Positions 1-45,569 of a stretch of 45,569 bases of DNA are shown here, piece after piece. Below the pieces are notes generated by a model, which searched no databases, was not told the DNA's origin, and saw only the letters and a program-made list of their open reading frames with translations. Position numbers and translations under genes: made by a program. The DNA comes from Chloroflexota bacterium (GTDB lineage: Bacteria; Chloroflexota; UBA11872; VXOZ01). The stretch covers positions 1-45,569 of the forward strand of contig JAPPLM010000021.1 of NCBI GenBank assembly GCA_028874195.1, written 5' to 3'. Within the stretch, counting starts at the first letter, position 1. Each line of letters opens with the position of its first letter.

Positions 1-81
1 TGCCACGCCTGCTCTCATTTTATCTCCCTTTCCCTAAGATATAAGGGTGAACGGAGAAGAATGGCACCAATCGCAAGAAGA

Positions 82-100
82 GCGGGGGACAAGCCCCCGC
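82..100. repeat. GC-rich perfect hairpin in the gene-free left edge
   Basis: A 7-bp perfect stem (GCGGGGG / CCCCCGC) closes a 5-nt loop. It lies in the 277-bp stretch before the first gene. A 67-codon ORF (61-264) crosses it, but its translation resembles no family I know and I do not call it. GC-rich palindromes of similar style recur elsewhere (near 14966, 15004 and 45493), so this is probably a dispersed palindromic repeat and not a dedicated terminator: it lacks a T-run on either side. Confidence 0.5.
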
Positions 101-277
101 GCTACGTTTGGAATGACATACACTGTCAACACTACCTAACAACCAAAGAGCCGGGCACAATCTACGCCGCCCGCGTCATGACGATTGTCGCTATCGAACA
201 TCCCTACACCATCGGCCCGATTGCGTCTTGCACTATACTATCGACACAAGGGGTACTTCCCTAAAGAGGAGTCTTGA

Positions 278-2335
278 ATGACGGTCAGTGACCCAGAACA
301 CGGCGAGACGCTTAGCCTCGACTTCGACGACGGCAGCGGGTTGCGTGTGGCACAGGCCCGCTTTGAGTCGGAGTCGAAGTTCTCCTGGTCGCTGTTCGAC
401 GGGTACGACCGCATCCGCATTCTCACGTACTCCGCGGGCGTCAGCGCCATCGTCCGGTTGCTTGACAGGCATGGCTTTAGCGACTTCGAGTGCGTGTTCG
501 GGTGCGAGAGCACCTTACGCACGCTGAAGGACATCCTGGCGTTTCAGCAAGTCGCCATCGGTGACACCCGTGCCGCAATCAAGAACCTGTCCGATGAACG
601 CCATGCCTTCATTCTCAGCCGCGTGCGGGAGGGACAAGCGCGCTTTCGGGTGCTCCGCAAGCAGATCGCCCACGCAAAACTCTACTTGCTCGAAAACACA
701 GCTACGGGCACCACCCGCGCCCTCATCGGCTCCGCCAACTTATCCGAGACCGCCTTTGGCGGGCGCCAATCGGAGACGCTAGTGTGCTTTGACGACGATG
801 CCGCCGCTTGGGATTACTACCTTGGCATGTACGAGGCCATTCGCGACCGCGCCTCCGACGAGATGCCGCTGCCGCCTGAGCGGGTCGAGAAAACCGAGAT
901 AGCGCTGCAAGAGGTGCCGGTCCTCGCTACGCACGACCTCTCCACCTTGGTGATTGACAACGAAGAGAGCGAACCTGAACCGGGCAACGGCGCCAGCTTC
1001 AACGTTCCCGCTCAAATCGAGCGCATCGAGAAGATGAAGGCAGCGCTTCCCCCGCCGATAGCCAGCCTCATTCCGCCGCCGCGCAACGGCAAACAGCAGA
1101 TCACGCCCGACATCCGGCGCAGTATCGTGCGGGAGTCGAGCCGCATCCGCTCAGTGCAAACCGAGGAGGAAGCCGATCATCGCGAGCTATCCATCGATAG
1201 GGACGCCAAGACCGTCACGCTCCTGGGCGAACCGTTAGCTCTGGATGCCGACCTCGCCGCCGCCAAGCGTGACGCAAACCTGCTGGCCGCATTCTTCAGC
1301 AGCTACGAAGGCACGTTCGAGGGCGGCATGGGGGTGGAGCGGCTCCAGCGGGACTACTTCATCCTCTGGTCGTGGCTCTATTTCGCGCCGTTCATGTGCG
1401 ACATGCGCACGCTGGCAGGCCACCAGGGTGACATCTTCCGCTTCCCGTCGTTCGCCATCGTCTACGGCAAGCCCTCCTGCGGCAAGTCCAGCCTCATCGA
1501 AACCCTGATGACCTCAATGTTTGGCAAAGCCTTCACCATCGACAAGCGCGAGTTCACCAAGGCGCAGCTGCGCGACATCCAGCACAATTATAAGCGCTTT
1601 CCCGCCGTGTTCGACGACATCGGCAGAGCCGCCATACGCAGTCACGGCGAGGACGTGATCAAGGACGAGAACCCGCCGCTGGTGCCTGAGTTTCCCTGCT
1701 TTGTGCTCTCCATGAACCAGGAGTTGAAGGCCTTTACCGACCAGATCGTCAAGCGCAGCCTGATGATCTACACCACCACCGCACTGCCCTCGTACAAGGA
1801 AGAACTGCGCCACGAGTTGCACCTGAAGATACAGGACGTGCGCCGCAGCCTCTCCCCACACTTCTACCGCGAGTACTTGCGGCGGGCGCTCGACCGCTTC
1901 GACGATGATCCCCATCCCGCCGACTGGTTGGCGTTCTCTTCCACCGTCCTCGCCGGGTTGCTCGGCGACTTGCGGGATGCAAGCCCGCCAAAGTGGTGCA
2001 CGCCCTTAACGTGGGACGACTACGCCGGCAAGCGCTACGAGGGCGTCAAGACGCGGATCGAGCACCTGCTGCGGCCGGCCACCCGCATGAAGCAAGAGGG
2101 TGACCAGCCCATCGGCTGGATACTGGAGGATGACAAGATCATCGTCATCGAACAGACGGACACCTTCGGCCGGCGCGAGTTCGATTGGGAAAACGTGCCC
2201 TCCACGCTCATCGACGAAAACGCCAGCGTCGGCGGCCGCACCGTGCTGAACCGGCGGGAGTTGGAGGAATTCCTAGACGCGAAACTCAGTGGCGGGCGAA
2301 ACAGTCTGTTCGCCAAGATCTTTGGTAGAAGATGA
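278..2335 (+). CDS. PLD-family nuclease domain fused to a P-loop ATPase (putative defence protein)
   Basis: 685 aa; ATG preceded by AGAGGAG at good spacing. The N-terminal ~200 residues carry a single phospholipase D/HKD-type motif: H132-x-K134 in HAKLYLLEN, followed by GSANLSETAFGG from residue 151, the usual end of the motif. A single HKD copy implies that a dimer builds the active site, as in BfiI-type nucleases. The C-terminal half has a Walker A motif GKPSCGKS (397-404) and a Walker B-like VFDDIG (444-449), so a nucleotide-dependent step is likely. PLD nucleases joined to ATPases are common in anti-phage islands, and the neighbours (toxin-antitoxin, DNA methylase, nuclease-like protein) fit that. 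Domain calls are seen directly; the defence role is inferred. No named system could be assigned. Confidence 0.8.
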   Translation: MTVSDPEHGETLSLDFDDGSGLRVAQARFESESKFSWSLFDGYDRIRILTYSAGVSAIVRLLDRHGFSDFECVFGCESTLRTLKDILAFQQVAIGDTRAAIKNLSDERHAFILSRVREGQARFRVLRKQIAHAKLYLLENTATGTTRALIGSANLSETAFGGRQSETLVCFDDDAAAWDYYLGMYEAIRDRASDEMPLPPERVEKTEIALQEVPVLATHDLSTLVIDNEESEPEPGNGASFNVPAQIERIEKMKAALPPPIASLIPPPRNGKQQITPDIRRSIVRESSRIRSVQTEEEADHRELSIDRDAKTVTLLGEPLALDADLAAAKRDANLLAAFFSSYEGTFEGGMGVERLQRDYFILWSWLYFAPFMCDMRTLAGHQGDIFRFPSFAIVYGKPSCGKSSLIETLMTSMFGKAFTIDKREFTKAQLRDIQHNYKRFPAVFDDIGRAAIRSHGEDVIKDENPPLVPEFPCFVLSMNQELKAFTDQIVKRSLMIYTTTALPSYKEELRHELHLKIQDVRRSLSPHFYREYLRRALDRFDDDPHPADWLAFSSTVLAGLLGDLRDASPPKWCTPLTWDDYAGKRYEGVKTRIEHLLRPATRMKQEGDQPIGWILEDDKIIVIEQTDTFGRREFDWENVPSTLIDENASVGGRTVLNRRELEEFLDAKLSGGRNSLFAKIFGRR

Positions 2336-2378
2336 TACCTGTACCGCCCTTACTCCGACCGTTATGTCTCATATCCGC

Positions 2379-2407
2379 TTCACATGCTGTACGGTATATC
2401 GTACAAT
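2379..2407 (+). promoter_or_regulatory. Promoter of the toxin-antitoxin operon, implying a leaderless transcript
   Basis: TTCACA (2379-2384) and TACAAT (2402-2407) each match sigma-70 consensus at 5 of 6 positions and are 17 bp apart. Initiation about 7 nt after the -10 box would fall on or next to the toxin ATG at 2414. No Shine-Dalgarno sequence precedes that ATG, which agrees with a leaderless message. Confidence 0.6.
2388..2405. promoter_or_regulatory. Palindromic operator inside the toxin-antitoxin promoter
   Basis: TGTACG (2388-2393) and CGTACA (2400-2405) form a perfect 6-bp inverted repeat with a 6-bp spacer, lying between and over the -35/-10 elements. This placement suits autorepression by the HTH antitoxin encoded downstream, the usual arrangement in HigBA-type operons. 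Binding itself is inferred. Confidence 0.6.
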
Positions 2408-2413
2408 ACAGCC

Positions 2414-2710
2414 ATGTACACGATCCTACGCAGCGCAACGTTCGACCGGTGGCTGCGCAGGCTGCGGGACCGGCAGGCGGTAAACCGCATCGTCGCCAGA
2501 TTGCTGGCAGCCGAAGATGGACATCTCGGAGACGTGAGGTCTGTTGGCGGCGGCGTGTCCGAGATGAGAATTCAATATGGACCTGGATACAGGGTCTACT
2601 TCATCACGCGAGGCGCTAAGTTGATCGTCCTACTCTGCGGCGGCGATAAGGACAGCCAACGGCGAGACATCGAGCGGGCTAAGCGGATAGCGATGGAATG
2701 GAGGAACTAA
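2414..2710 (+). CDS. HigB/RelE-superfamily mRNA-interferase toxin (addiction module killer type)
   Basis: 98 aa. I start at ATG 2414 (MYTILRSATF), the usual family N-terminus, not at an in-frame TTG at 2384 that lies inside the promoter. Recognisable blocks are FDRWLRRLRDR, GDVRSVGGGVSEMRI, YGPGYRVYF and LLCGGDKDSQRRDI, the signature of the short phage Gp49-like/HigB killer family, which cuts mRNA at the ribosome. Length is normal and the gene looks intact. The stop codon overlaps the antitoxin ATG by one base (TAATG), so the two are translationally coupled. Toxin-first order is typical of HigBA. Confidence 0.88.
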   Translation: MYTILRSATFDRWLRRLRDRQAVNRIVARLLAAEDGHLGDVRSVGGGVSEMRIQYGPGYRVYFITRGAKLIVLLCGGDKDSQRRDIERAKRIAMEWRN

Positions 2711-3066
2711 TGTCTGAGGAGTATCGAAAGTTCGATGCGGCAGATTACGTCAAGAGCGAAGAGGATGTCCGAGGGCTTCTCAGGGCGGCGGTGGATGAGG
2801 ACCTGGGAGACGGGGCTGTGATTCGCGCCGCTCTCAAGCACGTCGCCCGGACGCAGAACATGAGCGCCCTCGCCCGCGACACCGGGCTAAACCGCGGCAA
2901 CCTCTACGCCGCGCTGTCTGAAGACGGCAACCCCACCCTGGCAACACTGCTGAAAGTCACCCGCGCCTTGGGACTGAGGCTCCGCCTTGAGCCCATCGAG
3001 AGCCCCGCACCGGGCCCACAACCTGCTGAGCAACGGAATCTCCCGGCAGGTTCGACTTCACCCTAG
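2710..3066 (+). CDS. HigA-like HTH antitoxin
   Basis: 118 aa from ATG 2710, which has GGAGG 5 nt upstream inside the end of the toxin gene; an earlier in-frame ATG at 2698 lacks such a site. The middle of the protein is an XRE/Cro-type helix-turn-helix (MSALARDTGLNRGNLYAALS, then NPTLATLLKVTRALGLRL), as in the addiction-module antidote family. It should bind and neutralise the toxin and repress the palindromic operator at 2388-2405. The N-terminal part (FDAADYVKSEEDVRGLL) matches the acidic start common in this antidote family. The Pro-rich tail after residue ~100 is not conserved in style. Confidence 0.87.
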   Translation: MSEEYRKFDAADYVKSEEDVRGLLRAAVDEDLGDGAVIRAALKHVARTQNMSALARDTGLNRGNLYAALSEDGNPTLATLLKVTRALGLRLRLEPIESPAPGPQPAEQRNLPAGSTSP

Positions 3067-3200
3067 CGTCGTCATCGCGGGCTTAGTTTAGAGAGCCATC
3101 GTTCGGGCCGAACGTGTGGTCAACTTGTCGCATACTATAGTCTGGCGTCAACTCACTGAGGGACAAGTGCTAAATCTATCACAGGTAATTCAACACTGCC

Positions 3201-6080
3201 ATGACATATATCGCAGAAAAGGACCGCAGCCACGAAAGCATCATCAACGATACGCTGGCCCGATTCCTGCGGGAACGGTGCAGCTTGTCCGCGGTAGCTG
3301 AGACGCTACACGACGGCAAGCGACCGGATGTTATCGTTCGTCTTCCCGATGGCCCTGTAATACTGGAAATCGAACTTGAGCCTGCCTTGACCGTAGAAGC
3401 GGACGCCCTCTCCCGCCTTGGCATGGAGATAGACGGCCGGCGGGTTCAAAACGTCTTCGCCGTCACGGTTCCTGGAAGGCTACGCTCAACGGGCCAACAA
3501 CGCCTTTACGAGCGCATGGCTGGCGCAACCCTCATTTGGCAGGAGTGGCGCATTGACGGCACTGCCGGTCCCAAGCTCAACGGGACAGCAATCGACTTGG
3601 CGAATTCGGTTCAGCGCGCTACGCCGCCGCCCGGCGATTTGAATGAAGCGGTTGACGCTCTCGACGAGGGGGTCAGGCGTGCGGGTTCTCTCCTCTACTC
3701 CTCCCCTGGAACCTTGGGGCGGGTCTCGGCAATCTTCGCTACCGAACCGAGTGACGATGTAGCAAACATGGCTGCGCTAGTCGTCATCAACGCGATGATC
3801 TTCCAGGAGCGGCTGGCCAGCAACGAGACTGCCTTTCATTCAGTGACAGTAGCGATGCGAGACGGACGATTCTCTCGCATGACGCTGCTACAGCTATGGG
3901 AGCAAATCCTCAGCATCGACTACTATCCCATATTCAGTATGGCCCGTGACGTAGTACAGAGGCTTTCCGATGTTGAAGCTTCATATGTGCTGAAAGAGTG
4001 CGCCAGGACGGCTGACGCGTTGCTGAGCATGGGCGCCGTCGGACGTCACGACTTAGCTGGAATGATTTTCAATCGACTGATATCGGAGAGGAAGTTGCTG
4101 GCTGCATACTATACCAGCATTCCCGCCTCAATTCTCCTTGCGGGGCTGGCTCTGTCCTCGGACAGATGGTCGCACGTTGAATGGAGTAATATAGAGGAAC
4201 TTTCCCGGCTACGTGTGGTTGACCCTGCTTGCGGTACAGGGACTTTGCTCATGGCTGCCTACAGGCAGATTGTCCAGAATCATACGGCTGCGACTACCGA
4301 CAATTCTGTCGAACCGCTTCTTCATCAGATTTTGGTCGAGAAGGTCATATTCGGTTCTGACGTAGTGCAGGCTGCCATTCACTTGACCGCGGCAACCCTC
4401 GCCGCGATGTCCCCATTCGTGAGATTTAGGGAGATGCAGCTTCACACCCTCAAGTTAGATTCGGTGATACAAAAGGACTTGCAGGGCAAGGAGTCGAGAG
4501 ACATCTGGCTTGGCTCCCTGGACTGGCTGGTAGCGTCTGAAATTCAATCGTCATTCTCCACAACCGAAGAGCAGGTTGGAGCGACCACGGGAACCGGAGG
4601 AATTGTCCCACTTCCGAGGGCCGATCTTGTCATCAGCAATCCTCCGTTTACCCGGCGGGGTAGCGACGGAGGGAAAGAAGAAGCTATTTCCCGTGTGTTC
4701 TCCCTACCGGAGGGCGACCGAGACTCCCAGCGTGCCTTAGCCAAGAGGACTTCTGCTCTGCTCAAAGGGACCGCCGCTAACCAAACGGCTGGACATGGCT
4801 CGTCCTTCACGGTCTTGGCAGATCGAATGGTTGTACCTGGGGGGCGCATTGCTCTAGTGCTTCCGGTGACGGCAATGTTCGGCGAGTCTTGGCGAGAAAT
4901 CCGCCAAATGCTGTCCGCCAGGTATGATATCGAGTTCGTAGTGTCATCTCACGACCCGAAACTTCGCACCATGTCGTACGACACTGGCATCGCGGAGATC
5001 CTTGTTGTCTCCAAAAGACTACAGGAGGGCGAGGTACCGACGGGTCGCGGAGTGTTCGTCAACCTCTGGCGTACGGCCTACCAGGAAACGGACTCCCTGG
5101 CGTTGGTCAGGGCTGTGACTTCAACAGCTTCAGCCCCCGTACACCGGTCGGACGGGCCGCCAATCGGGGGCACCGCCCTGTTGTTAGGCGGCGAACTATG
5201 GGGCGAGATGCTGAATGGCCCGGTAGGGGAAGGGCCATGGACAACTGCCCGTTGGAAACAAGCCCAAACCGGCCAGTTCGCAGCAGCCTTGAAGCGAGGC
5301 GAGCTGTGGGACATGAACGGTGCCCACGTTGTAGGGCGCATTCCAGTCGCTGCTATGGCCGACGTCTGTAACGTTGGACCACAACACCGCAGAATTCGCG
5401 GCTCCCTCGGCGTGTTTGACGCTTACCATGGGTGGAACGAACAGGCCCAGTTCCCTGCACTTTGGCGGCATAAGGAGTCGATTCACAGGACAATGTCTGC
5501 TGAGCCAAACGCCTGGCTCATCCCCAAGCCGGGACAGAATCACCTGCCGATATGGTCTCAATGCGGGACACTTCACATCACCCCAGACGTTCAATATGAC
5601 TCTCAGAGGCTAGTTGCAACGCGGACCAGCATGCTTGCACTGGGCGTGCGTGCTTGGCACACGTTGATTGTAAGAGACAAGGATTCTCTAGTCCGTTCTC
5701 GACGAGAGGTTGCATTGGCCGTCTGGTGTAATTCCAGCCTCGGATTGCTGCTCCACGCCGACCATGCCAATAGAGCACAAGTAGGAAGAGGGACAGGCAG
5801 CAAGGGAATGTTGGAAACACTTATGACCCTTGACGTTCGAGAGCTGGACGTGTGGCAGCTTGAAGAAGCCCAAGCAATCTGGAGGGAATTCAGACATCAA
5901 GAACTTCAGTCGTTTCACCAGTGCGCTGTGGACCCTGTACGCATCGAACTAGATGAACGTGTTGTTAGAGACATGCTGGGTCTCAATGAAGACAGTGTAG
6001 TCGCAATTGCTCGAATTAGAGCGCTCTTAGCCGGGGATCCGTCAATCCACGGATCCAAGAAGCCGGAACTGCCAGCTTGA
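3201..6080 (+). CDS. Large N6-adenine DNA methyltransferase with an N-terminal nuclease-like region
   Basis: 959 aa. SAM-binding motif I is DPACGTGT (341-348) and the catalytic adenine-MTase motif IV is NPPF (480-483), so the N6_Mtase core sits in the middle, as in type I HsdM or type IIG enzymes. The first ~120 residues contain RPDVIVRLPDGPVILEIELEP, which has the beta-strand pattern of a PD-(D/E)XK nuclease but shows E-x-E where E-x-K is expected, so this part may be inactive. The ~300 C-terminal residues could be target recognition. The start is uncertain because the SD is weak. It is transcribed toward the nuclease-like gene at 6324-8093. Alternative: a solitary epigenetic or BREX/DISARM-like methylase. 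The methylase call is firm; the partner is inferred. Confidence 0.85.
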   Translation: MTYIAEKDRSHESIINDTLARFLRERCSLSAVAETLHDGKRPDVIVRLPDGPVILEIELEPALTVEADALSRLGMEIDGRRVQNVFAVTVPGRLRSTGQQRLYERMAGATLIWQEWRIDGTAGPKLNGTAIDLANSVQRATPPPGDLNEAVDALDEGVRRAGSLLYSSPGTLGRVSAIFATEPSDDVANMAALVVINAMIFQERLASNETAFHSVTVAMRDGRFSRMTLLQLWEQILSIDYYPIFSMARDVVQRLSDVEASYVLKECARTADALLSMGAVGRHDLAGMIFNRLISERKLLAAYYTSIPASILLAGLALSSDRWSHVEWSNIEELSRLRVVDPACGTGTLLMAAYRQIVQNHTAATTDNSVEPLLHQILVEKVIFGSDVVQAAIHLTAATLAAMSPFVRFREMQLHTLKLDSVIQKDLQGKESRDIWLGSLDWLVASEIQSSFSTTEEQVGATTGTGGIVPLPRADLVISNPPFTRRGSDGGKEEAISRVFSLPEGDRDSQRALAKRTSALLKGTAANQTAGHGSSFTVLADRMVVPGGRIALVLPVTAMFGESWREIRQMLSARYDIEFVVSSHDPKLRTMSYDTGIAEILVVSKRLQEGEVPTGRGVFVNLWRTAYQETDSLALVRAVTSTASAPVHRSDGPPIGGTALLLGGELWGEMLNGPVGEGPWTTARWKQAQTGQFAAALKRGELWDMNGAHVVGRIPVAAMADVCNVGPQHRRIRGSLGVFDAYHGWNEQAQFPALWRHKESIHRTMSAEPNAWLIPKPGQNHLPIWSQCGTLHITPDVQYDSQRLVATRTSMLALGVRAWHTLIVRDKDSLVRSRREVALAVWCNSSLGLLLHADHANRAQVGRGTGSKGMLETLMTLDVRELDVWQLEEAQAIWREFRHQELQSFHQCAVDPVRIELDERVVRDMLGLNEDSVVAIARIRALLAGDPSIHGSKKPELPA

Positions 6081-6323
6081 GGAACATAGAAGCCTTGCAT
6101 ACGCCCATCAGCAATGCCTTAGCGTTGCTGAACGGAGCAGAGATGAGAAAAGCTAAATGAGGTGATGTCAATGGAGGGCAGGCATGAACCAGGATCTGGA
6201 AAAACCGCATAAATTTTCTAGAAGGAGAAGTCAATACATTGGAGACCATCATGGCGGTGATGGCGTCCAATAACCTTATGACGCTGATATAACAAGGAGA
6301 ACTATCAATGAGTTCTGGTTCCT
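6081..6323. other. Convergent intergenic gap, no gene seen
   Basis: This 243-bp gap separates two converging genes. I see no convincing ORF. A GAAGGAGAAG purine tract near 6220 looks SD-like but leads to no real gene. No clear T-tailed terminator was found. Confidence 0.5.
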
Positions 6324-8093
6324 CTACCCTGCGCCCATAGTTGGTTGTCGAGGTTGAATTGAGTGACCGAAGAGGGTGTTTGTAACCCTAGCCATGTCAT
6401 CCTCAGCTAGTTTTTCAACGTGGTTGTTACCGATCGGTTGGCCTTTCGTGCGATTGGCATAGAAGGTGTTGAACGGCCAAAGGCGGTCTGGTCCGCTATC
6501 CCAGTCAATGAGCAACTGTGAAATTCGACTTTTAGAGTGTGTTTCCAACTGTTCCAATTCCGCAAGGCTAAGAACAAATGGGCCATACCGTCGGGTATTG
6601 CCCAAAGCCGCCGAGCTAGCCAGTTTCTTTCGGAGCGGTTCTAGCAGTACACCCATCGCAGGGAATGGGTCCGACACGACGATGACGAAAAACCATCTGG
6701 CTATATTTCGCGTTAGTAGGCCGGGAATGTTACGTTGGCCAGTCTGCACTTGTTGGCAGAAGTCAATCTCTTGATCTAGGCCCTTCTCGATTTTGAGACG
6801 CAGGTCCTCCAGGAACGCTTGAACGTCGCCTTTGACAATACTCTTCCCGTACCGTGGCCGGCCAACTTTGAACTCGAACATTGTGCACCGCGTGTTGCGG
6901 CTTCCTATGGTTTCAATGACTAAGTTATCCGGAATTGACCCGCTTCCCGGTGGATAGTCGTCCTCCGATAGCAAACGTACCTTCCGCCCAGCCCCTAGTT
7001 GCTCAGCCCTGATCCGGCCCAAGATATCGCGGCCGTAACGTTCATGGAGCTCCCCAAAAAAGTTCTGGAACGACTGACGGTTCGGCTTTGCGGATCCACC
7101 GTCCGGCAACGCATCGTGGATGTCCCAGTACAATCCGCAAGTGTAACGCTGGATGAGCAATTGGCCTGACATTCCAGCCAACCTGCCATCTGGAAGCGCG
7201 ATAGCGGGCTTTCTCAAGAGGATCCCAAGATCGAAGGGGTTACCGATTTCGTCTCCGTTGGTGGCCTGGTGTTCTCTTCGGATTTGTTCAGGCGAGGTCG
7301 CCACAAGTCTTAGGATTCGGTTCAGTTCCTCTTTGGGCACCTTCATGTCTGCGAAGTAGCGCTCAGGAATCAAATACCCTAGTAGCGGGCGCACCTCGCC
7401 ATCGTCTGACCACGGCGATCCGGTTATTGAATTGCAGTACAATGCAAACAGCACCGCCTTAAAATCGTCCAACTGAACGCCTAGCTTGGTTTTCACCACT
7501 TCTTGAATGTCTACCCAGCTATTGAACTCACTCTTGGTGCTTGGCGCGGCCAACCGCACAAAAAGTTCAGAGTATCGTCCTATCAGGTTAATGGGTCTCT
7601 CATGTTGAATAAGTGAGTACCCCTGTAGGGCGGCTCTTTGAACAGTTGCCTTGACGCCTTCGTCGGTACTGAGATCGAATTCTCCACTAGGGTAGAAACC
7701 ATTGGTCATCAGCAAGAAATCTAGGAACCTGCCATCCTTGACTTGAGCTTTATCCTCGGACGTGGAGCCAAAGGTGCAAAGCAATTTGATAGCAAACAGC
7801 AGTTGCCACTTCGAAAAAAATTTCCAATGACTTTCCAAAGACAGTTTTCTCTCAATACGCCGAGCTGCCCCAATGGGGAATAGATCGCAAATCTGTCGGT
7901 CCAGTGTCTCATATGCCGCTGGTTCGCTAGAATCGCCGTATTGCAACAGCGTGATAAGGCCCGGCAGCAACTGTCTTACAGGCAACTGGCAAATCGCTTG
8001 AATGAAGTCGGGTTCCGATACCTCCTGACCCTGTAGAACTTCCCAGGCCAGAGGCACTTGGACTCTTCCTTCGAGTGGGTGTAGTTGTTTCAT
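6324..8093 (-). CDS. Uncharacterised protein with a PD-(D/E)XK nuclease-like motif
   Basis: 589 aa, ATG at 8093 with AGGAT about 11 nt upstream. I do not recognise the family. The visible clue lies around residues 388-409: P388-D389 followed by a strand, then E407-F408-K409 (MFEFKVGRP). That is the D...E-x-K spacing of the PD-(D/E)XK nuclease core. A helix-rich region with a basic patch (VGRPRYGKSIVKGD) follows, as in nuclease folds. The N-terminal ~350 residues have no motif I can name. It converges on the methyltransferase gene and could be the restriction partner or an effector of the same island. The nuclease-like motif is seen; the function is inferred. Confidence 0.55.
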   Translation of the reverse strand: MKQLHPLEGRVQVPLAWEVLQGQEVSEPDFIQAICQLPVRQLLPGLITLLQYGDSSEPAAYETLDRQICDLFPIGAARRIERKLSLESHWKFFSKWQLLFAIKLLCTFGSTSEDKAQVKDGRFLDFLLMTNGFYPSGEFDLSTDEGVKATVQRAALQGYSLIQHERPINLIGRYSELFVRLAAPSTKSEFNSWVDIQEVVKTKLGVQLDDFKAVLFALYCNSITGSPWSDDGEVRPLLGYLIPERYFADMKVPKEELNRILRLVATSPEQIRREHQATNGDEIGNPFDLGILLRKPAIALPDGRLAGMSGQLLIQRYTCGLYWDIHDALPDGGSAKPNRQSFQNFFGELHERYGRDILGRIRAEQLGAGRKVRLLSEDDYPPGSGSIPDNLVIETIGSRNTRCTMFEFKVGRPRYGKSIVKGDVQAFLEDLRLKIEKGLDQEIDFCQQVQTGQRNIPGLLTRNIARWFFVIVVSDPFPAMGVLLEPLRKKLASSAALGNTRRYGPFVLSLAELEQLETHSKSRISQLLIDWDSGPDRLWPFNTFYANRTKGQPIGNNHVEKLAEDDMARVTNTLFGHSIQPRQPTMGAG

Positions 8094-8246
8094 AAGAAAA
8101 TTATCCTACATTTGAAGCGTCCCAGGTTCCCGCAGATTCACGTACGTTGTGGTGACCGCATCGCCAAAGTGGTCAATGCGCTAGCCCTCGGCAACCGAAC
8201 ATGGTGTGCGCCTGCTAGAAGCGTTTGGCCTAAGAAAACGAGAGTG

Positions 8247-8462
8247 ATGAATCAGCAAACGCAGAAGCAACCCGCCGAATCGCCGGCCGAAAGTTATGAA
8301 TATCAGATGGTACCGGCCATTTTTGCCCTTTGGGTGACGGCCCAACTGGGCTCCGCAGCGCCGCAGATTGGCGAACGTTTCCTGGATGACGCGCGTGGGA
8401 CCGGCGTTAATGCGCGACGTTGCCGAGGCTTCGGAACTCTTTGTGGATCTCTGAATGCGTAA
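8247..8462 (+). pseudogene. Remnant of a class I SAM-dependent methyltransferase
   Basis: The translation reads SYEYQMVPAIFALWVTAQL, then APQIGERFLDDARGTGVNAR. This matches the start of small-molecule class I methyltransferases (ESYERYMVPAIF..., APxPGERVLDVACGTGIVAR). Motif I is damaged: V-A-C-G-T-G has become D-A-R-G-T-G. A one-base shift near 8410 moves the continuation (RDVAEASELFVDL) to another frame, which stops at 8452. Nothing of the rest of a ~270-aa enzyme is present. The following sequence to 8653, including an ORF from 8455, resembles no family I know. Confidence 0.6.
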
Positions 8463-8653
8463 GAAGAGGCCGGAGATCGCCGCAGAAGAAGCGAGGAGCT
8501 TGCCCAGGAAACGGCGGCAACCCCTGGATAGCGCCGATGTCATTACTTTCGCCGAGGAGATGGACGAGTTTCACAAGGACAACGACAACGGCAATCCCTC
8601 AGGCTTGAAGAGAAGGTGCCTTGGGCAGATAGTTGAGGGGCAGATCACCTGGG

Positions 8654-9412
8654 CTAACCTTGTAGGTTACCGGACGAGCGGGTTGGGTACCGAGCGTTCG
8701 GGCCTTCAAGAATGGCGCGCTGGGAATCGGTCAAGTCTGCATAGTTATTGGGGTCCAGGTAGCTGGCCGACCATGAGAGCGAGTGCGGGCTGTACTTGAA
8801 GAAGATAGTGCGGCGCTCGTCAGCGCCGTTCCAGGGAAGGGTGCCGTGGGTAAGGGCCTCGGTGAATAGGATGGCGGTGCCGGCGGGTCCGGTTACCCGC
8901 TCCACGAATGGGCCCGGTTCGTCCATTGCTTTCCACTCTTCGGGGAACTTGAAGTTGCTCTTGTGCGAGCCTGGCACGCAGCCAAAGCCGCCGTCCATGG
9001 GGCCGACATCCTTCAGATTGTAGGCAACCACGGAAAGGCCGTTGTACATCATCCCGTTATGGAAGCGGTAGTAGAACGTGGGGCTGTAGGGAGCACCGCC
9101 GCCGTGGAGGTTAGTCCCGATCGGGCCCTTACCCGACCTAATGACGTCGATATAGACGTGGTCGAGCCTGAATTGATCGCCAAGCAGATTGGCCAGGTAG
9201 GGTGTGATGGCCGGATTGTCGATGAGGTCGCGGTACTCCTTGGACCAGTCGAGCAGGTTCTCAAACCTGTGGGTTTGCATGTCCTTTGGGCACTCAGCGG
9301 CGATGTGCTCGTCGAGCACGCTGTTGAGCCGGGCGATCATCTCAGGTGACAGTGCTCCCGGCACAGCAAGATAGCCTTGAAGGTCGAACATGTAGCGCTC
9401 GTAGTCGTTCAT
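8654..9412 (-). CDS. Phytanoyl-CoA dioxygenase (PhyH) family protein with an H-x-G iron site
   Basis: 252 aa, ATG with GGGAG upstream. Family blocks are FDLQGYLAVPGALSPE at the N-terminus, DGGFGCVPGSHKSNF (141-154), and the distal ALTHGTLPW with H189 followed by ERRTIFFKY (200-206), which supplies the Arg for 2-oxoglutarate. These enzymes are non-haem Fe(II)/2-oxoglutarate oxygenases. The proximal motif is normally H-x-D; here the aligned segment reads LHGGGAP (H103-G104-G105), so the iron-binding carboxylate seems to be missing. H-x-G/A is the arrangement in Fe/2OG halogenases such as SyrB2 and WelO5, but a divergent PhyH subfamily that takes its acid from elsewhere is possible. The family is firm; the reaction is unknown. 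Confidence 0.8.
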   Translation of the reverse strand: MNDYERYMFDLQGYLAVPGALSPEMIARLNSVLDEHIAAECPKDMQTHRFENLLDWSKEYRDLIDNPAITPYLANLLGDQFRLDHVYIDVIRSGKGPIGTNLHGGGAPYSPTFYYRFHNGMMYNGLSVVAYNLKDVGPMDGGFGCVPGSHKSNFKFPEEWKAMDEPGPFVERVTGPAGTAILFTEALTHGTLPWNGADERRTIFFKYSPHSLSWSASYLDPNNYADLTDSQRAILEGPNARYPTRSSGNLQG

Positions 9413-10200
9413 GAGTTGTCTCCCAGTTGCATGTCTTCTGGAATCAGTGGCAACAGCCTTTATGCCATTTTCCTTCCAAGCCCTGATTGTACACTACGTC
9501 GACCGCATCGATGGTCCACCACGAGGCGTCAACTCAAAACTTACCTTGCCACTCTGGAGGATCAAACGCAAGAACCTGGTTTCGCTCTCTGTAACCGAGG
9601 TCATGCCAAGACAGCAGACATGCACTTGAGTGGCGTCCAAGATTTGCTTTCGAGCGGGCACCCCTCTAACTTTCCTTATACGGACCCGTTCTTACCCTCC
9701 GTATTGTCAAGTCCCTAAGAAACTATCTCAAAATGGTCAGCCGCCACTGTCGGCATAACCACAGGGAGAGTCTGGTCAAATGCTATCGTGGAATAGTTCG
9801 AGTCCCTTCAAGTCTTAGCTATGAACCGGTGGGCAAAAGAAAACTTGGACCTCCGGCCTCCACGATGTCAACGTAGCGCTCTAACCGGCTGAGATATTTG
9901 CCCTGCATTTGCAGCGGAGTATAGAACGGCGCTCAAGTCGGGACAATGGGCAGGGAGTGGTCCAACTGAATGCTCGGTGTGTCACTAAGCGACTACTGGC
10001 GCCTCAGCTACTCCCATCTCGGCAATTCCCAATCCAATGAGGCCCCGCGGCCATGTCAGATATGTGTCACGCAGTAGTCCTGTTCCTGCCGAGCGCACGC
10101 AACGCCGCGCAGCCTTAGCGTTGCAAGCTGTTTTCGCAAGTCGCCTGGACCGGCCCGGGCGAGCCAGCGATGACAAACAGCGACTGCTGCAACCGGTGTG
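9413..10200. other. Long non-coding gap holding a decayed tRNA
   Basis: A 788-bp stretch between the PhyH gene and the CBS gene. Apart from the tRNA-Val-like sequence at 9830-9903 I find no credible gene: the ORFs here have no recognisable domains and no ribosome-binding sites. It appears to be eroding DNA. Confidence 0.55.
9830..9903 (-). pseudogene. Degenerate copy of tRNA-Val(GAC)
   Basis: This segment aligns along its whole length with the intact tRNA-Val(GAC) at 12685-12761. The anticodon loop TTGACAT is kept and the acceptor still pairs (GGGCAAA/TTTGCCC). The differences are mostly transitions: the D-stem has a mismatch (TCTC versus GAGC), the T-stem is mostly G-U wobbles, the T-loop starts TCC instead of TTC, and the encoded CCA is CCG. 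The upstream TATACT box is also shared (CTATACTCCGC). It looks like a duplicated tRNA gene in decay, though transcription cannot be excluded. Confidence 0.7.
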
Positions 10201-10602
10201 TCACTCCGCTGCGTAGGCCATGATGAGGTCGCGCAGGGTCACGATGCCGATGGCGTTGCGGTGTTGGTCGACTACCACGGCGCGAGAGAGCTCAAAGCGC
10301 ACGAGGATGCGGACGGCGTACCTGGCGAGCATTTCCTCCGGGAGAGTCAGGAGCGGCTTAGACATGATCTCGTAGACGTTGACGCGCTCCGGGGCGCGGT
10401 TGTCGGCGATCACGCCGCGGGCGATGTCGGCGACCACGACGAGGCCCAGTTCGTCGTCCTCGTTACGACGGTCGACGACGAGCGAACTGACCTGTTGGCG
10501 CTTCATCATGGCCATCGCCTCGGCCACGGTCGCGAGCCCGTCGATCGTGTGCAGATCTGAGACCATGAGGTCTCTTACTCTGATAGTATTACTCTCTGTC
10601 AT
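10201..10602 (-). CDS. Paired CBS-domain protein
   Basis: 133 aa, two CBS modules: VRDLMVSDLHTIDGLATVAEAMAMMKRQQVSSLVV (first) and VYEIMSKPLLTLPEEMLARYAVRILVRF...AIGIVTLRDLI (second). CBS pairs bind adenine nucleotides and act as energy or signal sensors. The ATG overlaps the end of the upstream PII-like gene by 4 bp (ATGA), so they are coupled. As last gene of the DUF1538-DUF1538-PII-CBS operon it probably helps gate or report on the transporter. No catalytic domain is attached. Confidence 0.9.
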   Translation of the reverse strand: MTESNTIRVRDLMVSDLHTIDGLATVAEAMAMMKRQQVSSLVVDRRNEDDELGLVVVADIARGVIADNRAPERVNVYEIMSKPLLTLPEEMLARYAVRILVRFELSRAVVVDQHRNAIGIVTLRDLIMAYAAE

Positions 10603-10949
10603 ATCTCGGACTCCAATTCCTCCAAGATTGTGGGTATCTGCGTTTTGAGTCCTACCGCATCTTCTATGGGTAGTTGAAAGGCGATGCCGGCGCCCGGCTC
10701 GGAATCGAATTGTGCCGCGTCGCGGATGCGCTCGAGAATCTCGCGGGCTCGGGCCTCGACCACTAGGAAGAGGGCGATATCGCGCTGGGCCGCAAGGTCG
10801 AGGCCAAAGAACGTCTTTTCCGGCCTCAGACCACCGCCGCGCACACTGGTGACGATCGTATCGCCAGTGGCGCCCGCCGCGCGCGCCGCTTCTACGACGA
10901 TATCAGTCTTATCGTCGCTCACCAAGGCGACGATCAGCTTTAGTTTCAT
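10599..10949 (-). CDS. P-II (GlnB-like) family regulatory protein
   Basis: 116 aa with AAGGAGG 8 nt before ATG. MKLKLIVALVSDDKTDIVVEAARAAGATG is the first strand-helix of a P-II fold, and GDTIVTSVRGGGLRPEKTFFGLDL occupies the T-loop region. It lacks the usual T-loop uridylylation Tyr context, so it is probably a divergent PII that senses nucleotides, not a canonical nitrogen regulator. It lies 24 bp downstream of a DUF1538 permease gene and overlaps the CBS gene. Genes of this kind commonly accompany DUF1538 membrane proteins, where PII probably controls transport. Confidence 0.82.
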   Translation of the reverse strand: MKLKLIVALVSDDKTDIVVEAARAAGATGDTIVTSVRGGGLRPEKTFFGLDLAAQRDIALFLVVEARAREILERIRDAAQFDSEPGAGIAFQLPIEDAVGLKTQIPTILEELESEI

Positions 10950-10973
10950 AGCTCAGGCCTCCTTGGAAAGTCT

Positions 10974-11741
10974 TTATTTCCGCCTGCGGGCCAGCCAGGA
11001 CGCAGCAATAGAGTATCCCAACACGGACATGATTGGGAAGACGCTGGCGAAAGCGATGAGTCCGAACCCGTCAATCAATGGGCTTCTTCCGGGAACGCTC
11101 GCGGCGAGGCCCAGCCCGATAGCTGCGACCACCGGTACAGTCACCGTCGAAGTGGTGACGCCGCCGCTGTCGTAGGCGAGGGGCACTATGGTCCGGCTGG
11201 ACCTGAATGTGAGCACCATCACAACGATGTAGGCACCGATGATGTACCAGGGCAAGGGAGTGCCGGTAACGATGCGGAAGCAACCCAGCGTGACGCCCAC
11301 GGCAACGCCGACGGCCACGGCAATTCTAAGTCCCCAGGCATGAACGGCTCCGCCCGATGCGTCGTGAGCCTTTATCGCCACGGCAACGAGGGAAGGCTCG
11401 GCCACGGTCGTCGCGAACCCGATGGCAGCGGCAAAGGCGTAGAGCAGCAGATAGTCGTGCCAGTCAATGCCGTCAGCCAGCCTCTCCGCTCCCAAAGTCT
11501 CGGGTGCGGTGAGCTGGCTCGCCATAGTCCTGCCAATCGGGAAGAGTGCATTCTCCAAGCCTATGAGGAACAGCGCAAGTCCCACCAGGACGAGGACGGA
11601 TCCCGCAGCTATCCGGCGCAGGTTGGGTGGCTTGCGACGCAGAAAGACGAGTTGAAACAGCAGAAGGATGGCTACAATGGGCGCGACGTCTAGAACTGTG
11701 GAGAGCAAGGCATCGGCAAAGGCTTGGGGCAAGTCGGTCAC
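10974..11741 (-). CDS. DUF1538 membrane protein, second subunit
   Basis: 255 aa with about 7 hydrophobic segments. Conserved signature: [20 protein letters not shown] followed by [22 protein letters not shown], shared with its upstream paralogue. GTG start overlapping the TAG of that paralogue (TAGTG), so the two subunits are made together. DUF1538 pairs (UmpAB) have been reported as two-component Na+(Li+,K+)/H+ antiporters in Halomonas; that assignment is recalled from the literature and here is only by family. A PII and a CBS protein follow in the operon and suggest nucleotide-controlled ion transport. Confidence 0.82.
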   Translation of the reverse strand: MTDLPQAFADALLSTVLDVAPIVAILLLFQLVFLRRKPPNLRRIAAGSVLVLVGLALFLIGLENALFPIGRTMASQLTAPETLGAERLADGIDWHDYLLLYAFAAAIGFATTVAEPSLVAVAIKAHDASGGAVHAWGLRIAVAVGVAVGVTLGCFRIVTGTPLPWYIIGAYIVVMVLTFRSSRTIVPLAYDSGGVTTSTVTVPVVAAIGLGLAASVPGRSPLIDGFGLIAFASVFPIMSVLGYSIAASWLARRRK

Positions 11742-12517
11742 TAGGCCACCATCCCATAGGCGAGGACGCAGATCATTGGCGTGAGGCTGGCGAAGGCGAT
11801 GAGACCAAAGCCATCGACCATTGGGTTGCGCCCGCGTATGGCCGTGGCGAGTCCGACGCCGAGCGCCGTCACAAGCGGGACCGTTATGGTGCTGGTAGTC
11901 ACGCCACCGGAGTCGTAGGCCACGCCGACGATCTCTGCCGGGGCGAAGACTGTCATGGTGGTCACCAGCACGTATCCCCCGATTATGAGCCAGTGGATCG
12001 GCCAGCCCTTGAGGATACGTAGTATGCCCAGCACGATGGCGGCGCCAACAGATACGGCCACAACCATGCGCAGTTCTAAGGCGTAGGTTGCGCGTGCGCT
12101 GTCATCGTTTGCAATGGCGCCGGCTTCAGCAGCGACGGCGGCGGCTTCGGCGGCAACGGCGATCAGGGCAGGTTCGGCTATCGTCGTACCGAAACCGAGG
12201 CAGAAGCCGAAGGCTAACAGGATGATAGCACTACCCTTCTGTGCGAATCCCTGCGCGAGCGCTTCTCCCAAGGGGAAGAGGCCGCTTTCCAGCCCCTGGA
12301 TGAAGAGGGTCAAACCAGCTATCACGCAGAGGAGCCCTATGAGCACGCTCAGTAAATCGGGGAAAGGCTGGCGGAGCACCACTACCTGGAAGAACGCTAT
12401 GACGAGAATGATAGGCGCCAGGTCCCGCAGCGCACTGAGGGTCAAACCCAGCATTGCAGACAGGAACTGTGTCACGTCTTCTGGCTGCTTCTCTGGGTTT
12501 GCGCCGGCCCGACACAT
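11741..12517 (-). CDS. DUF1538 membrane protein, first subunit
   Basis: 258 aa as drawn ([10 protein letters not shown]...). A second ATG at 12454 ([16 protein letters not shown]) fits the family start better; neither has a strong SD. Membrane segments include [16 protein letters not shown] and [23 protein letters not shown]. The signature [20 protein letters not shown] and [22 protein letters not shown] matches the downstream DUF1538 gene, so the operon holds a heterodimer built from paralogues. An Ala-rich stretch around [19 protein letters not shown] sits between membrane segments. First gene of a four-gene operon, reading away from tRNA-Val(GAC). Probable cation transporter. Confidence 0.82.
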
Positions 12518-12684
12518 GGAGTGTCATGGGACAACGTGGAGTAGCTCAAGGAAGGGAGCTTAGGGTTTTGGTTTGTATGCCATGCTTTCACGACCCAAAG
12601 GGGAAGTGGGGAATACGTGTCGAGCACGGCTACGTCAGACCCCAATCTGAACTTCAGCAAGAAGGCTCTCGATTCTGTCCACGC

Positions 12685-12761
12685 TGGTGGGCAAGAGAGG
12701 ACTTGAACCTCCGACCTCCACGATGTCAACGTGGCGCTCTAACCGGCTGAGCTACTTGCCC
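12685..12761 (-). tRNA. tRNA-Val (anticodon GAC)
   Basis: A full cloverleaf is visible: acceptor GGGCAAG/CTTGCCC, D-stem GCTC/GAGC, anticodon stem CCACG/CGTGG with loop TTGACAT (GAC), T-arm GGAGG-TTCAAGT-CCTCT, and an encoded 3' CCA. A decayed copy lies 2.8 kb away at 9830-9903. Confidence 0.95.
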
Positions 12762-12775
12762 ATTCTCTGTCGCGG

Positions 12776-12804
12776 AGTATAGCATGGGATTCCCACCGGA
12801 GCAA
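12776..12804 (-). promoter_or_regulatory. Probable promoter of tRNA-Val(GAC)
   Basis: On the minus strand TATACT (plus 12776-12781) is preceded at 17 bp by TTGCTC (12799-12804). The -10 box matches consensus at 5 of 6 and lies about 14 nt before the tRNA 5' end. The -35 is weak. The same -10 box is preserved before the decayed tRNA copy. Confidence 0.5.
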
Positions 12805-13002
12805 TCGGGAGCGGCTCGACAATTGACCGGTTCTCCGGAGGGACCATTGCACAACTCTTCATTCCGGCTTTCGCCGGGATCCAGAGGCTTCTGTGTAAGG
12901 CTTGCCGCAGAATGCCGCCGCGTATTCCTTTACCTAACATCCCGCCCCCCTCCCGCGCAGGGAAAAGGGCGCCGCAAAAGCCCTCATTAGAGGAGCGTAT
13001 AC

Positions 13003-13716
13003 TTACCGCAAGGTTACAAGCACCTCATTGCGGCGAAACCAAGGAATGGTGAACGGCGGATCATAGGTCGCAATTCTCCAGTCGCCCTGGTGCTCAAGAC
13101 CCCGTGCCTGCAACCAGTCGGCCAATTGGGCCCTTTGTCGCTCCGCGCTCTCGTTGGAGAGCCTGCCGCTGAAGCGAATGCTGGCGACTTCGTGCTCCTC
13201 AACCTGGCGAATGGAAACGCTCTCGTTGGTGGGAAGCGGCGCGGTCTCGGCCGTATAGCCTGCGGGCAGCACAAATGCCATCGTCCAAGCGTCGATCTTC
13301 TCCCCGGCCAACCTCCGGCCAGGTGCATCCCCGCTTGACGGTCGCGGCTCCACCAATACCGGCACCGTCATTGCCAGCTCTTCCGAAGGGGACGAACCGG
13401 TTGGCTCTACGAGCACCGGCGCCGTCATCTTGACGTTTTCCCGGCTGCGGTTTGCCCCCGAAATGTAGCGGAACAACGGTCCAAAGGAACCACTCGTCGC
13501 CCGGTCAAACGACCCGGCCACTGTGACCTCCGCGAGCACGTAGGATTCATATCTGCGAATCTCGATGTTGCCGTCTTTCAAGACAACTTCATGTAAGGGT
13601 TCTTCGTATTCGCTGCCAAACAGCGAACCGAAGATAAACGACCGAAAGAAGTACGCCCCTGATCCAAGCAAGAGAACAAATATCAGCGCCACTGCCAGAC
13701 TCCGCTTGACTACCAT
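13003..13716 (-). CDS. SOUL haem-binding family protein, membrane-anchored
   Basis: I start at ATG 13716 (MVVKRSLAVALIF), since AGGAGAGG lies just upstream of it; an ATG at 13734 is in frame but lacks an SD. The protein (237 aa) has an N-terminal membrane/signal segment (AVALIFVLLLGSGAYFF), then the SOUL fold: EVVLKDGNIEIRRYESYVLAEV, FGPLFRYISGAN, and the paired KMTAPVLVEP / AMTVPVLVEP strands. SOUL proteins bind haem or act as haem carriers. Anchoring suggests the domain works outside the cytoplasmic membrane. Single gene between a tRNA and a divergent redoxin gene. The function beyond the fold is unknown. Confidence 0.85.
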   Translation of the reverse strand: MVVKRSLAVALIFVLLLGSGAYFFRSFIFGSLFGSEYEEPLHEVVLKDGNIEIRRYESYVLAEVTVAGSFDRATSGSFGPLFRYISGANRSRENVKMTAPVLVEPTGSSPSEELAMTVPVLVEPRPSSGDAPGRRLAGEKIDAWTMAFVLPAGYTAETAPLPTNESVSIRQVEEHEVASIRFSGRLSNESAERQRAQLADWLQARGLEHQGDWRIATYDPPFTIPWFRRNEVLVTLR

Positions 13717-13734
13717 CGTCCTCTCCTGATCCAC

Positions 13735-14046
13735 TCACACTTTCGCCTCTATATTCTGATTGTATCCGAGGTTCCTGAATTGAATCTGAGTTGCCCGCCG
13801 GCCAAACCTACTCGCTGGTGTCTTGGCGCCCATTCAAGCGATCAAGTCGACTGAACGCGCGTACAACCGCACTACTTGCCTTGCTCCAGTTTGCTGTATA
13901 GCATGGGGCTAGCGCTGGATAAGATCGGTCCAATGAGCGCCGGTTTGCCAACTGCGCCAAGCAATCCCGGCGAAGGGCGAAAAGGCCACAGTGGATTTGC
14001 ATAGCCACGTTAAGGCGCAGTAACACTGAAACAGGGGGTTACGATC
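13735..14046. other. Divergent intergenic region before the redoxin gene
   Basis: A 312-bp gap between two divergent genes, so it should hold both promoters, but I find no strong -35/-10 pair. AGGGGG at 14033-14038 is the ribosome-binding site of the GTG-initiated redoxin gene. Confidence 0.4.
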
Positions 14047-14910
14047 GTGAGCGTTACATTGGAGCGGCCCGAGGTCGGCACGGCAGCGCCGGACTTCAGC
14101 CTGCCGGACGTGTACGGCAAACGGTGGTCGTGGCGCGAGTTTCAGGGCAAGCGCGTGCTCTTGTTCATGTGGGCCTCGTGGTGACGCTGCCGCGATCAGT
14201 TGCCAGGTTGGCAGCAATTTGCCGAAACCCACGCCGCTGATAATTTCCAGATGCTCTCTGTGGCGCTGGACGTGGGCGGCGCTGAGAAGCCGCGCGGGTT
14301 TGCCGAGGAGTTCGGCGTCACGTTTCCCACGCTTGTGGATGCCAGCGGACTCCTGTTCCGCTTGTACGGCTTCACGGCGGTGCCAAACGGCGTCTACGTG
14401 GACGAGGCCGGCATCATCCGCTTCCAACTCTTCACGGGCTTCAGCATAGACCGCGAGGATATCGTCGCACAGCTTGAGATGCTGCTCGCCACGCCGACCG
14501 GCACGGTTCCCGCCGCGCCCACGGTAGGTCAACAGCCCTTCGAGATCGAGGTCATGTTGGAGCAAGCGGCGGCACACCGCGACAACCCGCACGCGCAGCT
14601 TGGCTTGGCGGAGGCCTACTTGCAGGAAGGTGAGAGCGCTCACGCGGCAGACGCCTTTACGCGCGCGCTAGACCTCGATGGCGAATCTGCCAGTGCCGCC
14701 TTTGGACTTGGTACTTCGCTCTATCAATTGGGTCAAACGACCGAGGCGCTCGCGTCCTGGCGACGCGCCTTGCGGCTCGAACCCGATAATTTCATCATTC
14801 GCAAGCAGATCTGGCGCGTCGAGCACCCTGAGAAGTTCTACCCTACAATTGACTACGACTGGCAGCAGGTGAAACTCGCTGAGGAGAAGGCCGCGGAAGG
14901 CCGGGCGTGA
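14047..14910 (+). CDS. Redoxin (AhpC/TSA/TlpA-like)-TPR protein with in-frame UGA: candidate selenoprotein
   Basis: Read from GTG 14047 (AGGGGG SD) with UGA 14182-14184 as residue 46, the gene encodes 287 aa. The N-terminus is a redoxin domain: GTAAPDFSLPDVYGKRW, then RVLLFMWASW-[UGA]-RCRDQLPGWQQF, then FPTLVDASGLLFRLYGF. In this family WASWC is followed by a second thiol; here the UGA sits exactly at the first Cys and the second is C48, giving U-x-C. Frame and homology continue unbroken after the UGA. The C-terminal ~110 residues are TPR repeats (AQLGLAEAYLQEGESAHAADAF, AAFGLGTSLYQLGQTTEALASW). A hairpin of bacterial SECIS type follows the UGA. Either a selenoprotein, or a TGC/TGT-to-TGA nonsense mutation. 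A downstream TTG start at 14200 would lose the active site and is unlikely. Confidence 0.72.
14199..14215 (+). promoter_or_regulatory. SECIS-like hairpin downstream of the in-frame UGA
   Basis: GTTGCCAGGTTGGCAGC folds into a 7-bp stem (one U-G pair) with a GGU loop. The stem starts 14 nt after the UGA and the loop G lies ~21 nt from it, within the range used by SelB-dependent bacterial SECIS elements. It resembles the E. coli fdhF minihairpin, which also presents GGU in its loop. Seen by eye, not scored by software. Confidence 0.6.
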
Positions 14911-14965
14911 ACGTGCGAAACGGACTTTGCTTCCGTAAGCCGTCACTCCCGCGAAAACTCCGTCG

Positions 14966-15023
14966 CTCCCGCGCAAGCGGGAGTCCAGAGATAAGAGAAG
15001 ATGGATTCCCGCGTGCGCGGGAA
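14966..15023. repeat. Two dispersed palindromic repeats
   Basis: CTCCCGC-GCAA-GCGGGAG (14966-14983) and ATTCCCGC-GTGC-GCGGGAAT (15004-15023) are consecutive perfect hairpins in the 310-bp gap 14911-15220. The second, with its flank AGATGG, recurs near 45481 in an interrupted form. They look like REP-type dispersed elements and may also stop transcription after the redoxin gene. Nothing else is seen in the gap. Confidence 0.6.
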
Positions 15024-15220
15024 TGACGGACGACGCGCCCCTCGCGTTACCCTCTTACATTCCCTCATCTGCTCGTCTTTTTCAACATACAAATGACGGA
15101 GTCCGTCGTGCTATTTCCATAGTAATGACGGATTAGGAAGTTTCTCTGTAACAGGGACTTTTGGTTTGTTGTGAGAGCTCGCCTCGGAAAGCAGCTCTGC
15201 GTGCAATGAGGGTCTAGCGT

Positions 15221-16456
15221 ATGGCGTGGGGGGTCCTGAATAATTTCATGCGGCCGAAGCGGCTGCTCGACCGCATCTTGTTGGTCGCTGAGCACGTCGC
15301 CGCAAGCGATGACGGGGCGCTGCCCGCGCTCCTGATAGACACGCTGCGGGAGCAATTCGGCGCGCAATACGTCTGTATCCACTTTGCCGATCCCGGCATG
15401 CTGTCCCCCGAGACACGGCAAACCTTAGTCGCCGCTTGCCCCGCTATCTCTGCCAACGCCACGGAAGCAGCCGGGGATGCGTTAGCCGAGGCCGGATTCT
15501 GGCAATACGCACTTACGTCAAGTAAGCCGGTCACCGCTGCAACCACACCCGCCGCCATACAGGATGAACTCCGCCCAGTCCTTGAGGCAGCCGGTGTGCG
15601 TGACAGCATAGCCATTCCCCTAACCTACCGGGGTAGTATCTATGCCGTGGTGAATCTCTACTTCAGACGATCAGTGCCGTCCACACTCGCCACTGCGGAA
15701 GACGTCTTGCGGAGCATCCGCCTGTTAGGGAACCTCGTCTACGGTGTTGTGCTACAGGAGCACCACGAGCGCGCGCTGCAAGGGAGTGACCGTCTCGCTC
15801 TGGCCCTGGCTCAGGCGGCTGCCGTCAGGGACGGCTACGCCGACGGCCACGTCGCGCGCGTGCGCGCGCTGGCGGAGTCGCTGGGTGAAGCGGCGGGATT
15901 GAGCCGCGCCGAACAAGAGGCGGCGCGTAAAGGAGCGATGTTACGGGACATCGGCAAGCTGCATGTCCCGGACTATATCCTCCAAAAGCCTGGACCGCTC
16001 AATGCTGAGGAACGCGCGCTCGTCCACGAGCATCCGGTTACGGGCGCGCGTATGCTGCTGGAAACCGACTTCGTCGTAGACGCCGACTTCGTCGCAGACG
16101 CCGGCCACGGTATTGAATCAGCCAGCCAGATGCTCTCTATAGTTGCTTCCATTGTCCGCACCCACCACGAGCGGCTCGACGGCTCCGGCTATCCCGATGG
16201 GCTAGCGGGATCAGACGTGCACAAGCTCGCCCGCATTGTCGCGATAGCCGACGTCTATGCAGCGCTGGTAGCGGACCGTCCGTACCGCGCCGCGTTGCCG
16301 GCGCCTCGCGCCGCGGAGGTGCTTATGGATATGGCTGGCCCCAAACTCGACGCGGATCTGATCTCGCTCTTTCTTTCGCGCGATGTTCCCGCGGTCGATT
16401 TGTCCGATCGTTCTGAACAGCCTGCTCAGACCACTGTCGCTACCGCCGCAATCTAG
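15221..16456 (+). CDS. GAF and HD-GYP domain protein with a substituted HD dyad
   Basis: 411 aa, ATG with GAGGG upstream. Residues ~15-170 look like a GAF sensor domain (AEHVAASDDGALPALLIDTLREQF, GVRDSIAIPLTYRGSIYAVVNLYF). From ~190 an HD-GYP domain follows: H210 in DGHVARV, ILQKPGPLNAEE, HEHPVTGARML, HHERLDGSGYPDGL (315-328) and ADVYAALVADRPYR. HD-GYP enzymes hydrolyse cyclic di-GMP. The dyad itself, normally LHDIGK, reads LRDIGK here (R242-D243), so a metal-binding His is lost while the GYP motif is intact. It may be a c-di-GMP binding sensor or a weakened enzyme. Standalone gene, convergent with an MFS gene. Confidence 0.87.
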   Translation: MAWGVLNNFMRPKRLLDRILLVAEHVAASDDGALPALLIDTLREQFGAQYVCIHFADPGMLSPETRQTLVAACPAISANATEAAGDALAEAGFWQYALTSSKPVTAATTPAAIQDELRPVLEAAGVRDSIAIPLTYRGSIYAVVNLYFRRSVPSTLATAEDVLRSIRLLGNLVYGVVLQEHHERALQGSDRLALALAQAAAVRDGYADGHVARVRALAESLGEAAGLSRAEQEAARKGAMLRDIGKLHVPDYILQKPGPLNAEERALVHEHPVTGARMLLETDFVVDADFVADAGHGIESASQMLSIVASIVRTHHERLDGSGYPDGLAGSDVHKLARIVAIADVYAALVADRPYRAALPAPRAAEVLMDMAGPKLDADLISLFLSRDVPAVDLSDRSEQPAQTTVATAAI

Positions 16457-16513
16457 AATTTTGACTGCCCGCGATAGCTTGCCGGTTTTCTTCGGACCCA
16501 ACTGCAAAATTTC

Positions 16514-17725
16514 TTATGCCGCATCCGTTCCCTGCCGCGCGCGTCTGAAGGCAAAATGCGTTAAGAACGGCATGAAGAGCGCGATTGGCACAAGGCTCAA
16601 CATGGCGATCCGAAACGAAAGGTTTTCCGCCAAGACACCAATGACATAGGGTGGAAGCAGGCCGCCAAGCGCCGCGCCAAGCAAGAGCACAATGGCAACC
16701 GTGCCGGGCCGGCGAGGAAACCGCTGGAGGGCCACCGCAAACATGGTCGGAAACACCGGGGCCAGGCACAAGCCGAGCAAAAAGACCGCCGCATAGATTA
16801 CGAGCACGGAAGGTGCCAATCCGACCACAAGAATCAAGGGCACGCTCGCAATCAAAGGAATCTGCATGATCTGTTCGGTCGTCAGACGGCGGCTCAGCCA
16901 CACTATTGCCAGCCTGCCCAGGAAGATCGCTCCCCAAAACAGAGAGACAAGCATCGTGCTCTGCCCATAGGGCTCCTGAAAAACTTCGGTGACGTACGTC
17001 ACACCCCAGCCGATAAGTGAGACTTCTACCCAGATGTAGAGTACAAGCACAGCCGTAATCATCGTGATCAAGCCGTTGCGCGCCAAGGGGATGACGTTAT
17101 CGCGGCTCAGTCGCTCGATGCTGGCAGCTTGCGGAAGCTGGACGCGAAAGGTGAGGGGCAAACAGGCGAAACCAAGCAGTCCAATGGCTATCATGGGCAG
17201 GCGCCAATTGACATCCAAAGACAAGCCAATGAGCAAGGGGCTGAGAACGGCGCTCAATCCAAAGAACATGTGCAAGCGATTGAGATCAGCCACGCGATCA
17301 CCACTGCTCGCATCTGAAGTAGTCACATTAGTAATTATGTCAATACAGCCCAGTCCTGCTCCCGTAAAGAACATAATTCCAGCCATTACGGTCCAATGCG
17401 GCGCTAGACCCCAGCCTAAATAGCCGAGTCCAAGCATGAGACTAGTGCCTACCAAGACCGGTCGCCGACCATAGCTGTCGACAACGTACCCTGCAATCAT
17501 GACCGCCAGGGCGAAACCCGCCGTCGCCAGCGGAAAGACTATGCCAACGCTTGCGACACTCAGCGAGAACTCATTACGCATGGCCGGCAAGGCGGGGCCG
17601 ATAAGGTTCCAGCCAAGCCCCATGAGAATGACAAGCGCGTAGTTTAAGAGAGACAGAAAGCGGTAGCTGGGCGCCTCCTCTTGGGCCATCTCTGCGGGTA
17701 ATGTTGGTGAGGCTGGCTTTAGCAT
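16514..17725 (-). CDS. MFS transporter
   Basis: 403 aa with about 12 hydrophobic segments in two halves. Motif A between helices 2 and 3 is clear (GYVVDSYGRRPVL). Helix 1 reads ALVILMGLGWNLIGPALPAM and is followed by the FPLATAGFALAVMIAGY helix. The C-terminus ends with a basic cytosolic tail (FRRARQGTDAA). The substrate cannot be told from sequence; the overall look is that of sugar or drug-type MFS porters. The start is uncertain: ATG 17725 has no SD and an ATG at 17689 (MAQEEAPSYRF) is an alternative. Tandem palindromes lie immediately upstream. Confidence 0.88.
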   Translation of the reverse strand: MLKPASPTLPAEMAQEEAPSYRFLSLLNYALVILMGLGWNLIGPALPAMRNEFSLSVASVGIVFPLATAGFALAVMIAGYVVDSYGRRPVLVGTSLMLGLGYLGWGLAPHWTVMAGIMFFTGAGLGCIDIITNVTTSDASSGDRVADLNRLHMFFGLSAVLSPLLIGLSLDVNWRLPMIAIGLLGFACLPLTFRVQLPQAASIERLSRDNVIPLARNGLITMITAVLVLYIWVEVSLIGWGVTYVTEVFQEPYGQSTMLVSLFWGAIFLGRLAIVWLSRRLTTEQIMQIPLIASVPLILVVGLAPSVLVIYAAVFLLGLCLAPVFPTMFAVALQRFPRRPGTVAIVLLLGAALGGLLPPYVIGVLAENLSFRIAMLSLVPIALFMPFLTHFAFRRARQGTDAA

Positions 17726-17751
17726 TGACTGTCGCTGCGTGCTTCAACAAA

Positions 17752-17797
17752 GGCTCCGTGGAGCCTAGGCTTCGTGAAGCCCAGGCTACGCGAAGCC
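17752..17797. repeat. Three tandem 14-bp palindromes, period 16
   Basis: GGCTCCGTGGAGCC, GGCTTCGTGAAGCC and GGCTACGCGAAGCC occur at 17752, 17768 and 17784, each a near-perfect hairpin with a constant 16-bp period. The third is followed by CGCTCAGCACGAACGG. A close relative (GGCTGCGCGAAGCC) sits at 41545-41558 next to the complementary CCGTTCGTGCTGAG sequence. This points to a dispersed repeat family. The rest of the gap (17798-18008) shows no gene. Confidence 0.7.
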
Positions 17798-18008
17798 CGC
17801 TCAGCACGAACGGACTACGTTACATGAACGGATTTATATGGCGCGAACGGATCAAGTGAACTGGAGTACGGATTGGCATATCGTTGTCCTAAATCTTGGT
17901 ATAGCCTGCTACCTGTGCCAGCCAGCAACCGCCCGCGATTGCGGGCACTTCCCGCCAATCCGCCATTTGATTCCACACGCAGGCACGTATGTTGACGCGG
18001 CGTTAGTT

Positions 18009-19280
18009 TCACGCCCGAAATGCCGCGGCTACCTTTCTGATGGCACCCAGCACGTCGTCAAGGTCTTCCTGCTGCAGCGTCGGGTAGACCTCAAGCCGAA
18101 ATGCGCGTGCGCCGATGTCTTGCGCCCGCGGGCACTCCACACGGGTGTAGTCAACGGCAGCGAACGGCGCGTGCGTTTTGCCATAGCCGACCTTCTGCTG
18201 ATAAACGGGCTCCAAGTACAACTCAGCGCTTGTGCCGCGCGCGGCGCGAACACCTTCCACCTGCACTGCTTGCACAAACTCATCGCGCGTGCAGGTAAGC
18301 TGCTCCAGATGGAGTGTAACGTAGTAACAGTAGAAGGCGTGCTCTGATTCCGGTGTCTCCGGCGCGGGACTCAACACACTGTCGAGTTCCCTAAGTCCCG
18401 CGGAGAGATATTGCGCATTCTCGCGGCGGCGCTGCAGGTGCCAGTCCAACCGCGCCAGCGCCTTAAGTCCGAGGGCGCTTTGCATCTCCGTCATCCGATA
18501 ATTGTAGCCAACACGATAGTGCGTGTATTGGTTGAGGGAGCCGCGCGCTAAGGCGCTGCGACGCTCAGATTCGTTGAAGCCATGGTCCCGGAAGCTGCGG
18601 GCGACCTCGGCAGCGTCAGGATCATTGGTGCCCACCATGCCACCTTCACCACCGGTCGTAAAGATCTTGTCTTGGCAAAAGCTCCACGCATTCACTGCGC
18701 CGAGGCTCCCCACTTTCTTGCCGCGATAGCTCGCGCCGTGGGCTTGGGCGCAGTCCTCGATCACCGCCAAGCTGCGCTTGCGAGCGAGCGCGAGCAGAGC
18801 GTCCATATCCACCGGCAGACCGGCAAGGTGGACTGGAATGATCGCGGTCGTGCGGGACGTTATGCGCTCGGCGACGGAATCGACTGAGAGCGTGTGCGTT
18901 GCCGGGTCGATGTCGGCAAAGATAGGCGCCGCGTACTGATTCGTCACCGCCGAGGCGGTGGCAATGAAACTGCGCGCGGGCACGATGACTTCATCGCCCG
19001 GCCCTACGCCCGCAGCCGCCAAGGCGACGTGCAGGGCGCTCGTGCCGCTGTTCACCGCGATCGCCTCTTTCACACCCATGTAGGCGGCGAACTCCGCTTG
19101 AAACTGGCGGCCACGCTCACCGGTCCAATAGTTCACATGCCCGGAATCCAAAACCTCCTGCACCGCCTGCTTTTCGTCATCCCAGAAGACCGGCCAGCGG
19201 GGAAAAGGGCGCTGCTGTACGTCCCGTACCGGCGTGCCGCCGTGGAGCGCGAGTTCACGCGTTAGTACCTGTTGTGCCAC
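18009..19280 (-). CDS. DegT/DnrJ/EryC1/StrS-family PLP aminotransferase
   Basis: I prefer GTG 19280 (VAQQVLTRELALHGGTPVR), which has GAGAGAG 8 nt upstream; a TTG at 19331 extends the frame but with an untypical N-terminus. From GTG the protein is 423 aa. Family blocks: ALHGGTPVR, NSGTSALHVALAAAGVGPGDEVIVP, IIPVHLAGLPVDMDAL, VIEDCAQAHGA, and WSFCQDKIFTTGGEGG, whose Lys binds PLP. These enzymes aminate ketosugars or related carbonyl compounds. No sugar-nucleotide genes lie nearby, so the substrate is unknown. The next gene, in the same direction and upstream, is a glycogen debranching enzyme. Confidence 0.9.
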   Translation of the reverse strand: MAQQVLTRELALHGGTPVRDVQQRPFPRWPVFWDDEKQAVQEVLDSGHVNYWTGERGRQFQAEFAAYMGVKEAIAVNSGTSALHVALAAAGVGPGDEVIVPARSFIATASAVTNQYAAPIFADIDPATHTLSVDSVAERITSRTTAIIPVHLAGLPVDMDALLALARKRSLAVIEDCAQAHGASYRGKKVGSLGAVNAWSFCQDKIFTTGGEGGMVGTNDPDAAEVARSFRDHGFNESERRSALARGSLNQYTHYRVGYNYRMTEMQSALGLKALARLDWHLQRRRENAQYLSAGLRELDSVLSPAPETPESEHAFYCYYVTLHLEQLTCTRDEFVQAVQVEGVRAARGTSAELYLEPVYQQKVGYGKTHAPFAAVDYTRVECPRAQDIGARAFRLEVYPTLQQEDLDDVLGAIRKVAAAFRA

Positions 19281-19394
19281 ACTCGTTTCTCTCTCACTGT
19301 TATGTGCCTGCCTGCTGTACGATTCCCGCAATCAGTAGACGGCATTTGTCTTGCGAGAGTATACGTCATCGGTGGTCGCATGCAAAGAAGACAG

Positions 19395-21407
19395 CTACAC
19401 CGCGAGCGCGCGCCAGTGGCGCAAGACCTCGGCCACGCTCCAGGCCTGGGCATAACAACCGCGCGGCGCATGCGGCGGATCGCCATCGAAGACCTCGCTC
19501 ATGGTGCCCAACGCTCCGTCTGTCATGTGCGCCACGAGACCCTGGAGCACGGCTTTGGCCGCAGCGGTGTCATTGCTATAGCGCAGCAGCGCATCCAGAT
19601 ACGGCCCGATCAGCCAACCCCACACTGTCCCGTTGTGGTAGCTGCCTTCTCTGTCCCACAATGAGCCGCCATAGTGTCCCCGGTACTGCTCGTCTCCGGG
19701 CGCAAGCGAGCGCAACCCGACCGGTGTGAGCAGAGTCTCTGTAACGGCATCCAGGACTTGCCGCGCCTTGTCGTCAGGAACGAGCGCGTGCGGCAAGCTG
19801 AGCGCAAGCACCTGGTTGGGGCGCAACGCTGGGTCATTGCCGTCCGGACCGTCGATTACGTCGTAGAGATGACCACCCTCTTCCTGCCAAAAGCGGTCCA
19901 TGAAGTGTTGCTCGATTAATGCGCGCCACTCCGGGATTTCCTCTACGGGTTCTTCAGCCGCATTGCACCAGCGCTCCAGCAAGCGCAGCGCATTATACCA
20001 GAGGGCTTGAATCTCCACCGGCTTGCCGATGCGCGGTGTGGGCAGCCAATCGCCTGCCTTTACATCCATCCACGTTAATTGCACCCCCGGTTCGCCGGCC
20101 CAAACCAGACCGTCCGCCGGATCGACGTGGATGTTATAGCGGGTGCCACTGTGGTAGTGGTGGACGATGTCTTTGAGCGTGGGCAAGAGTTCCCGCAGCA
20201 GCTTGTAGTCGCGTGTTTCTTCTAAATACACGTGCAGCGCTTGAAAATACCACAGGGTTGCATCTACCGTGTTGTATTCGGGAACCTCCCCAACATCCGG
20301 GAAGCGGTTGGGAATCATGCCCTCACTGACGTAGGCGGCAAAGGTGCGCAGCAGCCCTTTCGCTGCGTCGGAGCGATTCGTCGCCAGTGTCAGACCCGGC
20401 AGGCTGATCATTGCGTCCCGACCCCAGTCGCCAAACCAGGGATAACCGGCAATCACGGTGAGCGATCGTTCACCTTCCGCCAACGTTCGCTGCACCAAGA
20501 ACTGGTCGGCGGCAACCACCAACTGCGCGCCCATCGGATCGTCAAGAGGGTCTATCGCCGCCTGCCGCAGTAGCGCACCGATGCGTTCCTGCTCTGTGCG
20601 CAGGGCGCGGGGAGCATCATGCTCAATGTTTTCCAGCGGCTCGCCGCTCGCGATAAGATACGCGCTCTCCCCGGGCGCAAGTTCAACTGTGAAATCGACC
20701 GGATGATAGAGATCCTCCATGAAGTCCAGCGCGCGTTCTCTTTCAACACGATAGACGTAGTTCCAATACCACTCTTCCCTCGCTTCAAATCTACCGCCCT
20801 CTGCGAGAATGAGGTGGAGCGGTGATTCAATCTCATGAGCGGTAACTGTCGCATACGTGGTGTCATGGATGGTAACAGCAGGGCGCGCGTGATCGGAACC
20901 ACGCATAAGCCCATGGAAGTCGCGCAGGGCGGTGAAGAGCCGAACCGTCAGAGCAAGGGGCTCACTGCCGGAGCGATGTGTGTACGCAACATAGGTGGTG
21001 TTCCGGCCGTGCGCCATCCAGATCCGCTTTTCGAGCACGCTTGGCCCCACGTTGTAACCGAATACCGGCACCTGCCCTTCAAGATGAAAGGAATTCAGCA
21101 AAGCGTAGCCTTGCGGATGGATGACGTCCGGCCGAAACTCGTTTGCGCCAATTGCAAAGTCTTGTCCCGCAACGGAGACGACCTCATCCACTTTAGCGAG
21201 CATCACGGTCCGCCCCAGCGGCGGGTCCAATGCAGCCACCAGGAGGCCATGGTACCTGCGCGTGTTGATGCCCGTTACGGTACCGCTGGCGTAGCCGCCG
21301 ATCCCGTTGGTTATTAGCCACTCGCGCTGAATTGCCGCTTCCAGATCGTGGAGAACAGCGGCATCGAGCGAAATCTCCGCAGAAGTCATGGACATAGAAA
21401 CGGGCAC
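19395..21407 (-). CDS. Glycogen debranching enzyme (amylo-alpha-1,6-glucosidase, archaeal/bacterial type)
   Basis: 670 aa; GTG at 21407 or ATG at 21395/21389, no clear SD. The N-terminal domain begins EWLITNGIGGYASGTVTGINTRRYHGLLVAA, the hallmark of the GDE N-terminal domain. The C-terminal (alpha/alpha)6 domain contains GYPWFGDWGRDAMISLPGLTL, EYNTVDATLWYFQAL, and the closing GSLWDREGSYHNGTVWGWLIGPY block. The enzyme hydrolyses alpha-1,6 branch points of glycogen in the cytoplasm. Length matches the ~650-700-residue family and no break is seen. No glycogen synthase or phosphorylase lies nearby, so it seems to act from a dispersed glycogen pathway. Confidence 0.92.
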   Translation of the reverse strand: MPVSMSMTSAEISLDAAVLHDLEAAIQREWLITNGIGGYASGTVTGINTRRYHGLLVAALDPPLGRTVMLAKVDEVVSVAGQDFAIGANEFRPDVIHPQGYALLNSFHLEGQVPVFGYNVGPSVLEKRIWMAHGRNTTYVAYTHRSGSEPLALTVRLFTALRDFHGLMRGSDHARPAVTIHDTTYATVTAHEIESPLHLILAEGGRFEAREEWYWNYVYRVERERALDFMEDLYHPVDFTVELAPGESAYLIASGEPLENIEHDAPRALRTEQERIGALLRQAAIDPLDDPMGAQLVVAADQFLVQRTLAEGERSLTVIAGYPWFGDWGRDAMISLPGLTLATNRSDAAKGLLRTFAAYVSEGMIPNRFPDVGEVPEYNTVDATLWYFQALHVYLEETRDYKLLRELLPTLKDIVHHYHSGTRYNIHVDPADGLVWAGEPGVQLTWMDVKAGDWLPTPRIGKPVEIQALWYNALRLLERWCNAAEEPVEEIPEWRALIEQHFMDRFWQEEGGHLYDVIDGPDGNDPALRPNQVLALSLPHALVPDDKARQVLDAVTETLLTPVGLRSLAPGDEQYRGHYGGSLWDREGSYHNGTVWGWLIGPYLDALLRYSNDTAAAKAVLQGLVAHMTDGALGTMSEVFDGDPPHAPRGCYAQAWSVAEVLRHWRALAV

Positions 21408-21540
21408 TTGCGCGCAGTCAACCGTTCACGGACACAATCTCGGAGCAGAAACGGCACCAATCCAACCAACAGGAGAGTTACTCGTAGAGGAGCGATGCCA
21501 GATACGCCATGAAGACGCAGAACGTGTCTGGATCAGAGGG

Positions 21541-21615
21541 GTGCCGAGAGCCGGAATCGAACCGGCGACACCAGGATTTTCAGTCCTGTGCTCTACCGAC
21601 TGAGCTATCTCGGCA
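21541..21615 (-). tRNA. tRNA-Phe (anticodon GAA)
   Basis: Acceptor TGCCGAG/CTCGGCA, D-stem GCTC/GAGC, anticodon stem CAGGA/TCCTG with loop CTGAAAA (GAA), T-arm GCCGG-TTCGATT-CCGGC. CCA is not encoded (the next bases are CCC). The discriminator reads C, unusual for tRNA-Phe. Lies 6 bp after tRNA-Val(UAC) on the same strand, so cotranscribed. Confidence 0.93.
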
Positions 21616-21621
21616 ACTGTC

Positions 21622-21698
21622 TGGTGGGCGATGCAGGACTCGAACCTGCGGCCTCTACTTTGTAAGAGTAGCGCTCTAACCAGCTGAGCTAATCACCC
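21622..21698 (-). tRNA. tRNA-Val (anticodon UAC)
   Basis: Acceptor GGGTGAT/ATCGCCC (one G-U pair), anticodon stem CTACT/AGTAG with loop CTTACAA (UAC), T-arm GCAGG-TTCGAGT-CCTGC, and an encoded CCA. First gene of a two-tRNA unit with tRNA-Phe. With the GAC gene at 12685 it gives two valine isoacceptors in the window. Confidence 0.94.
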
Positions 21699-21708
21699 AC
21701 GCAAACCG

Positions 21709-21737
21709 ATTGTATCATCGCCAAAGGCAAGATTCAA
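21709..21737 (-). promoter_or_regulatory. Promoter of the tRNA-Val/tRNA-Phe unit
   Basis: On the minus strand TTGAAT (plus 21732-21737) and TACAAT (21709-21714) are separated by 17 bp. Initiation would fall within a few bases of the tRNA-Val 5' end. The -10 matches 5 of 6 consensus bases and the -35 matches 4 of 6. Confidence 0.6.
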
Positions 21738-22070
21738 TGACGTTACTTGTCAAGCAAATGAACGGCGATGGCGCCTCGGCAAGCCTGTGAGCGCCTTACA
21801 AGACATCTACATTTCGCGCCATCCTGTGTCGAACATTTCCTGCCGACTCTAGGCGCATCCACCCTCTTCCTCAGGTTTGTTGGGAATATGGAACCTTCTC
21901 GACAGGGAAGATGCGGGGGTCACAAGGCGAAGTCGCGCCACCGTCGGGAAACGCTGTTGCGCCAGGAAGAATCCCGCCAAATGAACGCTCTAAAGAGCAT
22001 GACACGACACAGCAAAGAAAGTCCTTGAGTGCCGCCACAACCTATAGCGATAGAAGTAGGCACATTGCGC

Positions 22071-22099
22071 TTGACGGGCTATTTCCCCTACGCTATGAT
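22071..22099 (+). promoter_or_regulatory. Promoter of gltB
   Basis: TTGACG (22071-22076) and TATGAT (22094-22099), each 5 of 6 to sigma-70 consensus, are spaced by exactly 17 bp. Expected start near 22106, giving a leader of about 160 nt before the gltB ATG. The rest of the gap 21699-22070 shows no gene. Confidence 0.65.
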
Positions 22100-22125
22100 T
22101 AATCCGCCTGCCATAGGAACGCAGC

Positions 22126-22179
22126 ATGGGATCATTTATGGTGGGCGTGAGGAACTCCGATTTGGAGTCCCTCTTTTGA
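22126..22179 (+). CDS. 17-codon leader ORF upstream of gltB
   Basis: ATG 22126 has AGGAA about 7 nt upstream and encodes MGSFMVGVRNSDLESLF, stopping with TGA inside the T-run of the terminator at 22149-22177. The last ten codons are the hairpin itself, so ribosomes translating this ORF would unfold it. This is the layout of a leader-peptide attenuator. The peptide is not rich in Glu or Gln, so any signal is unclear. Too short to be recognised by homology; it may be coincidence. Confidence 0.4.
   Translation: MGSFMVGVRNSDLESLF
22149..22177 (+). terminator. Intrinsic terminator in the gltB leader (possible attenuator)
   Basis: GAGGAACTCC and GGAGTCCCTC pair over 10 positions with one A-C mismatch around the loop GATTT, followed at once by TTTT. 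It lies between the gltB promoter and the gltB start, so it must be regulated or partial in order to allow expression. Confidence 0.6.
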
Positions 22180-22267
22180 TATTTAAGGGATATCCGTAGT
22201 ACCAACAAGACCTAAGACCTTGAAGCACCACCTCGAATCATCTAAGCACGCTAATGGGAAATCGTGT

Positions 22268-25200
22268 ATGAGCCTATCGAGTTCTCCAGACCCTGCTTTA
22301 CCTCAGCAGTCACCGCGGCATGACGGCCTCTATCGGCCTGAGTTCGAGTTTGACTCTTGCGGCGTCGGCTTTGTGGCCAGCGTCTCAGGCGTGCCGGAAC
22401 ACAGGATCTTGCAGACGGCCATCGAGGCTGTCGTCAGGCTGAGCCATCGCGGCGCGGTTTCCGCCGATGGGCGCACCGGCGACGGCGCGGGCATCCTCAC
22501 CCAAGTTCCACTCCGCCTCATACAGCGTGAACTTGAGTCAAGGGGCATTCGTCACGTCGCTCCCACGGACGTCGGCCTCGGCATGGTCTACCTGCCCCAA
22601 GCCGGTACTACCACCAACGCTCAGGCCGTAGAAATCGTAAATGATGTCCTGGAAGAACAAGGAATCCCACTGCTGGCTTGGCGGCGCGTACCTGTGAATG
22701 CGGCTGCCCTGGGCGCTATTGCGGCGCAGACGGCTCCCGACATTCAGCAAATCCTCGTGCAGCGCCCGGAAGGCATGGACGACCTCGCCTTCGAGCGAGC
22801 GCTCTATGTGGCGAGAAGGTCGATACAGGGTGCTGCCAGCCGCGCGGGCATCGACGAACTCTATCTGCCTTCGTTCTCCCACCGTACGGTAGTGTATAAA
22901 GCACTCATCATTGCGAGACAACTTCCAGAGTTTTATCAGGACCTCGGAGACCCCGACTTCGAGACCGATTTGGCCGTATTCCATCAGCGCTACAGCAGCA
23001 ACACCTTCCCAACGTGGCAATTGGCCCAGCCGTTTCGATACCTTGCCCACAACGGCGAAATCAACACGCTTTGGGGTAACCGCAATTGGACGCGCGCCCG
23101 CGAGCACAGCATGATCGCGGCAGCCTGGGATGAGCGTATTGGCGCCGGGATTCCCTTCATCGAACCCGAGGGCAGCGACTCCGCTTCCTTGGACAATCTC
23201 GCGGAACTCATCCACCTTTCCGGTCGCGACATCCTGCACACGCTTGCCATGATGTTGCCGGAAGCATGGGAAAACAACGCGGATATGGACCCGGACCTGC
23301 GCGCCTTCCATGCCTACCATGCCGGTATCACCGAACCGTGGGAAGGGCCGGCGGCGCTCGCGTTCACCGATGGCCGCATTGCCGCTGCCTGCTTGGACCG
23401 CATTGGTTTGCGCCCGGCCCGGTATAAGGTGACGCGGTCTGGAATGGTGATAGTTGCTTCGGAAGCAAGCGCTAAGGTCATTCCCGATGCCGACGTCATT
23501 GAAAAAGGTCGGATAGGCCCCGGCGAAATGCTGGCCGTCGATACGGAGAACAAGTGTCTTCTGACCAACAAGGACATTAAGGAGTTACTAGCCAGCAAAG
23601 CTCCTTACCGTGCCTGGCTCGAGGAAAATCGTGTCCGCGCTCAGGTTAGTGAGCCGAAACCAGAGGACAGTCTTGGCTTCGACCAAGATAGCCTCGGCAC
23701 GTTGCACCGTGTGTTCGGCTACAGCAACGAAGAGTTGCGCGTTGTGCTCGATCCTATGGGGAAAGAGGGTAAAGACGCCGTATGGTCAATGGGCAACGAC
23801 ATTCCTCTGGCGGTGCTTTCATCCCAGCCGCGTTCGTTCTTCAATTACTTCAAGCAACGCTTTGCGCAGGTAACGAATCCGCCCATAGATTCACTGCGCG
23901 AGTCACTCGTCATGTCGCTCAGGAGCTACATCGGCGGCCGGGGGAACCTGCTTACGGAAACACCTGAACACGCTCACCTCTTAGAGTTCGACAGTCCGTT
24001 GCTGGATCACGGTCAATTCAGGAACCTCGTCCATCAGATAGACCCCGCCTTTTCATCCGTGACTCTCTCCACGCTCTATCCGGTTGCCGAAGGGCGAGCC
24101 GGCTTGGAAGAGGCTTTGCAGAGGCTCTGCTCGCAAGCGGAGCAGAGCATCGATGAGGGGCGGACTGTCCTGATCTTGAGCGACTTAAACGTAGACCCCA
24201 CCCACGCGCCAATGCCGATTCTGCTCGCCGCCTCTGCCGTGCATCAGCACCTTGCGCGCGCGCGCAAGCGTATGCAAGCGAGTATCGTGGTGGAGAGCGG
24301 AGAAGTGTGGGATATTCACCACTTTGCCTGTCTGCTCGGTCATGGCGTGGGTTTCGTGTACCCGTATCTTGCGCTTGAGACTATCCGCCACCTCGCCGAG
24401 ACCGACCGGCGGCAAACGGTAGACGTGCTCACGGCGTGGCAGAACTATCGGTTGGCGGTCGACGACGGCCTTCTCAAGATCATGTCGAAGATGGGCATTT
24501 GCACGCTCAGCGGCTACCGCGGCGCGCAGATTTTCGAAATCGTCGGCCTCAATAGCCGTGTATCGAGCTATTACTTTACCGGAACACCTTCCCGCATCGA
24601 GGGTCTCGGCCTCAAGGAAATCGCTGCAGAGGTTGCAAACCGCCACGCCAAAGCCTTTGCTGAGCGAAAAAATGGCAGACTGCCAGACTACGGCCTCTAT
24701 CGGTTTCGGCGTAATGGCGAGTACCACGCCTATAGTCCCGCCTCCGTAAAGGCGCTGCAAAAGGCGGCGGTCACAGGGGATATGGAAGACTATCGGCGCT
24801 ACACAGAGCTTGTGTATGATAGGCCCCCAACCTGCCTGCGAGATCTCTTGGAATTTGTCCCGCGCGGCCCAATACCGCTCGAAGAGGTAGAGTCGGTCGA
24901 GTCGATTCGGCGTCGCTTCACAACCCAGGCTATGTCGCTGGGGGCACTTTCACCGGAGGCCCACAAGGCCATTGCCATTGCCCTGAACCGTATTGGCGGC
25001 AGGAGCAACACCGGCGAAGGCGGAGAAGACCCCGAATGGTACAAGCCGCTGCCCAACGGCGATTCCGCCAACTGCGCCGTAAAGCAAGTCGCCAGCGCCC
25101 GCTTTGGCGTGACCACGGAGTACCTCGTGCGCGCCCGCGAGTTAGAGATCAAGATGGCGCAAGGCTCCAAGCCGGGAGAAGGGGGGCAACTGCCCGCTTT

Positions 25201-26815
25201 CAAAGTTTCTCCTTTCATCGCGAGAATTCGGCACGCCATACCTGGGATTCCGCTCATCTCGCCTCCACCTCATCACGATATCTACTCAATCGAAGACATC
25301 GCTCAGCTCATCTATGATTTGAAGCAGGTCAATCCGCGCGCCCACGTGGGAGTAAAGCTGGTCTCAGAGGCCGGCGTCGGCACCGTGGCGGTCGGCGTCG
25401 CCAAGGCCTATGCGGACTACGTGCTCATATCCGGTCAAGACGGCGGCACGGGCGCCTCGCCGCTGAGTTCTATCAAGAACAGCGGACTGCCCTGGGAACT
25501 TGGGTTGGCCGAGACGCAACAGACCCTTATGCGCAACAACCTCCGCTCTCGCATCCGTGTGCGCGTGGACGGCGGCTTCAAGACCGGCCGCGACGTAATC
25601 GTTGGCGCCATGCTCGGCGGGGAGGAGTTTGGCTTTGCTACCGGCAGCCTGGTAGCGATTGGCTGCGACATGGCGCGCCAGTGTCACCTGAACACTTGTC
25701 CCACCGGCGTCGCCACCCAACGGGAGGACTTGCGCAAGAAGTTTACCGGCACGCCGGAAATGCTTGTCAATTACCTCACGCTGGTGGCCGCCGAGGTGCG
25801 CGAAATCCTGGCAAGTCTTGGCTTTCGTACGTTGGAAGAGATCATTGGGCGCACCGACCTGCTGCGCCAGCGCGTACTGGCCGAAAACTCCAAAGCCAAT
25901 ACTATTGATCTTCTTCCCCTCCTGGCCGAAGTCGATCCCAGTGGAGCGCTTCCTCGCGTCTCCCAGCAAGAGTGGAACAATCCGGAGGGGTCCGCCCTTG
26001 ATGACGTAATCCTGCAGGATGCTGCCGTTGGCATTGCGGGAACAGAACAGGTAAGCCTGACGTACGACGTGCAAAACTACATGCGCAGCATCGGCGCCCG
26101 TGTGGCCGGAGCCATTGCCGATAAGCACACCGATGCCGGCCTGAGCAAAGATTCCGTGGCGCTGACGTTCAATGGCAGCGCCGGTCAGTCCTTTGGCGCT
26201 TTCTGTGTGCCGGGCATGACACTGACCCTGCACGGCGAGGCCCAAGACTATGTGGCAAAGTGCATGACCGGTGGCGAGATTGCCATCATTCCTTCACCGC
26301 AAGCTCGTTTGCCGTTTGACAAGAACGGCCTTATCGGCAATACGTGCCTCTACGGCGCGACCGGTGGGTCTCTCTTCGTAGCGGGACAGGCGGGGGAACG
26401 CTTTGCCGTGCGCAACAGCGGCGCGGAAGCGGTGGTCGAAGGGGCAGGCGACCATTGTTGCGAATATATGACTCGCGGCATCGTAGTCGTTCTCGGCGAA
26501 GTGGGCTATAACTTCGGCGCGGGCATGGCGGCCGGCATCGCCTACGTGCTCGACGAGCATAACACCTTTTCTCGTCGCTACAACCCGGAGATGGTGGACA
26601 TCGAGCCGCTAACGGACGGGGAAGATATCAACACGCTTCGCCACCTGCTGGAGCGGCACGTATCCGTTACGGGAAGCCCTCGCGGGAAAGCCATCCTGGA
26701 CGACTTTGGCCGCTACTTTCCGAAGTTCTGGAAGGTCTTCCCTAAGCCCCTCCGCGCATTGATGGAACAAGAGGCGGACATAGAGTCCCAGGTCGAGGCC
26801 GGCGCGGCGCGCTGA
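22268..26815 (+). CDS. gltB: Glutamate synthase, large (alpha) subunit
   Basis: 1515 aa from ATG 22268; an in-frame TTG at 22220 would add 16 residues without benefit. The N-terminal glutaminase begins at C31 (FDSC-GVGFVASVSG), the nucleophile exposed after removal of a short propeptide. The central domain follows, then the FMN synthase domain with GGRSNTGEGGEDPEWY, KPGEGGQLPAFK and ISGQDGGTGASPLSSIKNSG. The 3Fe-4S ligands C1133, C1139 and C1144 have the C-x5-C-x4-C spacing. The C-terminal beta-helix (GXGXG) domain ends the protein (NSGAEAVVEGAGDHCCEYM). It makes glutamate from glutamine and 2-oxoglutarate, with a small subunit (gltD) that is not in this window. The leader suggests attenuation. 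Confidence 0.97.
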   Translation: MSLSSSPDPALPQQSPRHDGLYRPEFEFDSCGVGFVASVSGVPEHRILQTAIEAVVRLSHRGAVSADGRTGDGAGILTQVPLRLIQRELESRGIRHVAPTDVGLGMVYLPQAGTTTNAQAVEIVNDVLEEQGIPLLAWRRVPVNAAALGAIAAQTAPDIQQILVQRPEGMDDLAFERALYVARRSIQGAASRAGIDELYLPSFSHRTVVYKALIIARQLPEFYQDLGDPDFETDLAVFHQRYSSNTFPTWQLAQPFRYLAHNGEINTLWGNRNWTRAREHSMIAAAWDERIGAGIPFIEPEGSDSASLDNLAELIHLSGRDILHTLAMMLPEAWENNADMDPDLRAFHAYHAGITEPWEGPAALAFTDGRIAAACLDRIGLRPARYKVTRSGMVIVASEASAKVIPDADVIEKGRIGPGEMLAVDTENKCLLTNKDIKELLASKAPYRAWLEENRVRAQVSEPKPEDSLGFDQDSLGTLHRVFGYSNEELRVVLDPMGKEGKDAVWSMGNDIPLAVLSSQPRSFFNYFKQRFAQVTNPPIDSLRESLVMSLRSYIGGRGNLLTETPEHAHLLEFDSPLLDHGQFRNLVHQIDPAFSSVTLSTLYPVAEGRAGLEEALQRLCSQAEQSIDEGRTVLILSDLNVDPTHAPMPILLAASAVHQHLARARKRMQASIVVESGEVWDIHHFACLLGHGVGFVYPYLALETIRHLAETDRRQTVDVLTAWQNYRLAVDDGLLKIMSKMGICTLSGYRGAQIFEIVGLNSRVSSYYFTGTPSRIEGLGLKEIAAEVANRHAKAFAERKNGRLPDYGLYRFRRNGEYHAYSPASVKALQKAAVTGDMEDYRRYTELVYDRPPTCLRDLLEFVPRGPIPLEEVESVESIRRRFTTQAMSLGALSPEAHKAIAIALNRIGGRSNTGEGGEDPEWYKPLPNGDSANCAVKQVASARFGVTTEYLVRARELEIKMAQGSKPGEGGQLPAFKVSPFIARIRHAIPGIPLISPPPHHDIYSIEDIAQLIYDLKQVNPRAHVGVKLVSEAGVGTVAVGVAKAYADYVLISGQDGGTGASPLSSIKNSGLPWELGLAETQQTLMRNNLRSRIRVRVDGGFKTGRDVIVGAMLGGEEFGFATGSLVAIGCDMARQCHLNTCPTGVATQREDLRKKFTGTPEMLVNYLTLVAAEVREILASLGFRTLEEIIGRTDLLRQRVLAENSKANTIDLLPLLAEVDPSGALPRVSQQEWNNPEGSALDDVILQDAAVGIAGTEQVSLTYDVQNYMRSIGARVAGAIADKHTDAGLSKDSVALTFNGSAGQSFGAFCVPGMTLTLHGEAQDYVAKCMTGGEIAIIPSPQARLPFDKNGLIGNTCLYGATGGSLFVAGQAGERFAVRNSGAEAVVEGAGDHCCEYMTRGIVVVLGEVGYNFGAGMAAGIAYVLDEHNTFSRRYNPEMVDIEPLTDGEDINTLRHLLERHVSVTGSPRGKAILDDFGRYFPKFWKVFPKPLRALMEQEADIESQVEAGAAR

Positions 26816-27131
26816 TGGCAATGACCTGAGAGCGGTATTTTCCACACACAATGTGGAATGCCTCTGTTCGTGCCCATGATCTGCGCCGCAGGGCATACTT
26901 GTACCTATCGTCCTCTTTTATCCCCGATGGGAAACCACGTATCGCCGGCGACCGCTGCGAGCACTGCTGGCTCGCATAAATACGTGCTGCCGGCGCACAT
27001 GCCCTTTCTTGAGCAAGTCAAACGGTTCTGTGCTACAATACGAGCGGTTGTGCACGTTTGTGAGCAGACGCAAAGAGGCCACGCTACTCAGTCCGATAAC
27101 TAACCTGATGGAAACGTGAGGCTGTGCCCGT
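26816..27131. other. Gap between gltB and the GNAT gene
   Basis: A 316-bp gap. TACAAT near 27036 could be a -10 box for the next gene, but no well-spaced -35 goes with it. GTGAGG just before the next ATG is a plausible SD. No ORF here looks genuine. Confidence 0.4.
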
Positions 27132-28328
27132 ATGGAAGGAATCGAGTACCGTGAGATGCAGCCAGATGACGTTTTCAGCGCGTTAGCCCTTCGCAACGAA
27201 GTATTTCCGGACGCGCTCGTATCGCAAGAAAACTGGGAAAAAGACGAAATGCTGGCATCCATCGCCGTCCTCGAAGGCGAGGTGGTGGGTGCCATTCCCC
27301 TGGTACTGCGCGAAACAACGATCGCGCCGGGCGTGACGATTACTGCGGCATTTGAAAACTCTGTCGGTACGCGGGAGGAGCTCCGCAGCCAAGGCATTGG
27401 CCGGGGCATGATCGAGAAGGCCCGCGAATTCCTGCCCGGCCGCGCCGATGCGCTCTTTGTCTATCGTGGCGACGAGCGCAGTGACGGCTACCGCTTCTAC
27501 GCAACCACCAACCACTACGATCTGCTCTACTCTCGCCATTACAGCTACGGCTCACCGGAGACCAGTTACTTGCCGCCCGGGGTCACGTTGGCGGGTAAAG
27601 AGTCCATCTTCCTCAACACGGAACGCCTCGAAGCTATCTTCAATAGCACCTACGGGCGTTTCGGCGGTTATCCGCAACGCCGCGGGGACTATTGGCAGCG
27701 CGCGCTGGATTCCTCGATCTATGCGGAATTCCCAACCGACTTCTCTTTCGTTCACATCATCCAGAGCGATGAACTCTTAGGATACGCAATCTGCGGTATG
27801 CGCACCACCCGGCACAATGGCATGGCCAACGTGCTGGAGATGGCAACGCTGGGCGCGGACCTGAGCATCGCCCAGCGCATCCTCACCGGCGTGGCGTCCG
27901 TGGCCGGCGAACGCAAGCTCGGCGTAGACATTCAAATATCTGACGCTGACCCCTTCCGCCCCCTCTTCCAAGCGAACGGTTTCCTATCGGAGCCGCGCGG
28001 TACGATCATCATGGGGCAAGTCATCGACGTGCCGAGTTTTTTTAAGAAGCACTGGAGCGAGCGCTTCGGCCTCTACAATACCGCTCTCGAAGTCACTACT
28101 CCCAAGGACGACTACGTACTCATCGACCCCGAGACGCGTCAGAGTACCCTGACGTTGGAGATGAAAGAAGAGACGCTGCACCGCTGGTTGCTTGGTCGGC
28201 TTGACCTGCGCGCGCGCCTCGCGGAAGGCAGCGTAACGGCGTACGGCACGAATTCCCCAGTAATCGAGCGGGTCTGCGACGCGATTCCTTGCTCGCCTTG
28301 GGCATACCACTTCATTGACTGGATCTAG
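27132..28328 (+). CDS. GNAT-family acetyltransferase (two-domain, Eis-like length)
   Basis: 398 aa. The first ~150 residues form a GNAT fold: EYREMQPDDVFSALALRNEVF, ASIAVLEGEVVGAIPLVL, and the acetyl-CoA loop TREELRSQGIGRGMIEKAREFL with the Q/R-x-x-G-x-G/A pattern. The remaining 250 residues suggest a second GNAT-like domain plus a C-terminal sterol-carrier-like region, as in Eis-type proteins, but I cannot confirm the borders. Substrate unknown; amines or peptides are usual. Stand-alone gene before a deacetylase-like gene on the same strand. Confidence 0.8.
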   Translation: MEGIEYREMQPDDVFSALALRNEVFPDALVSQENWEKDEMLASIAVLEGEVVGAIPLVLRETTIAPGVTITAAFENSVGTREELRSQGIGRGMIEKAREFLPGRADALFVYRGDERSDGYRFYATTNHYDLLYSRHYSYGSPETSYLPPGVTLAGKESIFLNTERLEAIFNSTYGRFGGYPQRRGDYWQRALDSSIYAEFPTDFSFVHIIQSDELLGYAICGMRTTRHNGMANVLEMATLGADLSIAQRILTGVASVAGERKLGVDIQISDADPFRPLFQANGFLSEPRGTIIMGQVIDVPSFFKKHWSERFGLYNTALEVTTPKDDYVLIDPETRQSTLTLEMKEETLHRWLLGRLDLRARLAEGSVTAYGTNSPVIERVCDAIPCSPWAYHFIDWI

Positions 28329-28621
28329 CGCCGAGACGACGCCATGTCTTTGATTAAGGCGGCTCCTGCTATTCACCGGGTCAAACACCCGATATGCCAC
28401 ATCGCACCGCCTACTCTGTGTCGGCCATTGTTCAGTACGAGTAGTCCAGGGCTTTGGCGGGAACCATCTCTCTTGCAAACAGAGACAAGCATTGTCTGCC
28501 CTAAGCCCCGGCAGCAGCGTAGCTGGCATCGGTCCTTTGCGGCCTCACAAATCATCCTATTGTGAATCACGTAATACTATGAGACGAGCTACCCTCCAAT
28601 GAGAAGGACGAGGCGAGTGTG

Positions 28622-29839
28622 ATGAGTGCAAAAGTGGACTGGAAAGAGCATCCTGCCGTCGTCGTCTGGAGCGATGACTGGGGCATGAACGCGTGGGCGC
28701 CGACTGCGGAAGCCTACAACGCCACAAAGCACGAGGAACTCATGCAAACCCGCTGGTCTTCGGGCAGCCTTGAGACGTCTGAAGACCTAGAGCGCACGTA
28801 CCAATTGTTGGAAGCGCACCACAGCGGCGATGGTCAGCCAATCGTCTTTGAGCCCTACTACATCGTGGGCAGCCCAGACTATGATGCTATCCGCGCCAAC
28901 GGCTTTCGCCATTATGTTGACTTTGGCCTCGACCAAGGAGTCTCCCAAGGCTGGGAGCGCGGCGACATCGTCACCAAAGCGCGCGAGGGCATCGCGCGCG
29001 GAGTCTGGGCGCCACAGTACCACGGCCGGACACACCACTTCAGCCACCACCGCTGGCTCAAGCGGCTGCGTGAAGGCGAAGCGCGGGCGCAGCGGATGTT
29101 TGCCCACCGCATGTATGTCTGCGAGACCGTGAAGGAACGAGTGCCGGAGCATGAGAACATGGCGGAACCGGAGCGCAAAGAGTGGGTGCGCGGGGCGCTG
29201 AGCTACTTCATCCGGACATTCGGTTTTTCACCCACAAGCGTGCGCAATTCGGATGAGGCTGAGATTGCCTGGGCGACGCAAGGACTTCAAATCAGGGTTG
29301 GAGTCGCCGACCGTGAAGGAAAGAACCAGACGGGAGAACACTCACCGCTCTGCGACCTGTGGTACGCCGGCCGCGCCATTAACTTCGAGCCGTTCCAGAC
29401 GGCGGATCAGGAAGACATTCTTTCCCGCGTCCAAGCGGAGACTGTCGCCGCCTGGCAGGCCAATCGACCGGCCTTCATCAGCAGCCACCGCCGCAACTTC
29501 ACCGCCTTCACGGACGACGTAGACAACAACTTTGCGGTATGGGACTCGTATCTCTCGTGGCTCGAAGCACAGCATCCGACCAACGTCTTCCTCACGATGC
29601 CTGAGGTCCGCCAACTTTGGGAAAACGGGACTTCATCGCGCCGCTATGGCGACACCCTTGTCTTCCGCAATTGGACGGACAAACAGCAGACTATCACGTG
29701 TGTGGCAGGTCCCTATGAAGCTATTGAAGATATAACGTACGCTGACAACGAGTCACGGCTTTCAGTTTCAAGTGGCGCCGGGAAACACATCGTGGATGTG
29801 CCCGCCGGAAACTATTGTCTCACCGTAAGAACACGCTAA
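28622..29839 (+). CDS. NodB-like polysaccharide deacetylase-type protein (tentative)
   Basis: 405 aa from ATG 28622, GAGGCGAG upstream. Two features point to a carbohydrate-esterase/NodB barrel: an early acidic pair in VVVWSDDWGMNAW (D18-D19), and a His cluster in WAPQYHGRTHHFSHHRW that could bind the metal. SYFIRTFGFSPTSVRNSD resembles the later R-x-x-P-like strand. The C-terminus has a beta-sandwich-like tail (YGDTLVFRNWTDKQQTITC). No signal peptide is seen, so a cytoplasmic site is likely. The family is an inference from the motif pattern only; it could be another metal-dependent barrel hydrolase. Confidence 0.45.
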   Translation: MSAKVDWKEHPAVVVWSDDWGMNAWAPTAEAYNATKHEELMQTRWSSGSLETSEDLERTYQLLEAHHSGDGQPIVFEPYYIVGSPDYDAIRANGFRHYVDFGLDQGVSQGWERGDIVTKAREGIARGVWAPQYHGRTHHFSHHRWLKRLREGEARAQRMFAHRMYVCETVKERVPEHENMAEPERKEWVRGALSYFIRTFGFSPTSVRNSDEAEIAWATQGLQIRVGVADREGKNQTGEHSPLCDLWYAGRAINFEPFQTADQEDILSRVQAETVAAWQANRPAFISSHRRNFTAFTDDVDNNFAVWDSYLSWLEAQHPTNVFLTMPEVRQLWENGTSSRRYGDTLVFRNWTDKQQTITCVAGPYEAIEDITYADNESRLSVSSGAGKHIVDVPAGNYCLTVRTR

Positions 29840-29899
29840 TCTCACCTCGTTGGTACATGCTATACTGCAATCAGCACACGAGAACCAAAAAGGTAGCCG

Positions 29900-30295
29900 A
29901 TGGCATCGCCAAACGGGAGACAAGAGCGGGTAGAGAGGCACGCAGCCACCAGCCTGCGTTTCATCGACCAGTCCCAAGCGGAGCTTGAAAAGAGGGACAC
30001 GCTTCAGGCGTCAGAGAAAGCGTGGGGTGCGGCTGCGCATGCGGTGAAAGCCGCCGCCGAGAGCCGGGGATGGAGACATGGCACGCACAGGCTGCTCTTC
30101 GACGCCGCGGCCCGCATCGCGGACGAGACAGGAGATCCCGAGTTCTTCGACCTCTTCAAAGTAGCGAGCGCCTTGCACCAGAACTTCTATGAGGGCTGGG
30201 AATCGGACTATACCGTACAGAAGAGCATAGAACGCGTGAAGAGGCTTGTGGAAAAGATGGAAGCGTTGCGGCTACAGGCAACTCGGGGCATGTAG
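29900..30295 (+). CDS. HEPN/PaREP1-like small protein
   Basis: 131 aa. ASEKAWGAAAHAVKAAAESRGW is the hallmark helix of PaREP1/HEPN-type proteins. It is followed by HRLLFDAAARIADETGD and a long helical tail (EGWESDYTVQKSIERVKRLVEKME). HEPN domains are all-alpha and often act as RNases in toxin-antitoxin or defence roles, but many PaREP1-type members are of unknown function; an R-x6-H pair is present in SRGWRHGTH. No nucleotidyltransferase partner gene is adjacent. The SD AGGT is weak. Confidence 0.55.
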   Translation: MASPNGRQERVERHAATSLRFIDQSQAELEKRDTLQASEKAWGAAAHAVKAAAESRGWRHGTHRLLFDAAARIADETGDPEFFDLFKVASALHQNFYEGWESDYTVQKSIERVKRLVEKMEALRLQATRGM

Positions 30296-30693
30296 ACTAC
30301 CATCCATTGCGTGATGCGATCCGTAGCGAATTGTCGCTTTATCGGCGTTCTTATTCCGTGATCGTGGTCTGACCTTGGCTTCAACACCGCTAAGACTCAT
30401 CTCCATATCGCAGATTCAGTACCAAGCCGCCTGGGACCTGTTTGCGCTAGAGGAGATAGCGTGCATCCTTTGTGGCGCAGAATTGTCTCCGGACTCATTT
30501 CTCGGCAACTGCCTACCGCCTTGATGATGCTTCGGTCCTAACGCTAAAGTGTGACAATCGAAAGGTGCACGCGACGCGTGGTAGTATCCCTATATCTGCC
30601 TGCGCCGCGGCGTAGCTAGTGGCTTCCGGTTCAAGTGGCCGCTTCAGTCGTTGCGTGACACGCTACGACAAACTTTAAGAAGGGACATGATTA
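30296..30693. other. Gene-free gap before the class III aminotransferase
   Basis: About 400 bp. No ORF with a recognisable domain. AAGAAGGGAC ends roughly 10 nt before the GTG start of the next gene and serves as its SD. Confidence 0.45.
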
Positions 30694-31995
30694 GTGCGAG
30701 ACATCACCCGCTCCCAGGCGCTTTGGCAGCGTGCACGCAAGCATCTTGCCGCCGGAGTAAGCAGCAATATCCGCCTACAGGAGCGCCCGGCGCCCCTCTA
30801 CTTCAGTCACGGCAAGGGTTCCCGCCTGTTCGACGTAGACGGCAACGAGTACATCGACTACGTGGCCGCCTACGGACCGCTCATTTTGGGCCACAGCCAC
30901 CCCGAACTGGTGGAAGCCGTGCAACGGCAAGTTGCCTTGGGGCAGACGTATGGCGGCCAACACGAAATCGAGGTAGAGGTAGCCGAGAAGATATGTGCGC
31001 TGGTGCCTGCCATGGACGTCGTGCGCTTCTGCGGCAGCGGTTCTGAAGCCAATCACGCGCTCTTTCGACTGGCACGGGCCTACACCGGCCGCACGAAGAT
31101 CGTGCGCTTTGAGGGCCACTACCACGGCTGGCTGGACGACCAAATCATCAGCGACCACCCGCACTCGGAGGAAGAAGCGGGGGCGCTGCCGTTTCCGCAG
31201 CCAGTGCTCGGCAGTAAGGGGCAACTTCCCCACGCGGCCGGCGAGACCCTGGTGCTTCCCTGGAACGACCTAGAGGCCTTTTCGAGTCTCATAGAGCGCG
31301 AAGGGCAAAACGTGGCTGCGGTGATTACCGAGCCCATCATGTGCAATGGCGGCTTCATCCTGCCCAAACCGGGCTTCTTGGAAGGCCTACGCGAAATCTG
31401 CACGCGTGAGAACATACTGCTTATTTTCGATGAGGTCATCACGGGCTTTCGGGCCGACCTCCACGGTGCACAAGGGTTGCTCGGCGTAACCCCGGATTTG
31501 GTGACACTTGGCAAAGCCGTTGCCAATGGCTTTCCGCTGAGTGTCTTTGGAGGACGCCGCGAAGTCATGGATCTCGTAGGCAGCGGTGTCATGCACGGCG
31601 GCACGTATAACGGCAATCCCATCACGCTTGCCGCCGCCAATGCCACCCTCGACGTGCTTTCTCGTGACAATGGTGCAGTGTACGAGCAGATTCGAGCCGT
31701 TGGCAGGAGCCTTATGGATGGCATCCGTCAGGCTGCGCAGGAGGCGGGTCAATCTGTCCTCGTGCAGGGCATCGGCCCGGTCTTGTTTGCCTGGTTCACC
31801 GAGCTTGAGGAACTCACATCCTTCCGCGACAACTGGGACTGCGACGAGGACAAGTATGCGGCCTTCCAAGGAAAGCTAGTAGACTACGGCGTGCGCACCA
31901 TTCCCTCGGGCCGCTGGTACGTTTCGGCAGCGCACACAGAAGAGGATGTACACCAAACGGTTGACGCCGTGGCGCAAGCGCTCAAGGCGCTGTAG
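30694..31995 (+). CDS. Class III PLP aminotransferase, glutamate-1-semialdehyde aminomutase-like
   Basis: 433 aa from GTG 30694. The N-terminus is SRLFDVDGNEYIDYVAAYGPLILGHSHP, typical of HemL and its relatives; RFCGSGSEANHALFRLARAY and GHYHGWLDD follow. The PLP Lys is K274 in TLGKAVANGFPLSVFGG. The nearest known activity is conversion of glutamate-1-semialdehyde to 5-aminolevulinate, but many paralogues aminate other substrates, and nothing from tetrapyrrole synthesis is adjacent. Followed after 180 bp by an SDR gene on the same strand. The family call is firm; the substrate is open. Confidence 0.85.
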   Translation: MRDITRSQALWQRARKHLAAGVSSNIRLQERPAPLYFSHGKGSRLFDVDGNEYIDYVAAYGPLILGHSHPELVEAVQRQVALGQTYGGQHEIEVEVAEKICALVPAMDVVRFCGSGSEANHALFRLARAYTGRTKIVRFEGHYHGWLDDQIISDHPHSEEEAGALPFPQPVLGSKGQLPHAAGETLVLPWNDLEAFSSLIEREGQNVAAVITEPIMCNGGFILPKPGFLEGLREICTRENILLIFDEVITGFRADLHGAQGLLGVTPDLVTLGKAVANGFPLSVFGGRREVMDLVGSGVMHGGTYNGNPITLAAANATLDVLSRDNGAVYEQIRAVGRSLMDGIRQAAQEAGQSVLVQGIGPVLFAWFTELEELTSFRDNWDCDEDKYAAFQGKLVDYGVRTIPSGRWYVSAAHTEEDVHQTVDAVAQALKAL

Positions 31996-32174
31996 CAAAA
32001 GGAAACCTGTGGTAGCCCAGGCAGGAACCTAGTCAAGTCGAGGCATTGCGCCAATCGGAAAACGATGCGGTTTGACTGTTGAAGATTTTCAACTCAAGCT
32101 TACCTAGCAGTCCCATATAACACTGACAACTACTGTAGCGTTATGTAAAGAGATGCAAGCAAGGAGTTCGCCCA

Positions 32175-32936
32175 ATGCCCAATTTGCTTGTTGGAAAGAG
32201 CGCAATCGTAACCGGTGCCGCCAGCGGCATCGGGCGCGCCATCGCCCTGGCCTTCTTACGAGAAGGAGCGAGTGTACTCGGTGCGGATTTGAATCTGGAC
32301 GGCCTAAAAGAAACAGCAGACCTCGGCAAGGAGCATGAGCCCGCTTTCCTCACACACCGCTGTGACGTTACTCAGCGTGCCGATGTCGAAGCAACCGTAG
32401 AACGGGCCGTTGCGGAATTCGGCAAACTCGACATTATGGCCGCTATTGCCGGTATCGCCATGGAGCATGACTTCGTGGATATCGAGGATGAAGATTGGCA
32501 CCGGACGGCAGCCGTAAACATGCACGGCGTCTACCTCTGCGATCAGGTGGCTGCCCGTCAGATGGTGGAGCAGGGAAGTGGCGGCCGCATCATCAACATG
32601 TCCTCTGTGAACGGCCTCATGGGTGAGGAAGAATTGGCCGCGTACAATACGTCAAAAGGCGCTGTCACGCTGCTCACCAAGAGCGCTGCGATTGACCTGG
32701 CGAAGCACGAGATTACCGTCAATTGCCTCGCCCCCGGCTATATCCGTACGCCACTGAATGAAGAAGGCATTGCCGATGAAGCCTGGATTACCGAATACTT
32801 AAAGCGCGTCCCCTTCCGTCGGGTAGGTGAACCTGAGGAAGTGGCTGACTGCGCGGTCTTTCTCGCGAGCGATCTCAGCCGCTACGTTACCGGCCATGCG
32901 CTCGTGGTTGACGGGGGACAGATTGCCGTAATCTAA
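32175..32936 (+). CDS. Short-chain dehydrogenase/reductase
   Basis: 253 aa; ATG with AAGGAG upstream. The NAD(P)-binding TGAASGIG motif spans residues 13-20. The catalytic Ser lies in NMSSVNG (143/144), with Y157 and K161 in AAYNTSKGAV; a substrate-loop helix and the terminal GHALVVDGGQ strand complete a classical SDR. The usual NNAG strand motif reads AAIAGI, a mild change. NAD(P)-dependent alcohol/ketone oxidoreductase, substrate unknown. Ends just before a strong intrinsic terminator. Confidence 0.92.
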   Translation: MPNLLVGKSAIVTGAASGIGRAIALAFLREGASVLGADLNLDGLKETADLGKEHEPAFLTHRCDVTQRADVEATVERAVAEFGKLDIMAAIAGIAMEHDFVDIEDEDWHRTAAVNMHGVYLCDQVAARQMVEQGSGGRIINMSSVNGLMGEEELAAYNTSKGAVTLLTKSAAIDLAKHEITVNCLAPGYIRTPLNEEGIADEAWITEYLKRVPFRRVGEPEEVADCAVFLASDLSRYVTGHALVVDGGQIAVI

Positions 32937-32953
32937 GGATCACGAACCAACGA

Positions 32954-32990
32954 CGCGGGCGCTTTGCCTGGAGCAAAGGGCCCGCGTTTT
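32954..32990 (+). terminator. Intrinsic terminator after the SDR gene
   Basis: A long hairpin: outer 7 bp CGCGGGC/GCCCGCG, one mismatch, inner CTTTGC/GCAAAG with a 5-nt loop, then TTTT. The minus side lacks a T-run, so it mainly serves the SDR gene and insulates it from the convergent creatininase remnant. Confidence 0.85.
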
Positions 32991-33024
32991 GCTTTTCGCG
33001 CGCTACAGGCACTGCAGGGCTTGC

Positions 33025-33589
33025 TTATCCCTCCCGCGGCTTGGGATGGAAATCGCGCTGCGGGCGAATTTCGCGCGCGCGGAACTCCTGGAGGAATTCT
33101 GCCGTACGCTTGACGGCAGCCTTGTAGAAAATTTCGCCCCTTTCGGCGGTGGCGACAGTGGGGTCGCCCTGAATGCCGGTTGACGTATTGCGGCTATAGA
33201 ACTCCTGGAACTGGATCTTGGTGTTGGCCGGCACGCTCCCCAGATGTGCTCGCTCCGTTGCACTTCCTCCACCGTGCGTACCGCCTTGCTCATGTCCACC
33301 AAGTGCGGACAGAGATAGAGCATGAGAGAGGTCTCATCCTCTTCGGCGTGATGGGCCACGCCGTGAGATTCGCGGGCCCATGGCAGGTCTTCATCCCGCA
33401 CCAGGGCCCAGTAATTCGCCAGCACGCTGATTGCCGGGCTTTCATTGTTGATGCGGCGCATGGCGAGGTCCAGCACCGGCACGTTACTGCCGTGACCGTT
33501 GAGAAGCACGATGTGCCGAAAGCCGTGGTGGGCAAGACTGAAGCCAATCTGCGCTACATAGTCGATGATTGTGTACATATTGATGGCAC
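33025..33589 (-). pseudogene. Creatininase-family protein, C-terminal part (IS-split and frameshifted)
   Basis: The reading frame from MYTIIDYVAQIGFSLAHHGF through IVLLNGHGSNVPVLDLAM, ARESHGVAHHAEEDETSLML and HLVDMSKA is the C-terminal two thirds of a creatininase-family amidohydrolase (NGHGSN and the HAEEDETS metal-site region). Its N-terminus lies at 35661-35916, beyond the IS. A second lesion lies at the C run 33238-33241: one base appears to be missing, so that RSEHIWG continues in another frame as VPANTKIQFQEFYSRNT to a stop at 33025. Confidence 0.85.
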
Positions 33590-33616
33590 GGAATAAGTAG
33601 ATTTAGACTTTACAAC
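33590..33616 (+). repeat. Left terminal inverted repeat of the IS1595 element
   Basis: Begins GGAATAAGTAGATTTAGACT at 33591 and matches the right end with only a few substitutions in ~25 bases. The outermost base (33590, C versus G at the other end) is not matched. Confidence 0.85.
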
Positions 33617-33783
33617 CGAATTGCTCCTTGCTAACATGCTACGTGCTACAGCTTGATTGATCCGGCAGCGAGTCTCAAAGGCGCGCTCGGGGTGACGTGT
33701 TCGCACGTCTCCTTGCGACTCCCTGCTGGTGTCAGGCTGTAGCAAACCCGTTCACTTCGTAGCGTGTCGCAAGGAGGCACCTT

Positions 33784-34335
33784 ATGCGTAAGATCGTCAT
33801 GGCTTTAGGACTTGCAATCATAATTGCGGGATGCGGTGGGGATCCGCCCACTCCGGCAGAGGCTACCGCAGAAGCAGTCCGGGACGCTGCTAGGGCTACC
33901 GCTAGAGCAGAAGACCGGGCTAGAAGGGCCTCGGAACGAGCCACCCGTGAAGCCAATGAAGCCGCACAGAAGGCTAGGGAGAAAGCTGCCGAAGCAACAG
34001 CCGAAGCCAATGCCCAGGCAACTAAGATTGTCGTTCAGGCCACTACCACTGCCGTTAGAGCAGAGGAGCAGCGCACCGGTATGCACTGCCTCTCCGAATG
34101 GGACGGTCACAATGCCTGGCTAAAGAGAGACGTTGAAAAGGCATGGGACGACAAGAGGGATTACAAGGCACTGGAGACACGCATCTGGCCGGTGAACGAC
34201 AATAATGAGCACTACATTACCATGCTGTTCAGGGCAAGAAACGAATTCGGCGGCGTGTCACGCTACATGGTCTTTGCCTACGTGAACCACGACGATTGCA
34301 AGGTAAGGCGGGTGGAGAATATCAAACGGCAATAG
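33784..34335 (+). CDS. Passenger lipoprotein with Ala-rich coiled coil
   Basis: 183 aa; AAGGAGG lies 6 nt before the ATG. Residues 1-16 are a lipoprotein signal (MRKIVMALGLAIIIAG) with lipobox Cys17. Residues ~25-105 are a low-complexity Ala/Glu/Arg helix (REANEAAQKAREKAAEATAE) that should form a coiled coil. A folded C-terminal domain (~110-183) holds two Cys (MHCLSEW, HDDCKV) and a strand-rich pattern (YITMLFRARNEFGGVSRYMV). I do not recognise the family. It sits inside the IS, ends just before a strong hairpin, and would be exported and membrane-anchored. An unusual passenger for an IS; role unknown. Confidence 0.75.
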   Translation: MRKIVMALGLAIIIAGCGGDPPTPAEATAEAVRDAARATARAEDRARRASERATREANEAAQKAREKAAEATAEANAQATKIVVQATTTAVRAEEQRTGMHCLSEWDGHNAWLKRDVEKAWDDKRDYKALETRIWPVNDNNEHYITMLFRARNEFGGVSRYMVFAYVNHDDCKVRRVENIKRQ

Positions 34336-34353
34336 GCAGTGTTGATATAATGA

Positions 34354-34386
34354 GAAACGGACTGGGGAAACAGCCCAGTCCGTTTC
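34354..34386 (+). terminator. Strong hairpin after the lipoprotein passenger gene
   Basis: GAAACGGACTGGG pairs perfectly over 13 bp with CCCAGTCCGTTTC around a 7-nt loop, 18 bp after the lipoprotein stop. There is no T-run, so it may act as an mRNA 3'-end stabiliser or weak terminator. Confidence 0.6.
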
Positions 34387-34429
34387 AGAGCTTCAAAAAC
34401 ATCCCCATAAAGGAGGGGCACCTATAGCT

Positions 34430-34720
34430 ATGTCTACTAATATACACGACCGCAGATACGCGGTCAAACTCGCTATGGAGCAAAGAGCCATTGCCCATGC
34501 AAAGAGAGTGTTGGGATAGGAGCGAGTCAACGAGGTGATTAGGCTCCAGCTAGAACAGCACAGGCAGGCGACACCCGAGGAGACCGTAGACTTGATGACT
34601 CTTGAGTTTGGTTGCCGTGGTATTGGGTTGGAGACCAGCGATCCAGATAGAGCAGAACTCTATGCTTTGGGTCGAGGTCTCCGCGAAATCTACAGCGATA
34701 CGTTCAAGCAGAGCGTCTAG
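34430..34720 (+). pseudogene. Small passenger ORF interrupted by an in-frame amber codon
   Basis: ATG 34430 follows AAGGAGGGG, a strong SD. It encodes 29 residues (MSTNIHDRRYAVKLAMEQRA...), then TAG at 34517-34519, and continues in the same frame for 66 codons (ERVNEVIRLQLEQHRQ...DTFKQSV) to TAG 34718-34720. The second part carries the same helical, charged style, so the two are probably one 96-codon gene with a nonsense mutation at codon 30, or a readthrough case. Its stop and the convergent transposase stop share the palindrome CTAG. Function unknown. Confidence 0.5.
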
Positions 34721-35592
34721 TTCACGCCCACAGCCCGCTGCATGAAGTCCGCGAACGGCGTCTCGGACTTCCGGGTGTTGTACTTGTAGCTGGCCTCGTC
34801 AATGTACATGGCGGCATGTTCCATGGTGTAGTGGTGGTGCTGGCCGAGGATCGCGCGTTTTACGAGGCTCCAGAATCCCTCGATGGTATTCGTGTGGATG
34901 ATGCCGTCCACGTACTCGCCCGTGCTGTGATTGATGCGCAGGTTCTGCACCCAATCTCGCGCCTCGTTGTAGCCGGGAAACTCGTCAGACATGAGGATAG
35001 CGCGAGGGTCGATGTTGCGGCGCAGGAAGTCGTTGATGAGGGCGGCGGTCACACGGGGAGTGAGCTCGGCCCGGACTTCGCCGTCGCGTTCCACGACGCC
35101 AACGACAGCCTGGTTCTTGCGGCTGCGTCCGCCTGGACGCTTTCTACGGCGAGACTTGCCGGGTCCATGCGCCTGGGGGATGTAGGTCTCGTCGGCCTCG
35201 ACGATGCCTTTGAGGAAGCTGGAGTCGCTCTTCATGGCGCGGCGAATCCGGGTAGCTAGGAACCAAGCGGTCTTTTGGTTCAGGTCGAGGTCACGCGCCA
35301 GTTGGTGGCTTGATACGGACTTCTTAGCGTTCAGCAAGATTGCGATAGCCGCGAACCACTTTTGCAGAGGAATCTTGGTACCCTGAAAGATGGTGCCGGA
35401 GGTGACCTTGAAAGCGGACAGGCACTTGCGGCAGTTCCAGCGTCCCACGCCCTCGTTGTTCTTGATGCGGCGTACCACGTTGTCGCTCTTGCAGAACGGG
35501 CAGTAGGGACTGCCCTGCCATTTGACGCGCTCCAGGTGGACGATGCAGGACTCTTGTGTGGGGAACTTGCGGGCTATCTCTAGTACGTTCAT
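34717..35592 (-). CDS. IS1595-family transposase (ISXO2-like)
   Basis: 291 aa from ATG 35592, chosen because TAGGAGGTGTCACC precedes it; the longer frame to 35640 has no SD. The N-terminal zinc ribbon is YCPFCKSD plus WNCRKC. The DDE-type core has D in VEADETYIPQ, D in MSDEFPGY and E in NTIEGFWSLVK. RRRKRPGGRSRKNQ is the basic loop typical of the family. Intact, so the element may still be active. It reads from ~70 bp inside the right end toward the passenger genes, ending 4 bp into the convergent small ORF. Confidence 0.95.
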   Translation of the reverse strand: MNVLEIARKFPTQESCIVHLERVKWQGSPYCPFCKSDNVVRRIKNNEGVGRWNCRKCLSAFKVTSGTIFQGTKIPLQKWFAAIAILLNAKKSVSSHQLARDLDLNQKTAWFLATRIRRAMKSDSSFLKGIVEADETYIPQAHGPGKSRRRKRPGGRSRKNQAVVGVVERDGEVRAELTPRVTAALINDFLRRNIDPRAILMSDEFPGYNEARDWVQNLRINHSTGEYVDGIIHTNTIEGFWSLVKRAILGQHHHYTMEHAAMYIDEASYKYNTRKSETPFADFMQRAVGVN

Positions 35593-35635
35593 GGTGACAC
35601 CTCCTAAAGATATTGTCTCACACCCGTTAGATGAT

Positions 35636-35660
35636 GTCAAGTCTCAATCTACTTATTCCC
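35636..35660 (-). repeat. Right terminal inverted repeat of the IS1595 element
   Basis: On the minus strand it begins GGGAATAAGTAGATTGAGAC at 35660. It agrees with the left end except for isolated T/G changes. Confidence 0.85.
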
Positions 35661-35916
35661 TGATGGCAATCGTGCCGGGAAAGTCCATGTGGTGTTCATT
35701 GAACGAATACACCACCGGCGGCATCACGATCACGTCAGGCGTGAGTAGCTCGGCGACGTCATTGGCAATACGGTGCGGAATGATGTAGTCAACCAACAGC
35801 GGCAAGTGCGGCCCGTGCTGCTCCATGGTGCCCACCGGCAAGACGACCACGGGATCCCGCAAGGCCGCCTCCCCTACCTCGGGCCACTTGAGTTCTTCGT
35901 ATCGGAAGTTCGTCAT
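35661..35916 (-). pseudogene. Creatininase-family protein, N-terminal part (IS-split)
   Basis: Reads MTNFRYEELKWPEVGEAALR, then VVLPVGTMEQHGPHLPLLVD (metal-binding E-x-H-G-x-H-L-P block of the creatininase family), then VVYSFNEHHMDFPGTIAI, where the IS interrupts it. Excising the IS gives an open frame into the C-terminal part at 33025-33589. Creatininase-family enzymes are metal-dependent amidohydrolases. It may have been cotranscribed with the Gfo/Idh/MocA gene 95 bp upstream. Confidence 0.9.
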
Positions 35917-36011
35917 GGTGCCAGCTACCCTTTCGCCTACAGCGGAATGTCTCCTTTTAGCAGTCCATTGGTCCTATGGTGGCGCTCGATTCAGATCCCG
36001 GGCGCCAAGTG

Positions 36012-37082
36012 TCAGTCAACCCGTTGCACCGTCACCCACGAGCGGCTTGCGGAAGACTCTACTACCGCGTGCAGCACCTCTTGAGTCTTTAGTCCCTCCG
36101 TGAAGGTGGGCGTGATCTCCTGGTCCTCGCGGACAGATTGCACAAAGGTCTCCATCTGCCGGGTTGCGCCCGCCAGCAGTTGTCCGCCGTGCCCTTTGTC
36201 CACTGTGGGTGGTTCCCCAGGGATCGGCTCGCCTTCCTGTCCGGGCATGAACAGCCAGCCCTGCGCGTTTTCGTAGAGAATGCCGCCCTTCCGCCCGTTG
36301 ATCATGGTATGGCGCCTACCCACCGGGTAGTTGGAATGCACGGAACCTAATCTGCTCACGCCAATCGTCCCATGTGCGCCGTTCGCGATTTGCATAAGGA
36401 CAATTGTGTCGTCGTCGAGGTCATGGGCATGCGGCGTGCCGTCGTCATCGAATACCTGCGGCGTGAATGTCTTCATATTGGCGCTGACCTCGGTGATGTC
36501 ACCCACGAGAAAGTGGACGAGATCGATGTGGTGGGAGCCCAGGTCACCGAGGATGCCCGTGCCCGTGCGCTTGGCGTCGGTGCGCCAGGTGAAGCGTGGT
36601 TTGTCAGAGCGTACAAGAGCAGGGTTGAGACTCTGCGTATGCAAGTGCACGACCTCGCCAATAACATCATCCTCAATGATCTTGCGGATGTTGTTGGCCG
36701 CCACGTTCCAGCGATTTGAGAACCCTACGACCGTGCGAAGATTGGCCTGACGTGCGGCCTCATACATCTCGCGGGCTTCTTCCACTGTGACCGCCATCGG
36801 CTTCTCGCAAAAGATATGCTTGCCCGCTTGCGCTGAGCGCATCACCAGATCATGGTGAAAGGCATCGGGCGCGTCCACCAGCACACCGTCGATCTCATCA
36901 TGTGCAAGTAAGTGATCAGGGTCGGTGTAGGCATGCGATATACCGAACTTTTCCGCAAACTCCCGCGCGCCGGCCTCGCGAGGCCCGCAGACGGCAACGA
37001 CTTCAACGCCCTCGATGTGCGCCAGTCCCTCCGCGTGCACGTCTGCGATCATGCCGTAGCCAAATACACCGAACCTAAGCAT
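36012..37082 (-). CDS. Gfo/Idh/MocA-family oxidoreductase
   Basis: 356 aa, ATG 37082. N-terminal Rossmann fold begins FGVFGYGMIADVHAEGL (GxGxxAxxH), and AGKHIFCEKPMAVTVEEA carries the EKP motif with its catalytic-pocket Lys. The C-terminal alpha/beta domain contains GTGILGDLGSHHIDLVHFLVG, the usual His-bearing G-D-x-G-x-H-x-x-D block. These NAD(P)-dependent enzymes act on sugars, inositols or related polyols. Complete; substrate unknown. It reads toward the broken creatininase gene, so the two may once have formed a small catabolic unit. Confidence 0.93.
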   Translation of the reverse strand: MLRFGVFGYGMIADVHAEGLAHIEGVEVVAVCGPREAGAREFAEKFGISHAYTDPDHLLAHDEIDGVLVDAPDAFHHDLVMRSAQAGKHIFCEKPMAVTVEEAREMYEAARQANLRTVVGFSNRWNVAANNIRKIIEDDVIGEVVHLHTQSLNPALVRSDKPRFTWRTDAKRTGTGILGDLGSHHIDLVHFLVGDITEVSANMKTFTPQVFDDDGTPHAHDLDDDTIVLMQIANGAHGTIGVSRLGSVHSNYPVGRRHTMINGRKGGILYENAQGWLFMPGQEGEPIPGEPPTVDKGHGGQLLAGATRQMETFVQSVREDQEITPTFTEGLKTQEVLHAVVESSASRSWVTVQRVD

Positions 37083-37515
37083 AGCGTTGGGCCTTTCACG
37101 AAACTGTAAGTACGTATTCCACGGTCACTCACACAGGTGCGCCGGAACATCACTGAAAGCAAACATGCGATAGCTAGTTCTGTGGAGCACTACTGTGGTG
37201 AGTACTCTAACGTTCGTTCCTAATAGTGCGGGTCTAGCGCATTCTGCTGCCCGGACCGGCATATGACCGGAAATGCCAGCACGCAGAGCGCCTCTTGCTA
37301 TTAGCTTCCTCGTCCTAGTGAAACAGACAGAGTGGAAAGACGCAACCGGTGCCCTCTTCGCAGTAATTCAGCATCGGTAGCCGCTGTCCCTGAAGGCTCA
37401 GCTCCCGCTTACGCCAACTTTCCGGGAATCGCCAGTGCGGTGCTCCCATCGCTACCATCGGCCCTTGATCGGCGACTCAAGTCGAGAGTGTATCCCCTTG
37501 CCCCGCCTTGTTTCG
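37083..37515. other. Gap between rpe and the Gfo/Idh/MocA gene
   Basis: 433 bp. Plus-strand ORFs here (from 37332) run into the antisense of rpe and show no domain. I see no RNA gene or clear promoter. Confidence 0.45.
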
Positions 37516-38235
37516 TTACCCCACCGGAGCCAGCGAAATGTCGGCCTGGTGCAGAGCAGCCGTTAGGTGGTCCATATTGTCCGCTACCGTCTGGCCGGGA
37601 GCAAAAATGGAAGACCCCGCCACAAGCACGTCCGCGCCGGCCAAGACTGAAGCTACCGCCGTTTCGGCATTGATGCCGCCGTCTACTTGCAGCCTGACGT
37701 CCAGGCCCTCTCGATCAATCACCCGGCGCAGCACACGGACTTTCTCAAGCATCGCCGGCATGAACGCCTGTCCTCCCCACCCTGGCTCTACGGTCATAAC
37801 CAAGGCAAGATCAAGGTCGGGGAGATAGGGGAGCAGAGCTTCAACCGGCGTGTCGGGTTTGATTGCCAGCCCGACTCGTTTCTTGGCATTGCGGAATGCC
37901 TGAAGAGCGCTTGGCACATCCGCGCATGCTTCAACATGCAGCGTGAATAGGTCGCCCGCACTGCCGAGAAACAACTCGAGGTGACGCATAGGCTCCGTGA
38001 CCATGAGGTGGACGTCGAAGAGACGAGACGACGCATGCCGCACGCTTTGAATCACGGCTGGCCCGAAGCTCAGGTTTGGCACAAAGCGGGCGTCCATGAC
38101 ATCAAAGTGGAGGGAGTGTGCGCCGGCAGAGTGGGCAGCTTTCACGTTGTCCGCCAAGTGGCCGAAGTCCGCGGCAAGCACGGAAGGCGCTATTCTGACG
38201 GGGCGGGGAGAGACATCAAGTCGCGAGGAAGTCAT
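37516..38235 (-). CDS. rpe: Ribulose-phosphate 3-epimerase
   Basis: 239 aa TIM barrel. RIAPSVLAADFGHL at the N-terminus, HFDVMDARFVPNLSFGP with the catalytic Asp (usual DVMDGHFVPN), DVHLMVTEP, MTVEPGWGGQAFMPAM, and QVDGGINAETA with the second catalytic Asp. It interconverts ribulose-5-phosphate and xylulose-5-phosphate in the pentose phosphate/Calvin pathways. Length is slightly above the usual ~220 because of an N-terminal extension (MTSSRLDVSPRPV) and a C-terminal tail. No recognisable SD. A LysM-M23 peptidase gene lies upstream on the same strand. Confidence 0.94.
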   Translation of the reverse strand: MTSSRLDVSPRPVRIAPSVLAADFGHLADNVKAAHSAGAHSLHFDVMDARFVPNLSFGPAVIQSVRHASSRLFDVHLMVTEPMRHLELFLGSAGDLFTLHVEACADVPSALQAFRNAKKRVGLAIKPDTPVEALLPYLPDLDLALVMTVEPGWGGQAFMPAMLEKVRVLRRVIDREGLDVRLQVDGGINAETAVASVLAGADVLVAGSSIFAPGQTVADNMDHLTAALHQADISLAPVG

Positions 38236-38326
38236 GTGGGAGGAGCGAGCCGACTGTTACGGGGATGTACTCTCTGATAACTCAAATGGCTCTTGCCGTG
38301 TTGCGGTGAGGTTTCACAGCCGCCAA

Positions 38327-39499
38327 TCAATTGAGGAGCGGCAGAGGATTCCTGAAACGATTGTGGTACAGCACTTCGAAGTGCAGATGCGGCCCGGTAG
38401 AGTAACCTGTGCTGCCCATTGCTCCAATGTATTCACTGGCTTTGACAAAGTCACCAACGGAAACTGCGATAGTGCTGAGGTGATTGTACGTGCTTTCCCA
38501 ACCGTTACCATGATTTATTACTATACGGTACCCATAGCCGAGTGCACTCCAACCCGCCGCGGTAACCTGCCCGGCGTCAGCAGCCACGATGGCGGTCCCT
38601 GTGCGATTCCCAATGTCCAAACCATAGTGGCGGGAGTGGTAATACTGCGTAATGACGCCCTGCGCGGGCCACCGGAATTCCCCGAACGCTGCCACCGGTT
38701 GTTCCCGCTGAGATAGTTGTGTTTCTCCACTCGACTTTCGCAGTGCCTCCGGCAAGATGCCGTTCGGAATGATCAACTCCATGCCCGGTACAAGCGTCGT
38801 GGAAAGGCCGATGCGGTTGTATTCTGCAATCGCAACCGGATTACTTTGATACTTCTCGGCTATTTCGTGCAGCAGGTCCCCCCTGCCTACAACGTGGATG
38901 ACACCATCTATTGGTGGAATGCGCAGCTTATACCCAAGGATCAGGAGATGATCGTGAGCAATGTCGTTAGCCCAGAGTAATGTGTCGAGTTCAATGCGAA
39001 ATCGGTCAGCGATGTCAACGAGTGTATCATTGCCCTGCACCTCGTACGCGAAAATCTCATCTCGCGGGCGCAAAACTACCCTGGTTTCCAGCAGGGTAGG
39101 GCGTTCAATCACATCCGGGAACACTGCTTCCGCCGTACTGACACGGAAAGCCGGTAATGTACTATATCTCTCGGGCTCATCGAGAAGCGCCCGTCCGGAA
39201 ATCTGCCCGGCGACGAGAGGCGTAGCCCAGAGTGCAACTATCCCAAGGGCCAGCAAGACGATGTGACCGGCAGCACGATAGGCAACGGCGCTCATCCATT
39301 GCGACAGAGCCGTGCTGCGGAGTGCCAGCGCTGCCAAGCGTGGAAGCTGAAAGACGCCATAGCCGCAGAAGATGACCAAGCCAACAAGCTGCAAACCGAG
39401 GGAACGGCGTGGAACCTTGGAGGCAGCCGTTGGCAGTCGGGCATCATCTTGATCTTCGCGGGAAGCTGCACTCTCTTCGCGCAGCGCCTCAAACGCCAT
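38327..39499 (-). CDS. LysM-containing M23 metallopeptidase, membrane-anchored
   Basis: I start at ATG 39499 (MAFEALREES), preceded by GGGGAAGG; a TTG at 39589 gives a longer frame. From there 390 aa. A membrane segment (AAGHIVLLALGIVALWATPLVAG) is followed by two LysM repeats (YEVQGNDTLVDIADRFRIEL and HVVGRGDLLHEIAEKYQSNP). The C-terminal M23 (LytM) domain has HYGLDIGNRTGT (H and D ligands) and GPHLHFEVLYHN (HxH). It should cut peptidoglycan cross-bridges outside the cytoplasmic membrane. All catalytic residues are present. The M23 class is firm; the exact cleavage site is unknown. Confidence 0.92.
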   Translation of the reverse strand: MAFEALREESAASREDQDDARLPTAASKVPRRSLGLQLVGLVIFCGYGVFQLPRLAALALRSTALSQWMSAVAYRAAGHIVLLALGIVALWATPLVAGQISGRALLDEPERYSTLPAFRVSTAEAVFPDVIERPTLLETRVVLRPRDEIFAYEVQGNDTLVDIADRFRIELDTLLWANDIAHDHLLILGYKLRIPPIDGVIHVVGRGDLLHEIAEKYQSNPVAIAEYNRIGLSTTLVPGMELIIPNGILPEALRKSSGETQLSQREQPVAAFGEFRWPAQGVITQYYHSRHYGLDIGNRTGTAIVAADAGQVTAAGWSALGYGYRIVINHGNGWESTYNHLSTIAVSVGDFVKASEYIGAMGSTGYSTGPHLHFEVLYHNRFRNPLPLLN

Positions 39500-39895
39500 T
39501 TTTTGACCTTCCCCAGGATGATCCAGATGGGTGAAAACAGGCTGAAAGGTGTCGCTATCACCCTCCCGCAACCTCGAAACTACCTGCAATGTCCACTACC
39601 GAGGCAGCCGATTTGAACGGTATCAGCTACCCGTTGGGCTGTCAACAATCGGAATTAGGTGACGATCAATCTATTATGGAACTGTCTGTCTTACCCCCCT
39701 CGGCGAGCCTGGGTCGGAGTAACCTGGGCTTGTCCTTGCGTCCGGTTAGAGTTGAAAGGCGAGGCACTGCCTGTTGACTTGGACAGGGAGAAGCTACACG
39801 TCCACGATCTTGCCTAGTCGTCATTGCGGCGGGCATAATGCGTAAGCAGTGCGTAGGAAACGTAGGCTAAGCAATCCAGATGAGGAGTGCAACAC

Positions 39896-40189
39896 ATGGT
39901 CGAGCACCTGGTGCTGTTCAAGGTAAAGCAGGGCGTAAGCGAAGACGCAGTTCAGGCGATGCAGGATGCATTGCGAGGGCTTCAAGAGGCTATACCGGGG
40001 ATACTGGAAATTACCGTGGGAGCCAACTTTAGCGAGCGGAGTCAGGGGTTCACGCACGGCTTGTTAGTGCGCTTTCAGGACCGCGCAGCGCTGGACGTCT
40101 ACATTCCGCATCCCGCCCACGAAGACGCGAGGAACAACTACATCCTGCCTATCGTCGAGGACGTGCTCGTCGTAGACTACGAGCGGTAA
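39896..40189 (+). CDS. Dabb-family (stress-responsive A/B barrel) protein
   Basis: 97 aa from ATG 39896 with GAGGAG upstream (a GTG three codons earlier is less likely). MVEHLVLFKVKQGVSEDAV, LRGLQEAIPGILEITVG and FTHGLLVRFQDRAALDVYIPHPAH form the dimeric A/B barrel seen in Dabb proteins, including the HPxH segment. Members range from stress proteins to small-molecule cyclases. Single gene without an operon partner; function unknown. Confidence 0.9.
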   Translation: MVEHLVLFKVKQGVSEDAVQAMQDALRGLQEAIPGILEITVGANFSERSQGFTHGLLVRFQDRAALDVYIPHPAHEDARNNYILPIVEDVLVVDYER

Positions 40190-40293
40190 AGCGCCCAGAT
40201 CCAGCCAAACGCGACCGGCGCACCTTGAAATTCTACCCACCCATGGGCGCAGGCAGTGGGTGCGATGGCGGAAGCGGTCGCCAGACGGGAGTG

Positions 40294-41391
40294 TCAAGCG
40301 CCGGATGGGTTCGCCGTCGGCCACGCCCCCAGCACTCTGACGAGCACACATTGCTTCTCGAGTTCGGCAAGCGCCGTATGGACGGGGTCCTTGGCGGGAT
40401 GTCCGATGAGGATTGCAAAGAAGTAGTAGTCCCATGTGCGCCGACGTGAGGGCCGGGAGAGAATAAACGTCAGATTGACATTGTACTTAGCAAATATGCC
40501 CAGAGCATTGTACAGGGAACCGGGCTGGTCCATGACGCTGAAGAGCAATGCGGTGCGATCGTTATTCGTAGAGTCGGGGAGCTGTTTGCCCAATATTGCG
40601 AAGCGCGTCACATTGTCCACACGGTCCTGAATGCTGTTCGCGATTATGGGAACTCCCTCCGCCTCCGCGGCGAGTTCGCTTGCGATAGCCGCAGCGCCGG
40701 GCTCATTCTTGACCCTCGCGACTGCCGCGGCCGTGCTTACAACCTCTATCGTGTCGGCATGCGGGAGTTCTTCCGCCAACCAGCCCCGGCACTGCGCCAG
40801 CGCCTGAGGATGGGAGTATACGACCTGCACAGCATCTCGCGGCGAACTGGATATGAGATGATGCGCGATCGGCAGCACGATCTCGCCGCAAATCTGCAGT
40901 GCCGTATCCAGATACTGCACAAAGGAGTCGAGAGTAGGCGTTACCCCGCCTTCAGTAGAGTTTTCAAGCGGCACCACGCCATAATCCGCTAAGTCTCTTT
41001 CTACAAGCTGGAAAACATGGTCCACCGAGGCCGCCGCCTGGAGTTTTACGGCGCTGCCGAACGATTGGATCGCCGCCTGATGCGTAAAGGTATTCTCAGG
41101 CCCCAGGTATGCTACACTAATCTCTTTTTCCTGCGCGCGGCACGCCGAGAGCACCTCACGATAGATGGTCGTGATCGCATTCGCGCTGAGTGGGCCGTCC
41201 TTGGCAGCCGACGCTACGTGCTCAAGCACCTGGCGTTCGCGCTCAGGCACATATATCGGGAGGTTCCCGCCTTTCTCTTTACCAATACGTATCGCCAGCG
41301 CCGCGCGCCGCTGCAGGCGGTCGACTATCTCGCGGTCAATTTGATCTATTTCCCGGCGCAAGTCCGCCAGGATACCACTTGGCTTACGCAT
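40294..41391 (-). CDS. pheA: Bifunctional chorismate mutase/prephenate dehydratase (P-protein)
   Basis: 365 aa. Residues ~5-90 are an AroQ chorismate mutase (LADLRREIDQIDREIVDRLQRRAALAIRIGKEKG). The prephenate dehydratase domain follows: VAYLGPENTFTHQAA, YGVVPLENSTEGGVTPTLD, and NVTRFAILGKQL with the conserved T-R-F. The C-terminal ACT domain (ALLFSVMDQPGSLYNALGIFAKYNVNLT) normally binds Phe through an ESRP motif; here that site reads ILSRPS, so feedback control may be altered. Converts chorismate to phenylpyruvate for phenylalanine synthesis. Confidence 0.95.
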   Translation of the reverse strand: MRKPSGILADLRREIDQIDREIVDRLQRRAALAIRIGKEKGGNLPIYVPERERQVLEHVASAAKDGPLSANAITTIYREVLSACRAQEKEISVAYLGPENTFTHQAAIQSFGSAVKLQAAASVDHVFQLVERDLADYGVVPLENSTEGGVTPTLDSFVQYLDTALQICGEIVLPIAHHLISSSPRDAVQVVYSHPQALAQCRGWLAEELPHADTIEVVSTAAAVARVKNEPGAAAIASELAAEAEGVPIIANSIQDRVDNVTRFAILGKQLPDSTNNDRTALLFSVMDQPGSLYNALGIFAKYNVNLTFILSRPSRRRTWDYYFFAILIGHPAKDPVHTALAELEKQCVLVRVLGAWPTANPSGA

Positions 41392-41530
41392 CAGGGCCGC
41401 TTATCCACTGCGCAGTAGACTACCTTCCCATGAATGAAGTTACGTGCCGTATGGGAAGAGTGTCTCGGATTCGATAGTCTAAGAGCCTGTTTACGTTCTT
41501 TCGAGATGAAGTTTGCATAGCCGATAAAAG

Positions 41531-41632
41531 CCGTTCGTGCTGAGGGCTGCGCGAAGCCCCTGTCGAAGTACAAACGGCGATTCGCCAACTTTTCACGTCC
41601 CATTCACCCTTCGACAAGCTCAGGGCGAACGT
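41531..41632. repeat. Inverted dispersed repeat with an embedded 14-bp palindrome
   Basis: The left arm carries CCGTTCGTGCTGAG and CTGTCGAAG, and the right arm carries CTTCGACAAGCTCAG and GGCGAAC in inverted order. Between the two halves of the left arm sits GGCTGCGCGAAGCC (41545-41558), a member of the palindrome family seen in tandem at 17752-17797. The remainder of the gap 41392-41966 has no gene. Confidence 0.65.
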
Positions 41633-41966
41633 TACGCGCCCAGATAAGAAGATCGTAAACAGGCACTAAAACCCCGTCTATTCGGGCAGTATTGTAGCAG
41701 GTTCACTTTCGGCCTGCACCGCAGTCGAGGCTTCCGCACGAGGGCTGCTAGACGCCGCAACCGGCAAGACTGCCGTTGCTGCGCTCCTTGACGATCCAGT
41801 GAAATCTTCCTAGAATTAAGGCGAGAGGAAGGTCATGCGGGCCAGGCCGCAGCCACACTAGATGCTCGGACTTTAAGACGCTTGCTGGAGACGAGGTGAT
41901 ACGCGCATTCACAATTGCGTTTTTAGGACGGGTTTGCGGCATTCATGAAGGAGTGAACATACCGCA

Positions 41967-42212
41967 ATGACATACGTGATTGCAGAACCATGTATTGACA
42001 TTAAAGACAACTCGTGTGTGGACGTCTGCCCCGTAGACTGTATCCACTCCGACGATGATTCGGCGCAGTTCTTCATTGACCCTGACGAGTGTATCGAGTG
42101 CGGAGCCTGCGAGCCGGTCTGCCCGGTTACGGCAATCTTCTTCGAAGACGATCTGCCGGACGAATGGCGAAACTATATCCAGATCAATGCTGACTTCTTT
42201 GCGGATCAGTAG
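41967..42212 (+). CDS. Seven-iron-type ferredoxin
   Basis: 81 aa. Cys pattern: SCVDVCPVDCIHSDDD, then CIECGACEPVCPVTAIF. The first cluster region has C-x3-C-x3-C with an early Cys at CIDIKDN, the second C-x2-C-x2-C-x3-C, as in 3Fe-4S/4Fe-4S ferredoxins of the FdxA type. Acidic surface and C-terminal extension (DEWRNYIQINADFFADQ) are normal for that group. It carries electrons in the cytoplasm. GGAG is rather far (about 14 nt) from the ATG. The next gene follows after 42 bp. Confidence 0.93.
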   Translation: MTYVIAEPCIDIKDNSCVDVCPVDCIHSDDDSAQFFIDPDECIECGACEPVCPVTAIFFEDDLPDEWRNYIQINADFFADQ

Positions 42213-42254
42213 AGATGGTGATAGCGCCGCCCATGTAACGAAAGGGCAAGAACA

Positions 42255-42500
42255 GTGGACACCTATAAGGCAGTCAAGGCACTGACGGCGGTGGGTTTTA
42301 CGGAATCTCAAGCTGAAACCCTGGTTACCACCGTCACTGAGACCATCGGCGTGGGACATGAAGAACTGGCAACCAAGACGGATATTGCCGACCTGCGCAC
42401 GGAACTGCAAGCGTTAGAGATTCGCATGATGCGGATGCACGTTGCCAGCGTCGCAGCGACAGTGGGTTTAGTTGTGGCGCTCATTAAGCTGCTGCCGTAA
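42255..42500 (+). CDS. Small coiled-coil protein with C-terminal membrane helix (DUF1640-like)
   Basis: 81 aa from GTG 42255. KALTAVGFTESQAETLVTTV is the start typical of CCDC90/DUF1640-type proteins. A coiled coil follows (ELATKTDIADLRTELQALEIRM), then one C-terminal membrane helix (VASVAATVGLVVALIKLLP). Such small proteins often occur near toxin-antitoxin or transposon genes in bacteria, but neither is adjacent here. Function unknown. Confidence 0.75.
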   Translation: MDTYKAVKALTAVGFTESQAETLVTTVTETIGVGHEELATKTDIADLRTELQALEIRMMRMHVASVAATVGLVVALIKLLP

Positions 42501-42697
42501 GGACAGGCACATGGGCACGGAGTTTGCCTACTGCTCCTTTCCCAGATCTTTAGGCCAGACCCCGATCCCGTTTGCAGCTACGGACTGACTGAGTACTTAG
42601 AGGCCCCCTGCAAAGCGAGCATACTGGTACAATGCTCTGTCCACAGTGTGCCTTGCCTCTTCAAGTGCATCTCAACTCTTGCGCATTGCAGTAATGC

Positions 42698-43939
42698 TCA
42701 TTCAGCCCGCTTAGCATCTGCAAACGCTGCTGCAAATGCCGACGTGCCGTCATCGTTTTCGATTTCCATTCGCGAGCCGCGTACAAAGCGCGGGTCATTC
42801 CCCAAATCGAATCCTCGCTGCAGGTCGTGCTCGTAGCCCGCATAGATGCTGGCGTCTCGCGCTCCGTACTCTTCCGGCCAGCTAATGCGAAAGATTTGGC
42901 GCGGCCGGTCGGCTTTTCCATCCACGCGGTAGCGGTCTATCGCTTCTTCATCTAACGTCACGCCCAAGCCGGGACCTTCAGGCACAGGCATATATCCGCC
43001 CTCCACCACAAATGACTCGCTGAGCAAATCGTGCTCCCAGATGTGCATGCATGAGATCGCCGGCCACTGCGCGTGCGAGAGGACTGCCCCGAGCTGCGCG
43101 GACCATGCCGTGGTTAACCCGAGCCCAACAAGCTGCAACCAGAAGGGTTTGTTTGCAACTGCCGCTATCGTGCCCGACTCCATCACTTTGGCCAGCCCTC
43201 CGCCAACCACAAAGCCATCGCAGACGTCATCCTGCAGAGCCGTCATGATGGGCGGCGTACCGTAGTGCATGGCTAATGGGCGCGGTACGTGTTGGCGAAT
43301 CTGCCGGTTGCCGGCCACGTCTCCCTGGGGGATCGGCGTTTCATAGATTGAGACGTTGACAAAGGAGAGCAGGTCCTGCAAAAGCGGAATGGCCGTGCCG
43401 GCATCCACGAGCATGCTGTTGAAGTCAATATCCAGGTGCATTGACTTTGGAATAACAGCCTCAAGCGCAGTCAATTGGGCGTGAATGTCGCGCCAAGGTC
43501 GGCCTTTGAGCTTCATGGTAACGTAGCCGTTATCGAGCGCCTTTTGCGCCTCTGCCGCCCACTCCTCCGGCGCCATATCGAGGCACCACCAAGAGATGGG
43601 AACGTGGGACCGCACTTGCTCACCCAGGAGTTGATGTAGCGGCACACCCGCAATCTTGCCGGCCAGGTCCCAGAGCGCCATCTCAGGACCGGCGCCAAGG
43701 GTTGCATCCCAAAGGTGTGAATGCGGGTCGGTACCAATGAGGCGTTCTCTCAGATCGTCCGGCGGCCTGCCCCACGTATATTCAACGACAGTTTCTCCAA
43801 TGCCGGTCAGGCCGGAATCCGTGTGAATGCGACATACTTCGACGAGGCGCCAATCCCCACTCAAGCGAGTCATATGGAGATCGTGATGCTCAGTGAACGG
43901 CACCAAGAGCAGAATCTGTTCGACGTCCGTAATCGTCAT
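42698..43939 (-). CDS. Mandelate racemase/muconate lactonizing-type enzyme (enolase superfamily)
   Basis: 413 aa, ATG 43939 with GGAGGAA upstream. N-terminal capping domain to ~120, then a barrel: TMKLKGRPW carries the K-x-K catalytic motif, MHLDIDFN the first metal Asp, and SIYETPIPQGD the second acidic ligand. The block after that (PLAMHYGTPPIMTAL) lacks a clear third acidic ligand, so the substrate class cannot be predicted. These enzymes abstract an alpha-proton from carboxylates, often in sugar-acid dehydration. Single gene. Confidence 0.9.
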   Translation of the reverse strand: MTITDVEQILLLVPFTEHHDLHMTRLSGDWRLVEVCRIHTDSGLTGIGETVVEYTWGRPPDDLRERLIGTDPHSHLWDATLGAGPEMALWDLAGKIAGVPLHQLLGEQVRSHVPISWWCLDMAPEEWAAEAQKALDNGYVTMKLKGRPWRDIHAQLTALEAVIPKSMHLDIDFNSMLVDAGTAIPLLQDLLSFVNVSIYETPIPQGDVAGNRQIRQHVPRPLAMHYGTPPIMTALQDDVCDGFVVGGGLAKVMESGTIAAVANKPFWLQLVGLGLTTAWSAQLGAVLSHAQWPAISCMHIWEHDLLSESFVVEGGYMPVPEGPGLGVTLDEEAIDRYRVDGKADRPRQIFRISWPEEYGARDASIYAGYEHDLQRGFDLGNDPRFVRGSRMEIENDDGTSAFAAAFADAKRAE

Positions 43940-44074
43940 GGCCGCTATTCCTCCCCATCAGATGCTTGATTAGCTTGCCTCACTTAAACCGGCAACTCCG
44001 CCTTGGCAAAAGCGCGGTAGTTAGTTCACCCTATCTTGGCCCATCCCACACGGTCCTGACTGTTGCCAATTTGC

Positions 44075-44584
44075 CTATTCCGTTTCAGAGTCAGAAGCCC
44101 GTTTCGGGTAGTCGAAGTCCAGCAGCTTGCCACACTTCCTTTGCACATCTTGCCACGAAGACACATCAAGTTGCAGGCGTACGACGCTGCACGTTGGCAT
44201 GTCGCCGATATATTCCTGAGACAAAAGATCGCTCAGTGCGGTGAACCCAGGATTGTGTCCAATCAGCGCCGCGTGGCCGAGGGTATCATCGAGCTTTCGC
44301 ACAATCAGGAGCAGTTGGTCTGATGTTGCGTGATAGATACCTTCTTCAAATGCGATCGCTGACTTTGGGTAGCCGATTTCTTTGCCCAGCCGCATAGCGG
44401 TGCTGCGCGCGCGTTTCGCTGGGCTTGACAGGATCACGTCGGGCAAGAAACCAACCGCCGCCAGCCGTTGGCCCATGGTAGCAGCGTCTCGTTTGCCGCG
44501 CCCGTTTAAGGGTCGCGCAAAGTCCTCCACGCCGGGTTGTTTCCAACTGGACTTTGCATGCCGGATCAACGTGAGCAGCTTCAT
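44075..44584 (-). CDS. SixA-like histidine phosphatase
   Basis: 169 aa, GGGGAG SD. The RHG-type motif is LTLIRHAKSSW (phosphorylated His9) with the second His in LIGHNPGFTAL, and Arg/Glu in SSPAKRARSTAM and AFEEGIYHA. Such proteins dephosphorylate phosphohistidine or small phosphoesters. The gene follows the DUF1854 gene after about 11 bp, so they form one operon. Confidence 0.9.
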   Translation of the reverse strand: MKLLTLIRHAKSSWKQPGVEDFARPLNGRGKRDAATMGQRLAAVGFLPDVILSSPAKRARSTAMRLGKEIGYPKSAIAFEEGIYHATSDQLLLIVRKLDDTLGHAALIGHNPGFTALSDLLSQEYIGDMPTCSVVRLQLDVSSWQDVQRKCGKLLDFDYPKRASDSETE

Positions 44585-44595
44585 ATGACACTCCC

Positions 44596-45129
44596 CTAGA
44601 GCAGCATGTCGAAGATGCGCTTACTGTTCTCGTCTAATGTTCGGTAATCGGGAATGTGGAAACGATTTCCGTCGATATCAATGATGAGTATTTCGTATTC
44701 CGATGGCAAGAGGACGGAATCAAGCTCCCAACGCATGACAAACTCGCGAATGCCGTGGTCCGTTTCCACGGTCCAAAACGACGTGCGCCACTCATTGCGG
44801 TAAGCGCGCACGGAGCGGATGCGGTAAACCCGATAGTAGTCCTCCAGAGCCGCAAAGAGAATGCTCCGCGACTCTTCGTCAAGCTCGTCCGGATCCTCTA
44901 TGAGGCAAAACTCTTTGTCCTTCGCATCGAGGATAGAAACGTACCGTTTGAGCGAAAGCGGAAACGCCCAAACCGCCTTGCCCCGCAGCAGGCAGCGGTC
45001 TCCCTCTATCTCGGCCCTGAGTTCGCCCCCCGGTCCGCGCAGAAAGCGCACTTGCGCGGCAGCGGTCGTCCCGGCGCCAATGTCGGCGATGTGTACGAGT
45101 TCTTCGTCTTTGACGGCTGTGTCTTCCAA
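44596..45129 (-). CDS. DUF1854-family protein
   Basis: 177 aa; TTG start at 45129 with GAGG 6 nt upstream (an in-frame stop lies a few codons further up). Recognisable blocks: AVWAFPLSLKRYVSILDAKDKEFCLIEDPDELDEESRSIL, TSFWTVETDHGIREFVMRW and ILIIDIDGNRFHIPDYRTLD. These match DUF1854 proteins, which often accompany ABC exporters; no such gene is nearby. Function unknown. First gene of an operon with the SixA-like phosphatase. Confidence 0.8.
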   Translation of the reverse strand: MEDTAVKDEELVHIADIGAGTTAAAQVRFLRGPGGELRAEIEGDRCLLRGKAVWAFPLSLKRYVSILDAKDKEFCLIEDPDELDEESRSILFAALEDYYRVYRIRSVRAYRNEWRTSFWTVETDHGIREFVMRWELDSVLLPSEYEILIIDIDGNRFHIPDYRTLDENSKRIFDMLL

Positions 45130-45483
45130 CGTACGCCTCTATTGCAGTTTGCCTAAAAAGGCAGGTTCAAATCCTACTTTGGCGGATGCTGTAACAGAAC
45201 ACTATGCTCACACTATAGCAAGCCTGCCGATAGCGTGATGGCCCCCCTCTTTCATCTTCCACAAAGGGCTTTTATTGCTCCTCGCAGGCACTAGGTTCTG
45301 TGGACATTCAATGTCATTCCGAGCGCAAGCGTCGAACAGTGTTCGCGGAATCTCAAGCGTTTGTTCGGGATTCTCTCGCGCTTTGCTCCGCAAGGTGACA
45401 GTATGATCGATTGACAATGATAATACTTGCTTATTTGGCTCCTTACTACCTGGCGTAGCAACGCAGTCTGGGCCGCATGAAGA

Positions 45484-45527
45484 TGGATTCCGCGCCCCCG
45501 CACGGGGGCGAGCTTGCGCGGGAATTG
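45484..45527. repeat. Interrupted palindromic repeat at the right edge
   Basis: GATGGATTCC ... GCGCGGGAAT is the repeat seen intact near 15001-15023, but here an 8-bp-stem palindrome CGCCCCCG-CA-CGGGGGCG sits in its middle (45493-45510). The gap 45130-45569 also holds a TGTCATTCCGAGCG-type repeat near 45311. No gene is seen in it. Confidence 0.6.
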
Positions 45528-45569
45528 TAAGTGTCAGGTAATTCGTTGACAGATTTGGGAGAATGAGCA

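Follow-up and report, generated by a model that had tools for sequence, protein, structure and literature searches.

Redoxins with a U-x-C active site, in which U denotes selenocysteine (Sec), have been reported several times. A single U-x-C Prx-like sequence was described in 2005 (PMC1088965), and the GOS study of 2008, in its treatment of these proteins, gives 46 Sec sequences as 'Prx-like (UGC-containing)' selenoproteins (PMC2398784). The family list of a 2026 review includes a 'UGC-containing TlpA disulfide reductase family protein' (PMC13188914). The parts of the 2008 and 2026 papers that deal with these families do not mention a TPR fusion, and our literature search found neither a mention of WAxxUGC nor a description of a redoxin–TPR selenoprotein. 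The NCBIfam family NF041054 (ResA-like WAxxUGC motif-containing protein, WAxxUGC_long) nevertheless consists of WAxxU-x-C redoxins with a C-terminal TPR, and TGA is present in all members examined.

Here we analyse a stretch of 45,569 nucleotides (the window) from a Chloroflexota genome of 3.5 Mb that is 98.3% complete. The window contains a gene that, judged from sequence comparison, very probably encodes a selenoprotein in which UGA codon 46 is read as Sec within a U-x-C motif (Table 1). This conclusion is drawn from the conserved TGA, the Sec machinery of the genome, selection on both sides of the codon and a downstream hairpin with compensatory changes.

Gene structure

A single open frame covers positions 14047–14907 of the forward strand (287 residues), with one in-frame TGA, and its terminal stop at 14908–14910 is also TGA. 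The GTG start and the AGGGGG Shine–Dalgarno sequence of the original prediction are both present, with a spacing of 8 nt. Orthologues have purine-rich stretches at the position matching AGGGGG, and the start codon (GTG/ATG) and gene length are kept in five same-genus orthologues. The promoter scan did not find a sigma-70-like site.

The TGA and the adjoining U-R-C are likewise where they had been placed, within the local motif WASW-U-R-C-R-D-Q-LPGWQ. Their assignment to a thioredoxin-type active site needs qualification, as CxxC has one residue more than this motif and Gly follows Sec in the five same-genus relatives (WASWUGC, against WASWURC in the window protein).

Table 1. Positions of the predicted selenoprotein gene and its features in the window
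Feature	Position	Strand	Description
Predicted selenoprotein gene	14047..14910	+	287 codons, GTG start, own TGA stop
Shine–Dalgarno-like AGGGGG	14033..14038	+	8 nt 5' of GTG; read from sequence
In-frame TGA, predicted Sec46	14182..14184	+	first-Cys position of redoxin active site; TGA in 27/27 orthologues; Sec machinery
Cys48, presumed resolving Cys of U-x-C	14188..14190	+	invariant in orthologue alignment
SECIS-like hairpin GUUGCCA-GGU-UGGCAGC	14199..14215	+	begins 14 nt past TGA; stem of 7 bp with one G-U; GGU loop
Redoxin domain (AhpC-TSA/ResA-TlpA type), residues 10–126	14074..14424	+	AhpC-TSA 65.6 bits; NCBIfam ResA/TlpA models; PDB matches
TPR region, about residues 170–250	14554..14796	+	Pfam TPR_2/TPR_1/TPR_14/TPR_19; helical hairpins, pLDDT about 70–95
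Conserved C-terminal segment (RKQIWRVEHPEKFYPTIDYDWQ and tail)	14797..14907	+	R/K-x-Q/D-x-W in both subfamilies

Conservation of the TGA codon

We found 27 distinct orthologues in the phylum. Each has TGA at codon 46, and Cys, TAA and TAG occur there in none. These sequences comprise genus members and more distant members of the class and phylum, including 12 NF041054 matches from outside the genus, all with TGA at the equivalent codon, and the relatives that have names are MAGs labelled Chloroflexota or Chloroflexi. Protein identity falls from 74–81% within the genus to about 28% across the phylum. The other five same-genus genomes all carry the gene with its TGA at dS near 1, which contradicts a recent error or mutation. 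Among the six genus members, dN is 0.05–0.15 upstream of the TGA and 0.07–0.19 downstream, with dS of 0.3–0.9 and 0.9–2.4, respectively, indicating purifying selection on both flanks. The expectation that homology and frame continue on both sides of the codon is thus borne out, as the AhpC-TSA domain match spans the TGA and dN is low on either side of it.

If the TGA were a real stop, the locus would be a decaying pseudogene or two cistrons, the first for a peptide of 45 residues and the second, from the TTG at 14200, for a protein of 236 residues; a standard ORF caller reports 14200–14910 alone, with a TTG start. However, such a break would divide the redoxin fold at the catalytic residue in 27 genes, none of which substitutes TAA or TAG at this codon, and the TGA, the frame and the sequence on either side have been retained although synonymous divergence is close to saturation. 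A TGA that persists at a catalytic position through such divergence is neither decay nor an assembly error, and we consider a real stop highly improbable.

Divergence along the locus is uneven. Compared with one same-genus relative (L029), the flanks have 92–98% DNA identity and positions 14150–16250, which include the selenoprotein and GAF/HD genes, have 70–89%. This segment probably represents an allele swapped by recombination, and both alleles contain the TGA.

Selenocysteine machinery

The original prediction depended on Sec machinery in the same genome, and selA, selB, selD and tRNA-Sec are all found there. The selA (570.6 bits), selB (376.9 bits) and selD (380.6 bits) matches each exceed the NCBIfam cut-off, and the tRNA-Sec scores 67.1 bits (gathering score 47) and is identified by ARAGORN as tRNA-SeC(tca), with a UCA anticodon. 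The SelD gene itself (L023; C63:53216-54145, minus strand) is of the selenocysteine type, with an in-frame TGA at the active site (CAGUAGK) and, 3' of this, a hairpin with GGUG in its loop. Decoding of UGA as Sec is therefore independently indicated in this genome.

The machinery also bears on whether the UGA might be read as another amino acid, either as Trp by reassignment or as Cys or Trp by leaky near-cognate reading. Such reading would fit the open codon and the Trp beside it. It conflicts, however, with the use of TGA as the terminal stop in this gene and in several orthologues, with the alignment of Cys rather than Trp at this position in distant homologues, and with the presence of a dedicated tRNA-Sec together with SelA, SelB and SelD; we give it very little credence. 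Under the preferred reading, SelA, SelB, SelD and tRNA-Sec of the genome would decode UGA codon 46 as Sec.

Co-occurrence with selA was considered as a further line of evidence and rejected as uninformative, because selA is present in 80% of the phylum (321 of 400 genomes, leaving a fifth in which it was not detected) and in 28 of the 29 same-class genomes without the gene. Two carriers of the gene have no detected selA, and both assemblies are incomplete (77% and 86%).

A hairpin downstream of the TGA

The predicted SECIS-like hairpin is present at the claimed distance from the TGA, inside the coding sequence, and would direct Sec decoding. The model for bacterial SECIS elements is a hairpin just downstream with a small apical loop containing G (PMC1088965), a feature that the GGU loop shares. 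Folding of the single sequence (55 nt, −19.1 kcal/mol, z = −1.45) is not significant alone, and an Rfam scan of 12.5–16.5 kb gave no match at the hairpin, its sole threshold-passing match being a tRNA.

Covariation is significant. Across 26 sequences, 88.5% of the cells in the seven stem pairs are standard pairs, with 12 both-side changes, and neither value is reached in any of 500 column shuffles. Pair 18–34 occurs as C-G, G-C and U-A, covarying through amino-acid changes (Gln...Gln/Arg versus Asp...Glu/Thr), and pair 19–33 as C-G and U-A, with U-G. Sliding the alignment by one to three columns yields fewer paired cells and less covariation. All 27 sequences fold better than the mean of their synonymous-codon shuffles (mean z = −1.25), and G25 of the apical loop is invariant in the 26 aligned sequences. 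The pooled statistics are not independent, because the sequences share ancestry and the conserved peptide LP(G/V)WQ by itself dictates part of the stem; the compensatory changes support conservation of the hairpin but do not prove it.

Cysteine homologues and phylogeny

Alternation between Cys and UGA at residue 46, proposed as a test of the gene, is absent within the orthologous family, in which every sequence has TGA; Cys appears only in distant CxxC proteins of the ResA/TlpA type. We searched 400 genomes of the phylum with a profile, counting U as C and reading through stops, and found no Cys orthologue. Full-length matches down to about 1e-33 all contain TGA. Of the stop-free matches that we inspected, all but one, in genome G020, are ordinary ResA/TlpA proteins with CxxC. 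That exception is a C-terminal fragment whose N-terminal half, with the TGA, lies on another contig. The genome of the window has a ResA/TlpA protein of its own (L092, motif WATWCGPC). Because the Cys homologues are CxxC proteins, the U-x-C motif is the shorter of the two by one residue. A maximum-likelihood tree of the redoxin domain separates 26 Sec from 15 Cys sequences by one branch (100/100), and within the Sec side the NF041054 type (12 rows) forms its own clade.

Domain architecture and proposed function

A U-x-C redoxin joined to TPR repeats had been predicted, and both domain matches are real. PDB matches of the redoxin region are thioredoxin-family proteins, ResA and TlpA, and the TPR_2 match (46 bits) covers residues 216–248. 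AlphaFold2, run with a thin alignment of five sequences, gave a mean pLDDT of 50.5, with the redoxin half below 50 and the TPR part alone confident. The orthologues have in common the redoxin, the TPR and a C-terminal K/R-x-Q/D-x-W pattern, and the full C-terminal segment is conserved within the short subfamily to which we assign the gene below. Inspection by eye found no hydrophobic stretch before the start of the redoxin domain at residue 10, where ResA/TlpA proteins usually have an N-terminal signal or anchor; the absence of a leader suggests that the protein is probably cytosolic.

From knowledge of the redoxin family, we infer that the product functions as a selenol-disulfide oxidoreductase. 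The ResA/TlpA-like redoxin would use Sec46 and Cys48 as a U-x-C redox pair: by analogy with the family, the Sec46 selenolate would attack a disulfide or peroxide, the Cys48 thiol would resolve the resulting selenenyl-sulfide, and a thioredoxin-like reductant or system would recycle the enzyme. As for the C-terminal TPRs, general TPR biology and the domain layout, which recalls CnoX, give about an even chance that they dock a protein partner or substrate. A bolder and unlikely version is that this is a Sec-only family acting as a selenium-based chaperedoxin, in which the TPRs of the U-x-C redoxin hold or recruit oxidised clients.

The selenoprotein could instead be a Prx-like peroxide or disulfide reductase whose C-terminal helix bundle is structural, with no docking or chaperedoxin-like function. 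No more than one or two TPR units can be clearly made out, several relatives retain just one, and a conserved operon partner was not seen among the genus neighbours. By contrast, retention of the TPR and of the segment that follows it in both subfamilies, across the phylum, favours a selected role. We regard a purely structural bundle as a serious possibility, although one somewhat short of even.

The gene neighbourhood conserved in the genus, with genes for a SOUL heme protein, a GAF/HD protein and an MFS transporter, suggests no pathway. Elsewhere in the window, two copies of a palindromic repeat of the type GATTCCCGC-NNNN-GCGGGAATGACG lie just 3' of the gene (14961–15028), one of them exact and the other carrying 3 mismatches (chance expectation 0.01), and two adjacent DUF1538 genes (10974–12517) lie beside a tRNA gene (12688–12761).

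Comparison with known systems

NF041054 is similar to the window protein over both of its domains, with the model aligning to residues 12–270. The score of 151.4 bits is half the cut-off of 300. The match begins at profile position 82, and the window protein lacks the approximately 70–80 N-terminal residues of NF041054 (TGWxxKPxGxC...CVPLP) and its insert after the redoxin domain. The Gly position of the NF041054 UGC is Arg in the window protein. The two types are separate subfamilies in the redoxin tree. On the basis of the score and the longer N terminus of NF041054, we place the window gene by sequence in an unnamed, shorter sister subfamily, so that it is a known kind of selenoprotein. One genome (G305) has three UGC-redoxin–TPR genes, two of the short type and one of the NF041054 type among L069, L093 and L048, all with TGA.

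The original prediction treated the combination of redoxin and TPR as unfamiliar among described selenoproteins. It does occur in a described family, because NF041054 members share both the UGC redoxin and the TPR; the TPR is unmentioned in the name of that model and in the literature found, and the fusion is already implicit in the family. What is added here is the documentation of a TPR-bearing UGC redoxin subfamily just outside the current NCBIfam model. Standard ORF calling starts the gene at a TTG past the catalytic residue and loses the active site, an error to which relatives can also be subject. In this family, Chloroflexota seem as a rule to lose the gene rather than to exchange Sec for Cys, a pattern relevant to why certain enzymes require selenium.

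Among the other described systems, the GOS 'Prx-like (UGC-containing)' selenoproteins are, according to the section that presents them, pfam00578/TlpA-type redoxins with U-x-C, as is the window protein (PMC2398784). The CxxC thiol-disulfide oxidoreductases ResA and TlpA share its fold and active-site position, but they usually have an N-terminal membrane anchor, have no TPR and fall on the other side of the Sec–Cys split. The chaperedoxin CnoX/YbbN also joins a thioredoxin fold to a TPR domain at its C terminus, but it is a classical thioredoxin with no Sec, and its likeness to the window protein is one of layout and not of demonstrated homology of the fusion (PMC8129009).
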